Shown here: positions 1-64,000 of the stretch, piece after piece
How the letters are laid out: each line of letters starts with the position of its first letter
Position numbering within the stretch: the first letter of the stretch is position 1
Source: Gracilariopsis chorda
Taxonomy: Eukaryota; Rhodophyta; Florideophyceae; Gracilariales; Gracilariaceae
NCBI GenBank assembly: GCA_003194525.1
Contig: NBIV01000255.1
Span: 1 to 64,000 of the forward strand
DNA: 64,000 nt
Direction: 5' to 3'
Notes under the pieces: generated by a model
What the model was told of the DNA's origin: nothing
The model's input: only the letters and a program-made list of their open reading frames with translations
Database searches by the model: none
Made by a program: the position numbers and the translations under genes

Positions 1-761
1 CGCTTTCCCGATATTATCGGTTGTGTAGTGTGTATATGAACTACGCCCCACTATGGTGGATATGGACACGTGGGACACGGTTTTGGGTCAATTGGCGGTT
101 GGCCACAGTAGTGGATGTTGCCACGAAAATGTGGAGTATTTTAGTTAATATTATTTATTATTTCACACCCATTTCTGGGAAGCTAGTACTTAGTGCGACG
201 GCGCACTGCCGTCGCACCAGTAAACCTTCCCCAACAAGGGACCCCAACCTGGGGAATTGGCTCTAGTTGTTGCCGCTTGCGCGCGTACTCTACTCCTCCT
301 TGGAGGGAAACGCCGTAAACCACGGGACATCTAACCCCCTTGCACATCTAAAGGGACCCATCACTGGGAGTATAATTGTTCCAATTGCATTGGTGTTTCG
401 CCTTGTATAGGGATATTGTTACCCGGCATCCGTCCGTCCGTCGCTCTCGCGACTCACTTCGCCCTTCCTTTTTCCCCTTTTTTAGGGTAGCACCTCCCGC
501 TATCCGCAGCCCTCTTGTGCGCATCCGCTCACACACCCCCACTTACGTGGAAACATACCTCTACTGAGGATCACACCCCGCTCACGCGGATACCGATTCT
601 TCGCCTTCACCTCCCTGCGCGAGTCGCGACAGGTGTCCCTGGTCTTACAAACCGGCTTCGCCGTGACACCTCTGGGAGGGCTCTACCCAACTGGTTCACC
701 TCGTGAGAGGAAGATCCCGAACGTCTTTCGGTGTTTTTCTCCTTTGGGGCATTGCACCACA
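1..761 (+). repeat. Gypsy-1 5' LTR, left end cut by window
   Basis: Bases 1-761 repeat at 10848-11610. The shared block ends in ttgcaccaca, giving the expected CA end. The LTR contains a 10-bp perfect stem with 5-nt loop (193-217) and many shorter CC...GG hairpins, for example around 560-575 and 700-710. Confidence 0.92.
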
Positions 762-763
762 AA

Positions 764-782
764 GTGGTCTCCCGACCTAGAA
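764..782 (+). other. Gypsy-1 primer binding site
   Basis: TGG starts two bases after the LTR end. The reverse complement reads as a tRNA 3' end: CCA, a discriminator A, a seven-base acceptor strand (tcgggag), a five-base T-stem strand (ctagg), then a T-loop-like gatt. I cannot name the tRNA. Confidence 0.6.
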
Positions 783-868
783 TCGGTTTTTGTTTTCGCT
801 CTTACGAGGTTTGTTTTTTATTTACCGGAAGTTCCGTGATCGTTTCCCGTCGTAACGGTATATTTTTT

Positions 869-2685
869 ATGTCGAGAAATCCCTCCGATGCGGAGCCAGT
901 GGTTACGCGTAGTCGCTCCCGCGACAACGCGGACATTTCCGAAGTTCGGTTCGTACTCCGTATCCCTATACGGACAAGTTCCAGCCGTGCTGGCGTCGCT
1001 TCAACGCGGAATGATACCCCCGACCGGGAACCCCGGAACCTCCTTTTGCCATCGTTGTCACCCCCGCAGGGGAATGCAGCATCGACTCCGGGTGTTGCCG
1101 CAGTGTTCCAGGCACCCCGGCCTGCTCCCGCTGTCGCGGGTTCAAACCCCCGTGGAACGGGCGATAACAACCCCCAGGGGACTTCCCTGGAATCCCAGGC
1201 CCGCGCTCTGTGGACCGCCCATGACACCATTGTAGGGGAACTAAAATCCCTCCAAGAGGTGGTCTTGGCAACCCCCGTAAAGGAAATCGCCGAGGAACTC
1301 CGTATTTTTACGGTCGGACGTCAACTCCGTGTTGGAGAGTTTGGGACATCCCGCAACCTTCATCGAAGGAGTTGAAGCCCGATTTGATCGGATTGGTGCC
1401 CGCCTGGAGACGCTGGAGCAGTTCGTCATCATGGACAAACCATCCCCGGGTGATCCAGTAAACGAGGCATCGCACAACGACCAGCTTGCTGGGAAGAAGA
1501 AACGCCGTCATCGACGGAAACACCACCGAAAATATTCGGACTCCGATTCTTCGACATCGTCGGAATCATCCCGAAATTATTCGGTTAGCTCGAGCTCCTC
1601 GGACTCCGACTCGGAGGACGAGAAGCGAGGCTACTCTTCCCGCTCGAAGCGGTCATCGGCCACTGAAGGTGTGGTCCGAACCCGCCAGAAGGGGAGAAGA
1701 CACCCCGGTCTCCGGGAATTGAAACCGACAAACCCGGATTACCGGAAGCTTTTATCATACCGGTACTACCGGGCTCAAAGACTCGTCATTTGGACGTACG
1801 CCCCGTGGTACGGGAAAGGTGCGAGAATGCATTAAGCGAATGCAGCTCTCGCTCCGCAACCAATATTTTACTGGAGAGGACTCAGTCCTAGTACTGGATT
1901 TCCTATCCCGCTTTGTAGCGGAGGCCGATATCCTCGGTATGAATGAGGTACAAGCCTATTTTGCCTTACCGTATTTCTTACGGGGGGTGGCGGAGGACCA
2001 ATACACCTCTGTCAGAGGATCTGCTCGCGCCTCCGAGGGAGGAGTTACTTGCTGGCCGGAGGCTGTCCAGTATCTTCTGCGCTCCTATGCCACCAACAGC
2101 GCTATTCAGCAGGCTATCCTCGCTTTGCGAGATACACGCCAGCGTGCTGGAGAGACCGAGACCGATTACTCGGTGCGCCTTAACAAGGCTTTCCACAGAT
2201 GTGGTAACGTATACCCCGCTGGGGAGCGCAGTACCATGTTCATCGATGGTCTTGACCCGGCAATCTGGAGTTTAGTTACCCGTTATCCGGAGGACAAGCG
2301 GAGGATCACCTACCTCGAGCTGGTCCAACACGCCCGAGCGGAAGGGGATGCACTTCGTGCAAGAACTCCGAACAATCGGTCTAAATCCGCCAAGGCGTTG
2401 TTGCTGGAAAGCGAAGCTTCCTCTCTCCCGCTCACCGCGGATGGGAACCCTGGACAGGGATTTGATACCGTGCATTTAGTGCAGGGGGATGGTGTGTCGA
2501 TACCCACCAGTGATTTGCCGTCAACGACGGAGATGACCCGTGATACGGGAACGGAAGACCCGTTTTGTACAGTGGTAACAGTCGGGTTCAACCCCAACGA
2601 CTCCCGTTTTCAAACGGTCATTCCCGTTATCAACGGCCTGGATGGTCTGAAACCCGCACTGCGATTCGCTTCTCCGATACTCTGA
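869..2685 (+). pseudogene. Gypsy-1 gag, N-terminal and capsid part, frame-broken
   Basis: The likely start is ATG 869 (MSRNPSDAEPVV). The frame changes near 1340 and again near 1800. The order is a low-complexity Pro/Arg-rich N terminus, a basic and Ser/Asp-rich stretch (about 1490-1680, including KKKRRHRRKHHRK), then a helical Ty3-type capsid region (about 1819-2400) with a PEDKRRITYLELVQHARAEG-like helix. Gag should form the particle that packages the element RNA. The same capsid motif, a helix ending in YLLxxYAT, recurs in Gypsy-2 at 11760-11810. One-base frame changes could be decay or read errors. Confidence 0.75.
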
Positions 2686-3128
2686 ATAATAATCGGCGTG
2701 TCGCGGTGTTGGCTCTCATTTGCCACCTGTGCTATGCCCATGGCCATACCTCTCCTCAGTGTATCTGCTCACTGAAGGATATGGCCAAGGTGGTGGCAAA
2801 ATACGAGGCCCTCACTACAGAGGAGAAACGTTCCGTCCCGACGGCTTCCTACCTCCGTGCTAAAACGGACTTTTCCCATGCCCTACCACAGACCCCGCGT
2901 GCGCAGCAAGCTTCATACACCCCGATTCGGGAGATCACGCAACCATCCGTTGCAACCTCCGCTTATGCGGATAGAAACCCCCCTCAACGGGATGAAGCAC
3001 TCGTTGTCGAGGAAACCAACCCACTGCCGAACGCGGAAAACTATCTGAGGGAGTCTCCCGTTTGGGAGAGGCGTCCTCAAGAACGAGGCTGTTGGCACCC
3101 GAGGCGTCCTCGCCTCGCTCCCCGGTGA
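2640..3128 (+). pseudogene. Gypsy-1 gag zinc knuckle and C terminus
   Basis: After another frame change the sequence reads CHLCYAHGHTSPQC, a CX2CX4HX4C nucleocapsid knuckle near 2722-2763, followed by a polar linker leading to the protease. The knuckle should bind element RNA during packaging. The frame overlaps the protease frame from 3062, and the switch between them is again a one-base change. Confidence 0.75.
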
Positions 3129-4177
3129 AAGTCCTCTCGAGGAAAGACACCGCTGACGCGGACTCTGCGCACCTCGGTGTGTTGCGTCGCCCGTCGATAC
3201 GGAGTAAAAATCCCCGGATTCCCGGTAGAGTCTTGGTCTTGGCCAAGCGCAACTATAAGTTCTATGCCGACCTTGGCCTTGACCCCCAGTTTATGGTGAG
3301 GTTTCTCACCGTCCTGGATACAGGTGCAGGCCCCAACTTTGTTGTGGAATCATTGTTACCCCCGCTTGTGCGGTCGCGTATCCGCTCTGACGCGGCCCCC
3401 GACATTTCGGATGCGAACAACAATCCGTTACAAACGGTGGGCACAGTGGACCTCGTCGTGAGACTTGGTACCTCTGTGGTGAAGTTGGACTTCATCGTTT
3501 GCCGTTCATTGGCAGCACCAGTCATACTGGGATGTGATTACTGCGACAGATTTGTCGACGCAATCAGGCCCCGCCTCAGGCATGTAGAACTTGACGACGG
3601 ATCTTCGGTTCCGATTGTTCGCCGCCCGCTAAAACGGTCCTCTCGGAAACAAGTTCCGCTCCCTGCTGCGCAGGAACCACCGCCCGCGTCCTGCGAGTCC
3701 ACCAAGCTCCGCGTCGCTGCCTCGGTTTCTATACCGGCTGAGTCCCAAGTCTGGGTGCAGGTAAATTCCCGTCAACACGGTCTTCGGGTTATACAACCCC
3801 TCGCCTCGTTGTACGAGAAATCCCAGCTGGCGCTGGCTAATGGAATTGTCTCCATTTCCCCGGATGTCCCTTTCCGGATACTGGTTGCCAACCTTGGCAA
3901 ACACCCCCAGTATCTGGTCAAACACCAAGTAATTGGGAGTGTAACCCCCCATCCTATGGGAATGCTGCCAACGAAGATGACAGCCGCGATGTACTCGGAG
4001 TTACCACCTCTTCTGAGGAATTCACCCCGCCGTCCGAAGACGTCAAGTCTAAGGAGGGGGAAGAAACCGCTACTTCAGCGTCGAACGTACCGAGTAACTC
4101 GGAATTGCGAACCACACCTGTTCCACAGGACAATGCTCCATCGAGCAACAACCGGATTGATCCGGAAAAGCACTTGA
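3062..4177 (+). pseudogene. Gypsy-1 aspartic protease
   Basis: Retropepsin-type protease that should cut the Gag-Pol polyprotein. The active-site motif VLDTGAGPNFV is intact near 3314-3350, and the flap-distal ILGCDYCDRF motif follows near 3525. The C-terminal third loses frame near 4000. In the alternative frame an acidic Ser/Thr/Glu-rich linker continues to the RT and contains the purine tract at 4048. Confidence 0.8.
4048..4066 (+). other. Internal purine tract 1 of Gypsy-1
   Basis: tctaaggagggggaagaaa in the protease-RT linker. Nearly the same string occurs at 7236, and at the corresponding places of Gypsy-2 (13577, 16874); it resembles the 3' polypurine tract at 10788. Confidence 0.5.
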
Positions 4178-4196
4178 AGCGCTGGACTTCAGCCAC

Positions 4197-4984
4197 GTGC
4201 CAGAGTCACACCACGACAAACTCCGTACTATGTTACGGGAATTCACCACAATGTGGGATGGCTCGCTTGGCGAGATTAATGCAACGGAACACCGGATCGA
4301 TTTAATCCCGGTGCGCGACCGGTTGCACAACCCCCTTACAGGGCAGGTCCGAAAGCTCGGGAAGAGGAGCAGTCCCAAGTGGACAACATGCTCCGCGCAG
4401 GTGTGATTGAGCCCGCTCAATCACCCTGGGCATCCCCAGTTGTACTGGCTTTAAAGGCCGACGGAACCTGGAGGTTCTGTGTCGACTACCGCCGGCTCAA
4501 TGCCGTGACTGTTAGGGACACGTACCCCATCCCTCGTATGGACGAGTGCATTGACTCCCTTGGAGACGCCACCGTGTTCACGGCCCTTGATGCCAATTGG
4601 GGATATTGGCAAGTACCTGTGAGACAGGAGGATCGCGACAAAACCGCATTCATCTGCCACGCAGGAACGTACCACTTCAAGCGGATGCCATTTGGGTTAA
4701 CCAACGCCCCCGCCACCTTTCAGCGTGCAGTAGATATTCTACTCAACCGCTTTAAGTGGCGGAGTTGTCTGGTCTACCTTGATGATATTATCATCTTCTC
4801 CAACTCGTTGGACGACCATCTCACTCACTTCCGAGACGTGCTGACCGTACTACCGCGATGCGGGAATTACCCTCAAGTTGAGGAAATGCAAGTTTTTCAC
4901 AGATACTGTGAAGTATCTGGGTCACATTATCCGTCCTGGACGGTTAGCGATCGAGAAAGCTCGAGTCAACAAATCCCTCGTTGA
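4197..4984 (+). pseudogene. Gypsy-1 reverse transcriptase
   Basis: The N-terminal RT stretch lies in one frame (4197-4370, ending around TEHRIDLIP) and the palm in another from 4379. Visible motifs are ASPVVLALK, RFCVDYRRLNAVT, FTALDANWGYWQ with the first catalytic Asp, and LVYLDDIIIFS with the paired catalytic Asp (YLDD intact). This would be the RNA-dependent DNA polymerase. Frame is lost after about 4850 and regained by 4878 in another frame. Confidence 0.88.
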
Positions 4985-5864
4985 GGCGAAAGAAACCCGT
5001 ACTCAAACGGAACTGCGCTCCTTTCTAGGGCTGGTCAACATCTATCGACGGTTTATCCCGAACTTTTCGGATACTGCGGCGCCCTGAACGCGTTGTTGCG
5101 AAAGGGGAACCCACCAAAACTGGGAACATTTACGCCCGAGCAATCGGTAGCTTTTAACTCCTTGAAGGAGGCTGTCACATCAGCACCAATCCTACATCTC
5201 CCAAAACTTGGGTTGCCATACTCCGTAGATACGGACTCGAGCGACTACCAAGTCGGTTGTGCTCTTCTTCAAACCACCCCCGAGGGGGAACGACATCCAA
5301 TTGGTTATTGGTCGCGCTCGCTCAATGTTCATGAGCGGAACTACTCCGTATCGGAGAAAGAGTGCCCGCCGTCGTATGGGCGATGAACACTCTGCGCCCC
5401 TACCTTATGGGAGTTCACTTCACCGTGTACACGGATCATTCCTCATTGAGGTGGTTAATGAATATCTCCGACCCGTCGGGACGCCTCATGCGCTGGAGAC
5501 TCCGCCTCGCGGAATATGACTTTCAAGTCATTTATAAAAAGGGTGCGCAGAACACCCAGGCCGACGCTTTGTCGCGGCTACCCACAAGTGGGAAGCACTC
5601 CCAACGGAGGATGAAGAAGTCCCATGTTTCATGGCCATGGACCCGGATGATCCGGAATGTGCCGTCGAGGCTGGGCCAGAAAACTGGGACGAGGATGCTG
5701 ACTTTGACGAATACTCGCATCGCGAGATAAATCTGAGAACCCGTTACCGGGAAACATTGTACCGGTATCACCGGAAGAAATCATCCGAGAACAATTCGGC
5801 GACCCATTCTGTACGAGAATTTGTGCCCCTATCAACGGTGGTGAAGATATCTCTTTCGGGGTAA
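4878..5864 (+). pseudogene. Gypsy-1 RT connection and RNase H
   Basis: The RT thumb motif YLGHIIRPG and [17 protein letters not shown] (4878-5087) precede RNase H in two further frames. RNase H acidic motifs are VDTDSSDYQVGCALLQ (near 5227), SEKE (near 5350) and VYTDHSSLRWLM (near 5427), ending at ADALSRL. The domain should degrade template RNA. An acidic tether (5631-5720) leads to integrase. Confidence 0.85.
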
Positions 5865-5911
5865 ACGACAAAGGCTACCTCGTAAGGAAGGTCGAAGCCC
5901 GCCCACAGATT

Positions 5912-7030
5912 GTGGTACCACATTCCCTGCAATCGCGGGTGTTACATCTATCACACTACGCCCCCATTGGAGGTCACCCAGGTGGGAGGAAACTCTACCT
6001 AACCCTGCGAAGGGATTTGTATTGGCCCGCAATGGCGGTGGATTGCTACGCAACTGTGCGGTTTTGTAGCGAATGCGCGAAGAATTGCGTCAAGCTCCGC
6101 AAAAATGCGAAGAAGATGAAACTATTCCCCGCAAGGGCGCCACTCGAGTTTATCGCAATTGATCTTCTCGGACCACTACTCACCACAAAACGTGGAAACA
6201 AGTTTCTACTTGTCATCACCGACCGCTTTTCTAAGCTGGTACGGACTGTCCCTCTTCGGAGGATAACCGCTCTCACGGTGGCCCAGGCTCTGGTGACGCA
6301 CTGGATTTTTGTCTACGGTCCCCCTGTGGAGGTGCTCTCTGATAACGGGAAACAATTCGCGAGCAAGTTCTTCCAGGATGTTTGTCGCATCCTGGATGTC
6401 AAGAACTTGTTCACGACTACCTACCACCCCCCAATGTAATGGGCAAGTTAAACGGTTTAACCGGACGTTACTCGCGGCGTTACGTTCCTACATCGCTGAC
6501 CACCCAACGAATTGGGATCTCTACGCTGATGCGGTAGCCTACGCGTACAATACGCAGGTACACCGGACTACCGGAGTTTCGCCATTCGAGTTGGTTCTAT
6601 CTAGAACACCTCCCCCTGTGGCGCTGGAACCCCAAGCTACCTTGGACAATTTCCCATCTGTGGGTATCTACCGGCAGCAATTGAAGCAATGGCTTTCTAA
6701 GCTGGTCCCTGCTGCGCGGAAGTCTATGGCACGGGCCCAAGCCGCTTACCAGCGGGATTTTGATGCTCGCTTGCGAGGGAAACCGTCCCCGATTCGGGCA
6801 AATAACTACGTCTTCATCAGGAAGGAGTACTACAACCCAGAACGGGAGAAGCGTCACAAACTCTCGCCTGTGGCGGATGGACCCTTCAAGGTCATCTCTG
6901 TTAACACCGACACTGTCGTGGTAGAGATGGGCGACACGCACGAACGGATTTCCCGTGATCGTGTTGTCCTTGCCCCTCCTCCCTCGTCAGAGGTAGTCCT
7001 GAATCCAGGCAACCCCGTTTCTACGGACTC
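5912..7030 (+). pseudogene. Gypsy-1 integrase with catalytic Glu changed to Lys
   Basis: The zinc-binding HHCC module is visible (HLSHYAPIGGH, then CSEC, 5940-6085). The DDE core has AIDLLGPL and LSDNGKQFASKFF, but the third acidic position reads NGQVKRFNRTL: Lys (AAA) where the family has Glu. The frame changes near 6430. The C-terminal part keeps a GPF/Y-type motif (DGPFKVISV, near 6880) and ends with RDRVVLAP. In Gypsy-2 the same motif is NGNVERF, so the Glu is ancestral here. This copy should be unable to integrate by itself. Confidence 0.88.
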
Positions 7031-8768
7031 TGCAACACCGGAACCATCCGGGAGTACTAGACCTACGGTACTACCACACCCCAGCCGGGGACTCTCAGAC
7101 CTACCGACTCTGTCGGACTCACCGGCTCAGCCGGGTAATTCGGGCCCCTCAGCGCCCGCCCCTACCACGTTTGCCCCACTGGCGCGCATTTATACCCGCC
7201 AGGCGGGGATTGTTATCCCTTATCCCGCCGCTACGTCTAAGGAGGGGGAGGAGAACACTCGTTTTCGAGGAACGATATCGCCGTCGCAACGGGAAACACA
7301 CCGTAACATACGGAACACTGACCGTGGAGCACGGAGTATGTCACGCGACACTAATCCCCCGTTCCCGGGCAGTGCTGTGCAACAGGAACCAGACGCGCAG
7401 GCCCCGCAAAAGCGGCAAATACACCGTTTGTCACGGGAAAAAGAGAAGCCTCCCTCCAATACCGCAGCAGCGGAAAGGCAATCGCCCGATCCATCCCCGG
7501 AGGCATCGCCACAAACGCGGAAAATATACCGTGCTACACGGGAAGTTGAAACGCAACAACCGCACACCCCTGTCAGGGAAGGATCCCCGATAAGGGAGTA
7601 TGGTGACGATTGCCCTCAATCCCCTCAGCAGGGCAATGCCTCGAAGCCGCCGTTGGTGGAAGTCCCCGCGGAAGCGGTTCAATCATGTTGATCAGACCCG
7701 CGCCTTGCAGAGAAGGGGCGCCCAGATACGCCGGCCTCACAGGGAAATACCCACACCCCTCTTGGGGAAAAAGGCAGCCAGGCCGCAGTCGAAGCTTTAA
7801 GCCCTGGCTCGCAAGCACCGGAAACGCCTCCCGTCGTTGATGGAATCGAAGCCCCCGCTACGGGGAATAATTTGCGCCAACCCCCGCAACGCTGCGGCGA
7901 AGAACCGAGGAACTCGGGAATAACGCACGCCATCGCACGCTCGAAACCGGTCGTACCGGACGCTGCTCCTCCTCATGGAGATGGTGCACCGCGCTTAGTG
8001 GCAATTCCCCTGAAAAGAGTGTCATCGGCACCTGCCCGGCACCCCCCAAAGGGGAATTTTGACCAAAATACCGGTGTACCGGAGTTAGCCCCAGGCAACC
8101 CGTCAGTAGCCGGGGACACCACGGCATCGCCGGAACGTATGGTGCAGAGCGCTCGTGCGCCTGGCAGGGAGGCGGTTTGCCACCCAATCACCGTATCGCA
8201 CGGGACCCCCCAGGGGATTGTGGAAATGCCGATTCCGCAGGAGCGGTCATCTTCCCGCCAACTCGCAGTTCGTGAGCTCAACCGCGAAGGCGGAGCCCAA
8301 GTCCTCCGCCGACTGGCAGTTCGCCCGCAATACCGCGAAAGCGGAAATGAACCTGCCCCAATGGGGATTGACTGGCCGGTGAAAACTGTGGCACCACACA
8401 CCCTCTTGAGGGATATCTTCCCGCATGAGCAGCGGCCGCTATCACAGCGCACGGCAACGCCGGAGTTATCGCCGAACACCCTGCTAAGGGACATTATACC
8501 GCACAGCGGGCAGCCCCCGCAAGGAAGTACAACCACCACCCGGCACGGCCGGCAGGTCTACGAACGAGAGTTCGTAGTAGACCGACTTGTCGGACACACC
8601 TGGGACCAGGATGGGATTCTACAATACCGCGTCCGCTGGTACGGGTATGACCCCAGTGGGGATACGTGGGAGCCAATTGAACACCTCCCACGGTCGCAGG
8701 TCCTGCGATACCACCGTCAAACGGGAACTGCAGCCCCATCCACGCTGGTTAATGCCCAAGTTGGGTAA
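7031..8768 (+). pseudogene. Gypsy-1 linker and chromodomain
   Basis: A Pro-rich linker with diffuse repeats (RQIHRLSRE, RKIYRATRE) runs to about 8540, with a frame break near 7690-7870. The chromodomain follows at about 8556-8720, with the aromatic cage-type pattern YEREFVVDRLVGH, YRVRWYGYD, DTWEPIEHL. In chromoviruses this domain at the integrase C terminus guides insertion to marked chromatin. The linker DNA is especially dense in short hairpins, including an 8-bp stem at 8558-8577. Confidence 0.85.
7236..7256 (+). other. Internal purine tract 2 of Gypsy-1
   Basis: tctaaggagggggaggagaa in the integrase-chromodomain linker; second copy of the motif seen at 4048. Confidence 0.5.
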
Positions 8769-8959
8769 CGTTGCCGCGCGAGCGGAGAGCGAAAGGAAAG
8801 GATAACAAGGCAAGGTCCGTCGAAGACGGGGAACTCAACCGAGAAGCACCGTTCTAAACGGGAAAGTTTATTCAAGGGAGCAGCTAGCTCCCCACAATAC
8901 TACACTACACTAAATGGCATAGCCAGGGAAAGAAGAACCAGGAAACTGGACTAGAGGTT

Positions 8960-10747
8960 TCAGTCACCCCCATCGTCCAGGGCGTAACCACCAGCGAGGC
9001 GGTAGGCCAACGCGTCCGCCATAGTGGTGACATCCCCCGATACCTCGGCAGCGCTCAGACCGGCACCTCGGGGGAAACGTGCGATGATTTCGTTTTCATT
9101 CGCCGTCACCCCGCTGGGGATAGAAGGTCCGGCACTTGCCGCCGAAGGGTCAGCAGCCGGCTCGGCCGGAGATACCCCCTCTTGGAAAGCTTCCGCGCTA
9201 GCGCCGGTTTCCTCTACGTCCATCTCCCCGGGTTCTTCCGGTTCGTTATCGACTATTGGATCATCCCCGCCGTATGCGCGGTAGTAGTCGTCAGAATCGA
9301 CGTACCCCACCGGGTGGTCTTCAGGCACATGCCAGGGCGTATCGCGAAGCTCGCGCGCCTCCTCGGAGGAAATTTCCCGGAACTCCCAGGGGTCGAAGTA
9401 GATAAAATCCCCCGCAAAGGCGGTGTTTCTACCGAGTCCCGGACCACCGGTGTTACCGCTACCGCCATCCACACGACCGCTTTGCTCCAGCGGGACCTCA
9501 CTCCAGCTAACGCTGTCGATGTACCCAAGTAATTGGAGGGCCTCTTCATTGTTGGCCTGGCCCCCAAGGGGGATGCGAAGATCCAGGTTTCGGATCGCTG
9601 CCCGCACACGCGGTTGAAGGAACCAGAGACGATACTGGTCGTACGCCTCGTTGAGGATATAAGCCGCACTGCAGGCCGCCCACTCCGTAACCACTACGGA
9701 CCACAACCCCGACCGGGGATCCTGCATGAGCAGCGAACCAAGGTACGTAAGTACCGGCGGGAGTTCTATGTAGCACCCCCGGCAGGCTTCATGGAAGCGC
9801 CACCACTCGGGGAGTGCTACATACCGACCTAGTCGGTGAGGCAGCGCAATCCGCTCTATCTCCACGTTCTGATACGGGATAAAATACCCGAATCGGGATC
9901 GCAAACGCCGCTTGTAGCGGATGAAGTTTTGGAGAAAGTTGGACCGGTATTGCCGGGGAAGGTACCTGAACTGCACCCGAATAATCGGTCGCTCCCAGCA
10001 AAGGGCTTTTTGTCGCGCTGCGGGGAAATTACTCCAAGCGACGGTCTCGAGGCGGAACAGGTTCTCGCCGTACCCAATCTCCCCGCGAGTGCAGAAGTAG
10101 CTAACGTCAAAGCCAAACTCCGGTGGGACCGGTACATCGAATGGAGCCCGGCTCTGCCGTTGGTACGCCATGCGCGTCAACGCGGTCTGCGCTGCAGCGA
10201 CGGTCTCGCCCGAATTTCTTCGGAGGTGGTGACGCGGAATCGCAATCCGGTGACGCCAATCCCACGATGTGGTGACTGCTCTGGGCAGATCCCCCGGAAG
10301 GGTGTCTGAGCCATCCGCATAAGCGGTGACCAATCCCTCATTGAGGACAGCGACCGGGTGGAACCACGGGGCAAGGCGCAGGCGCGACGCGTGATTCCGA
10401 TTCATCGGGTTGAGCCCCACCAGGGTGTTGTAGGTTGGCCAGTTGGACACCGGAGTGGTTCTGGAGGACACCACCGAAGGTGGTAGTGCGAAGGGATGGT
10501 CGGCTGCAGCAGCCATATTCCCCGGTTGTACCGGATGTCGATCGCCCTGAGGCAGGGGAACTGACCGGAAACCGGTGGTGTATCGCCCGAGAAGTCTCGG
10601 AGGTTGGCTGTGGTTGTTGATATTGTTGTCGTTGTTCATTTCCCCCTTTCGGAGGGTAGCTGTTGTTGTTGTTTGTGCGCTCGATGACTCTGGTGCAGAG
10701 GGATTTACCGGAGAACCGGAGACAGAGCACGCGCTTTTATCACCCAT
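8960..10747 (-). CDS. Antisense ORF of Gypsy-1, 595 codons, unknown function
   Basis: A single uninterrupted frame runs on the strand opposite to gag-pol, starting with ATG close to the 3' LTR and ending 190 nt after the chromodomain stop. The N terminus (1-90) is low complexity, residues about 100-400 are dense in Arg, Trp and Tyr and look globular (WSNFPAARQKALCWERP, LPEWWRFHEACRGCYIELPP), and the C terminus (480-595) is acidic and Pro/Ala-rich. I see no signal peptide or membrane span, so an envelope role is unlikely. A related frame lies at the same place in Gypsy-2. It would need an antisense promoter, plausibly in the 3' LTR. I do not recognise the family. Confidence 0.7.
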   Translation of the reverse strand: MGDKSACSVSGSPVNPSAPESSSAQTTTTATLRKGEMNNDNNINNHSQPPRLLGRYTTGFRSVPLPQGDRHPVQPGNMAAAADHPFALPPSVVSSRTTPVSNWPTYNTLVGLNPMNRNHASRLRLAPWFHPVAVLNEGLVTAYADGSDTLPGDLPRAVTTSWDWRHRIAIPRHHLRRNSGETVAAAQTALTRMAYQRQSRAPFDVPVPPEFGFDVSYFCTRGEIGYGENLFRLETVAWSNFPAARQKALCWERPIIRVQFRYLPRQYRSNFLQNFIRYKRRLRSRFGYFIPYQNVEIERIALPHRLGRYVALPEWWRFHEACRGCYIELPPVLTYLGSLLMQDPRSGLWSVVVTEWAACSAAYILNEAYDQYRLWFLQPRVRAAIRNLDLRIPLGGQANNEEALQLLGYIDSVSWSEVPLEQSGRVDGGSGNTGGPGLGRNTAFAGDFIYFDPWEFREISSEEARELRDTPWHVPEDHPVGYVDSDDYYRAYGGDDPIVDNEPEEPGEMDVEETGASAEAFQEGVSPAEPAADPSAASAGPSIPSGVTANENEIIARFPRGAGLSAAEVSGDVTTMADALAYRLAGGYALDDGGD

Positions 10748-10787
10748 TTTCGTCTGGGAATCCTCCGCGTCCGCGGTCGTTTTCCCG

Positions 10788-10810
10788 TCTTAGGGGGGGA
10801 GGATATGAAG
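10788..10810 (+). other. Gypsy-1 polypurine tract
   Basis: The purine run gggggggaggatatgaag lies directly before the 3' LTR (TGCAACG at 10811). This is the expected primer site for plus-strand DNA synthesis. Confidence 0.75.
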
Positions 10811-11610
10811 TGCAACGCCATCAGGGAGGGATTCTTGGTACTTGAACGCTTTCCCGATATTATCGGTTGTGTAGTGTGTATATGAACTACGCCCCACTAT
10901 GGTGGATATGGACACGTGGGACAGGGTTTTGGGTCAATTGGCGGTTGGCCACAGTAGTGGATGCTGCCACGAAATGTGGAGTATTTTAGTTAATATTATT
11001 TATTATTTTCACACCCATTTCTGGGAAGCTAGTACTTAGTGCGACGGCGCACTGCCGTCGCACCAGTAAACCTTCCCCAACAAGGGACCCCAACCTGGGG
11101 AATTGGCTCTAGTTGTTGCCGCTTGCGCCCGTACTCTACTCCTCCTTGGAGGGAAACGCCGTAAACCACGGGATATCTAACCCCCTTGCACATCTAAAGG
11201 GACCCATCACTGGGAGTATAATTGTTCCAATTGCATTGGTGTTTCGCCCTGTATAGGGATATTGTTACCGGCATCGCCGTTCGTCCCCGTCGCTCTCGCG
11301 ACTCACTTCGCCCTTCCTTTTTCCCCTTTTTAGGGTAGCACCTCCCGCTATCCGCGGCCCTCGTGTGCGCATCCGCTCACACACCCCCACTTACGTGAAA
11401 ACATACCTCTACTGAGGATCACACCCCGCTCACGCGGATACCGATTCTTCGCCTTCACCTCTCTGCGCGAGTCGCGACAGGTGTCCCTGGTCTTACAAAC
11501 CGGCTTCGCCGTGACACCTCTGGGAGGGCTCTACCCAACTGGGTTCACCTCGTGAGAGGAAGATCCCGAACGTCTTTCGGTGTTTTTCCCCTTTGGGGCA
11601 TTGCACCACA
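10811..11610 (+). repeat. Gypsy-1 3' LTR (800 bp)
   Basis: Starts TGCAACGCC after the polypurine tract, ends ttgcaccaca. Bases from 10848 match window bases 1-761. Confidence 0.88.
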
Positions 11611-12600
11611 ATTGCTTGTGCCCAAAATGGGTTTTCAGAAGGTGCAGCCATGTGGTTATTAGAGTTCTACTTGACGAAGCAGGCTGCTTCATTGCTTCAC
11701 AGTAATATGCAAGGAGGTACCATGTCGGTTGATGAAGACCAAACGGAGATGCTTCGAACTTATCCGCAGGTCGTCAATTACCTTTTGGAAACCTACGCGA
11801 CCGATGATGTTATTCAAGAGGCTTTCGCTGAGCGTCTAAGCTACCATTAGAAGTCTGGACAAACCGAATTCGATTTTGCAAAGTCGTTGTTCGCGATGGG
11901 CTCCCGGTGTGGTAATCTACTCAGCACCACGCGGTTGAAGTAGTTGTTAGCCCATAACACTGACAAAGCCATTAGGTCGCAGGTGAGAAATTTCCTCCCG
12001 ACAAACTGAAAGGTGGATTATAACGGACTCAAACGATTTGCGCAAGCCCTTGGAGACATTCACCGAGCCGTTCGAAGACAGCTCAGTACGTTTTCAAAGC
12101 CTGGCAAGGGTAAACCGAAACGGAGAATCCTGGAGGGGGATTATTTGTCACCTTCAGAGGACACTGCGCACGTTGTCAAACCTGTTAGATGCACCGTATA
12201 CTTGGTACACACCTGACTTGCAACCGCATCGGCCTCTCCTTCACTAGCCTGGACTCAGCCTTGAAGGGGTCGAGGACAGCCACGCGGGTGTCCGTCCCTG
12301 ATCAAAAGGTACTCGCGATACAACCAACTAGCAGGACCCCACCCCAGAGTTAGTGGTCTTCGTAACATATGGGGCGTTTCCAACAGATGGAAAGGACGCC
12401 AATGCGCGGAACCTGGATGGCTTTTAGGAATCCAACCACTCGGAATCTCCTTTGGTGGTTTTGCCTGTCACCTTACCACTTTGCTACGACATGTCCTAAT
12501 GTCACCTCTCAGTTTAGAGCAGTGCTCCTACAGGTGCGTCAGCGAAACCATCAGGTGGTACTTAGCCAAGCAGGGGAAAACTAACATGTTCAGGAGAAGC
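11611..12600 (+). pseudogene. Gypsy-2 gag remnant
   Basis: Starts mid-capsid immediately after the Gypsy-1 LTR (CAQNGFSEGAAMWLLEFYL) and contains VVNYLLETYATDDVIQEAF, matching AVQYLLRSYATNSAIQQAI of Gypsy-1. Stops occur from 11848 onward; a possible knuckle trace lies near 12460-12490. Confidence 0.7.
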
Positions 12601-12834
12601 AACCTCCTGGAAATCAAGAGTTTAATCTAGTCACCGGTGCGGAGACGGCATAGGAAGCCGCGACCGTACCACCACAGCCGAAAATGCCTAAAGGTTGGGC
12701 TGCAGGCCAATCCCAACCGTTCCCATTTGGAATGCCAACCGGCACCAGCTGGTTCTTATATAGATGTTCGTCCTATGGTCACTGAAGAGGAAGGAGCAGA
12801 TGACTAATCGGGACCTATTTGCTTTCTTAAGCAT

Positions 12835-13441
12835 GATAACTACAAGGTAAACATCACCCTTGGGTTTTCTGTTAACCATGTGGTTCCATGTACCGCCATC
12901 TTGGATACGGGAGCTGGACCGAACCTGGTTAATGCAAATTTCCTATCCCGCAAAGTTATTGGAAAAGGTAGAACCGACTACCATCACAAACCCTTTGGGG
13001 GATGTAATTAAGCGACCAGTAGCGGTCAGTGGAAGTATAGAAGTAATGGTAGCCGTGGAAAACCTTAAGGTCAGGGTACGGTTTATTATGATAAACCAAT
13101 TGGAAACGGACTATATCCTTGGAATTACGTTCATAAACAATTATGTCCAGGCATTTTTGCCTCTTACCAGAATGGTTTCGTTCCATAAGGGTCCAAAACT
13201 CGCCGTTTTACGTCGTCACAAATCGATAACTGCCTCAGGCCCGAGACAGGATACTTCGTCAGCGACAGTATCCAATAAGTTTCGATTGCCGAAGTCCATC
13301 CGAATTCCACCCATGCACCAAGTGGTAGCCAAAGTGATATGCCATCGACCGAGTTTGCTAACATTAGAAAGTCACCATAAGGTATTGGAACGCCACATGA
13401 CAATGATGGCGAACGGAACCGTAGAAAATATACTGAATTAA
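12835..13441 (+). pseudogene. Gypsy-2 protease
   Basis: The active-site triad is present as ILDTGAGPNLVNANF near 12898-12940 in one frame; the downstream half, with DYILGITFINNYVQAF, reads in another frame from 12860. The protein would process Gag-Pol. Confidence 0.72.
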
Positions 13442-13576
13442 ACCTTTCAGGTATGCTTAAATAACTTTAGCAACCATAAGGTCAAATTACCCAAGAACAC
13501 CGTTGTTGGAATCGCATTTTCTGGTCCGGGTAGCAACTGTACCCTGAATTCATTAAGGTAGTCCAGAGAACTCCAC

Positions 13577-13594
13577 TCTAAGGAGGGGGGGAAC
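13577..13594 (+). other. Internal purine tract 1 of Gypsy-2
   Basis: tctaaggagggggggaac between protease and RT, at the position equivalent to 4048 in Gypsy-1. Confidence 0.5.
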
Positions 13595-13869
13595 CCAACT
13601 GCGGAAAACAAGAACTAAACCATGCCGGTAAATTACGAACCAACACTAACACAGGAAGGAAATACCAATTGCAAAGATGAAGTAACCATAGGGCCAGAAA
13701 GTAACCTTGTAAGGATGGCATCCTTGATCTATTGGATCCGTTCAGTGCCATTAGGGCAGGCAACCTAGGGGTGATCAAAGACACGCAACACCGTATTGAC
13801 TTGGTTCCTGGAGCTAAGCTGATACACCAACAACCATACAGGCCAGGTCCGAAAGCCTGACAGGTTGAA

Positions 13870-15036
13870 TGAGGTTTTATATCGACTATCGGAAACTAAA
13901 TGCCGTTGTGGTCAGAAATTCGTATCCGATAAACACAATGGACGAGTGTATCGATTCCCTTGGAGATGCGAAAGTCTTCAACACACTGGATGCCAATTGA
14001 GGTTACTGGCAAGTGGATATAGTTGAGGAGGATCGGGACAAGACTAAATTTACCTGCCATGCTAGTCTCTTCCTTTTCTTACGAATGCCATTTCGTTTAC
14101 GGAACGCGCCCGCTACGTTTCAGAAAGCTCTGGACATAATCATATTGAAGGTAAGATGGCAGACCGCGCCGGTGTATATATATGACGTATTCATCTATTC
14201 TCCATCGGTGGAAGAGCACTTTGGGCACGTCTGAACGGTGATCCAGCTCCTGTAGGATGCAGGGGTGAAGCTCAAGTTATGAAAATGTGTGTTCTTTGAC
14301 CAAAAGGTGGAGTATCGGGCCCATATGATCAGACCAGGACGCCTACAAGTAGCCGAAAGGATTATCCAAGCGATTCAGGGAGCTAGGCTTCCACAGACCC
14401 ATACGGATATCCGCTCCTTCATTTGTTTGTGCAATTTGTACCGTCGGTTTATCAAAGGGTTTGCTAAGATTGCAGCTTCTCCTAACAGAAAACTGCAAAA
14501 AGGTCAACCAGATCAGTTTGGATACCTTGAGGAGGACGAGATCGAGGCTTCTGAAAGCTGCCCTGATCTTGCCACCAATATTGGGTTTACCCAAGTCTGG
14601 CTATCACTACACCCTTGATACGGAAGCGTCTCTCGTTCAGGTAGGATGCTGCCTTATGCAGAAGCAAGCAGATGGGAGCAAGGCGCCAATCGGTTATTGG
14701 AGTAAGGGGCGCACTAGAACGGAGCAGAACGACACCGTGGCGGAGAAAACAACGCCTCACGGTGGTTTGGGGCATGCTGAAGTGCCATTCTTACCTGTTG
14801 GAATGAAGTTTACCATGCGGGCTGATCCCGATGCCTTAAGGTGGATATTGGTCCTCGCAGACGCTTCCGGAAGGCTATCCAAATGGAGGTTGAGACTCTC
14901 AGAGTTTGAGTATGAGGTACAATACCGCCCAGGGGTAAAGGATAATGTGGTCGATGTCATGTCACGCTTGAATACCAATGGGTTCGAAGAGGAATCAGTG
15001 GAGACGATAGTCCGTGCTTCACTATCCAATTGCTAA
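13870..15036 (+). pseudogene. Gypsy-2 reverse transcriptase and RNase H
   Basis: RT motifs DYRKLNAVVV and NTLDAN (then a stop) are followed by the palm, where the YxDD box reads VYIYDVFIYS, so one catalytic Asp is lost. Thumb (RSFICLCNLYRRFI) and RNase H (LDTEASLVQVGCCLMQ, then DALRWIL) follow in changing frames to 15036. Not functional. Confidence 0.82.
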
Positions 15037-15367
15037 GGATGGACAGGGAAAGGAAACTGGAATAGGTACTTTCTTAGATCAAGAGGAAGAATTGCGTTAA
15101 GTTATCGTCGCAGACGACGCACTGAGTTGAGGTTTTGTAGTCGAAGAGGAGGAATACTCCCCTATTTCCAAAGAGGAATTCTTGCGAGAGCAAGCAACCA
15201 ATACGTATTGCAATTCACTGCTACAACTTGTTGGGCGGACGGATAGGCAGTTCGATGCGGACCATGATTTCTGATTAGTCAGGCAATCCACCCTACATAG
15301 CTTGCTACAAAAGGTCCTTCCGGAGTAGCTTCGACAAAGAGTTCTACAGCTGGCTCACAGGCCACGG

Positions 15368-16300
15368 TTGGCAGGTCAGCCGGGAACTACACGAATGTAC
15401 TACACCCTCAGGGTATACTTCTACAAGCCCCTGCTGGCTCACGAAGTCTATACCTATGTGGCTAGAGGCACCCCGTGCGTTAAGACCCGTGGTGGTATTC
15501 TAAAACATAGTAAGTCGATGAAGCTATTCCCTGCGGCCCAACCCTTGGATTTCATTGGTATTGACCAATGGGGACCACTTCCGGAAACCTCAAAGGGGTA
15601 TAAGTGCGTCATGGTAATCACGGATTGGTTTACGAAGCTCACGAGGGCAGTACACCTCAAGAACACAACCTCACCGGTTCTAGTGAAAGCCTTTCTAAAC
15701 CATTTGGTGTATCCGTACTGTCCTTCACCCTACCTTCGCACCGATCATGGTTCTAACCTGGTTTCGAAGTTCTTCGAATAAGTCTGTACCATGTTAGAAT
15801 TGAAGCACTATTTAACGACTGCGCACAACCCTCAGACCAATGGGAATGTCGAAAGGTTTAGCAAAACCCGTGGGGAACGATTGAGTCATTACGTAGCTGA
15901 AGACCAATAGGATTGGGCTGAGTTCAAACAGCTCTTGAAGTACGCTTACAACCTACAGGTACATCGCTCAACGCGAACCACTCCCTTTGATTTGATTTTG
16001 TCACCCCACCCTCCAGGTATTAATGTCCAAGCTGGTCCGGCGAACCGCCGTGCCTCTCTGACACAATCTGCCGCTCAGGTGAAGAGAGATCTTCTACGAG
16101 AGTTGAGGGAAACCATTGCGGTAGCATCATCAAAGCTGACCGCAGCCCTGGAGCGTTGCAAGTCGTACTTCGACCAGAAGTTGCAAAGGGTTACAGAGTG
16201 CAAGTCAGGGACTATGTTTTCGTGGATGTCCTACCAAGTGGTGCTCGGCCACTCCCAAAAAACGAAGAAGATGACTGGATGGTAGCGGTGGAGATAAACC
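15368..16300 (+). pseudogene. Gypsy-2 integrase
   Basis: Core motifs are GIDQWGPLPE (15558), RTDHGSNLVSKFFE (15740) and NGNVERFSK (15841) with the catalytic Glu retained, interrupted by stops at 15779 and 15908. The HHCC module is badly decayed. Confidence 0.78.
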
Positions 16301-16806
16301 CCAAGCTACTGCCAAAGTCAATTGGTGTTTACGAGGTTATACGAGCAGACAAATACACGGTAACCCTCCTGGAAAGCGGTTTAGAGAACAATGTTTCGGT
16401 TGATAGGGTTACGAAAGCTCTGCAGACCAACGTACCAACCGAGGTTCTTGATGGAAAACAGAGCACCCTTGCTCCGGCTCCATCAACCCAATTGGAGCAA
16501 CAAGCTCTCAAGGACTCGGTCTCTAGTCCTTCACCCGATGGGAGCACTAAACCATTTGGAACAAAGACGGTAACCACCGATTCTACGGGTGCTCTCGCTG
16601 CTTCACCGATTGGAAATGGAACAAAAGCACACGGAAACGCAACAAAACCTCTTGGAAATGTACCAACAGAAACCGAAGGGGTCATTGATTCCATCGGTCA
16701 CGAGTAAACCATATCGGGAATTGTGTACCGTGTACGGTGGTATGGGTGGATGGCGTTCCATGACACCATGGAACCGCCCAAATATATACCCAATAGCTTC
16801 CTCATA
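16300..16806 (+). pseudogene. Gypsy-2 integrase tail and chromodomain remnant
   Basis: The frame reads through a stop at 16705 into GIVYRVRWYGWMAFHDTMEP, which matches the YRVRWYGYD...TWEP core of the Gypsy-1 chromodomain. A 7-bp perfect hairpin lies at 16756-16773. Confidence 0.7.
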
Positions 16807-16873
16807 AGGTATTGACGCAAACAAAATAAAACCCTACCAACTGGATCCCTGAACGCCCATGCCGTGCATGGAC

Positions 16874-16897
16874 GCTAAGGAGGGGGGAGGGGAGAAC
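16874..16897 (+). other. Internal purine tract 2 of Gypsy-2
   Basis: ctaaggaggggggagggg just after the chromodomain remnant, equivalent to the tract at 7236 in Gypsy-1. Confidence 0.5.
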
Positions 16898-17046
16898 TTT
16901 TTGAAGCAGTACCATAAGGTGAATAACTAAAACGAAACTAATAACAACTCAGCTAACAACAGAACACATCTACGCATGTTGGCACTCATAAGATTTTGCA
17001 AAGGTGACGAAGAAACTGCACCTTAAGGAACATAACCAGACAGAGA

Positions 17047-19470
17047 TCAAGTAACATTGCTGCCCCAGCTAGGGCCGCGACCGGCCGACCCAATGGCACT
17101 GGAGCCACCACTAGGAGTTGGACCTGCCATGGGAGACGGACCAGTCGAGGGACCTGCTTGACCGAGTGGTAAACCCTCTGTAACCGGAATTGGTGGAGGA
17201 TGATTGGGACACACTGGATGGGTCTGCGTCAGTTGAGCCAAATGGGGCGCAGTACCGAACGGAGCCATGGACGGAACACCTGGATGGGAATTGAAGTTGG
17301 TGGAAGGTGGTAGTTGAAAGCCGGTTGGTGTGGTGGCAGCTGGAAAACCGAATGGTTGAGTCAGCCCCACGGGAGCCTGTTGGTTGTAAGAACTACCAGC
17401 CAAGCGTATCGTCAATTATCTGGGAAAGAACTCGCACATGGTAGGTTACCACCTGGTACAGCGCGTGCTGGATTTGGTCCCGGAAGCAGCGGAAGCCATC
17501 GTTTTGAGCCTCCCGCAGTGCCAAGACAAGAAAGTAACTGGTTAGGGCATCAATGGCCGCAATGGCATTCGGAGGGCCCGGTCTGTCGACTTACCGAAGA
17601 CAAACATGATGGAGTCAGTGCAAAGCACTTTAGATACCCTCGAGGTGCCCGCCATCGTGTGGAACCAAAACGCCGACTACAAGAACGGATCGGAATGGAC
17701 CAGCAATGGCCTGAACAACTGGAGTGGAAGGAGTTCTGCGACCTGTAGGAGGCGCAACAACAGTAGGTGGAGTAGCCGGTACAGGGAGGCTCGCAGGCAC
17801 CGCGGGGTGCTCTATAACCGATTGGGGCATAGCCACGTCCTCGTCGTCTCCATCGTCCTGATCGACAAGATGAACTGGGAGGCTCTGCTGCGCTGGGATA
17901 GCTACGCGGAGTTCCTTGTGGTTCCGTACCATCCAGGCCTGGCCTGCTCTCCAGGGATGATTTTCAGCTGCATCCAAAATGGCGGTGAGCTCCTCGACCG
18001 AATACGGTGTATCTCTTACCAGGTTTTCTACGCCAAGTTCGTCGCGTATGATCCCCATCAGGTGCTTCGACATACCAAAGATACGACCAACAGGATACAG
18101 AGCGTGAGCCGGAAAGGTAGGATCATTAGACCGGGTAGGCCAAGTCACGCCCTCTCGACCCGTGTGGGGGGATAGAAGAGCCGTCATGGTCGCAAACTCC
18201 GCAAGGGCAATGGACCAAACGGTACTTGGGAAAAGGAGAGCTATCTATAATTGCACTGCCAAAGAAGGCTAAAACCGGAGGGGTTGGGACGTCCAAGAAC
18301 TGGCATACTTCGTAGTGCTCCGATCAACTTGGTCGTGGCACATAGATCTTAAGGCGCATCGCATCGTCTTGTGAGAAGAATTCCACTAGGTTATACGTAT
18401 GCATACATAGCCGGCACGTTAGCCTGGCAGTGACGAAGGCAGGACTTCTCAGCCGAGTCCCCAGCCCACCATTCACGGTCCATGAACTAGTTTGTATGCA
18501 TCAGTTTTTCCAAGCAAACCATGTCAAAGTGACACCGCACGGCCGAGGGATGGGGAGTCATATCGTATAGGGAATAAACCACCCGGCAGAAGTAATTTAC
18601 CTCTTGGGGACAGTAAACGAAGGGAAGCTCAGACGGAATCATCGGAGGTATAACATACACGAAGGGTGTATGACGCCACTTGACATCAAACACCGCCGAT
18701 CGGTTGGGCTGCAAGTTTCGGGTACCAGGTGGTGGAGGAGCCCTATAGGTGGGGATCCGCGCTAGCCATTCGCAATCCAATCGGCTGTAAGTGACATAAG
18801 TATCCACTGAGGGTCGACGGTATTCGTTCGGAGCCTGAACAGAGTTGTTATTGATAGGCCAATAAATGGAATCGAAGATGCAGGCGTCAATGTCCTCCAG
18901 AGTGGTTACATAACCACCTTGGCGGTAAAACAGTTCACCAACGGGAAGAATACCCGGACTCGGCTGACTCATAAGAGAAAAAGGTACCGGAGCTGTGTGA
19001 GAAGTCCCAGGGATCAAAACCGAGTGTAGATAGTGGCACTGAGAAGCTGAAGGATGTCTGCGACCGCGCCCTCGACCACTACTGGGAGTCTGCGAACCAC
19101 CCCGGGATTGGAAGCGAGTAATACGTTTGGAAATGCCCCCGTAAGGACCAATCCGAGGGTGATGGTTCATTGCGGACGCCAAACCAACTGGGCCTGTGTG
19201 AAATTCGGTTGGAGAAGAGGAAGGAGACCGACCAGGGGAGTCATTCCGAGTGGTTACATAGGGATCGGGACCTGGTTCTGTGAATGCTGGAGGAGCTCCA
19301 TCGACTGTTGGCTGTGACCACTCGGTGAACGTCCTCAAGGCACGGAGAAAACGCCGAAGGATGGGAGGCGGTTCCCTCCGCACGGAATGACCTGAGTGGT
19401 TATTAGGCCCATATCTCTGGGTATCGATGCCCTTTGTAAGCGTGAGAGAAGCATGAAGCCGCAGTGGCAC
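17047..19470 (-). pseudogene. Antisense ORF region of Gypsy-2, in three pieces
   Basis: Three minus-strand frames follow one another: 19470-18487 (327 codons), 18187-17630 (185 codons) and 17415-17047 (122 codons). The first holds PFVYVIPP...LPFVYCPQEVNYFC, which resembles PFDVPVPPEFGFDVSYFC in the Gypsy-1 antisense protein. The last piece is Pro-rich, as is the Gypsy-1 C terminus. Position and order match, so I read this as a decayed homologue. Function unknown. Confidence 0.55.
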
Positions 19471-19573
19471 CTCCCCAGAACCAATTGGTGGGTGTGCTGG
19501 CGAGGCCTCTCACTATTCTAAGTCTAAAAGGTTTACCATTTCTTCGGGTGGGGGACGCATGAGGTGTCAGATC

Positions 19574-20613
19574 AGGACTAACAAATTGGGAGGAAGACCA
19601 ACGGGCATTCGCGTGGTGCGACTACGTCGCACTCACAATAGACCGAATAGGTAATACGGACCGAAGGTAGAGGCATCTAATGAAGGGACCCGAAACCGAA
19701 AGGGGGCAACGTGAATTCAAGTTTTCAGCCAATCAAGTAGTGCAATTGTCGCTGTCGTGGATTCACCCACGGGGAGAAGTCAACCGAAAGGGACGAAAAG
19801 CACCAAAGCCTAACGAGAGTGTCGCGCTACTCCGAAGAGGCAAGTGACCAACGAGCATAGGATGTGTTGTTGAGGCCAAGTGGGAACCGTCGGGTCTGGA
19901 TCTACTGCAAGGAAGATGCACGGCTCACAGTCGAGCTGATTACCAAGTGGCTACCTACGCTGCGCTACGCGCCGGGGTTGCCGGGAAAACTGGTTCACTG
20001 ACATTGGCCGCTGAATCACGGTGTACAGCCACGAGAACGTGCCTCTCGGTAGGAGAAGGGTCTGTGTTACAGTGAGATCTGACCACATGGGCAGTGCAAC
20101 GCGCGCTGGACCAATTGGTTAGTGTGCCACGTGGGTTCGAGTGGCTAACTAATTAGTCTACTATTTTATTCTTTTGTATAGGTAGTGACACACCGCTACT
20201 GTGGTGTGGGTTCATGCCACCAAACCCGCTCCCAACGTATGCTACATAGCCAAGTGCACCTGAGATTGAGCCTCAATCACGCTTAAGGTGGGGGCAGCGC
20301 TCCCTCACCGAGAATGGTGAATGTAAGCACCTCTTTGATAAAGGTGATACCAACTGGTTTCTACAGTCAACCTCTTGGTTTAGTTAAGACTGTTAAGGAT
20401 TTCACAAACTGTGTGCGCTGGACTACGAACACTACAAATTGGTTACGGTAAGCCAGCTTTGGTATCTTGCGCCCCTAGAGGTTTCGTGCTGCCACACCAA
20501 TTTGGTTACCCAACTTCCACCGTTCAGGTTGAGCCCTGGTTGTGCTCCTGCCAAAGGTTTTCCGAACGGAATACTGCGCTCATACTTCACATAAAATTGG
20601 TAGTAACACACAA
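19574..20613 (+). repeat. Gypsy-2 3' LTR, boundaries approximate
   Basis: After the antisense region comes a G-rich stretch (cgggtgggggacgcatgagg, near 19545) that could be a decayed polypurine tract, then TGTCAG. An AT-rich segment at 20140-20190 followed by gacacaccgc resembles the Gypsy-1 LTR. No second copy exists in the window to confirm the ends. Confidence 0.35.
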
Positions 20614-20639
20614 TTAGTATACCGGATCATTCTCGAGAG

Positions 20640-21222
20640 ATGTTTAAAGTTAATAAAGCGGTCACTACATATGGTGCTGTTCTTGTTATGGCCATAGCCT
20701 GTAATACGGTAACCATTTCGATTGTGCTTAATGTCTGGCTGAGTACAAGAATTGTTGCATCTTTTCAAATGAATGAGCTTCGCGATATGAAAGAAAGAGT
20801 TTTACGGGAAGTTAAACCGGCTTTGAAACCACAAGTTGGTAGTTCACTATTAACCAAAAAGCGCAACAGCAACACCTTGTTAGAATTTTGAAAGAAAATG
20901 AAGAGACGTGGCTCAAAACAAAATCTTTAGCACCGTCAGTATGCGATAGCTGATATAATAATGTCCCCAACAGGTGGGATGGAGAGAATACTTCTTTTTT
21001 TATTTTAGGTGCTTGCAAGTTTAGGTACTTCCAAGAGTTAGAAGATTTAAATGAAAAAGATCTGGCAGAATAAATGAATTTATGTGGTGGTTGATATACG
21101 TGTAACAGCTGCGAATATCATCAGTTCACACGGGAAATGTGGCGTAGTCATTTTGACTATGACAATGCCGAAGCGGGTGTTTATATTTGTCAGGAAATGG
21201 GAGCGGAAATGCAGTGGACGTA
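20640..21222 (+). pseudogene. Decayed gene of unknown family with one membrane span
   Basis: ATG 20640 opens 83 codons with a hydrophobic segment (residues 11-35, AVLVMAIACNTVTISIVLNV) and a charged helix after it, like a type II membrane anchor. A frame change near 20860 continues into a coherent but stop-interrupted stretch (stops at about 20948, 21071 and 21092) with YTCNSCEYHQF. It looks like a real protein now degenerate, possibly host or a captured gene. I do not recognise it. Confidence 0.35.
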
Positions 21223-21352
21223 ACTGTGGATGCAGCTTTACATTGTGGTAGAAAATGATTGCATGCAGAAATTACCAGATGGCCTTCTGGTCAAATATGA
21301 GCCAATAAATATAGGCCAAGTCGCTCGAATTTGGCCAGCTGTATTTCAGATT

Positions 21353-21395
21353 TGGCGATCAGAATGGACCCTTCGAGGGTCCATTCTGATCGCCA
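21353..21395. other. Perfect 20-bp hairpin with 3-nt loop
   Basis: Left arm tggcgatcagaatggaccct, loop tcg, right arm the exact reverse complement. No neighbouring copy seen. Confidence 0.8.
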
Positions 21396-21728
21396 TACCG
21401 TGCGCCAAACCTCCTCCGAACGAAACTGAACGGAGATTGCACTCAAGATCTCAGAGAGCGGCGGTACTGGCTTGTGTTCCTTTGTACTCAACTACTCTGG
21501 CGTGCTCACACTTTTTGTTGTTGTTGTTTACTATTGGCCCTCTATGCCTAATTACTGCATTGTGGGTAGAAGTATAGTCTAAAGATGCTTCTCTTTCCGC
21601 AGCAAACCTCACACTTTTTATTCAAACGCCGCAACCACAAAAACCGCTCGCACAACTGTGCTCACCACACCCGCCATGGTCTTCTACATTCTGATTTAAG
21701 CCACCAACCGACACGATGGCAGCGCATT

Positions 21729-21956
21729 CTAGCTCATGGCATAGATAATGTCTAGCAGATCAGTGACGTCCATTTTGCTGTAGTTCGAAGCACCAGAGCG
21801 ATCTTTAGTAGCATGTTTTGGAGACTTCTTAGATGTTGCAGCATCGGCAACTGCCGTTGGGCTTGGTGGCTGATATAGAGAACAAAGTGGTAAAGGTGAC
21901 GGAGTACTAGCTTTTGCCATGGTTGCTGGACGGGATGTGGAGGATGGAAGGTTCAT
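21729..21956 (-). pseudogene. Fragment with DUF6818-like N-terminal motif
   Basis: After a Ser/Pro/Ala-rich start the frame ends in NYSKMDVTDLLDIIYAM, followed after a stop by ALP. This looks like the start of the NY...LL..I...LP module found at the N terminus of some transposon-linked proteins in oomycetes and algae. Stops break it at once. The family call rests on one short motif. Confidence 0.25.
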
Positions 21957-22183
21957 TCGAGACCGTACAAGCTCCTACAAACTGCGTTTCCCATTCCACA
22001 CAGCGGTGGAAGTGAAGGGGTTTTGGTTGCTGCTTTGGCGCCAATAATTGGCGATGTGGTTTGACGGGCAATTTCTGAAGACTACTAGTTCTACATGCGC
22101 GCCAAAATTCTGGCGAGCTGGCGTTCTGTTTATTTCTGCATGCACCCAATTAGAAGGTGTCTTGAGAGGGAGATTGTGATTGA

Positions 22184-22423
22184 GATTTCGAGCAGGAAGC
22201 GCAAAATATACATCAATTGCCAAAGGCGTCACTGAAAGAATTCCAGCTGACGGCAAAAGCATTCCAAAGGCAAGTCAAATTGCTCGTCGCCGAAAATCAT
22301 GACGTTTGTTACTCGTTTGGATGTGATCTGCATAGTATTCTAGACTTGCAAATAGAAAAAGTTAAGGTATTTAGGAAGAAACGTGCATGTCAAACGCGCA
22401 TTAATGACTTATTCGGCAAGTAA
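22184..22423 (+). pseudogene. C-terminal fragment with PCNA-box-like end
   Basis: An open frame (DFEQEAQ... to stop 22423) ends in QTRINDLFGK, close to the QxxI/LxxFF PCNA-interaction box seen at the C terminus of many DNA-repair and transposase proteins. It lies 65 nt before the TA-flanked MITE. No catalytic domain remains. Confidence 0.3.
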
Positions 22424-22532
22424 AAGCCATGTGACGCGTCAGTAGTATCTTTTACTTCCATAGTTTTAATTTTTAAAGTACCTTGGTACAGTGATTATGC
22501 GATACTATAGGGTCACTGTGTCGTAATGGTCA

Positions 22533-22905
22533 TGTGAGGATAAAGCTTCGCTCACCGTCCTTGTCAGACGGTGAGGAAGAAGGAGATGGAGTGGACCATC
22601 TCACCATCCTTGGGGATGGTGAGAAAGCGTCCTGCCTTCTCACCATCCCCGACGATGGTGTGATGTCTGCTTACAATGCCGCATTCATGCGAGCATGTTA
22701 GGACTCTAACTACCGAGAAAGACGACTAGCGTCTTTCTCTCTGAGTATAAAAGGAGGGAACAGAGCTCGGCCTTTGCCTCTCGTCTGTTCCCCAACCCAT
22801 TATTATCATCAACTCTACCTCTTTAAGCAAAGGAATCATCCTTTTTGGGCCGCCCCTAGCTACCACTACAGGCCGCCCCTTTTTTAAACGTATTATTTCA
22901 TGACA
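22533..22905 (+). repeat. Copia 5' LTR
   Basis: Starts TGTGAGGATAAA, ends ttcatgaca. Differs little from 28635-29379 once the nested MITE is removed. Confidence 0.92.
22551..22753 (+). promoter_or_regulatory. Copia U3: four hairpins and TATA box
   Basis: Three related inverted repeats, 22551-22575 (ctcaccgtc stem), 22600-22623 (ctcaccatcc stem) and 22641-22660 (caccatc stem), are followed by a 10-bp stem at 22715-22739 (gagaaagacg). TATAAAAG lies at 22746-22753, so transcription should start near 22775-22785. All are repeated in the 3' LTR. Confidence 0.7.
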
Positions 22906-22950
22906 TTCCGGAATTATCCGTGGATAATCGTCGATTTTTACCGTTTCCAA

Positions 22951-23070
22951 GTAAGTCATTCGACATCTAAAGAATTGAAAAATTCTGTTGGTACTGATTA
23001 CGTGTTGTTAACCAATACGTACAAAACGTAATTACTAACCACACATTTTTTCTAAATTATATTCTTTTAG
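22951..23070 (+). other. Predicted 120-nt intron in copia leader
   Basis: Donor tttccaa|gtaagt (full consensus) and acceptor attcttttag|tgtcc with a pyrimidine tract. Joining the exons makes A|TG, the only ATG in frame with the zinc-finger ORF. Confidence 0.7.
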
Positions 23071-23705
23071 TGTCCAATCAGCATATAAATACAGTGGCTC
23101 GTAAACAGCCAGGCACTGTTTTCATTTATAATTCAATCTATCCTACGGTAACCGTAGAGCACCCAGCCTCCCCGCATCGTCACCACCTTGCTGTACTACC
23201 AGCGCCACCAACCAATCAGCAACAAACGAACATATTGGACCATCTGACCCCTTCAGAAGTGGACAGTGAATCAGAACCGGGCCACCGCTCAACTACATCC
23301 AGCCGCAAACCCCCAAGTGTCTTTGACCTTGAAGCCGAAGAAATACCAGTGTCTCGCCGCCGCCAACACACACAAGTGCCAGTGCAGCCAAGCACCAGTG
23401 GCATACAGAAGCTCCGCAGGAAAAAGGCCAAGTGTTTGGCTGACCAATTGCAACCAAAGAAGAAGACCACGCGTGTGGCTCGTGCCAAACGCTTCTGCAC
23501 ATTGTGCAATATTCAGTGCAACAGTGCAAAAACCTTTTTTGACCACTGTCAGTCTAAAACACACCGCAACCGCGTGCAGTGTAAGCGTACTCCGCCTTAC
23601 TGTGCTACCTGTAAGCGCTCATTTGAGTCGCATCATCATTTGAACCGCCACAAAAACGGCAAAGCACACTTCAAAGTGCTCTACAATCAAAAATTAAAAA
23701 AATAA
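23070..23705 (+). CDS. Copia accessory U1-type zinc-finger protein
   Basis: The coding exon begins with TG at 23071. The A of the start codon is supplied by 22950 after splicing; unspliced, the frame would start with GTG and contains no Met codon. The product is about 211 residues: a Pro/Ser-rich N half, a basic stretch (KLRRKKAKCL, QPKKKTTRVARAKR) that looks like a nuclear signal, then two fingers, CTLCNIQCN...H...H and YCATCKRSF...H...H, each with a CX2CX12HX5H spacing. That spacing is typical of U1/JAZ-type fingers that bind RNA. It ends 137 nt before gag. I infer an RNA-binding accessory role; no homologue was searched. Confidence 0.72.
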   Translation: MSNQHINTVARKQPGTVFIYNSIYPTVTVEHPASPHRHHLAVLPAPPTNQQQTNILDHLTPSEVDSESEPGHRSTTSSRKPPSVFDLEAEEIPVSRRRQHTQVPVQPSTSGIQKLRRKKAKCLADQLQPKKKTTRVARAKRFCTLCNIQCNSAKTFFDHCQSKTHRNRVQCKRTPPYCATCKRSFESHHHLNRHKNGKAHFKVLYNQKLKK

Positions 23706-23842
23706 ATAGTTTTGCTTTTGCATATTACTCTACGATTAGTAACCAATACCAATAGGCTAATTGTGTACGAGTAAAGCTTAGTTAAACACAGTACTCTATT
23801 ATATTAGCATACAAAACACCGTAGTAATTTGTTTAGTTCACC

Positions 23843-25448
23843 ATGCCGCCACTTAAAGGAAATTTTACGACCAATGCTAGGTATGCAAATCAGCAACAAC
23901 GACAATTTATCGAATTTATTAAGAATATTCAAGAAAACAATACCCAAGCAGAGCCTGCCCAAGTAATCGAACTTCTGAGAACTGAATACCCTCCAGATAA
24001 GCTACTCACTTTTACAATTTTAAGTAATGGATTGCTTATGCGTAAGTTTGCAAAGTTCTTAGAAGATCGTGGAATTAGTCTCGCAGAACATGAAAGCGGT
24101 CACCTCTTAAAAAGAATTGCCAAAACAATTTTTGAGGAGTCTCATTTAGAAGATGCTTTCACTGCTATAGATTTATTCGAGCAAACGCCGGCACCTGCTC
24201 CGCCTACCCGACAGCAACCACAGAGATTTGCAGACGTCGAAGAAGAAACTGAGGTTAAGCAACAACGGGAGCTCTCACCTCCGAAACGCGTGAATGAGCA
24301 AAATCGCCAACGCCAGCCATGGCGTGCTCACAACGCTACCAATGAGCCACAAACGAACTTTGGAGACAGCCGAGACAGGAGAGCTCACTATATTGCGTCT
24401 CGTTTCAAAGATCAATCGTCTAAATCTTCAGGAGCCCTTGGTGAATGTTGGGAGGGATTTCTGAGCGAATATAAGTATGCCGCTCTAGATTACAATCTAT
24501 CCAACCATCAACGACTACAATATTTACACCACCTTTTGCGTGGAAACGCGAAGCGTTTTTACGTACAAAGCGTTGATGGCAGAGTGCGAAGTTTCAGGGA
24601 AGCTTCAGCAGTAATGGAAAAGGAGTATAATTCTCTTTCCCGTCAGAACCGCATTGCTGCCTATTTACGTAACTTACGAATCCAAAAATTTTGCTTCAAA
24701 GAGCTCTTCATTAAGCGACGCTTTGGAGAAACTCCACGAAGAAATTTCGAAGTTGTCCCCACAAGGCCCTATGCACTGCCGATCCGAGCGCAACAGAATC
24801 GAATATTTACAGAATGCTGTAATTGGTAATTCCTGGGCGCGAGATGCCTGCAGCAGGGCCAATGCAGGACTGATTAGTTATCATGAACTTTACGGTCAGT
24901 TGGAAGCTGCAATTCAACTCGATCTAGAAGAGAAAATCGGTCGCATGCGAGATCAAAAGAGTCTTCAGTTCGACTCACTTTCCACCGACGATTTTCAGAA
25001 CTCTGACACGAGTGGAACGTTCTATGCTGGCCAATCCCGATACTTACGTCACCCGCATTCCACAAACCGGACAAACTTTCGTCAATCCAAAAGCAGACGA
25101 AATGTTACCTGTTCGAATTGTGGTAAATTCGGACATGTTGTTGCCGAATGCAGGCAACGCAAGGACCTCACCAACAATGCCGCCAACCGTGTGCAATATT
25201 TGCAACGCAACGGCTACAAGGATCAGAACAAGGCTTTAAAACGTGTCCTGTATGAAATCTGCCAACAGCTCGAAGAGTCCAGTGATTCCGATGAATTCGA
25301 AAGCGCGGAAACATTCTTCGCTTGCAACGGCGAGGCAGATGTTAATGCAGAAAACGAAAACTCTGATCCTTCCGAACAATTCTTTGCATCTAATTTTGGA
25401 ACGCAGAGTAGCGAACCTTCCCTCTCGAATTGCCTTGAGGATTTTTAA
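23843..25448 (+). pseudogene. Copia gag with one frameshift
   Basis: ATG 23843 has a good context (ttcaccATGC) and is the first ATG of the unspliced RNA if the LTR variant at 22900 is ignored. The frame runs to about 24690, where a one-base loss in an A/T run moves it to the frame used to 25448. The second part has a capsid-type helix bundle and the knuckle CSNCGKFGHVVAEC (near 25111). The stop at 25446 overlaps the pol frame with a TTTTAA slip site. Confidence 0.82.
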
Positions 25449-26779
25449 CTGGGAGTACTAACGATTTCTGCCGTAGGGCTCCTCCCAAGCAGCAGAACAA
25501 GAAAGGACCAGACAAGCCCTCCAATGGCTCACCTCGAATCATTCGTTTTTGTACACGAAAGCAAGCACGATACAGTTCACGAACACCTCGTTGGAACCTT
25601 GTTGATATTCACAACGTAAAGACAAGCTCATTCGAGAGAAACCGACGCGAATTTCAAGGCGCATGTCTGGATTCTGGCGCACAACAATCTGTAGTAGGAA
25701 AACAACAAGCCCAAGCGTACTGTAAACTTGTAGGCATTCCATTTAAGCTGAATCACTCCAACAAAGCTTTTAAATTTGGAGATGGCATATACTTCAGCCG
25801 TGGAACCATGCAAGTACGCATTCCAATCCCTGGCAACACTTTTCTTCCACTTGAGATTGACGTCGTTGACGCCTCTGTACCTCTTCTTATTGGACTCGAT
25901 ATCCTGGACTTACACGCTCTTGTACCTGACAACGTGGAAAACATGTTACTCAACAAGAAGTTCAATTGGTCGATACCAATCACGCGGAAATTCGGTCATA
26001 TGTACTTAGAATGGGACTTCTCTGAGATTCTTTACACACAAAGTGAACTCCGAAAAATGCATATGCACTTCTACCATCCAAGCGCAAACAAGCTTTTCAA
26101 CTTGATCTCCCGAGCAAAGCCAGAACATGCCACGGTTGAGACCAGGGAACTCATTGAGCATATCTCAAAATCATGTGCCACGTGCCAACGTTTTACACCC
26201 CGGCCACAGTCCTTCCAAGTATCCATTCCAGGCAAAATAATATTCAACAGTGAAATTGCTTTGGATCTTATGTTCTTGGACAAAATGCCAGTTCTACAGG
26301 TTGTCGACACACAAACGCACTTCATCTCTGCAGTTTTCCTCAAGAGTCAGACCACTGAAGCAATCTGGTACGCATTTCTGGGTTGTTGGGCCACATTATA
26401 CACCGGCTATCCAGACAAGATGAGACTGGATAAAGCCAGACAATTCACATCCGCTCGATGGAAAGAACTGACAAGCATGGCTGGAATCACCTTACAGTTC
26501 TCAGGCGTTGAAAGTCATAATTCCCTTGGAACCGGTGAACGGTACCATGGACCCTTACGTCGTATCTACCAAAAGATTCGATATAGCGAGCCCGATGTCC
26601 CCATCGCCTTAGCCCTTCGACTTGCTGTCAAGGCTATGAACGATACAATGAATCCCGAAGGACTTGTACCTTCACTACTCGTATTTGGAGTTCTTCCTCG
26701 CTTTCCACCGTTGAGCACAGAACTTCCAAATCATGAGGAGCGAATGAGAGCTCTTCAAATCGCGCGCACTGAGATGTAA
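25448..26779 (+). pseudogene. Copia protease and integrase
   Basis: Read in the -1 frame relative to gag. The protease motif is CLDSGAQQSVVG (near 25664) with PLLIGLDILDLH (near 25886). Integrase follows with a zinc module (HFYHPSANKL, then CATC), ALDLMFLD, MRLDKARQFTS and GTGERYHGPLRRIY. An in-frame TAA at 26777 interrupts the polyprotein, and the same frame resumes at once. Confidence 0.85.
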
Positions 26780-28611
26780 ACCATCACTTCGGAACTTCGT
26801 TTGCGCCGTGCAATCGTCGCTCGCATTCCATCTGCCGCATCAAAAAGCTTGAAAGTTGGACAAGAAGTTCTAGTTTATCGAGAAGATTTGAAGCTAATAA
26901 AATGGACTGGACCCTATAAAATTGTAAGAATTGATAACAAACAAGTCTTTATCAATCGCAATGGTGAAACAGTCCAACATTCTATTGCGCAGGTCAAACC
27001 TTTTCATCGTGACGAACTAATGGACAACCTTCATACTTGTCTCGAACCAATACTTCCTGGTGATTTTGAACTTTATGATGTTCAAATCACTGAAGTGTTG
27101 GGTCCTCCCGATCACCGTCGGAACCTACCAGCATTCAGTGAAGCTAAACGAAAAGAGCTGGCAGGATTAATATCGCGCGGAACGTGGAAATTCATTAGAC
27201 AAGACGAAGTTTCAGAAGACGCCAATATCCTCACTGGCCGCTTTGTGCTCGCCATCAAAAATCCTGAGACTGATGAAGAGATATTTAAAGCCAGATTTGT
27301 CGCCCAAGGGCACAAAGATCCAGAAAAAGCTTTTCTAGTGCACAATTCGCCTAATCTAAGACAATACTCAACCCGAATTCTCGTTACCGTCGCCGCTATT
27401 CTTGGATATAGAGTATGGAACACAGATGTTCGTCAAGCATACTTGCAATCCGCACAGAAGCTCATGCGTAAAGAATACCTGAAGCCTCCAAAAGAACTGG
27501 AACTTCCAGCACACATGTTGTTGGAACTTCTCCGCCCTCTTTATGGACTCTCAGACTCTGGAGACTATTGGTACAGAACAATAACAACTCATCTGAAAGA
27601 AGACCTAGGAATGACCCCGACGAAAGGAGATCTGTCACTGTTTATGAAACACGAACAGGCAAAGCTCATTGGCTTAACCGGTGTTTACGTAGATGACCTC
27701 CTTCAATGCGGAAGCGATCAATTCCTGCACAGGCAAAGCTCACCGTTCAGAAGTTTGAATCAAAGGACTTAGAAATGGATTCCGCTTTATTCGCAGGCGT
27801 AAGAGTACGCAAAACCGATAACGGATTTTCACTAAGTCAGGAACATTATGCCAAACGATTGCGAATTCTTCCAAAAGATTGCAACTTCTCTGATTTCCGT
27901 TCATTGAGACATAAACTTGCTTGGTTGACCCACACGCGACCAGATATTTGCTGTGCTGTCAACATGGCTGCCCAAGTTACGGAACAATCTTTCTCAAGCG
28001 AAGATGTGAAGAACATCAACAAAGTCGTAAAACATATTCAGCAAAGTCAAAATGTAAATCTGAAATATGTGAAACTTGATATCAATTCACTCCGCCTCAA
28101 GGTATATTCCGATTCATCATTTGCCAACAATGCAGACAATTCATCCCAGATTGGATTCATTATTCTTCTCGTGGACAAGTTCGATAACTGCAATATTCTT
28201 CATTTCTCAAGTCACAAAATCCGGCGCGTTACCAGATCCGTTTTAGGAGGAGAGCTATAAGCATTTGCAGATGCATTAGATATAGCTTACGTTATCAAAC
28301 ATGACTTAGAGTCAATAATTGGGAAGACAATCCCAATCACAATGCTTACTGAATCAAAAAGTTTATTCGACGTAATAACAAAAAGCTCATCGACATCTGA
28401 AAAGCGACTAATGATCGACATTTCTGCAGTTCGTGAAGCCTACTCGAACCACGAAATTTCCGATGTTGGGTATATCACCTCCGCCAACAACCTCACCGAT
28501 TGTTTTACCAAAGTTAGGAACTGTGATGCTATGAACCAAATTTTAAGTACTTCCACATGCGTTTTAGATATTAATCAACTAGTTATACGTGATTTTATGC
28601 GACAATTGTAA
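26780..28611 (+). pseudogene. Copia reverse transcriptase and RNase H
   Basis: RT begins with the conserved GTWKFI region (near 27178) and shows NTDVRQAYLQS, LRPLYGLSDSG and VYVDDLLQCG, with both catalytic Asp present. A frameshift near 27720 moves to the frame of the C-terminal RT and RNase H (YSDSSFANNADNSSQIGFI). An in-frame TAA at 28258 interrupts RNase H, and the frame resumes to the stop at 28611. Confidence 0.87.
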
Positions 28612-28618
28612 GCCATAC

Positions 28619-28634
28619 GAAAAGAGAAGGGAAT
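28619..28634 (+). other. Copia polypurine tract
   Basis: gaaaagagaaggga lies immediately before the 3' LTR TGTGAGG. Confidence 0.75.
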
Positions 28635-29379
28635 GTGAGGATAAAACTTCGCTCACCGTCCTTGTCAGACGGTGAAGAAGAACGAGATAGAGTGGACCAT
28701 CTCACCATCCTTGGGGATGGTGAGAAAGCTTCCTGCATTCTCACCATCCCCGAGGATGGTTTGATGTCTGCTTACAATGCCGCATTCATGCGAGCATGTT
28801 AGGACTCTAACTACCAAGAAAGACGACTAGCGTCTTTCTCTCTGAGTATAAAAGGAGGGAACAGAGCTCGGCCTTTGCCTCTCGTCTGTTCCCCAACCTA
28901 TTATTATCATCAACTCTACCTCTTTAAGCAAAGGAATCATCCTTTTTGGGCCGCCCCTAGTGTCTATCCGCCCGGATGTAATGTTGCCAAATGACTATTT
29001 TTTAAAGGTTTTGAACCTTTCATAAACGCGTCAGAAACGGTGTTTTTGAATCAAAAGTACGTTTTTGATATCAAAAAAGGCTGTTTTCTGAAGCTCTGTA
29101 GTAAATTAGTCATATTTTACCAGCAGATCTCTATCAAACCATCTGGTTGTCTTATGCTTCTGCTACTCACCGAGCATAAACAACAGAGGCTTAAAATTTT
29201 TGCTATACAAAAACAGGTTGCATAACTTCTACGGACTACAAAAGGCAAAAAAAATCCGATCAAAATAACTAAAATTGAACGTAAAGTTGATTGGTTTGAC
29301 CTCATATGAGGTCAGCGGTCGGATAGACACTAGCTACCAATACAGGCCGCCCCTTTTTTAAACGTATTATTTCACGACA
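28635..29379 (+). repeat. Copia 3' LTR, split by MITE
   Basis: Matches the 5' LTR up to ...ggccgcccctag (28960) and again from ctagctacc to ttcacgaca. The aligned length without the insertion and its 4-bp duplication is 372 bp. Confidence 0.92.
28961..29329. mobile_element. 369-bp MITE in copia LTR, TSD CTAG
   Basis: Termini tgtctatccg and cggatagaca are perfect inverted repeats, flanked by CTAG at 28957-28960 and 29330-29333. The intact 5' LTR shows the empty site with one CTAG. No coding capacity; the autonomous partner is not in the window. Confidence 0.85.
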
Positions 29380-29603
29380 GGTCACTATAACGGGGTGGGT
29401 CACTGTAAAAAGCAGAATAGACTCTGTATGGGAAAAAAGGCATAGGTGGCGGTCCTTTGGACGCCCTGGGGTCACTATGTTTCGGATGGTCACTGTACGG
29501 TCACTATTGCGAGGTTTTTCTCTGTAGTGATCCTCAAATAATGGCATTAGGGATATGGATCATTCTGTATGAAGTAGGACGCGAAATTTAGGGCCCCACT
29601 GTA

Positions 29604-30557
29604 TGCAATATCGACGGTCTCCTATTCATTTGCAAAATTACACTGGGAAAAAAAGAAGCCTGTCGTTTGAACGGAGCTGGTGTCATCCTCGTGCAGTATC
29701 TTGTACAATCAAGACAGTAACGGGGCGCGAGGGGTGTCAGCGAGTGCCTAGAAAGGCAGGCTACGGACTGTTTGGGGCGCAAACGTCTCTTCGCTTGCGA
29801 CAGGAAGCTCTTCTCCAAAGAGAAACTTCTTTAACCCAAAACTGCTGTTCTGCTCCTTCGAAGTGAAGGAACTGCGCAGGTAGCAGTATATTTATTGCGG
29901 AGATGCGCGCAGCGCCGGCGGTAAGCGCCGGTGTGAGCGGTGCAAATTCACCTCAAAACACTACCATCGACAAATGACACACCAACAAAGCTAGTGGTAT
30001 ATTTGGAGTTCTGTGAGACTTTAGGGTTCAGAACCCTTGTTTCTGTGGGAGCTCACTACAAGTATCGCTGGACAAGCTCGCATCAGTGTATGGCCGGACA
30101 CTTTTGTAGCCCAGTCGTCTTACAGTTTCATAGGTGTATATAGGGGTATTGTAACAGAACGTTACGGTCCGCTGTAGAACGATGCTAGCTCCCCCTTCGT
30201 ATCACTCATTGTGTTACAGGTATGCTTTCTGAACCCCATCTGGACCCACCTGATGGAGGAGTCTAGGGGTTGGGTCTTTTGAATATTTCAGGGGGTATCC
30301 CTATATCCCTTACCTTTGTTTCATAAATGCATCAGAAAATTGTCATTTGGAGGCTGATTAAGCTTACCGTCATGGCCGAGCTCTTTTGTGAATTCTAGGC
30401 ATACCTCTGCTTCAAAAGCTTGAAAGGCATAGTGCTAGGACAGTTGGACTCATACAGTGCAAGGATAGCAATGCCAGGTGCTTATTATTCCTTTCGCCCT
30501 CCGCAAGAGCGCGGAGTCTGAACCAAATGCCCACTTCACGCTCCTCGAAAAAGTGCT
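29604..30557. other. Intergenic, no supported gene
   Basis: Only short frames without recognisable motifs. A GC-rich patch near 29900-29940 repeats gcgccgg twice. Confidence 0.4.
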
Positions 30558-30564
30558 TATAAAG
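30558..30564 (+). promoter_or_regulatory. TATA box of secreted-protein gene
   Basis: TATAAAG lies 115 nt before the chosen ATG at 30679, giving a plausible 5' UTR of about 85 nt. Confidence 0.45.
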
Positions 30565-30678
30565 TGGCGCATCTTCATTTTCTGTCAGACTCAACAAGCG
30601 TGGGGGTTCAGACGACCGACGTCCACAAAACTCGCACTCATCACGATAGAACCTTATCTATCTATTGCTCAAAGCGTC

Positions 30679-31419
30679 ATGAATCTCTCGTCATTCATTT
30701 TAGGATTCCTGGTGGTGCTAGGAACTTGTCTTGTGCCTGCTCATGGCGAGCGAACTTGCCGGATTGCGACGCATCGCGTTACTGGAAAGAACAACCTTTT
30801 TTCCCTCATATGTCGATGCGGAGATGGTTTGGAGATGTTGGGTCGCTCAATCCGCTTTCTCGACCCCCACACACCAGATACCATTGCTCAAGAAGAGCTG
30901 ACGGTACAATGCATTGAACACAGAAAGCCTGAAATGGCTGGGGCATGCCTCAAGAGTGGCAGCGAATTCGAGAGACTAGCGGCTCACGTACTGCGAGAGT
31001 GTATGGACAGACGACCTGAAAATCCTTCAGCAGAGGAGCGGATGCCTTTCACATTCCGTCGAGACATGTGCGAATCCGAATTCCGCGAGCTAGATGTGGA
31101 CAGAGTAGAAGCCTTACTTGTTTGTGCGTGTACTCAAAGGCCAGGGTACATTGTCCATCCTGGAGTCATTCAGTTCATTACAACCGGGTCCCCCAATGGG
31201 GCTAGTGAAGAGCAAAAACTGCTACTGAATTGCACGAGGGAAGCACTGCCAAGGCTCACTGATACGTGCAGTAATATGCCCGAGCGGTTCGATCTTAGAA
31301 GTGCGCAGGCGTTCAACGTTTGTTGCAAGAGGGTCCGCGTCCTATTTGCTTTGGACAAACTGAAGTGTCAAGCAACGGTACCAGACGACGTAACTGAGTT
31401 AGATCTCACGTTCGTTTAA
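30679..31419 (+). CDS. Secreted cysteine-rich protein with two repeats
   Basis: Upstream in-frame sequence is open, but ATG 30679 is chosen because it starts a clear signal peptide (MNLSSFILGFLVVLGTCLVP, cut likely after AHG). The 246-residue product has no membrane span after it and many Cys. Two roughly 70-residue units share the spacing CxC ... C ... C ... C: one from ICRCGDGLEM to RECMDR and one from VCACTQRPGY to VCCKR. This suggests an internal duplication and a disulfide-stabilised extracellular protein. There are no introns. The family is unknown to me. It lies between mobile elements and looks intact, so it is probably a host gene. Confidence 0.65.
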   Translation: MNLSSFILGFLVVLGTCLVPAHGERTCRIATHRVTGKNNLFSLICRCGDGLEMLGRSIRFLDPHTPDTIAQEELTVQCIEHRKPEMAGACLKSGSEFERLAAHVLRECMDRRPENPSAEERMPFTFRRDMCESEFRELDVDRVEALLVCACTQRPGYIVHPGVIQFITTGSPNGASEEQKLLLNCTREALPRLTDTCSNMPERFDLRSAQAFNVCCKRVRVLFALDKLKCQATVPDDVTELDLTFV

Positions 31420-33190
31420 GTAGCGCTATCGCTTTCGTTGGCTTATACATCTTTAGAGGATTCATGCATCTCGAATATGTCTAGGTCAGCAAACAAACCT
31501 TTTCCAGAAAATTTCATTGAAAGCACAAACTGGCTTACGCAGATCATCAACATTGCGGTAAAGGGTTAGTATTAAAGGGCTACATGAAATATAATGTTTG
31601 ACTCGGAGCCTTTGTTGTTATGTACTCTTCTTGGGGTTTATTCTCCTGACCAAGCATATCACAAGTAAATTTTGATATCTGCTCGATTTCTGAGCTTAAA
31701 GAGGCCTTCGTACCTTGTTCAAAGGCTTTCTGCTTCATTTCCTGGCGGGATCACAATTTTATGTTGTACCAACGTTGCGTACCAAACGATCTGAACAAGT
31801 CAAAATTGGAATGTCATATTCACAGCTTTCCGCGTATCGCCTGCAGTCAGAACAGTGTGTACGTTTTCGTGTAATAGATTGGTAAGTGTGTGGTAAGTCG
31901 GGTAAAGCGGCGCGAAGAGCCTACGGAAGGTACATCTACCGAGCGAGCAGTTCCGGGAAGAAGAATATGACCCTTGTCACTTGGTCCGGACGTCCCTTCG
32001 TAGCCACCGGTGGTCTTTTATTAATTGCATGCGCATCTAGAGGCTGCGAGTTCCCGCGTTACCTTGCGCTGCACACACCTCCAGTCGCCTAAGCTCGCGC
32101 GCAACTTTGCGGTGCTCGCGTCCAACTCCTGTCAGCCAACAACAGTTCTTACAAAATCGGTGTAACTGTTGCACAAAGACGAAGATGGATTAAAATATGC
32201 GTCGAGGTGTATAGGAACTTACGACGCTTGGTTCAACTCGAGTTGCACAGGCATAGCCCATAAAATGAAGGACAGGTATAGAGATACACGCAAACAGATG
32301 TCACCGGAGGCAACCATTCGAGGCCCTGACGGAGCACAGTTGAACTGCTCCAACAGGTGTGTCAACAAGGTGCGGCATCGGTTGCTATGCTCTTTGGAAC
32401 CGGATTGTAACATTGCACGCTCTGCAAAGTGAGAGCAATGTCTGAGGTCCGTAATTCGAGGCTGCGCGCAAGGCGTATGAAACAACACTACGCAAAAATA
32501 GACTGTTCTACTGGCATGGAGCGAGCACGGAACTAGACTTTTTGACTACTGTAGTTCAAGAACAAACACTGTCGTTGCCTCACTGTCATCATCGCTCATT
32601 CGTTTGCTTGCTCGTTGTTGAACGCGTCCGAACAGGGGTCCTTTCTTAGGGTGAGCAATGACGATCCTCACGAGTTCCTGGGAACACTGCCCGAAAATGA
32701 CCTTGCTGCGTACACTATTGTTGGCACCCGGGTTTTGTTCGCACTCTCGCCGATGGCTTGTGGGTTACCGCTAAGGCCGGAACTGCAGGGCCGTGCCCAA
32801 TTACTAACCGTTCTTCCTCCGGTGGAATACGTGGTACCGAGGGAGCACTTGCCTTGAGTGTGTGGGGGTCGGCATTCTGCTGATCTCAGGTTTTGGTGGT
32901 TTTTTTTTGAAGCAGAGAGCACTGGCGCATGGCTGGACTGCAACCACCAGTGTAGCCTACTCCGCCATGGGTGCCGCTGGTAGCTACCGTCGTAACTCTA
33001 TGGGCGGCCAGCGCACTGTATCGAGCGTGGATCGTATTACAGTGATGCATCATACAAACTTTCAGGCAGTTGGTCGCGTGACGTGGAAAAAACTGTACGC
33101 TTTGTACGGCAAATGACAATTGTGACACCTGGTGACCACACGCAGAAAGAAATATTATTTTTTCCTAACGTGAGTGGCGCATCCAGTGCA
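31420..33190. other. Intergenic with unassigned open frames
   Basis: The frame at 32615-32857 (LGTLPENDLAAYTIVGTRVL...) reads protein-like and could be an exon, but I find no domain or clear splice partners. The remainder shows nothing supported. Confidence 0.3.
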
Positions 33191-33276
33191 GCAACACGTT
33201 CACGTCAGGACAATTTCAGTAACCTGAGGCTCTTAGCCGGTTACATACACCTTTCTCGCATATGCACCTCATGCGT
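33191..33276 (+). repeat. 86-bp direct repeat, copy 1
   Basis: gcaacacgttcacgt ... cctcatgcgt, repeated at 33574-33659 with about five differences. Confidence 0.85.
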
Positions 33277-33552
33277 GTGATAAGTTGCTCACGTGTCGAA
33301 TTGACAGAAGACATTGTAATTGAATAAGAGCGCAGATCCGAATTGGTAATAGCACGACACGACAGCTGACAACGTGAAAGGTCAGACGAAAGACGCTTAT
33401 GCGAGGAGAGAAAGGGCGCGTGCGTGCGATATATAAGGAGCGGAGATGCGCGAAGTAAAGAGAGGAGAGGGCCAAGGAGGAACGAGGGCGGACTCCGAGC
33501 AATTGTGCTTTCCACAGTGTCCTTAGAATACATAACATCTCGAGCAATTGAA

Positions 33553-33690
33553 ATGGCGTCTACACAATCCATAGCAACACGTTCACGTTGGGGCAAATTC
33601 AGTAACCTGAGGCTATTAGCCGGTTACATACACCTTTCTCGCATATGCACCTCATGCGTTGCTCTATTGACGAAAATTGTCCGAACGTAA
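33553..33690 (+). CDS. Possible 45-codon ORF behind a TATA box
   Basis: TATATAAG at 33430 precedes ATG 33553 (MASTQSIATRSRWGKF). The ORF spans the second direct-repeat copy and ends at 33690. It is short and without known motifs; it may be the first exon of a lost gene or chance. Confidence 0.2.
   Translation: MASTQSIATRSRWGKFSNLRLLAGYIHLSRICTSCVALLTKIVRT
33574..33659 (+). repeat. 86-bp direct repeat, copy 2
   Basis: Second copy of 33191-33276, 297 nt downstream. It lies inside the small ORF at 33553. Confidence 0.85.
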
Positions 33691-34732
33691 ACTTTTTTGC
33701 TGGCGGCGCCGAACCGGATGAGGTCCTGTGGAGTAGAAGCAATGAAAGAGATGGCCTTGCCCGAAGTGACTCTTGCGTGATTTCCAATGCGGGACGTGAA
33801 TCACTGTTGTCTCCTCATGTTGAGTCATATGGGAAGTGACTGAAATTCGAGAATACCGCCTCAGGAAATCTAATTAAGCCCCAAATTTTGATACCCTTAG
33901 TGTCCTCCAGAGCGAGTCAAGTCAGTGGGGAAGAAGTCCCTAATAAACAGCTCACGTATTCTAGAAACTCATCGTCACACGTGCCTTTGCGCTGAGCGCA
34001 ACTTCTATTGGGAGCATCCACCTACGCTCCTGCTCTCGCTGCTCCAGTGAAAGCCATGCATTGCATCTATTTGTGTACTAATGGAAATCATTCCTATGGT
34101 CTCTTTCACGCACAGAGAGGAGTTCAGTATTTAGCGGGCCATGCAAACACTGTTGCGGAAACCCAGTACAGAAACAGAGATCCCTAAGTTTCAGTTCATG
34201 GTTCGTTATGGAAGTTAAGCTGCTTCACCGTCACTAGTGCAGCATTTGTACTCAAATTGCTTCGCTTTGCTAGCGCTGCCTGGCTGACTTGTTTTATTCC
34301 GCTCTCGCTGTTTTCACTACCTGCAGTGCATCTCTTTTGGTTTTCCATGTTGCCTCCAAATCTTATCTCCAACAACCGCTTCACACCCTTCGCACAGTTT
34401 AAATTATTTGCAGAGCAGTTCCTTATACCTTGGTTTTTCGAGTTCAATACCAAAGGGAGCGACAGCTTTCTCGTTATGTCTTCACGGTAAACATTGGATT
34501 CATTGCTGCGTATGAAGAACTATCAACAGAACCCTTACTGCTACGCATTGCTAGTATCAGCATCACCAATGAAAATCAAGTATCTTCTATATCAAGTCTG
34601 CATGGACTACAGATATACTTCATTAAACGCTCAGACTCTTTTCTTTTTCGGACTTAAGAACTTTTGAAGATCTCACTAACCTTCAGCAGCACGTCGGCTT
34701 CTTCCCAGCACCCAAATTCATTTGCGTGAAGT
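33691..34732. other. Intergenic, nothing recognised
   Basis: Short unremarkable frames; probably contains the promoter of the zinc-finger gene at 34733. Confidence 0.35.
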
Positions 34733-35703
34733 ATGGATCTCTCTGAAATTGTGCATGGAATGAAGCCCAAAGGGCAGCGACTGCACGAACAAGCAAATAG
34801 CAGACAAAACAACCGACATGAGAGCAGGTTTGAGTCAGAAACCTCTCCCGTATCTGCACTTGCAAGCTACAGGAGTACCCCGATTGGAAGCAGCAGCATT
34901 GCAACTTCATCTTCTAGGCCACGGTCCTCTGGGCCTTCACGGTCATGGCCTCTTTCCAATTCTCTAAATTGCACTTCCACGCCCCGAGCAGCCGGAAGCG
35001 CTAGTGAGATGATGATATCGTGTAACGAGTGCAACAGAAACTTTTCTTCAATTGATCAATTCCGACGGCATAGGGCAGTATTCCATGTGCGATCAAAAAC
35101 GCCAGCAAGACCCAGAGAAGCAAATTTCGTGTGCCCATACTGCGGAAAGAAGTTTACGTCTCCTTCAAAAAGGACTTTGCATGTCAACGCAACTCATTTA
35201 GGAATGAAGCCGTACCAATGCGATCTTTGCTCTAAGTCATTCGGATATAAAGGAGGTATGATTCAAACACATCTTATCCCCAAAGCCAAGTGTGTTGCTA
35301 ACCCTGAACCACATCGACACGAGCAACTCCTTCATTCTCTTTTCTCTTCTTTCAGATCTAACAAAGGTACGCCATATAATTTCACACGTTCATAGGCACA
35401 ATGCACTTTGTGGTTGCGCTTGAAACTAATTCGAGCCCGTCATCTGACCTTTTCAAATACCACACTAGCATATGTCATCTCATACTGGAGACAAACCTTA
35501 CTCTTGCTATATCTGCGGCACCAGCTTTGCCAGGAATTTCTATGTTAAGGTAAGCTTCTCGCCATTGAAAATTTCTTTTGCACCGTGCTCATGTACGTGT
35601 GTCTTACCGCTGTCTAACTTGACTATTTGTAACCAAGCGTCATATTGAAACTGTTCACGAGAAAAAAACAGGATGGAACCAAGAGGCCCAAATAGTGAAA
35701 TAA
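34733..35703 (+). CDS. Four-finger C2H2 zinc-finger protein, four exons
   Basis: Predicted exons are 34733-35255, 35356-35366, 35469-35549 and 35638-35703, with introns of 100, 102 and 88 nt, all GT-AG. The product is 226 residues: a Ser/Arg-rich N terminus, then fingers ISCNECNRNFS...H...H, FVCPYCGKKFT...H...H, YQCDLCSKSFGYKGDLTKH and YSCYICGTSFARNFYVKRH, all with CX2CX12H spacing and TGDKPY-type linkage between the last two. The third finger is complete only if the 11-nt exon is included. A DNA-binding nuclear regulator is likely. Host gene or transposon-derived cannot be told from here. Confidence 0.75.
35356..35366 (+). other. 11-nt microexon
   Basis: atctaacaaag between ttctcttctttcag and gtacgcc. 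It supplies D-L-T-K and restores both frame and the F-X5-L-X2-H spacing of finger three. Confidence 0.7.
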
Positions 35704-36444
35704 TATCCGGTTGTCTACAGAGCAGGAGCGTATTTGTGATTACGTTTTTAGAAGCCTTCGAAGTCAGTAGTCATGCCCTTTTTGACGGTAGTCAGTCAGA
35801 TGAAGTCACACTAAAGTCATCTTTACTTGTTTCGAATCTTTCGTGCTACGGTACGTAGTAAACGTCTAAATCCATCCGCCACAGGATGCAAAAGCCCGCT
35901 TTGGGGCATTCTATTGTCCCCGATCTCTTTGGACACGCACACGCGTATAAGCTCGGTCATTTCCAGAGTACTCGACAGGTAAGGACTGGGATTGCTTCCC
36001 TTTCAAACGACCGAGGTCACTGAGCGTAACTTGCTCACCAACAGACAAGCGTACCCAGATTGGGTACGGCGGCGGGCTTCATCGATGTATATACGTGTAC
36101 AACGTCAGTTCCCTGTACATGTGTACGTCCAATCTGGCTACTAGTTGACTTCTCCGTGGGATGTGTAGTCAGTCAGTCAGTCATTTTTCACGGTAGTTTA
36201 GGGGGTAGTCAGTCAATCATATATACGGGCCTGGGCTGTATCATCATGTACCAAAAGGTGGGTCATTTTCAAAGATTTAAAAAACATTTAGGGATAGAAC
36301 GCATTGCATGCCTTCAGAAATCGCCCACTTGCGCTTCACAGCCTGCAAAATACGTACCACCTGTCAGAAATGAACTTTACATACGCAAAAAGCTCATAAT
36401 GGACAAAATAAATGTGCTATTTGGTAACCCTAAAGGGCTCTACC
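35704..36444. other. Intergenic with AGTC repeats
   Basis: Short (agtc)4 array at 36167-36183 and related agtcagtc strings near 35778 and 36215. No supported gene. Confidence 0.4.
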
Positions 36445-38480
36445 GTGCACCAAATATGGGTAAAATGCGCCGTGCCAAACGGCCAAAAAAGTATTGATTT
36501 TAATGAGTGTCTCTAGTATCCTGATTCCGCTCCGCTGTTCTTAGCCTTACTGCGCGTCGTCGAGAAGCTCGATTGGCGGCGAGAGAAAAGGCTCGATTTG
36601 GGCGACAAGAAAGCCAAAGCAAGTGAATTGCTTTCCCGCACTCAGTTTCTAGCCGTTGACGCTGTCGTTTGTCTTCTTCGCGCCTTTTCTGAAGACGACG
36701 AAGCTCTACTTGAGCGGCGCGTTGTTGTCTAGCATTTTCAGCGTCTCGTCGTTCGCTTTCGCGCTTCGCCAAATCAGTCAGTAGCCTTTCTTCAGTTGGC
36801 AACAATCCACTCGTAGTATTCAAAGTTCCATTGACTAACACATCCCCATCACTGCTTAACAAGTTACACGCGTCTTTGAATGACTTAACCAACTGCTTGT
36901 AGTTTGCAAATGCTTTCTGCTGTGACCCTACGCTCTCGAGATTGGTTATATCTGTCGCTGTGATCACATTAGGATTAGCATCGCCATGCACAGACCTCCA
37001 CAACTTACACGCTCTGAATCCACTGGTTATGTTTTGGAAAGTCAGAGCCTTGTTGTAGGCTAAAGTCAGTAGTTTTCATATGGTTTACACGTCGTTCTTT
37101 GCCTCGTATTTGACCAGCAAAATACGGCGGTTGAGGTCGTTACGAAATGCCGTTTTATAGGAGGAGAAGACGGAAAAGTCTAACGGTTGTGTTCTGTGGC
37201 TTGTGTGTGCAGGCAATCAGACGACCACAATGCCGTTTTTCTTGAAGAGCTGCAATACCTTGAACGTGCAGTGCGCCCCGTAACCATCCAAAATCAGGAC
37301 AATTCGACGATACTTCTGTCGCAGTGTGCTTGTTTCGATTACGAACTTCTGGCCCCATTGACAGAATATCTCGGAGTCAACTCCAGCCTTCTCGCGATAG
37401 ACACAATGCGCCGTAGGAGGAAGGAATGTTGATGGGGTTTCCACAGACCCATCTTGGCGCCTCCGATACTTCGCTTGCTTTCCAGGTAATACGGCCAATA
37501 GGCTCCAGGCACGACCATCGGCAGAGACCACAGGAATGATGGTGACGTGTTGTGCATTTGCTGCCCATTTCAGTTCGACAGAAGTACTTGGGCCACTGGA
37601 ATCGAATAGAGCTTTTGCACGCGACCGTGATGCTGTTCGTGTCGAAAAGCCACTCTCGTCTATATTGAATATCTGGGAGGCACATGTTATCTTATACTCC
37701 TTATACACTTGGATAAGACGGGCATAATGCTTGGCAAGGTTTGTAGGGCACATCGCTAACTGCCGCGGCTTCTCCAAGTTTGAACGTCATTTAAGCGCAA
37801 CGTGCGGATGTCGCCTCAAGAAGGTCCGAACAAAACCATCACCTGGTCTGTCGTTTCGAAAAGGCAATGTTGATATACGTCGATGTGGCAACGAACACAC
37901 AAAATGCTGCACAAGATCCTTGAAACAGTCTCTAGATGGAGGAGTTCCGCAGTGTGAGAATGACAGAATTGATTCCATGATTAGCCCTTCTTCAGTAATT
38001 GTGAATAAAGGTTGTCGTCCTCGTGGTTTTGGTGATGTGGCGTTATCTTGTCTGCGATGTAGTCTTTACAACGTTGAGTACGGAATGTTGTGACGCTTTG
38101 CACATTTTCGAATGGAGGTGGGGGAACTACGGAGTTCAAGAAGTGCGCTGCGACGATTGAAAGAAAGATCGCCGTATTTTGAAGCAGACACGCCGTTGGG
38201 AGGCATGTGGGTTACTGGCTGGCGCTTTGAGTTGTACGCTGGTTTGGAAGGGGTCACGACACTGTTACGGGTGGATGTGCACGGCAGGTGGGAACGAAAA
38301 GTTGCTGTCTGATGGGAAAAAGGGCGGCAAAACCGATGCTTACATCAGAATTCAAACATTATGAGCCGTTGTTACGATTGAATAGTTATTCGACCTGCAA
38401 ATCATCATTTTTGTGCAAAAGCGGCAAATTTTATTCACCAAAGCGACCCAATTTGGTGCACTGACCCGGATTTGGTGCAC
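36445..38480 (-). mobile_element. Pogo/Tigger-like DNA transposon
   Basis: Inverted ends gtgcaccaaatatgggt (from 36445) and acccggatttggtgcac (to 38480) flank a DDE transposase remnant of about 1.75 kb. The right end carries a second inner copy of gtgcaccaaat. A TA duplication is not clear, so the exact ends are uncertain. Confidence 0.6.
36500..38257 (-). pseudogene. Pogo/Tigger-type DDE transposase
   Basis: Read from 38257 down. An HTH-like N part (SIRKCAKRHNIPYSTL) is followed by GDGFVRTFLRRHP (CENP-B/Tc5 HTH region, 37840-37790), then the DDE core with FNIDESGFSTR (near 37650) and VLILDGYGAHC (near 37270). A change of frame near 37210 leads to a C-terminal coiled coil rich in Arg/Glu ending at 36500. 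Such transposases cut at TIRs and insert at TA. Two or three frame changes make this copy defective. Confidence 0.75.
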
Positions 38481-38720
38481 CTGATGATAGACGGCATCAT
38501 ATCTTCGCAATGCCCCGCAAATCTTCGCAGGCCACTACATGTGTGTCTCTTACATTTATCAGGGACGCCCAACTTCAAGGCATATATTTATTCATTCAAT
38601 ATTTTAAAAAGTTGCATTTATGACGCTGAAACAACTAACATACTGTAGATACAATTCTCACATGTCGCATTCATGTCATTCCCCAACACCCGCGTCTACC
38701 TATCAGTTGAATCTATCTAA

Positions 38721-38903
38721 ACCCGTTCCCGTAGGGTGACAAATTTGCGTCTCCCTTTTTTTTGGGGTGCAATCGGGTGCACAGGTCGCACTGCACCCTG
38801 TCTGGAAGATTTCGCCTCATCCAGAGGTGAACGTCACCCAGACACCAGGGAGAGGTCACCTCAAGTACGACCCAGTGATCCCCACCAGCACTATCTCGCC
38901 GCG
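38721..38903 (+). repeat. Left TIR of piggyBac-like element
   Basis: acccgttcccgtagggtgac ... to about gcgcg; matches the reverse complement of 43441-43622 at roughly 90 percent. Confidence 0.9.
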
Positions 38904-38965
38904 TGCGTCTATTTCTTTGAAAACTCAAGACTATTAACTCGCAAGTTTCATTGAGCCCCTTAAGC

Positions 38966-41900
38966 ATGAATAGAAACCTTGAACGTTCTGCATCAGCATT
39001 TAATACACGTGATCCGCAAATTGACACCTTCCAATTGTATGATCAGGACAATGAACGCTCCTACTCGCTGGCTTCCCAAGATCATGGCACCTAGAGCCAT
39101 TGCTCTTCACTTGGTCTATCTAACACAAATTTGACACCATATCAAACAGTATTGTCTTCAATATGCCACAGGACGCCAATTGAATCTCCGCATGCAAGTA
39201 CTCTTCTCAGCACAGATATTGCAGCTCAACCTATATTGAAGAATTGTCCTGAAGGACAAAATTAATTAAGTCAGCAGCGACTTTCAGAACCTTCTTCTGA
39301 TGGAGAGGAGGGTGATTACCTTTTCGTTTTACAAGACGAAAATTCTGCAACACAGGAAAGAGAAGACGAATAATCTTGAATACAGATATGGACTCTTATA
39401 TCTCGGAGCAAGAACTGCGCGAATTACATGCAGAAAATGCGATGAGCTACAGAACTGGTGTCAGTAGAGCTCCATCCAATGCAGCTGATGCAAGACAAAC
39501 TGCCGTTGAGGATATCTGGTCCTCTGTATTCTGCGACAATGTTGACACTATGATGGATGATAGCATTGATACACACAGCTCTGCCGAATATTCCAAAGAT
39601 AGTGATAATGAAGGACGTGAGGAACGTGGAAGTTCAAATGGGCTTACTGGCTGATATTATAGTTCACCATTCCAACAAATTTCGATTGATATTGATGGAA
39701 TCAACAAGATGCTTGGAAGAAGATTTGTGTCGGAAACTAATTCAATTCTGGAGAAAGTAGGAAATGAAGCATAGCAGAAAGGTTCAAAGACGTTCACGGC
39801 TGCAACAATATCAAGATTAGATGCATTTGATCTTTTTCTTCCCGAGCGTGTACTTCTTAAAATTGTTTCTCATGTGAACAGAATACTGCGACTCAGAAGC
39901 CAAAAAGAAAACGACACTTTCGAGTTCAAGGGCGTGTTAGTCTTGAACATATTGGCTGCATCGTACAACTGTACAGTGGACACGATCACAAAGAAGAGGA
40001 GTCACCAGTTCTTTTTCCTGATGAACATCCCAAGTACTCGCTATTCTCAAGTTTGGTCAGCACTATCATGCACATCGGACCAACGGCAGAGGGTTGAGAA
40101 CGTAGATGGAGGTTGGTATAATTGTCCGCAGCGTGCAAATGCTTTGATAACTGAGCTGGAAGACGAATTGGCTTCAGTTAGTCGTTTACTTTTGTATTTT
40201 TTTGGTGTTACTATTTTCAGTTTGGAAGATGATCATCAGAGGCTACGATTAAGGGTTGTTGCGCAAATGACCACTTCGTCTCACGTCAATAATCCACAAA
40301 AGGCTCTTGGGCCTGTGAATAACGCGATGTGTTCCACTCTTACGCATGTGTTTCTTGCCAGTCACTACTCACGGCAGGGAGAGAAAGTGACCGACGTATG
40401 GGAACGATTGATTCGACTTATACAAGGAATTCCCACTGCTGGGCCTGTACGACCAATGTTGGACGCTATTTCTGCATCTAAAGGAGGGTACAACTCCAAA
40501 AAGACGGTGGAATACATCAGCGAGAGAGTAGGGGCCACAGGAATTGGGACACACACACGGAGCTTGGACTACCTCTTTGTGTTTGGGGATGGCCCCATAC
40601 ACAAGAAGCATAAAGGTAGGGTTGTCAGCCAGCGAGGCTGTCGGGCAATATATAGCGCACGTCGAAAGCCTGGTACCATAGCTGGAAGAACTGTTGAAGC
40701 CATCGTATATCGCGAGAGTTTGGGTGGTCGTATTGCAGCTTTGTATCATAACAATGACCGATTGTTTTCGGCCAACAGGTTCACATTGATTCCGAAGCCA
40801 GGTTATGAAACAACCAAGGGGGCAGTCGAAAGAGAAATCTTTCATTTCGTCTTTGAAGACTCTGTTTCTGAAGCAACAGAATCTAGAAATTGTGAGTATG
40901 ATGTCACGGACAGCTCTGCAAGGTTGAAAGTACGACAGGTTCTCTCCAATGTTGATGAATTAACTTTGTTACAGTCTGAAGACCCCGGTTGGTTTCTTGG
41001 GAGAGCATTCCACTTTACGTCCAGAACATCCCAAGCGTTCATTCAAGCTCTATGTGGGGACTACGAGAACAACGTAGAAGCTTTTTCATTCTTGGTGTGT
41101 GGAAAAGAGGTCGACTATAGCCATGTATCGTTTCCGATCAGCGAGACAGAGACTAAGGATTGCTTGGTATCGAAACTAATTTTACTTTGCCACTCTCTGA
41201 ATATAGAAAAGAAGACAGCCCCCACTTCGGAACAGCAAGAACAGGCAATCAGTACAGTTATGTCGGCCTCCGTTGAGACACTTCAAAACCGAACAAAGAA
41301 TGAAATTTTATCACTTCTCAGCTCCGTGGGACACAGACAATCGCAAGCGCTTCGCAAATCTCAACTGATAGAAAAGGTAATGTTGCTCAAATTGGAGATA
41401 AAGGCTGGTACAACTCAACTTAACAGCACCGTATCGCACACACTCAGCCCATTACAACGGAAGGAAGCGAAGATGCAAAAGTTGCTGGAGGCTCTGTACC
41501 GCATTTCACTGACGTCATGGATAATGAAGCCTCTCGTGAGTACCCAAGGAATGAGAGAAGGGAGTTTCAATGAGCCTCAGGTGCTAGAAGCTCTACCTTC
41601 TTTCTTTGCATCTAATGCTGTGAGCAATGGAAATGAACTCGAGATGTCGGAGGGTTCGCACGAAGAGGTAAAATATAAAGTACAGTATATTCAAAAGACA
41701 GGACTTATTTCTTCTCGCAGAGATCCAATGGTTTCAGACAGTCCAGCAGACGTCCTGTGCTTTACTGACAATGACGGAGAACAGCATGTTTATGCAGTTG
41801 AGATTAAGACAATGAACTTGTTGAAAACCGTTGACGCTTCAAAACGACGAATGCACGACTACTCTGCAGTTGCTCATCTCATGATCGTTGGCCAAAACGA

Positions 41901-42039
41901 GGCGAGTACAAAACTCTTTCACGAGCTTGTTCCGTCTACGGAGTACCGAGTTCATTGTTTGCATCATGCAGTATCGTTGAGCCTTAAGCAGGCTATGTTT
42001 GTGCAGACAAAGGAAGCAACTTGGGGGAAGGAGGCGTAA
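38966..42039 (+). pseudogene. Transposase N part, DDE region and YqaJ-type nuclease
   Basis: ATG 38966 opens one frame with stops at 39092 (TAG), 39263 (TAA) and 39371 (TAA). The next frame runs from about 39374 with stops at 39652 (TGA) and 39772 (TAG), then stays open for over 720 codons to 42039. The N part is acidic. Features of a piggyBac-like catalytic fold are FSLEDDHQRLRL (near 40220), VRPMLDAIS (near 40449) and GATGIGTHTRSLDY (near 40531). The last 190 codons carry a PD-(D/E)XK nuclease pattern of YqaJ type: GSFNEPQVLEAL, DPMVSDSPADVL, then AVEIKT. All three stop codons occur, so this is decay. Confidence 0.62.
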
Positions 42040-42134
42040 TCTATACCACGATTGTGGATTTCCATCACACATTGACAACAATATACAGTTATCTCCTAGC
42101 TGTTCTCCGAGTTGGGGTGTTTCCTTGGATTTAA

Positions 42135-42621
42135 AAGGACGCATCAAAAATTCCGGGCATGTACGATGATCTCCTACAGACCTCTAATGCCTCTGATCTG
42201 AATTCTTATGCTTCGTACTATAGTTTGAATCAGGCCTATAGTTCCCTTGCTCGCCGAAACAGCACGCTACCTCCCGCGCAGATGATTTGACCAACAGCGT
42301 TTGTCTACTGGAACTATGTGAAAGGAGGTTTGGATGAGTTTAGCCGAGCGATGACAACCATGTGCTACACTAACGTTGGTGGGAGTCCAATTGTCAGCAT
42401 TATAGGCCGTTTGTTATGTGCGCAAGTTTGAAATGGAGCTGTTGTGCATCGGTTGTCTTTGGCAAGACATAAAGGTGTTCTTCCTTCCCGATATGATGCA
42501 AACAGTTCCAAAGAGTACAGAAATTGAGAAAGATGGTTTCAAAATGTGCGTCATTTCCAGACTACGTACGACAGTTGGCAAAACAGTATATCGAAGTTCG
42601 AGAAGCTGAAAGCAAATTCTT
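42135..42621 (+). pseudogene. Transposase C part with KGGLDEFSR motif
   Basis: In a third frame, interrupted at 42288, 42429 and 42513, the sequence reads ...NSTLPPAQMI, then FVYWNYVKGGLDEFSRAM and a helical tail to the stop at 42621. The YxN..KGG(V/L)D motif is the place of the third catalytic Asp in piggyBac transposases. It follows the nuclease domain, so the nuclease lies inside the transposase rather than at its end. Confidence 0.55.
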
Positions 42622-42671
42622 AAGCTGTTCAAGTAACAATGGCAGAGTTGCTTCTCAATCTTGCATTCAAT

Positions 42672-42733
42672 TGTAGAGCGGTTCAAAGATAAACGGTATG
42701 AATGCATCCCGTTCATCTTTGAACCACTCTACA
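42672..42733. other. 25-bp hairpin with 12-nt loop
   Basis: tgtagagcggttcaaagat ... arms pair at 23 of 25 positions. Lies 50 nt after the transposase stop. Confidence 0.75.
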
Positions 42734-43440
42734 GTCGTAATATTCCTGTGATTTACAACAGAGTGCATGACAAATAATGGAGATTGGGAAACAAAGAACT
42801 GCACTTGACGGTCAACGGGAAGCAAACATATCCTTCATTGTGGTCTTACAGTTTCACAATCACGAAGAACGAAAAGAAATTGCGAAAGAGATAAGAGGCA
42901 CGGCAAAAGCAATGGTGTAGTCTTAGCAGACAAGGTCTTTGCAGGAAATGCTGGGACAAATGGCATACGGAGGAAGTTTTATAACGCGCGCAAATTCCTG
43001 CAGATGAGCTGCAAAAGCTGCAAAGTCAGGAAGTATAATGCGTTGTACGACGCTTACTGTTCGTGTGTTGGAAACCTTTTCCGCAATTGAGTTCATCACA
43101 GGTAAAGGTCAGGAAAAGAGTTTTCACTATGTGCAAAGCTGTTTTGCGTGCATTATCATCACTGATGTTTACAACTTACACGAGGATGTGAACAAAAATT
43201 CTGAAAAGCCGTGATATGCTCGGCGTTTGTGTAGCAATAGTGTGCTTTTGTATAAACTATTTCAAATGGGAAGGTAGTTCGATGAGACAATAACGCTGTT
43301 TACCATCAGTTATCTTTCGCTTTGATTGATGAAAGAAAATGTCGAGAGCGCAAGGCAGTATCTGCAGGAGATTAAAACATTGGCACGAAGGCCGCTGAGA
43401 AGGAGAAAGGCTTATGTCAGAAAGAGAGCATCAAAAGCAT

Positions 43441-43622
43441 CGCGGAAAGATAGTGCTGGTGGGGATCACTTGGTTGCACTTGAGGTGACCTGTCCCCGGT
43501 GTCTGGGTGACGTTTAACTCTGGATGAGGCGAAATTTCCCAGACAGGGTGCAGTGCGACCTGTGCACCCGATTGTACCCCAAAAAAAGGGAGACGCAAAT
43601 TTGTCACCCTACGGGAACGGGC
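43441..43622 (+). repeat. Right TIR of piggyBac-like element
   Basis: Reverse complement of 38721-38903, ending ctacgggaacgggc. Confidence 0.9.
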
Positions 43623-44671
43623 TAAGAGACGTATTCAGCAGTGAAAGAGGGGCGTATGGATATTAATTTTCTGTGAGTACTGTCTGTCCAAAGACAGTAT
43701 GCAAGACAGTGAATAGAAAAAAGGCTGGTGCAACATATTACCTTCCTATCGACAGTTTGGAGCTGCAGACGCAGTACCGATAGGTAGACTGGGATGTCTA
43801 TATGTATCTCAAACACCAGTGCCTCTGAAAACAGAAACAGTTGCGTAGTTTCATGCCGACTACTTGGACTTCTGGCAACCTATCACAGGACAGTGCAGTG
43901 CATCCAGCATTAACATAGGCTAGATATTTTGTACTAGATGCAGGTAGTAACAATATTAAATCTAGAGAAGTATAGCATCATCGATCGTGCAATGTCAGTT
44001 CTACATATTTGCGGAACTCGACAAGTTTGCTCAGCGCTCAAGTGCACTTTCTTCATCGATTCTTTGACAGATTTCTGCCTTTGACTATCTAGCGATGCAG
44101 GTTTCCCGACACACAGAAGGTTACGAATGGCGTTCTTTGCGCTGATAATTTCGATTTGTATAGATGTTTGTCGGCTCGAGCGCAATGAAGATGTACAACA
44201 AGTGTGGAGTTCAATGTCGTCAGTTTTCTGAGGAGGTCAAGGTCAATGCGTTTTAAGAGCGCTGGCGCAGTTTCCTAAGCAAGAAACAGCCCAATCTAGA
44301 TGCTGTTTAAAAAGGGGTGCAACCCAGCCATCTTATCGTAACTGGTCGGAGTGCTTGTGTCTACCAAAGTGAGGGGGTATCATCTACTACGTCATTTCGC
44401 CACACGACACATTCTGTCGCGTATGTTTGTTCATGTGGACCCATGACACTCAATTATGGCTTCGATTAGAATGTACTCCAGCGAAGAGAGAATGCGCCGG
44501 GCGAAGATGCAACTGCCAGGGCCGCATGGAAAATGAGAAGAAGGATTTCAAAGACCAGAAAGAAGGAAGGAAGCACGCCCGATAGGATCAAAAGGATGAA
44601 ACGTAAAGGTAGGGAAAACAAGAGGGCGAGGCAAGAAAGAAAAGATAGTCGTGCAGCTGCTCCTGATCCCC
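43623..44671. other. Intergenic, nothing recognised
   Basis: Short frames only; a Lys/Arg-rich stretch near 44533-44640 is low complexity. Confidence 0.4.
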
Positions 44672-44676
44672 CATGG

Positions 44677-44866
44677 TGTAATAGAGAAACACGCGTTCAG
44701 TGCTACGTCCACTTGATGACTCAAGTAGACGACCACTCAGTTAGTATAAATAGAGAGCTCACTGTTAGAGTGAAGCTCTCGTTGGTTCCAGTGAATGACA
44801 GTGTGTCGGTTCTGGTTCTGGTAAAGGTGTTCAGTACCAGTCTACTCCAGCCTTCACTATCTCACA
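44677..44866 (+). repeat. 190-bp solo LTR
   Basis: Starts TGTAATAGAG, ends tatctcaca (TG...CA), and is flanked by perfect 5-bp direct repeats CATGG (44672-44676, 44867-44871). A TATA box (TATAAATAG, 44745-44753) lies inside, as expected of an LTR promoter. No partner LTR or body is in the window, so it is a product of LTR-LTR recombination or a small nonautonomous copy. Confidence 0.75.
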
Positions 44867-45670
44867 CATGGGCTCTGCAGTCCCATAGCACAAAAGCCAA
44901 GCCGGTCTTTATATGGGTCAGTATTTATGAATGACCGACTATCCTTGTAAACAGAATCCACTGAGCTTGACAGCTCACTTCGTTTTGGTGAGAAGGTTTT
45001 AAAGTAATGGATGACCTTCTTAACCAAGAAGCCTGAGATACGCGTGCAAAAACAAGGCGAAGAGAGACCTCTACAGCATTGTCGTGTTGAAACGAGGTAT
45101 ACAGAATCACGGATTTTATTAGATCTCTTGCATGTTGTAGTGCAAATCTCTTTTGAGTCTGCTCAACGTTTGTTTAGCGATTTGGATAAGTACAGGGCAA
45201 TCAATCTCTATCTCTATTCTCAGCACAATTCTGTCGACCGAGGTGAGAAGTTTTTAATGTTCTGAAAAACATTTGGCTTCTGCAAAGTGGTCTCTTGCAT
45301 CCGAAATCTGAATCTTTTAGGCGTTCTGAACGTATTTTTGGCAAAAACTCTACCTTCGTAGTAGCATTTAAGAATAAATAAGCGTTCTGTGAGTTTGTGA
45401 ATCACGGATTCGGAATTTGTAAATCGAAAACGGTGCAATAGATTGATGACAAGTAGCACCATGTTGATTTACAGATTTGTTTCGGAAGGCAGGTCCAAAG
45501 TGTCCGCCTTCGACTGAACAATATCCGACAAGCATCGCATACACTTCGAAGTTGCAATCACTTAACTGTCCCCCATATCTGACAGGAAAGATGTCGCTTT
45601 CGCCACCGTTTTCAGCAGATGAACATAACAAAACAGTGCATTCGGAATCAGAAAAAGCGTACCACACGAA

Positions 45671-46965
45671 ATGTCCAACAACCTACCAGACATAACGAAT
45701 ACACTAACCGACATGGACGACCAGAAAACAGTTCCACCTACTCCGGAAAAGGCATGTAGCATCGTAGCCAACTCGCACTTTGACAACAATCTCTGCAAAC
45801 AGGCCTTAAAAGTGCTAAAAATCAGTGGAGCTGCTAACGCCAAAGCTCTGACGAAGAGAAAGTTGATTGCTACAAAGATGGTGCAGAGACAGATTGGTGT
45901 CCGGCATTTAAGGCAACTAATATACGGTAACTTTGACAAGTTGGAAGAAACTCTTGCGTTTCTACACAAGATGCCACATACAACTGTGCAAATAACAAGG
46001 ACAAATGAAAGAAACGAGGAAATTGACTCGTGCGTGGAAATGTGCCAGTAGTTTCTAATGGTAGGTTTATAGTTGGGAACCCGTCTCTGCAAACCTTAGA
46101 GAACAATAAATCTTCCGGCGATGGTAGAAGTCCGGCGCTTGAGGCAGGTGAGTTTTGTCGTTTGCTACATTTCCTTGCAGATGCAAGGATGACAGTTTTG
46201 AGAACAAAGTTAATGGAGAGTTTAAGCTGTGAAGAATTGAACAAACAGATTGTCGATCCCTGGTGTGAAAGTATAGCACCGCTATACAAAGGCCAAAATT
46301 TCAAACTTCATGCAAACAGAGTACTAACTGGTGGAGTGTCACTTAGCGATATTATCATGATTGATTTTCCTGAAAGACCATATGTTTGTGAAGGTGGTGT
46401 GCTAAAAAGGAAGTTTGCCGAGTTCAAAAGTGTGTATGGAACATGTGTCGCCAGGTTTGAGGCATCGGTTAAAGGTGATCCAGAAGCGTTTGCTTCGTTT
46501 GCAGATGGAAAGATGTAAATTATGTATGGGTACTGCTTTCTACAGCTTCATCCTTTACTACAGCCGTTTGTGACACGTGCGCTTACAAACGATGCCCAGA
46601 GGGAGGAAGGTGTCGTGTCTGGCATTTCTCCATATGGATATGGAGGTAATGCAGTATCAAGATCTCTACAAAGACAAGAAAAGCGTCACATACACGATGT
46701 GAATTTCATTGGCATGTGCAATTGAATTTCAGCTTTGCGCCCCCAAGCTCGACTCACGTCCGCGGATTTGGAAAGAGTGGAACGCCGTACAATGCACTTT
46801 GAAATGCTCTATGCACAAGGACGGTCTACTTTGTCAACACTGGTAGCAATACTGAGAACGCGGCGCATTCTAGAGCAAACAGATATTGATGAAGAGCGGG
46901 GTCTGTTTGAAGGTATTATACAACGCCTGAAATCTACTTTAGCATCAATGGAAGGACAGGAATGA
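45671..46965 (+). pseudogene. Decayed gene of unknown family
   Basis: ATG 45671 opens a complete 126-codon frame of helical character. It overlaps by 22 nt a second frame (46030-46965) that carries protein-like sequence (VDPWCESIAPLYKGQNFKLH, DPEAFASFADGKM, HPLLQPFVTRALTNDAQREE) through stops at 46516 and 46723. The second part resembles Myb/trihelix-like modules found in protist transposon proteins, but I am not confident. Probably one former gene with one frameshift. Confidence 0.4.
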
Positions 46966-47247
46966 CGAGATATGCAATGAGCATACGTATGCGCGATGCG
47001 AATGGACAAGCAGTGCATCAAAGAAACTGATGATAAGTGGTTGCGTCAGCTTTTTATTAACCCTCTACAGGATCAACCACCACCGCATAGTGGTATTGAT
47101 ATTCACTTTCAAGTGCACGGAACAATTGGATCTTCAACCTGTGCAAGAACCTGTGCAAGAACAGTCAAGAGGTTGTCCATGCAACTAGTAATCCCGTTCA
47201 TGGTGAAAACGCTGTGGATGGTGGGCGTGGTGTGGGTGGGAATGTAA

Positions 47248-47994
47248 ATGCTCCACGAGTATGAACTAGATTTTGCTGGAGAAAACGGGTGTAGTGAGGA
47301 CGGTACCGAGCTTTCCACGGACATCGGCGAGGTTGAAGATGCAGAGGACGAAGAGAAACGTCGACAAAATTGAAACGCCTCCTTACTGGAGTCAGAAAGA
47401 ATACGACTCTTGTCTACAGCGGCCAAACGTAACCTACCGACACCAAAGCCTGTTGAGCCCTCCAGCAGGATCACAGAAGAGCTCAACTTCCTCATCAAGC
47501 GAGATAACCAGTTCAAGAACTTATTGAAAGAGGAAGAGTAAAACGGTGGTCTTGTAACCGTAAGCATGCTGGATCGACCAGAAAAAATATCTGAAAAGGA
47601 AACCTTGAGTGCAAAATAGATTTCCTGAGTGGCGGATCTCATCAACGAACAAATCGCCAAGGACGGTGCGATGAGATTCGAGCTTCAGGACCAGCTCCTG
47701 GAAGCACTGAAGTCGAGACAATACTCTTCAGACGATAGCCAGAATTCCGCAATAGCTGAAGCACCCAGTGTTGATACTGAAACACCCATGCAGAAGCTTG
47801 AGCTACGAGAAAGAGGGGCTATTCTACAAAATCTGCACGACAGATACAAGAAAGAAGTCGACGATGGCAATGAACAAGTGAGCAGCTTGCGAGAGAGACT
47901 CATCATAAAAGAATGTATCACACAGGAAGCGAGAGAAGCAGCAGACGAAAAGAGCATTCTGAGCCTTATCTCTCAACTCAAGGAGAAGAAGTAA
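47248..47994 (+). pseudogene. Decayed coiled-coil protein region
   Basis: In the same frame as 46030-46965, an acidic then heptad-rich sequence (ELDFAGENGCSEDG, RITEELNFLIKRDNQFKNLL, LRERGAILQNLHDRYKKEV) runs to 47994 through stops at about 47371, 47539, 47617 and 47626. It could be the C terminus of the same former gene. The last 122 codons are open. Confidence 0.35.
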
Positions 47995-48255
47995 TGCCAC
48001 ATGCTGAACTCAATTCGTCAGATCGCTTGTGCTCGCGGGTTCTATATTGTGACAAACGCTCCAGGGAACTCTCTTCGAAGGACGCCCTTGTAACCATCGC
48101 TTAGTGAATTTCTAACCGTTCTGGTAAGGGGTCAATCGGGAATGTGAGAAAGACTTCGTCAGTGGAAATAAGCAGGGAATGACGCAGGCTGACAATACTT
48201 TGTAAACTCATGACGTATTACATTATAAGTCTTTCGATGCAGTTATGTTCAACTA

Positions 48256-48606
48256 ATGTCCCATCTTCTCCTTCTTTGTCTTAAAGTACGCCATGAGGTC
48301 AACGTCTTGAAGATCGAAGATGGAGGAGGTTTTATTTGTGATGACGATCACACAAACTGCGTCTTAGCCCTCACAAGCACTTCGCAAACGTTTGGATTCG
48401 AAGCGCCACGGAATGGTGGTGACACAGAATATGACCAAACACCAATCAGATTCCACACGTACCACCACCGAGAAGAAATCCCTGACTTTTTGAAGATGTG
48501 GAGAGACGACAGTTTTTGGACAGATATGGTAAGGGTGAATAGTGAGAACTTCGGATTTGTTAACATCGACAGCTTGACGCCGTCTGCCTCAGAACGTTCA
48601 CTATGA
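48256..48606 (+). CDS. Unrecognised ORF, 116 codons
   Basis: The sequence (IEDGGGFICDDDHTNC, YHHREEIPDFLKMWRDDSFW, TDMVRVNSENFGFVNIDSL) looks like a globular protein rather than chance, and protein-like sequence continues in other frames after the stop. No start context or domain is clear, so it may be a fragment. Confidence 0.3.
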   Translation: MSHLLLLCLKVRHEVNVLKIEDGGGFICDDDHTNCVLALTSTSQTFGFEAPRNGGDTEYDQTPIRFHTYHHREEIPDFLKMWRDDSFWTDMVRVNSENFGFVNIDSLTPSASERSL

Positions 48607-49259
48607 AGACCTAATATTGCTCTGTGACCCATTTGTATTGTAAAGGAGTCCTTAGGAGTGGGGCGGCGTGGACAAGGACAGTTTGGCTTTGTCGTCAGTC
48701 GGAAAGTCGGCACACCACCGCCACAGACAGAATAGAATACGTTTTGCCGAAGGTAAAGGATTGACGCGTTTCCTGAATCGAGTTCTACTTCTTAGCGTTA
48801 TTCATTGCTTTGTCCAGGAGTAGAAGGCTAGAATGCATCTGGGACAAGGGGCAATGGGTTCACTCTTTACCCTCCACGCGCGTTTATACGGTTCACGTCG
48901 CACTTCAGTACGAGACGCAGTCGCGAGAGGCGAGTTGTTAACGGAAAGAAAATATCGCCGTCAAAACCCGGTGTTCTGTCTCTACACATGATGTATGTTC
49001 TATCCTAAGTACGTTGGACTACACCCACTCCCTACACCCACGCTGCGTAAGACACAACAAATGTGAAAACCAGGTACAGGCTATAGATAGAGGCGACGAT
49101 ACCCTGCCATCACTCATGCATGTTCTTCTTCGTGTAAGGCTTTCCTTTAGTGCTTCCGTACTCTTTGAGCTCTTTCTTTTCTCTCACTTTTCTTACTTTC
49201 TCTTTTTTCTCTGAGGATTTTCTTGTCTGACTTTTTATCCCGAAGATGGCCGAGCTGCA

Positions 49260-49719
49260 AGCATCAATGTTAACCCTATCCCCGTGAACCCCAAGGTTGC
49301 CAAAGCCCAGCGCGGCCGGAATAATGAGCCTGTGTTCGTCACCAGCCTCGTGAACCCAAGCAACATGGAATGCATATTTGGACGAGGCTTTACGTGGATA
49401 TGGTGCTGAAAATGTTGACCCCTTTCCACATAAGTTTGCTTCTAATGAAGTTCTCGACATTTCAGGAGAACACAAGTTGCATATCGCCCTTCCTGAACGA
49501 ACTGGATATGCACTCTCTGAGGTTCTCCGTTCTGTTCCTTCACGTTGGATTATCGCCGAAGAGCTCGCGGGAAATATCTGCGATGATTTGATCACTCAAA
49601 CCTTCAACAGTGCTAAGCAGCTCTGCTCATTGATGATTGACTCCGACAAGCCAGTTTGTCAGCCACTTGGAAGCCAGGAAAACCCGGAGAGGAAACTTTC
49701 CGCATTTCCCGGCACGTGA
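49260..49719 (+). pseudogene. Unrecognised protein fragment, one frame change
   Basis: EDGRAASINVNPIPVNPKVA... up to about 49390, then in another frame DEALRGYGAENVDPFPHKF ... GEHKLHIALPERTGYALSEV to a stop at 49719. Both parts read like protein. Family unknown. Confidence 0.3.
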
Positions 49720-49946
49720 CACTTTTGATGGGAAAGTTTCGCCAGGTCTTGCAGTCTGTTCAAAATTCCGTCAAGTTCTAAAACATTGAACTATATTACG
49801 GACCTTTCGTAGTGCTTGCTTGTTCTGACTTGTCTTTTTTGTCACCAGACCGTCACTTGCTCATAATCTAGACCAACTTACTATCACTTTCCGCTCTCTT
49901 TGTCACTTACTGAGTTTTTGACAAGGATATCAAATTGGCTCCTTTG

Positions 49947-50147
49947 TGAAGCGTAAAAAGACAGCTCGGTATTGCTTACCACTCTTCTCACGAATGGGCT
50001 AAACTCGATGGCGATGCCGCCACAGTTGGGATTACCGATCACACTCAAGCCGCTTTTGGAGACCTTGTGTTCGCAGAACTATTTGTGCAAGCAGACAACA
50101 TCTAAAAGCGGAGAAAATACATTAGCAATTGGATTCCGCCCTTTCCC
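49947..50147 (+). pseudogene. gcvH: Glycine cleavage H protein fragment
   Basis: From about 49947 the frame reads [20 protein letters not shown] then [16 protein letters not shown], the lipoyl-carrier H-protein signature (HEW...ATVGIT..AQ..LGD.V..EL). After about 50095 a frame change leads to [10 protein letters not shown], where the family has the segment before the lipoyl-lysine ESVKA motif. That motif is not found. H protein shuttles the aminomethyl group in mitochondrial glycine decarboxylase. With no N terminus, no transit peptide and no lipoyl site, this is a truncated copy. Confidence 0.7.
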
Positions 50148-50497
50148 TCTGCAATTGCGTCGACTTGTGCCTCGCCTGCCGTGATCAATGTATACGCTTC
50201 CTTCGCTCCTCCTTTGCGTTCAGCACTATCGCTGACTACAAGTCCTATGTCATTTACGCAAGGAAAGAACGGGTTGAAGGTTCGAAGTGAAGATATATAG
50301 CGCTTGAAGTAGTACATAACTGGCTACGCCCCACGTTTTCACTGGTACAAAATCATTTATAAACACATCTTGCACTTTTCAGCAGCTTCTACATATCTTT
50401 ATTCTTAAGCATGTCGACTTTCAGGTCTCTGAAAGCACCTCAAAACCAATTTCTCAAATCAATCGTAAAGAAAACCGTATTCATATCCAGCTCGCAC

Positions 50498-52885
50498 TCA
50501 TATCATCTCCACTCCCTCATTCGCGTCCAAAAAATCAAAAGTCTCATTGTCAAGCTCATCCAACCCCAGGTCGTCATCACCCTCGATTACGTCGTCGCGA
50601 GAAACGTATTCATCATCCAGAAATCCGGCGTACACCTGCCCACTTTCCATTTCTTCAATTGCGTCCAATCCTTTTCCGAAACGTAGTTCTGCGTACGAAT
50701 CTCTGCTCAGCTTTTGAACTGTTCTACTTCGGGACAAGAAAAGGGTTTCGTTGCAAGCACAGAAAACGAGTTGAGAGACCTTATCAGTATGTAGCCGATT
50801 TCGCATAGAAGTTCGTATGCGACTTTGCAAACTAAAACTTCTCTGGACGCTTGACGAAGAAGGGCTAGAACATAAAATCCGAAGCGCAAACTCGCGCAAG
50901 CGTGGAGATTCGGTGTACTCAGTCCAATAGTACACAGAGGATCGGCTGTACATCATAAGCGAGTGTCGCAAAACAGGATCAGAAAGCTGTGAGCGCCAGG
51001 ACAGCCGCACTTCCAGGAACTCATCGCACAAACGCTGCACGGCAGCATCCTCTCCACCATCACTGAAAAGCTTTTTACTTACAGGAAACAAGTCCAAGCG
51101 CACAAATGACAGAATGTGCCTGATAACATGTGGCCTATATGCATTCAATTTTTCCATCATACTCCTTATATCCAACAAATATGATACCCGATGTAGGGGA
51201 GTAAGTAGAGCTACCTTGCGATTCGCACCGTTTAAGCGTTCTTCGAATACCCGAATGACATCTGCTCGTCTCTCTGCGGTGTAAAACGATGTTAGTGGAA
51301 GCGATTTGATCTTCGTAAATAACTGCATAGTGGCGGGGTACACTTCCGACAGCAAAGAAGACTCGTCGTCAAACAGTCTCAAGTACTGCCTGATCAGACG
51401 CAGGATGTGGTAGATGTCCAACAGTTTTTGGTAAAGAGAATCATTTCGTACATTCTGCTTAAACAAGTCTCGCTTCTCGCGGTTGCGACTATCGTATAGT
51501 CTCGCGTTAAAGTCAGGACAGTCCACCAATCTCAGTAGTACTTCTTTGCTCCTAAGAAAAGATGCAGCCATACTCTCCGATGATGCAAACCTTGTGGCGA
51601 CCATTTGACACGGCAGAATAGCTGTCTTAGGTAGTTGCACTCTCCCATAGCAATCAGTACCCAATGAAGACTGAGCAGAGCATTGTAAATTGAATGCAGT
51701 CTTCAAATCCTTGAAACGACTGTACAGCTTCGGTTGATTTCTCAAATCACCTATAACGGTTGAAACGGTTGACAGGACCTCCTTAACCCAAGATATGTCA
51801 CCGATGTCCTGCATCAGAAGATTTGCCATGTGAGGCTGGTCTTGTACGGATACAAGATGGGTATACTTCTGAAACAACAGTTCTTTGGCTTTGATACAAG
51901 AACTAGTATTGTCACTGACAACCGCACAAACTCTCTGGATGTCACCGTACTCTGCGATTGCTTCTTCACAAATACCAGCATAGAGAGCAGCGTCACAGCT
52001 CTTCGAACCAGTGTAAATGGACCGCAAGAAAAAGGTTCTTCGTACTTTCTGAGTTCCAGTTAACGACAGCAACACGTTAACTACCGAAGCGCCACACGTA
52101 TCCGTCCATCCATCAAAAACCAATGTAGCGTAACGTTCTGAAAGTAAACCAGCAATTGATTCTAGAACGCGAGATCGCATTGCCTCATAATATCTCTTCA
52201 CATTCTTGTTACCCATTCTTCTCGGTGTAGGAATTTGTTGTCCAAGTGACGGAATCGCAATTGTGATGAGCTGAAAAAAGTCGTCACTGCCTGGTTGCCG
52301 ACTTAACAATGAAAATGGAAGCATGTGTTTCACCATAAACTTAGTGAGAAGCCCGTTAAATCTTGTTCTGTTGTCGTAGGAATCTTCACTATTCTCCTCA
52401 TGAACGTCGAGCTTGTAGGTGACGGCTTTCGGTTTTGTCTGAGAACTATCGCACACTCGTTTGCGAACGGAATCATCGCTCTTCTGTGAAACCTTCCTCT
52501 TTCGATTTCGGGAGATGGCAGGAGTCACGGGAACCCCGAAGAGATCTGATCCTCCTTCTTTGAGAGTAGAATTGTAATATTCTCTCAGGCGTTTGTCTGC
52601 GAGTAACCTTTGTCGAGCAGCAGAAGATATTTTTCCACATCGCAGCAAATGTTGACCCAATTTGGTTGTGTTGGGAATTTTGGCAGTGGTATACCACGAA
52701 CAACCCTTGCACGTTAAAAATAAAGTCGAAGATACATTCGTCGCACCAGTGGAATGTTCACGCATCTCAAAGAGATCTGACATCCACCACTTCCGTTTTT
52801 TGGTGCGATGCGATACACCAGAGCTCGATAATGTACTGCTGCGCTCTGTGCGAGTGTTAGAAGCTGAAATCTCCAACTCACACAT
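50498..52885 (-). CDS. hAT-family transposase, intact (795 codons)
   Basis: An uninterrupted frame. Residues 56-83 form a BED-type zinc finger (C59, C62, H79, C83). The RNase-H-like core shows VFDGWTDT with D258 and VVSDNTSSC with D325 (DUF659 region). The C terminus has the hAT dimerisation pattern SSSVQRSFSLQSRIRTSMRN followed by RL...LV (about 675-715), although the usual ERxWS reads QRSFS. Such proteins cut at short TIRs and make 8-bp duplications. I could not find matching TIRs on either side, so it may be domesticated or its ends have decayed. It is the only full-length transposase of the window. Confidence 0.85.
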   Translation of the reverse strand: MCELEISASNTRTERSSTLSSSGVSHRTKKRKWWMSDLFEMREHSTGATNVSSTLFLTCKGCSWYTTAKIPNTTKLGQHLLRCGKISSAARQRLLADKRLREYYNSTLKEGGSDLFGVPVTPAISRNRKRKVSQKSDDSVRKRVCDSSQTKPKAVTYKLDVHEENSEDSYDNRTRFNGLLTKFMVKHMLPFSLLSRQPGSDDFFQLITIAIPSLGQQIPTPRRMGNKNVKRYYEAMRSRVLESIAGLLSERYATLVFDGWTDTCGASVVNVLLSLTGTQKVRRTFFLRSIYTGSKSCDAALYAGICEEAIAEYGDIQRVCAVVSDNTSSCIKAKELLFQKYTHLVSVQDQPHMANLLMQDIGDISWVKEVLSTVSTVIGDLRNQPKLYSRFKDLKTAFNLQCSAQSSLGTDCYGRVQLPKTAILPCQMVATRFASSESMAASFLRSKEVLLRLVDCPDFNARLYDSRNREKRDLFKQNVRNDSLYQKLLDIYHILRLIRQYLRLFDDESSLLSEVYPATMQLFTKIKSLPLTSFYTAERRADVIRVFEERLNGANRKVALLTPLHRVSYLLDIRSMMEKLNAYRPHVIRHILSFVRLDLFPVSKKLFSDGGEDAAVQRLCDEFLEVRLSWRSQLSDPVLRHSLMMYSRSSVYYWTEYTESPRLREFALRILCSSPSSSSVQRSFSLQSRIRTSMRNRLHTDKVSQLVFCACNETLFLSRSRTVQKLSRDSYAELRFGKGLDAIEEMESGQVYAGFLDDEYVSRDDVIEGDDDLGLDELDNETFDFLDANEGVEMI

Positions 52886-53471
52886 GTTTGAAGAAAGAAC
52901 TTCTCACACAATACAACACATGTCGGAGAAATGCCGGAAGACAAGTATTGGGAAACAAGGTAGAAGAGAGGTTTAGTAGGAACCAGGAGACAACTTCAAA
53001 CGTGAGGCATACAAGAATAGAAAAGAGGTGAGTGGGGTGCGCATTGACAATCCAACCAGGTGCAAATTGCTGTTCTTCGCTAGGAGGAGATTAAAAACCC
53101 TTTAAAAACAGGGCAAAGAGCAGGCCAGCAGTCAACAAAACTCTAGGTTTTGAATCGGTGTAAGTCCCACACCAATTTCAAATATGCCCTTACATCTTCC
53201 ATTACAGTACATGATCTCGTTTCCGATGCACTACGGCCACGAAGGGGCGTGATGCGGTAGACTACTGTGAATTTCACATGCGGAGAACGGACGGCGCTTG
53301 CGGATCAAGTGCACACTTCCTCGACATGCATCACAATTTCATGTTCCACTGCGGGAAGATACTGGCACAACGGTACCAACGGTAAACTGTAGCAATACCT
53401 ACCTATACTTTCAGTGCACTTAGCTTGTCCTTGTCGGCGGCCCCGATCCGCGCGCAAACCGCAACACCGCT

Positions 53472-54501
53472 ATGGAAGCGCAAAGGAGCTCGTCCGCTTC
53501 GTTCACCATTCTTCGTCCGCGCCTCTCCGACAACGCCGAAGCTGTTTCCCGGCTGTCCCACGTGCCCATCACATCCCCAGGCTCCGTAATTCTCACCGAG
53601 GACCATTCCGTGCGAGCGCGCCGAACCTTGCTCAGCTGCGGCGAGTCCGGAAATGTGCTCACCGCCACTCGCGCCGGCGTCATCTCACGCGTCAACAAAC
53701 TGGTCATGGTCATGCCACTGCGCTCGCGATACATTCTGGAAACCGGCGACGTTGTGGGTGGACGCGTCGTTGAAATTGCCAGTAAGCGCTACAAAATGGA
53801 TGTCAATGCTACCAAACTTGCCTTCTTGTTGCTCACCGCCATCAAATTGCCCGGCGGCGTGCACCGACGTCGCAATCAAGAAGATGAACTCAACATGCGT
53901 GAGTATTTCAAAGAGGGTGATTTGGTCAGTGCTGAAGTTCAGGAACGACGAAAAGACGTCAGCGTCGCCCTCCACGCGAGAATGTTACGGTATAGAAAGC
54001 TGTCCGGTGGACGGTGGACAGTTGGTCACCTTGCAACCCGAACTGGTGAAACGAGCAAAGAAGCACTTTCATGAACTGACCTGCGGAGTGCACATGACTC
54101 TGCGCAACAACGGGTTCGCTTTCCTGTCACAGACTCGGAAGGATGCCATTTTATTGGAGATGTGGTGGCGCATTGCTCGCGTTTCGAATAATATCTTGGC
54201 GCTGGATAGCGAGTTTAATGCAATTGGTCCAGATACTATTATGTATGCTTATGAAACTAGTCTGGCAAATGGTATGGAGGTGAAGGACATGTGCACACCT
54301 GATGTAGTGAAAATTATAGGCATGGGTGCGAGATCGATGAGAGAGGCTGCCCGAGAACGTTTCAGTTGTGAGCTCTTGGTGAGGGACCAAAGAGGCTCGT
54401 TCACTACGTATAAAAGTCAGATTTTTGTTTCTTGTATGGTGAGAAGGGAACCTTTGATCACTAACGTTTGGCGTGCGACTATCAGGGATGGCAGGAATTA
54501 G
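53472..54501 (+). pseudogene. RRP4: Exosome subunit Rrp4, one apparent frameshift
   Basis: ATG 53472 starts an Rrp4 N terminus (ITSPGSVILTEDHSVRA), an S1 RNA-binding domain (LETGDVVGGRVVEI, KLPGGVHRRR, FKEGDLVSAEVQ) and the LHARMLRYRKL motif. Near 54001-54022 the frame must shift by one base; the new frame continues with QPELVKRAKKHFHEL, NNGFAF and a KH domain (ARVSNNILALDSEF) to 54501. Rrp4 caps the RNA exosome that degrades and trims RNA. No introns. The last about 40 residues exceed the family length. The single break lies in the repeat ggtggacggtggac, so a base-call error is as likely as a pseudogene. Confidence 0.85.
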
Positions 54502-54573
54502 GGCGGCATGCAGCAGCATGGGCGAGGAGCCGCGAAACAGCATAAAGGCAGTACTGATGCATACGAAATGCAA

Positions 54574-56264
54574 GACAAGGTTTTACAAGCTAGTTTTCAA
54601 TAGAAGGGAGATAGAAAGGCTTTGAACAAACAGTACAGATCACCCGGGGCAAGACAACGCTCTTGACTTGTGTTTTGCATACAGGAAAGGTTGGTTGTTG
54701 GTGTTTTTCCGTGACGCATAGCAAAGCCGCCGTGCATGCAAGAAGAAAAGACACACAAATGAGATATGAAACAAAGTCTCTTTTTGCACACGGAGACGAG
54801 ACAAGAGTTGGGGCAGAACGGGTCCGTGGTGGATGGCGTATGAAAACAAGAGAGCCGTTTGGAGAAAGTACAGACGACTGGGTGCAGGAATTGTGGATTT
54901 TGAAAGGTTTGTCAAAAGTACAAGCGCGAATACGGCCAAAGACATGCAACTTCTGGTAGTATTGTTTACCGAAGCCAGTCATGGCATCATCGTAAGTTCC
55001 ACTTCGGATAAGAACCCCCTCCTGATAAAGAGGCCTGAGGGATGTACCATGGGAAGTTTTTATCTGCTTCTCTTTCACAGACCAGTACTCTCTTCCACAA
55101 TAATGAAATCTCCTCTCCGTTGATTAACGATCAAGAGACATGATCCATATGTGCACTTTTCTTGCGTTCATATGTACCGCTGACTAGCAATCCTCTCTGC
55201 CACGCTACTAATGGATCATATAGATGCATGTCTTATCAACAAAAAGGCAAGGTTTGTTAGTCGGAGCGCATTAGACAATGGTTAATGATACAACATACCT
55301 TAAGTCTTCCTATTTGTTTCCATAGAAATGCAGAAACACTTAAAGCATTGCAAAGGGTTTCCGAACGTTCGCACGTGTTATTGATCAGATACACTATTTC
55401 TTATTTGAGGAGACTCAACATGAGTTGAAATTGTGGTTACATTCCTTGAGAACGGCACCTTTTTCTTACAACCACGGCGCAAAACGGTTTTTTTCTTCTT
55501 CAAAATAAATTGACGAAGGCTTACGTTGTTTATATGATCACAATCTCGCAAATTCTCCAGTTTGGTAACATATGAGCTGTAAAGTCTGTTTGTGGTTGCC
55601 ATATGAATGAGAAACTTTTCGAAGAAGTGTTTTTTTTCTATGATTGCAGAAATGTTGTCATTTCATTGTATTGGGTTTTGGCAATTGCCAATTTCACATC
55701 AACATCTAACGAATGTAGTTTCGATACGTTCCGAAATGGTTTCAATGACATTTGTTGAATATATTGTCGTAGTTTCCAGACTCGTAGTTCATTACGAACA
55801 AAAGCATCGCGCTCCAGAGTCAGGTTGCGCATTTCTGTGCTCAAGTAGAAGCAAGTTTGTACAAAGGATTGATGAACTACGTACAATCAAAGGATCAAGG
55901 CACCGATCAAGTTGTAGTATTCTGTGTGAAGATCTGTGGGCAAGAAAGAACGAGCGACCTAGTCTTGCACCTTCAAGACAATGATCAACACTGACGTTAT
56001 TGTCTGAAAGATGGTAGGTAAGAGGTTTAAGTGCGTAAACATTCCGTATGGACACGAAAGCATACATGCGAGCACGTAAGGCTATACTTGGGGCCTTGAA
56101 TACTATGACAGGTGTACTACTATTCAGGATTCTATGCCAAGTTCTTGCCACGTGGAGTCCATGCTAGTTACTACGGAAATTTCCAAGAGACCATGGAAAG
56201 TTTCCTCACGAAGAGTTCCTGGCTTGGAAGGTGTCTATTGTAATAGATCACGGGCTCAAATAGT
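54574..56264. other. Intergenic, nothing recognised
   Basis: No frame with a recognisable domain on either strand; several AT-rich stretches. Confidence 0.4.
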
Positions 56265-56275
56265 GGATGTGTGGG

Positions 56276-57333
56276 TGCCATCACGAGACGGTGACGCAGG
56301 GGGCCAACATAAATGACAATTTAGCCTAAAAAGGGTGTTCCTCGTAGCTCGAAGCCCCAACAAAATGAAACGACACGAACAAAAGATCAAACGAACAACC
56401 AATGCAGGGACCAAAAGGACTCAACCTGCAACGATAACAACAAATACAAAAGGAGAGCACAAGGCTCAATCCAAATACAAACTTCTTGATACTTCTTGAA
56501 ACGGCGCACAACCCAAGAATTATTTCAAGGGTGACTAGGAGTCAGACTTCCGGCTTCCGGTAAGACACTCCGGACGTGAAGTGATTTCTGCAGCCTACCA
56601 ACTCCTGCACCAACCAGAAGCAGGTGCGTACAATCTTTACAGGGCTTCCAAATTAGAGCTACTAACAGTGAGATATGCTTTCACTCTATACCCAATCTGG
56701 CCCTTTCCAGGAGAGGTTGCACGGCACCTCGCCTGCAGACAGATTTCCGTCAAGCACATTCGTCCGGAAACCACCAGGTCTTTCCACCGTCACCAATATC
56801 CTAGCAAAGCTCCTGTGGGGGCTCACAGACGATGTAAGCCCCTTTGGTACACACTACCTGTCTCCCGTCTACACTAAGGGCGCTTCAACCGGTATCAGCG
56901 ACGGTAATGCCCCGCGCCGAGTATGCACAAAGCGGCCATTGCCTCACTAATTGCGGTGGAGAGTTGATGGCTGATATTAAAAGTTGAGACAGTTGTGGGG
57001 TTGAGGACGTTTGGATGTGGTTCTTCAGATGAGGGCAGACCGAAGTCCGGGACTCAACACGCCCTTTTATAGAGTCAAAAAGCATGTAAAACAACACAGA
57101 AACGCATTACTACTTTCTACTTACTCATGTGTGCGTCTAGGTTATTCCATAGGCTTTCAGAAGCCTATGGAGCTGCAAACTAACCAATAGTAATTTAGCA
57201 ACTGGCGCATACATCACCGAAATACAGTGGTAATGCTGAGCCAGCGAAGCTTAGAATGGTCCAGAGACTGCTGGAGCACTCTACACGTGTGTTCCAGCAG
57301 TTCTGGAACATTCTACTAATTTCGCAACTGACA
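56276..57333 (-). repeat. Gypsy-3 3' LTR
   Basis: On the minus strand it starts TGTCAGTTGCG (57333) and ends near TCGTGATGGCA (56276). Confidence 0.9.
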
Positions 57334-57349
57334 CGATCCCGGCCCCAAA
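57334..57349 (-). other. Gypsy-3 polypurine tract
   Basis: On the minus strand ttggggccgggatcg directly precedes the LTR TGTCAG. Confidence 0.65.
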
Positions 57350-57378
57350 GGTTGCTACGCCGTGGCAACCTTGTCAAT

Positions 57379-58545
57379 CTAAACTCCATTCGAACGCAGA
57401 AAGAACATCTTCAAGCGACGAGCGTGTGTGCCATGTCTGGCGTAGCGATTGTGTGGTGAAACCAATGTGTAGCGGGGGTGCGTGGCTCTCACAACACGAC
57501 ATGGGCCAAAGAACTTCGAAGAGAATGCAGGCCACTTCATTGTTGTATTCAAGGCTTTTCGTTTTGCAACCAAAACCAGATCGCCAACCTAAAACTTCTG
57601 TATCTTCTTCTCGTCAACATTTTGCCTCCGTCTGAGCGCAGAACGCTCAGCCCTGGGGTTAGATGCTGCTAAAGCTTCAACTGCTCTGAATTTGTCCGTA
57701 GAATTTGTCCTTGTAGTAACCACGCCATCCTCCTCTCGGGCCATGGGCGGCTTCACGCCATAAAGTAGCTCGAAAGGCGAGATTCCACTGGCTAGGTGTC
57801 TGCGACGGTATCCATACAGTACAGAAGAAAGCTCATCGTCCCAACTAGAACGGTTTGCAAGCACCATATTTCCAAGAGACTGCTTACGTGTAGCAACCAT
57901 TCTCTCAGCTCTACCATTCGACATGGGAGCGTAAGCCAGGACTGTCTTCCACTTGATACCATTTTCTTCCATGAAAGCTGAAAGGGAGTTAGAATTGAAG
58001 CAAGTCGCGTTGTCTGACACAATGAACCTAGGCAGCCCGAAAGAAGAAATTATCATCTTTTTCACAAACTCAATAACCACTTGTGATGTAGATGTTTTGG
58101 TGGGAATAGAAATACGCCAGCCAGACAAGTGCTCCACACAAACCAGAAGAAACCTGTGCCCGGACTTGCTTTTCGGGAATGGACCTGCGAATTCAATCGA
58201 GTATACATCAAAAAGAGAGGACATGGGAGTATGCATGTTGCTGTAGTACTTGGGCAATGGGGCCATTCTCTGACATTTGTCACAACTCTTGACATATTCC
58301 ACAATATCTTGGTATATATTGGGCCAGCAGAACATCTCATTCATCATCTTTCTCGTAGCCTTTACGTCCCAATGTCCGATCTCATCATGAAACGACTTGA
58401 TGATGTTTTGCCTCAGTTTGATGTCCGGAACAACTCGTAGGTGATTCACCATTCTTCTGAAGAGCTTCCCTTCCCAGAAAAGGAACCGCTTAGCGTTGCG
58501 TCGGATCGCCTGACGGATGTAGGCATCTTCCTCATCAGAAGGCAA
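57379..58545 (-). pseudogene. Gypsy-3 integrase
   Basis: Read downward from 58545: zinc module (HDEIGHWDVKATRKMM, CDKC), core with SIEFAGPFPK, FIVSDNATCF and NGRAERM. The first catalytic position is Glu where Asp is normal. An in-frame stop at 57589 separates the C-terminal segment (FFGPCRVVRATHPRYTL ... HARRLKMF), which ends at 57379. Confidence 0.88.
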
Positions 58546-59292
58546 CCCAGAAAGGTAGCGAGCAATATTAGCATAGTACGGTTCCAGTCCAGAAAACTGT
58601 ACTGCGTCAGAGGCCAGACAAACCTAATCCCCTTCGTCTTCGTTTACTTCAACTTCATTTCCATGAGTGACCCTAGAGATATAATCGGCAGCACCACTAT
58701 CCTTGCCTGCACGGTACTCAATCTAGAAGTCATATTCAGCCAGGAAATCGAGCCAGCATGCCAAGTGTCCATGTATATCTCGCTTCTGGAATGCATAACG
58801 CAGAGCCATGTGATCAGTGATAACCTTGAATGGAACGGACGAAAGAAGAAACACCCTGAACTTCTTAAGAGCAAATATGACCGCCAAAGCTTCTCTTTCG
58901 CATGCAGAGTAATTATTCTCTGCTGCAGTCATGGTACGGCAGGCAAATTGCAACGGGTGAATCTTTCCATCCTCTTTCTTCTGAGATAACACTGCGCCAA
59001 GGGAAACACTGGAACCGTCGATCTCAACAATGAAAGGCTTCTCAAAGTCTGGAATCGATAGCAATGGGGGCTCTGTCAGCTTCTTCCTCAAACTGTGAAA
59101 TGCATCAAGCATCTCATCCGTCCATGTCAGAGTACTGGTCCCAGATGTAGTACTGTGAAGAGCTGAAGATGTCTCTGCAAAGCCTCTGATGAATCGGCGA
59201 TAGTACCCGGCCAATCCAAGAAATGACCTTAGCTCTGTCGTAGTTCTGGGGATTGGGGCGTCCTGTATCTTCTCAATCTTTGAATAGTCCAA
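58546..59292 (-). pseudogene. Gypsy-3 RNase H and tether
   Basis: [17 protein letters not shown], then RNase H motifs [30 protein letters not shown] and ITDHMALRY. An in-frame stop at 58723 falls just after FLAEYDF; the frame continues into integrase. One base is shifted relative to the RT frame at about 59293. Confidence 0.87.
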
Positions 59293-59294
59293 AA

Positions 59295-60116
59295 TTATAC
59301 CCCACTGAAATCAATGACATGTCCGAGAAGAGATACTCTCCAGAGTGCAAAGAAACACTTTGTCAACTTAAGCTTAAGAACGTGCTTACTAATGCGTTCC
59401 ATCACTACCTTCAGATGAACAGTATACTCTTCCAGGCTCTTACAGAATATAACAACGTCATCAATATAGACTCTCAAAAACGGCAGATCTCTGAGAACAT
59501 GGTCCATCATCCGCTGAAAGGTAGAGGGAGCATTCATTAGACAAAATTGCATGACTTCGAACATGAAAGTCCCATATCTGCAAACAAAAGTGGTCATCTC
59601 TTTAGATTCTTCAGATATTCTCACTTGCCAGTATCCAGAAAACAGATCGAGCGTAGTGAACACGCAACACTTGCCAAGGTCGTCAAAGATTTCCTCCATT
59701 CGAGGCAGTGGCCAGCGATCGGCTTCCATGACCCTATTGAGCTCTCGGTAGTCCACACAGAACCTTGGAGATCCATCTTTCTTAGAGGCTATGACCACTG
59801 AGAACAACCAGGCTGACGAAGAAGGGGTAATAATACCGGCTTCATGTAGGAGATCTATTTCCTTTCGAATGAACTCATTGTGCTTCGGGGACATTCTTCT
59901 TGCCCGGATATATATTGGCTTATCAACGGTGAGCTCGAAGGAATGTGAGACGGGGACATCGGCAGGGCGCAGATCTGTTAGTGACCGTGCGATTACATCA
60001 GCTTCTTTCAGGCATGAGCTCATCTCCTTCTGTTCTTTCTCTGGTACATGAGAGAGCTTTGAGAACAATAACTCATCATGCTGATCCCTAGTAGTGATTT
60101 CCAACTCTGGTATCAT
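59295..60116 (-). pseudogene. Gypsy-3 reverse transcriptase
   Basis: RT palm motifs RFCVDYRELNRV, FTTLDLFSGYWQV and RVYIDDVVIF (YIDD) are intact, read in the gag frame. Ends at a frame change near 59295. Confidence 0.9.
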
Positions 60117-60713
60117 GCCATTACTTTCGTCCTGAGTCTAGTCTGTCAGAGCGACGACCAGTTCATCATCCTCCTCGAAATCGCTTGCATCACAAGCAGC
60201 GTCGGAGTCAGACGTAAAATCGTCGCTATCCGTGTCACCTTCATCCCCTTCTGATGTTTCAACGCGAGCATAGTCAAACCCAAGTGTCACTTTCTTGCCA
60301 GCTATCTTCATCTTAACTTGTGGATTGCCAAGATCTAGGCAGGCCTGAAGCGTCTCAAGTGTGAGACACCCAACAATAATATCGAATGGACGCCCTTCGA
60401 TTACAAGGAAGTCCAATGGAATTGAAATGCCTCCGAACGAAATGGGCACGTCATGAAGTATACCTTTGCATACAGCGCTTGTTCCATTAGCAACCGTGAT
60501 CTTCTTTGAGGTAGGTTCAGGCTCCAACGATAGCTTCATGCACAGCTTAGTAGACATGAGGTTAGGGACAGCACCAAAATCAAGCAAAGCTTCAGTTTCA
60601 GTTCCGTATATCCTTACAAGAACCGCTTTCAGACGTCTAGGCTGTCTGCCAACTGGACCAACAAAAGAGCGCCGGACATTGAATTTTCGGCTAATGAACT
60701 TTCGATTCTTTTT
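60117..60713 (-). pseudogene. Gypsy-3 protease, active site altered
   Basis: Same frame as gag after a TAG at 60714-60716. The active-site triad reads DFG in ALLDFGAVPNLM where retropepsins have DTG or DSG. A later LDFLVIEGRPFDIIVG segment matches the family C-terminal part. An acidic tail and an in-frame stop near 60138 precede the RT. Confidence 0.78.
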
Positions 60714-61955
60714 CTAGGCGTCATCGGCGTCCCTACGGATTAATCGCCCAAACATAAGCCCAGATGAGGCATTAGCCAGCTCCGTTAGAACATTATACTT
60801 GCTTGTATGATCCTGTATGCTCTTTTTCATGGACTTTCTCTGTTTTTGTTTCTTTTGCTTCTGCTCATGACCCTTTGCGCGGAGAATTCTCTCTTCATAG
60901 CCAGATGGGTTCAACAAGGAAGGTATAGTTGCTCTGCCATCTGAACGGCGCTGCTTCGGGAGCACTTCACCATCGGCACTTCTCTTGGTCGTAGCGACAA
61001 CTTCGGCATTCTGAGGGTTCTCAGTCACGATGGACACGGTATCAGAACTCTTCTGTGCGCCGGACGAAGAATCTCTCTGTTCCTCTCTGTTTTCCGACAA
61101 CTTTCGAATCTCTTCGGGCCGGGTACGTCTCCAACAAGCAATCTCAGAGTGCCCAAGCTTGCCACACCTAGCACATCTGGTATCACGGTGTGGGTTGGCA
61201 TCACACTGAGACGCGTAGTGACCGGGCTTTCTACAGTAAGCGCATGTTTTCTCGTAATATCTGCGCTCCACCTGTGACTTCTTAACCATGAGAGTAAGCT
61301 CTGCAAACTGTTTGGATAATTTATCAACCTTGGACTTCAAACCCTGGTGGGAAGAATGATCCAATGGCCTGTGGTTTTGGACAATACGCTTCGGTGGGCC
61401 CATGAATGAAACATGCTAACCCACCGTTTTCTTGGCAGCATCGAAGGATTTCACTTGAACCTTCAACTCTTCATAATCTTTTGCACCAGGAAAGACGATA
61501 AACTGAGCTAAGTCAGCGTATTCCATCACCGCTTTTCTTAACAGGGCGAATTTTGCCTTTTAATTGAATCCAGATTTCTGGAAGAGGTTGTCCATATGAC
61601 TCAAGGAACCAACCAAATCTCCATAGTCCAATTTAGCATATATTTTCAGGCGAATACCCTCTTCAGGTTCTTCGACTTTTCCGAAGCGATTGATAAAAGC
61701 TTGTTTCACGGATTGATAATCTTTTGCTTCTTCGGAGAGGGAACCATTAATGGCGTAAGTATCATAATAAAACTCGAAGTCTTTCTTCTCTAGAAAGCCA
61801 AGAAGCTCGAGCGCCATATCGTCTTCGGTCTTTCCTCTCATAGCAACATTCTCAAAGTAGAAGAAAAACATCATAACGTCTACATAAAATCCATCAAAAG
61901 AAGTAAATGTAGGGCTAGAATCAGAGGAATGCCCTCCTCGAGAGTACCATGCCAT
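60714..61955 (-). pseudogene. Gypsy-3 gag with two zinc knuckles
   Basis: The ATG at 61955-61953 lies in the last bases of the 5' LTR and the frame reads through the primer site. The capsid part (FEFYYDTYAINGSLSEEA, VKQAFINRFGKVEEPEEG) runs to an in-frame TAA at 61560; another stop lies at 61416. Knuckles CAYCRKPGHYASQC and CARCGKLGHSEIAC (61245-61135) mark the nucleocapsid. Confidence 0.82.
61932..61949 (-). other. Gypsy-3 primer binding site
   Basis: On the minus strand tggtactctcgaggaggg follows the LTR end tgatggca directly. Confidence 0.6.
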
Positions 61956-63004
61956 CACGACACGGTGACGCAGAGGGCCAAAATAAGTGACAATTCAGCC
62001 TAAAAAGGGTGTTCCTCGTAGCTCGAAGCCCCAACAAAATGAAACGACACGAACAAAAGATCAAACGAACAACCAATGCAGGGACCAAAAGGACTCAACC
62101 TGCAACGATAACAACAAATACAAAAGGAGAGCACAAGGCTCAATCCAAATACAAACTTCTTGATACTTCTTGAAACGGCGCACAACCCAAGAATTATTTC
62201 AAGGGTCACTAGGAGTCAGACTTCCGGCTTCCGGTAAGACACTCCGGATGTGAAGTGATTTCTGCAGCCTACCCACTCCTGCACCAACCAGACGCAGGTG
62301 CGTACAATCCTTACAGGGCTTCCAAATTAGAGCTACTAACAGCGGGATATGTTTTCACTCTATACCCAATCTGGCCCTTTGCAGGAGAGGTTGCACGGCA
62401 CGCCTGCAGACAGCTTCCTTTCAAGCACATTCGTCCGGAAACCACCAGGTATTTCCACCGTCACCAATATCCGAGCAAAGCTCCGGTGGGGGCTTACAGA
62501 CGATTTACGTGCCTATGGTACACACTACCTGTCTCCCGTCCACACCAAGGGCGCTTCAACCCGTCTCAGCGACGGTAATGCCCCACGCAAAGTATGCACA
62601 AAGCGGCAAGCGCCTCACTAAGTGCGGTTGAGAGTTGATGGTTGATATGAAAAGTTGAGACAGTTGTGGGGGTGAGGACTTTTGGATGTGGTTCTTCAGA
62701 TGAGTCCAGACCGAAGTCCGGGACTAAACTCGCCCTTTTATAGAGTCAAAAAGCATGCAAAACAACACAGAAACGCATTACTACATTCTACTTACTCATT
62801 TGTGCGTCTAGGTTACTCCATAGGCTTCCAGAAGCCTATGGAGCTGCACACTAACCAATAGTAATTTAGCAACTGGCGCCTGCATCACCGAAATACAGTG
62901 GTAATGCTGAGCCAGCGAAGCTTAGAATGCTCCAGGCACTGCTGGAGCACTCTACACGTGTGTTCCAGCAGTGCTGGAACATTCTACCAATTTCGCGACT
63001 GACA
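61950..63004 (-). repeat. Gypsy-3 5' LTR
   Basis: Minus-strand TATAAAAG at 62742-62735 marks the promoter. A 12-bp perfect stem (ctccataggctt) lies at 62816-62843, and a longer imperfect hairpin at 62924-62985 near the U3 start. Confidence 0.9.
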
Positions 63005-63189
63005 GGATGATTGCGTTAATACTGAGTCTCGACGCACATCGGAAGTCATAATTTGAATGGAGGGCAGTGTGCGTACATGAAAAGTACACTGTACAGTGAT
63101 TATAACAAATCTAAAATCACTCCACACCACCAATTTGACAATGCAAATACGGAATATGATGCAAAACAAATCATTTACTCTTTTTCATA

Positions 63190-63984
63190 TCACCAATAAG
63201 GAGCCTGGGTGGCAGCCTGGCTAGCAGCTTGCAAGGCGCGAAACTGCAAATTCATGCGCTGCCTACGCTTGTCACGGTAGTTCTGTAGGACTCTCTTCCT
63301 CTTGTCAATTTGTTCATGTGCAATGTGAGTCATCCTGTTCCTCAAACGAACAAAACGCTGCTCGTCTTCCGCACGCAAATGTTGCCATTTAATATGCACA
63401 TTCGTAAATGCCATCCCCAAACGAAATAAATCGTCATACATAGTTTCAGATTAGCGCCATTTACTAGAAAGCAAAGCGCAAAGGACACAAAACCGGCCGA
63501 TATAGTCATAGACAATAATTTGATCGCTTGATAATTTTCTGTTATAGGCTTCATCAGATAACGATAAGATGCCATTCGGTGGTTTTTTTGGGGGTAATAC
63601 CCCGAGCAATTTAATGCAAGCCCTGATATTCAAAAAGAACTGCCCAAAACCTTGGAAACTCCCCACTTAGAACCCCGATATAATTGACGCTGCAATCTTG
63701 CCTATCCTTCCTAAGCCCGTTAAATGCCAGTTCCGCATTCCCTGAAAACTCTCAAAATCAGAAACCGAGCCATGGTAATGTTGACTAGAGCCAAGCGCTA
63801 AACCATTAGGCAGAACAGATACTTCAACGTTGTAACCATAAAGCTTGTACTCAACGCTAAAATAGCGTTTCTCTTCCTCGATTTTACTGCCTGGTCGAAA
63901 GCCCTGTTGAAAAGTGACGTCTGTAGCGTAGTGACCTTCTTCAAAAGTGGAAAAATGTTTACCATCATCTCGAAGTAGTGCCAT
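63190..63984 (-). pseudogene. PIF/Harbinger-like DDE transposase, C-terminal part
   Basis: One frame runs from beyond 63984 to the stop at 63190, broken by stops at 63667 and 63451. The upper part (TDVTFQQGFRPGSKIEEEKR then YFSVEYKLYGYNVEVSVLPN) has the look of the DDE_Tnp_4 core; DEAYN and YDYIGRFCVLCALLSSKW mark the end of the catalytic fold, followed by a basic helical tail ending in QAPYW. The N-terminal part lies outside the window. Confidence 0.6.
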
Positions 63985-64000
63985 CGAATGAAGTTTGCCA

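Follow-up and report, generated by a model that had tools for sequence, protein, structure and literature searches.

In RTBV and the badnaviruses, accessory open reading frames (ORFs) upstream of the polyprotein are described as free of internal AUG codons over ~900 nt, which lets ribosomes through to the polyprotein ORF downstream (PMC5902531). The start codon of EBNA-LP of Epstein-Barr virus is reported as an AUG generated by splicing (PMC12451641). Within the superfamily Copia, part of the RNA of BARE1 and of Drosophila copia is spliced into a second mRNA, with an intron of 104 nt in BARE; as of 2013, these two elements were given as the only demonstrated cases of splicing in the superfamily (PMC3735527). 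Accessory genes next to gag-pol are also documented. Orf C of WDSV is located immediately 5′ of gag (PMC3185748), and plant LTR retrotransposons carry aORFs, extra ORFs positioned upstream or downstream of gag-pol (PMC7264820).

The window studied here is a stretch of 64,000 nt from the red alga Gracilariopsis chorda (contig NBIV01000255.1, positions 1 to 64,000), with a GC content of 48.0%. It holds one Ty1/copia LTR element at 22533-28960, and all features described below are on the forward (+) strand. The 5′ LTR (22533..22859), which begins with TGTGAGG, is repeated directly as the 3′ LTR (28634..28960), with 10 differences in 327 positions. The assignment to Ty1/copia follows from these direct LTRs and from the placement of integrase upstream of RVT_2 (26780-27769). 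The first part of pol (25439..26779) matches an Asp protease and an integrase (rve), both below the Pfam curated cut-offs; the rve match, in 25439-26776, has an E-value of 3.9e-7 and scores 30.7 bits against a cut-off of 32.6. The second part (26780..27772) matches RVT_2, the copia-type reverse transcriptase, above the cut-off (E 2.3e-18), and a search of public proteins with the reverse transcriptase returned 66 relatives. The gag frame starts at a conserved ATG, TTCACCATGC, and spans 23843..24829. It is interrupted in the window copy, where overlapping frames follow, and the gag-pol frames of this copy are broken. By-eye reading of the flanks of the window copy gave no clear match for a target-site duplication.

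The region between the 5′ LTR and gag is characterized by a predicted intron whose removal would create a start codon. A TATA box, TATAAAAGG, at 22746..22754 is the probable promoter. Exon 1 (R/U5 and leader) is placed at approximately 22780..22950 and ends in TTTCCAA; its start is assumed from the TATA box, as is the position of transcription initiation. The predicted intron of 120 nt (22951..23070) combines a GTAAGT donor, a TTACTAA motif resembling a branch site ~33 nt before its end and the acceptor TTCTTTTAG. Re-reading of the sequence confirmed the donor (CAA/GTAAGT at 22950/22951) and the acceptor (TTTTAG/TGTCC at 23070/23071) proposed by an earlier, sequence-only reading of this DNA, together with its claim that the join yields A/TG and opens a frame of 211 residues with no further Met. 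The coding part of predicted exon 2 (23071..23705) comprises TG, 210 codons and a stop, and an ATG-free spacer (23706..23842) separates it from gag. The start AUG is thus missing from the DNA and would arise at the predicted exon junction, as in the EBNA-LP type of gene.

No ATG occurs in 22903-23842, as had been claimed, and the ~13 put forward as the expected number is close to the 12.8 and 12.3 computed here from base and dinucleotide shuffles, respectively. Base and dinucleotide shuffles alike reached zero ATG in 0 of 2000 cases. The depletion is strand-specific, as this stretch contains 18 copies of the reverse complement, CAT. A control stretch of 975 nt within gag contains 15 ATGs, against 15.5 (base) and 12.6 (dinucleotide) expected. 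The bulk of the signal lies in the zinc-finger frame, with 0 ATGs against 7.4-8.2 expected; the intron (0 against 1.5-1.9) and the spacer (0 against 1.2-2.3), each taken alone, are too short for significance. When the Met-free protein was held fixed and its synonymous codons were permuted, 2.5 out-of-frame ATGs were expected in the window copy and 3.0 in each of two loci of a second subfamily (L079 and L080); none was observed (P 0.013-0.027 across the three).

Over the ~1.1 kb from the TATA box to gag, the window copy carries a single ATG, at 22900. Only three of the 40 aligned copies (the window copy, L025 and L046) have this ATG, which makes it a derived state; among more diverged copies, L086 and L088 read ACG at this position and L089 reads ATG. 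The sequence-only reading had also taken the ATG as derived, and that conclusion stands. The argument offered for it, that the 3′ LTR reads ACG opposite 22900, is wrong, as the 3′ LTR match stops at 28960, the counterpart of 22859.

We consider it likely that one transcript of this element yields two products, gag-pol from unspliced RNA and the zinc-finger protein from spliced RNA. A single LTR promoter would give a single primary transcript. With the intron retained, ribosomes would encounter no AUG for ~1 kb and would scan on to the gag AUG; this RNA would serve gag-pol and presumably also act as the genome. With the intron removed, the A/UG junction would become the new first AUG, from which a basic two-finger protein would be read. 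Selection for gag translation would have purged the whole leader, the accessory frame included, of AUG in all frames, in a Ty1/copia family with an accessory zinc-finger gene between 5′ LTR and gag. We infer splicing, translation of both RNAs and a function of the protein from sequence features, and comparison across copies and subfamilies supports selection acting on the leader.

The genome (91.3 Mb, 1081 contigs) provides copies for this comparison. Forty of 89 first-look DNA candidates were scored, and all 40 were aligned. A protein search, in which 150 of 167 candidates were scored, retrieved 20 stretches beyond these 40 copies; given these sampling fractions, further copies exist. Donor and acceptor tallies and the alignment use all 40 copies, and counts of ATG and CAT use 38, with L037 and L041 dropped for a truncated or rearranged leader. 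The donor A/GT is kept in 37 of 40 copies and missing in 3, and the same numbers apply to the acceptor AG/TG. The leader (22780-23842) is free of ATG in 16 of 38 copies and contains at least one in the other 22. Nine of the 16 ATG-free copies are tandem-array units sharing LTRs and seven occupy unique insertion sites, so that 7 of 24 copies are ATG-free when the 14 tandem units are left out. Seven matches to the phycobilisome-linker family (PF00427), whose genes are nuclear in red algae, lie on seven contigs and indicate a red-algal host; element copies are found on two of these, C88 and C101. Elicitin (PF00964), taken as an oomycete marker, gave no match, and neither did its controls. An elongation-factor match (L098) is an EF-G nearest to bacterial ones and carries little information on the host.

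In the copy comparison, young copies are the cleanest and older copies gain ATGs, as the model of the sequence-only reading predicts. Copies further from their nearest other copy hold more ATGs (38 copies: rho 0.53, P 0.0007; 24 non-tandem copies: rho 0.46, P 0.023). CAT shows no such rise (rho 0.20, P 0.22 in the 38 and rho 0.05, P 0.81 in the 24). These P-values overstate the evidence because the copies share ancestry. Gained ATGs are mostly found in one to three copies each, a scatter expected if inserted copies lose constraint. ATGs at 22994 (intron) and 23376 (zinc-finger frame) are common to six copies, of which five have GTAGGT as the donor. Tandem units make up five of the six (L026, L029, L030, L034 and L036); L031, the remaining copy, lies close to a contig end with a unique 5′ flank. 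A single mutated insertion, followed by tandem amplification, would explain this group. The sequence-only reading had named leader ATGs, or loss of the donor or acceptor, in related copies as grounds for rejecting its model. Taken literally, such copies exist, in the numbers given above; apart from the six-copy group, they fit decay after insertion.

A second subfamily (L078-L081), recovered by the protein search, shares this organization. Compared pairwise, its zinc-finger protein is ~48% identical to that of the window subfamily (alignment A1 gives 54%), and its gag is ~80% identical over the part compared. The donor reads GATTAAAA/GTAAGT and the acceptor CACAG/TGGCTAA, with TTACTAA ~35 nt from the end of the intron, as measured in L080. 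The predicted intron is 133 nt long, against 120 nt in the window, and its removal again joins A/TG, here opening a protein of 220 residues. Over the 1080 nt before gag, L078-L081 contain 0, 1, 0 and 2 ATGs, respectively, and 14-15 CATs. The zinc-finger frames of the two subfamilies differ at ~107 of 135 synonymous sites, which amounts to saturation, with a dN of 0.45, and the frame is still open. On this sequence comparison, the scarcity of ATG has persisted beyond the saturation of synonymous sites.

These observations bear on two alternative readings of the leader. The ATG-poor stretch could be a functionless by-product of base composition or of the recent amplification of one odd copy, a reading to which the 9 near-identical tandem units among the 16 ATG-free copies lend some weight. 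CAT is undepleted, shuffled sequences never reach zero ATG and the synonymously saturated second subfamily displays the same pattern, and we regard a by-product as extremely unlikely. Alternatively, unspliced RNA could be translated in the zinc-finger frame from a non-AUG codon, such as the GTG of AG/TG or a near-cognate codon upstream of it, with the splice-like signals incidental. The frame is indeed open from 22998 in the unspliced sequence, with GTG at 23070, and ORF I of RTBV is reported to begin at AUU (PMC5902531). This reading would leave unexplained why donor, TTACTAA and acceptor recur with another intron length and sequence and always place A and TG at the junction, which makes it very unlikely. 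The splicing switch put forward by the sequence-only reading receives partial support from the recurrence of signals, junction ATG, frame and ATG scarcity in the second subfamily. The assignment of strictly one product to each RNA may not hold, as leaky scanning could give both.

Under leaky scanning, splicing would be near-constitutive and both proteins would be made from the spliced RNA, ribosomes passing through an AUG-free 770 nt to gag; splicing would then separate mRNA from genomic RNA and would not choose the product. In the predicted spliced RNA, the first ATG after the junction ATG is that of gag. The junction ATG has a weak context in the window subfamily (C at -3, T at +4) and the gag ATG a good one (A at -3), so both proteins could come from one RNA. 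Comparable arrangements are described for RTBV, in which the AUG-free ORFs I and II permit leakage, with badnaviruses alike (PMC5902531), and for green-algal bicistrons, which are AUG-poor upstream of ORF 2 (PMC11892635). In the second subfamily, however, the junction ATG lies in a strong context (L080: A at -3, G at +4), which would allow little leakage. The intron, moreover, is ATG-free in the window copy, L078 and L080, a feature relevant only if unspliced RNA is scanned and a count that does not reach significance. We view this reading, in which splicing would be near-constitutive and the spliced RNA bicistronic, as unlikely. By sequence context, a bicistronic variant is more plausible in the window subfamily than in the second subfamily. 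The choice of product by splicing is the reading preferred here.

The zinc-finger frame also carries traces of selection at the protein level. Its dN/dS is 0.38-0.62 at intermediate depth and noisy, from 0.24 to 1.59, in short-range pairs. L086, the sole partner with both genes, gives 0.55-0.57 for the zinc-finger frame against 0.24-0.25 for gag (open parts only). Together with a frame kept open despite saturation, these ratios indicate selection on the zinc-finger protein that is less strict than on gag. Among the 20 diverged stretches, the start of gag could be located in 18, of which two (L078 and L080) have an ATG-free leader. The other 16 contain 1-15 leader ATGs, and several have no donor under the patterns used; in L083, L084 and L095, with 8, 10 and 9 leader ATGs, the acceptors are recognisable and the donors have decayed. 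Frames are broken at several of the diverged loci, and in L080 the gag frame is stopped after 239 codons. From these signs, the ATG-rich diverged loci are read as decayed copies.

The 211-residue protein is basic and features two C2H2 fingers of the JAZ/matrin type, each C-x2-C-x12-H-x5-H, preceded by a basic stretch. The window protein, L080 and the public proteins P0001, P0069 and P0070 all match zf-met and zf-C2H2_jaz above the curated cut-offs. Public relatives are few (these three and P0002), and a scan of viral contigs with the zinc-finger alignment returned no relative. P0069 (138 aa) and P0070 (172 aa) are 47-48% identical over 45-49% of the query and have no internal Met, and P0002 looks degenerate, with 4 Met. 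P0001 begins at the junction Met and shows no differences from L078 over 219 positions from residue 2 onward. It was considered as proof of splicing and rejected, because gene finders of the prokaryotic style accept GTG as a start codon, and the genomic GTG at AG/TG could yield an identical protein.

Fingers of the JAZ/matrin class are frequent in RNA-binding proteins. In the structure model (mean pLDDT 55), the finger region reaches 81-89 and residues 1-104 fall below 50. The structural neighbours ranked highest include JAZ with dsRNA, TUT1 with U6 RNA and spliceosomal chains, with DNA-binding fingers lower in the list, all at Z <5. With Foldseek, no hit passed E ≤ 0.001, and those ranked first by E-value are DNA-binding fingers, CTCF and ZBTB7A among them; a profile search of PDB sequences gave a finger of the cofactor U-shaped as its best match (E 0.011). 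RNA binding by the predicted protein is therefore a lead only, as all structural neighbours lie below Z 5 and Foldseek ranks DNA-binding fingers first. A Rev-like feedback may be tentatively entertained, doubtful as it is, in which a nuclear, RNA-binding protein of the JAZ type, made from the spliced RNA, would bind the leader of the element itself and either block further splicing or export unspliced RNA. Such feedback would turn the element from an accessory phase to a gag-pol and genome phase.

Among the systems described above, RTBV shares with the locus an AUG-free accessory frame, with no internal AUG in the window copy, L079 or L080. The upstream start is weak in RTBV; the junction context here is weak in the window subfamily and strong in L080. 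RTBV also splices, for another ORF, and translates its upstream ORFs from unspliced RNA, beginning at weak or non-AUG codons. The element studied here is instead a copia retrotransposon, and the start codon would exist only after predicted splicing. EBNA-LP is an unrelated herpesvirus gene, and we know of no gag leader purged of AUG in that case. In BARE1 and copia, splicing is described as taking out pol or shifting its frame, so that the mRNA encodes Gag only, whereas the predicted intron here lies upstream of gag and would yield an accessory product. WDSV Orf C encodes a different, mitochondrial protein, and the available account identifies no specific transcript for it. Plant aORFs are commonest between pol and the 3′ LTR, and the accessible portion of that survey describes no splice-made start codon (PMC7264820).

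No copia element combining an AUG-free leader, a splice-made start and an accessory gene was found in the open-licence (CC) PMC papers searched, in agreement, for those papers, with the statement of the sequence-only reading that it knew of none. Each ingredient has a precedent, in RTBV, EBNA-LP, BARE and WDSV Orf C, and by this comparison their combination in a copia element may be new. Gene finders that require an ATG in the DNA may overlook such genes. The copies of differing age within one genome amount to a natural mutation experiment, in which selection on scanning is directly measurable. Confirmation of the junction in RNA would make this a copia element whose splice-created start codon decides whether Gag-Pol or a regulatory-looking protein is made, an arrangement otherwise linked to complex retroviruses and pararetroviruses.

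Head-to-tail copies of the Ty1/copia element, spaced at about 6.0-6.1 kb, occur on seven contigs of the host genome (C1040, C520, C673, C312, C1058, C1017 and C136). At the loci assigned to these arrays (L010-L017, L022, L026, L029, L030, L034 and L036), each LTR is preceded by the terminal part of the internal region of a further unit, so that the copies form tandem arrays in which neighbouring units share LTRs.

In the window copy, gag-pol (23843-28260) is split into overlapping frames. Six young copies that were read (L009, L011, L013, L014, L018 and L020) instead have an open gag frame as far as the stretch fetched for each extends. Inverted motifs of the CTCACCATCC / GGATGGTGAG type lie within the LTR, at 22597-22665 and 28698-28766, and the two LTRs of this copy have one 81% complementary pair between them.

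Other mobile elements are also represented in the window. An 801-residue open frame on the reverse strand (50501-52903), with a DUF659 match and a sub-cut-off hAT dimerisation match, corresponds to a hAT-like transposase. Integrase_H2C2 and rve domain matches at 57592-58623, likewise on the reverse strand, mark part of a second LTR element, which we take to be gypsy-like.

Among public proteins, two distant relatives of the predicted zinc-finger accessory protein, P0069 and P0070, are encoded on contigs of about 1.5-1.9 kb. Both lack any internal Met, and they carry the same two fingers, with approximately 48% identity across less than half of the query.
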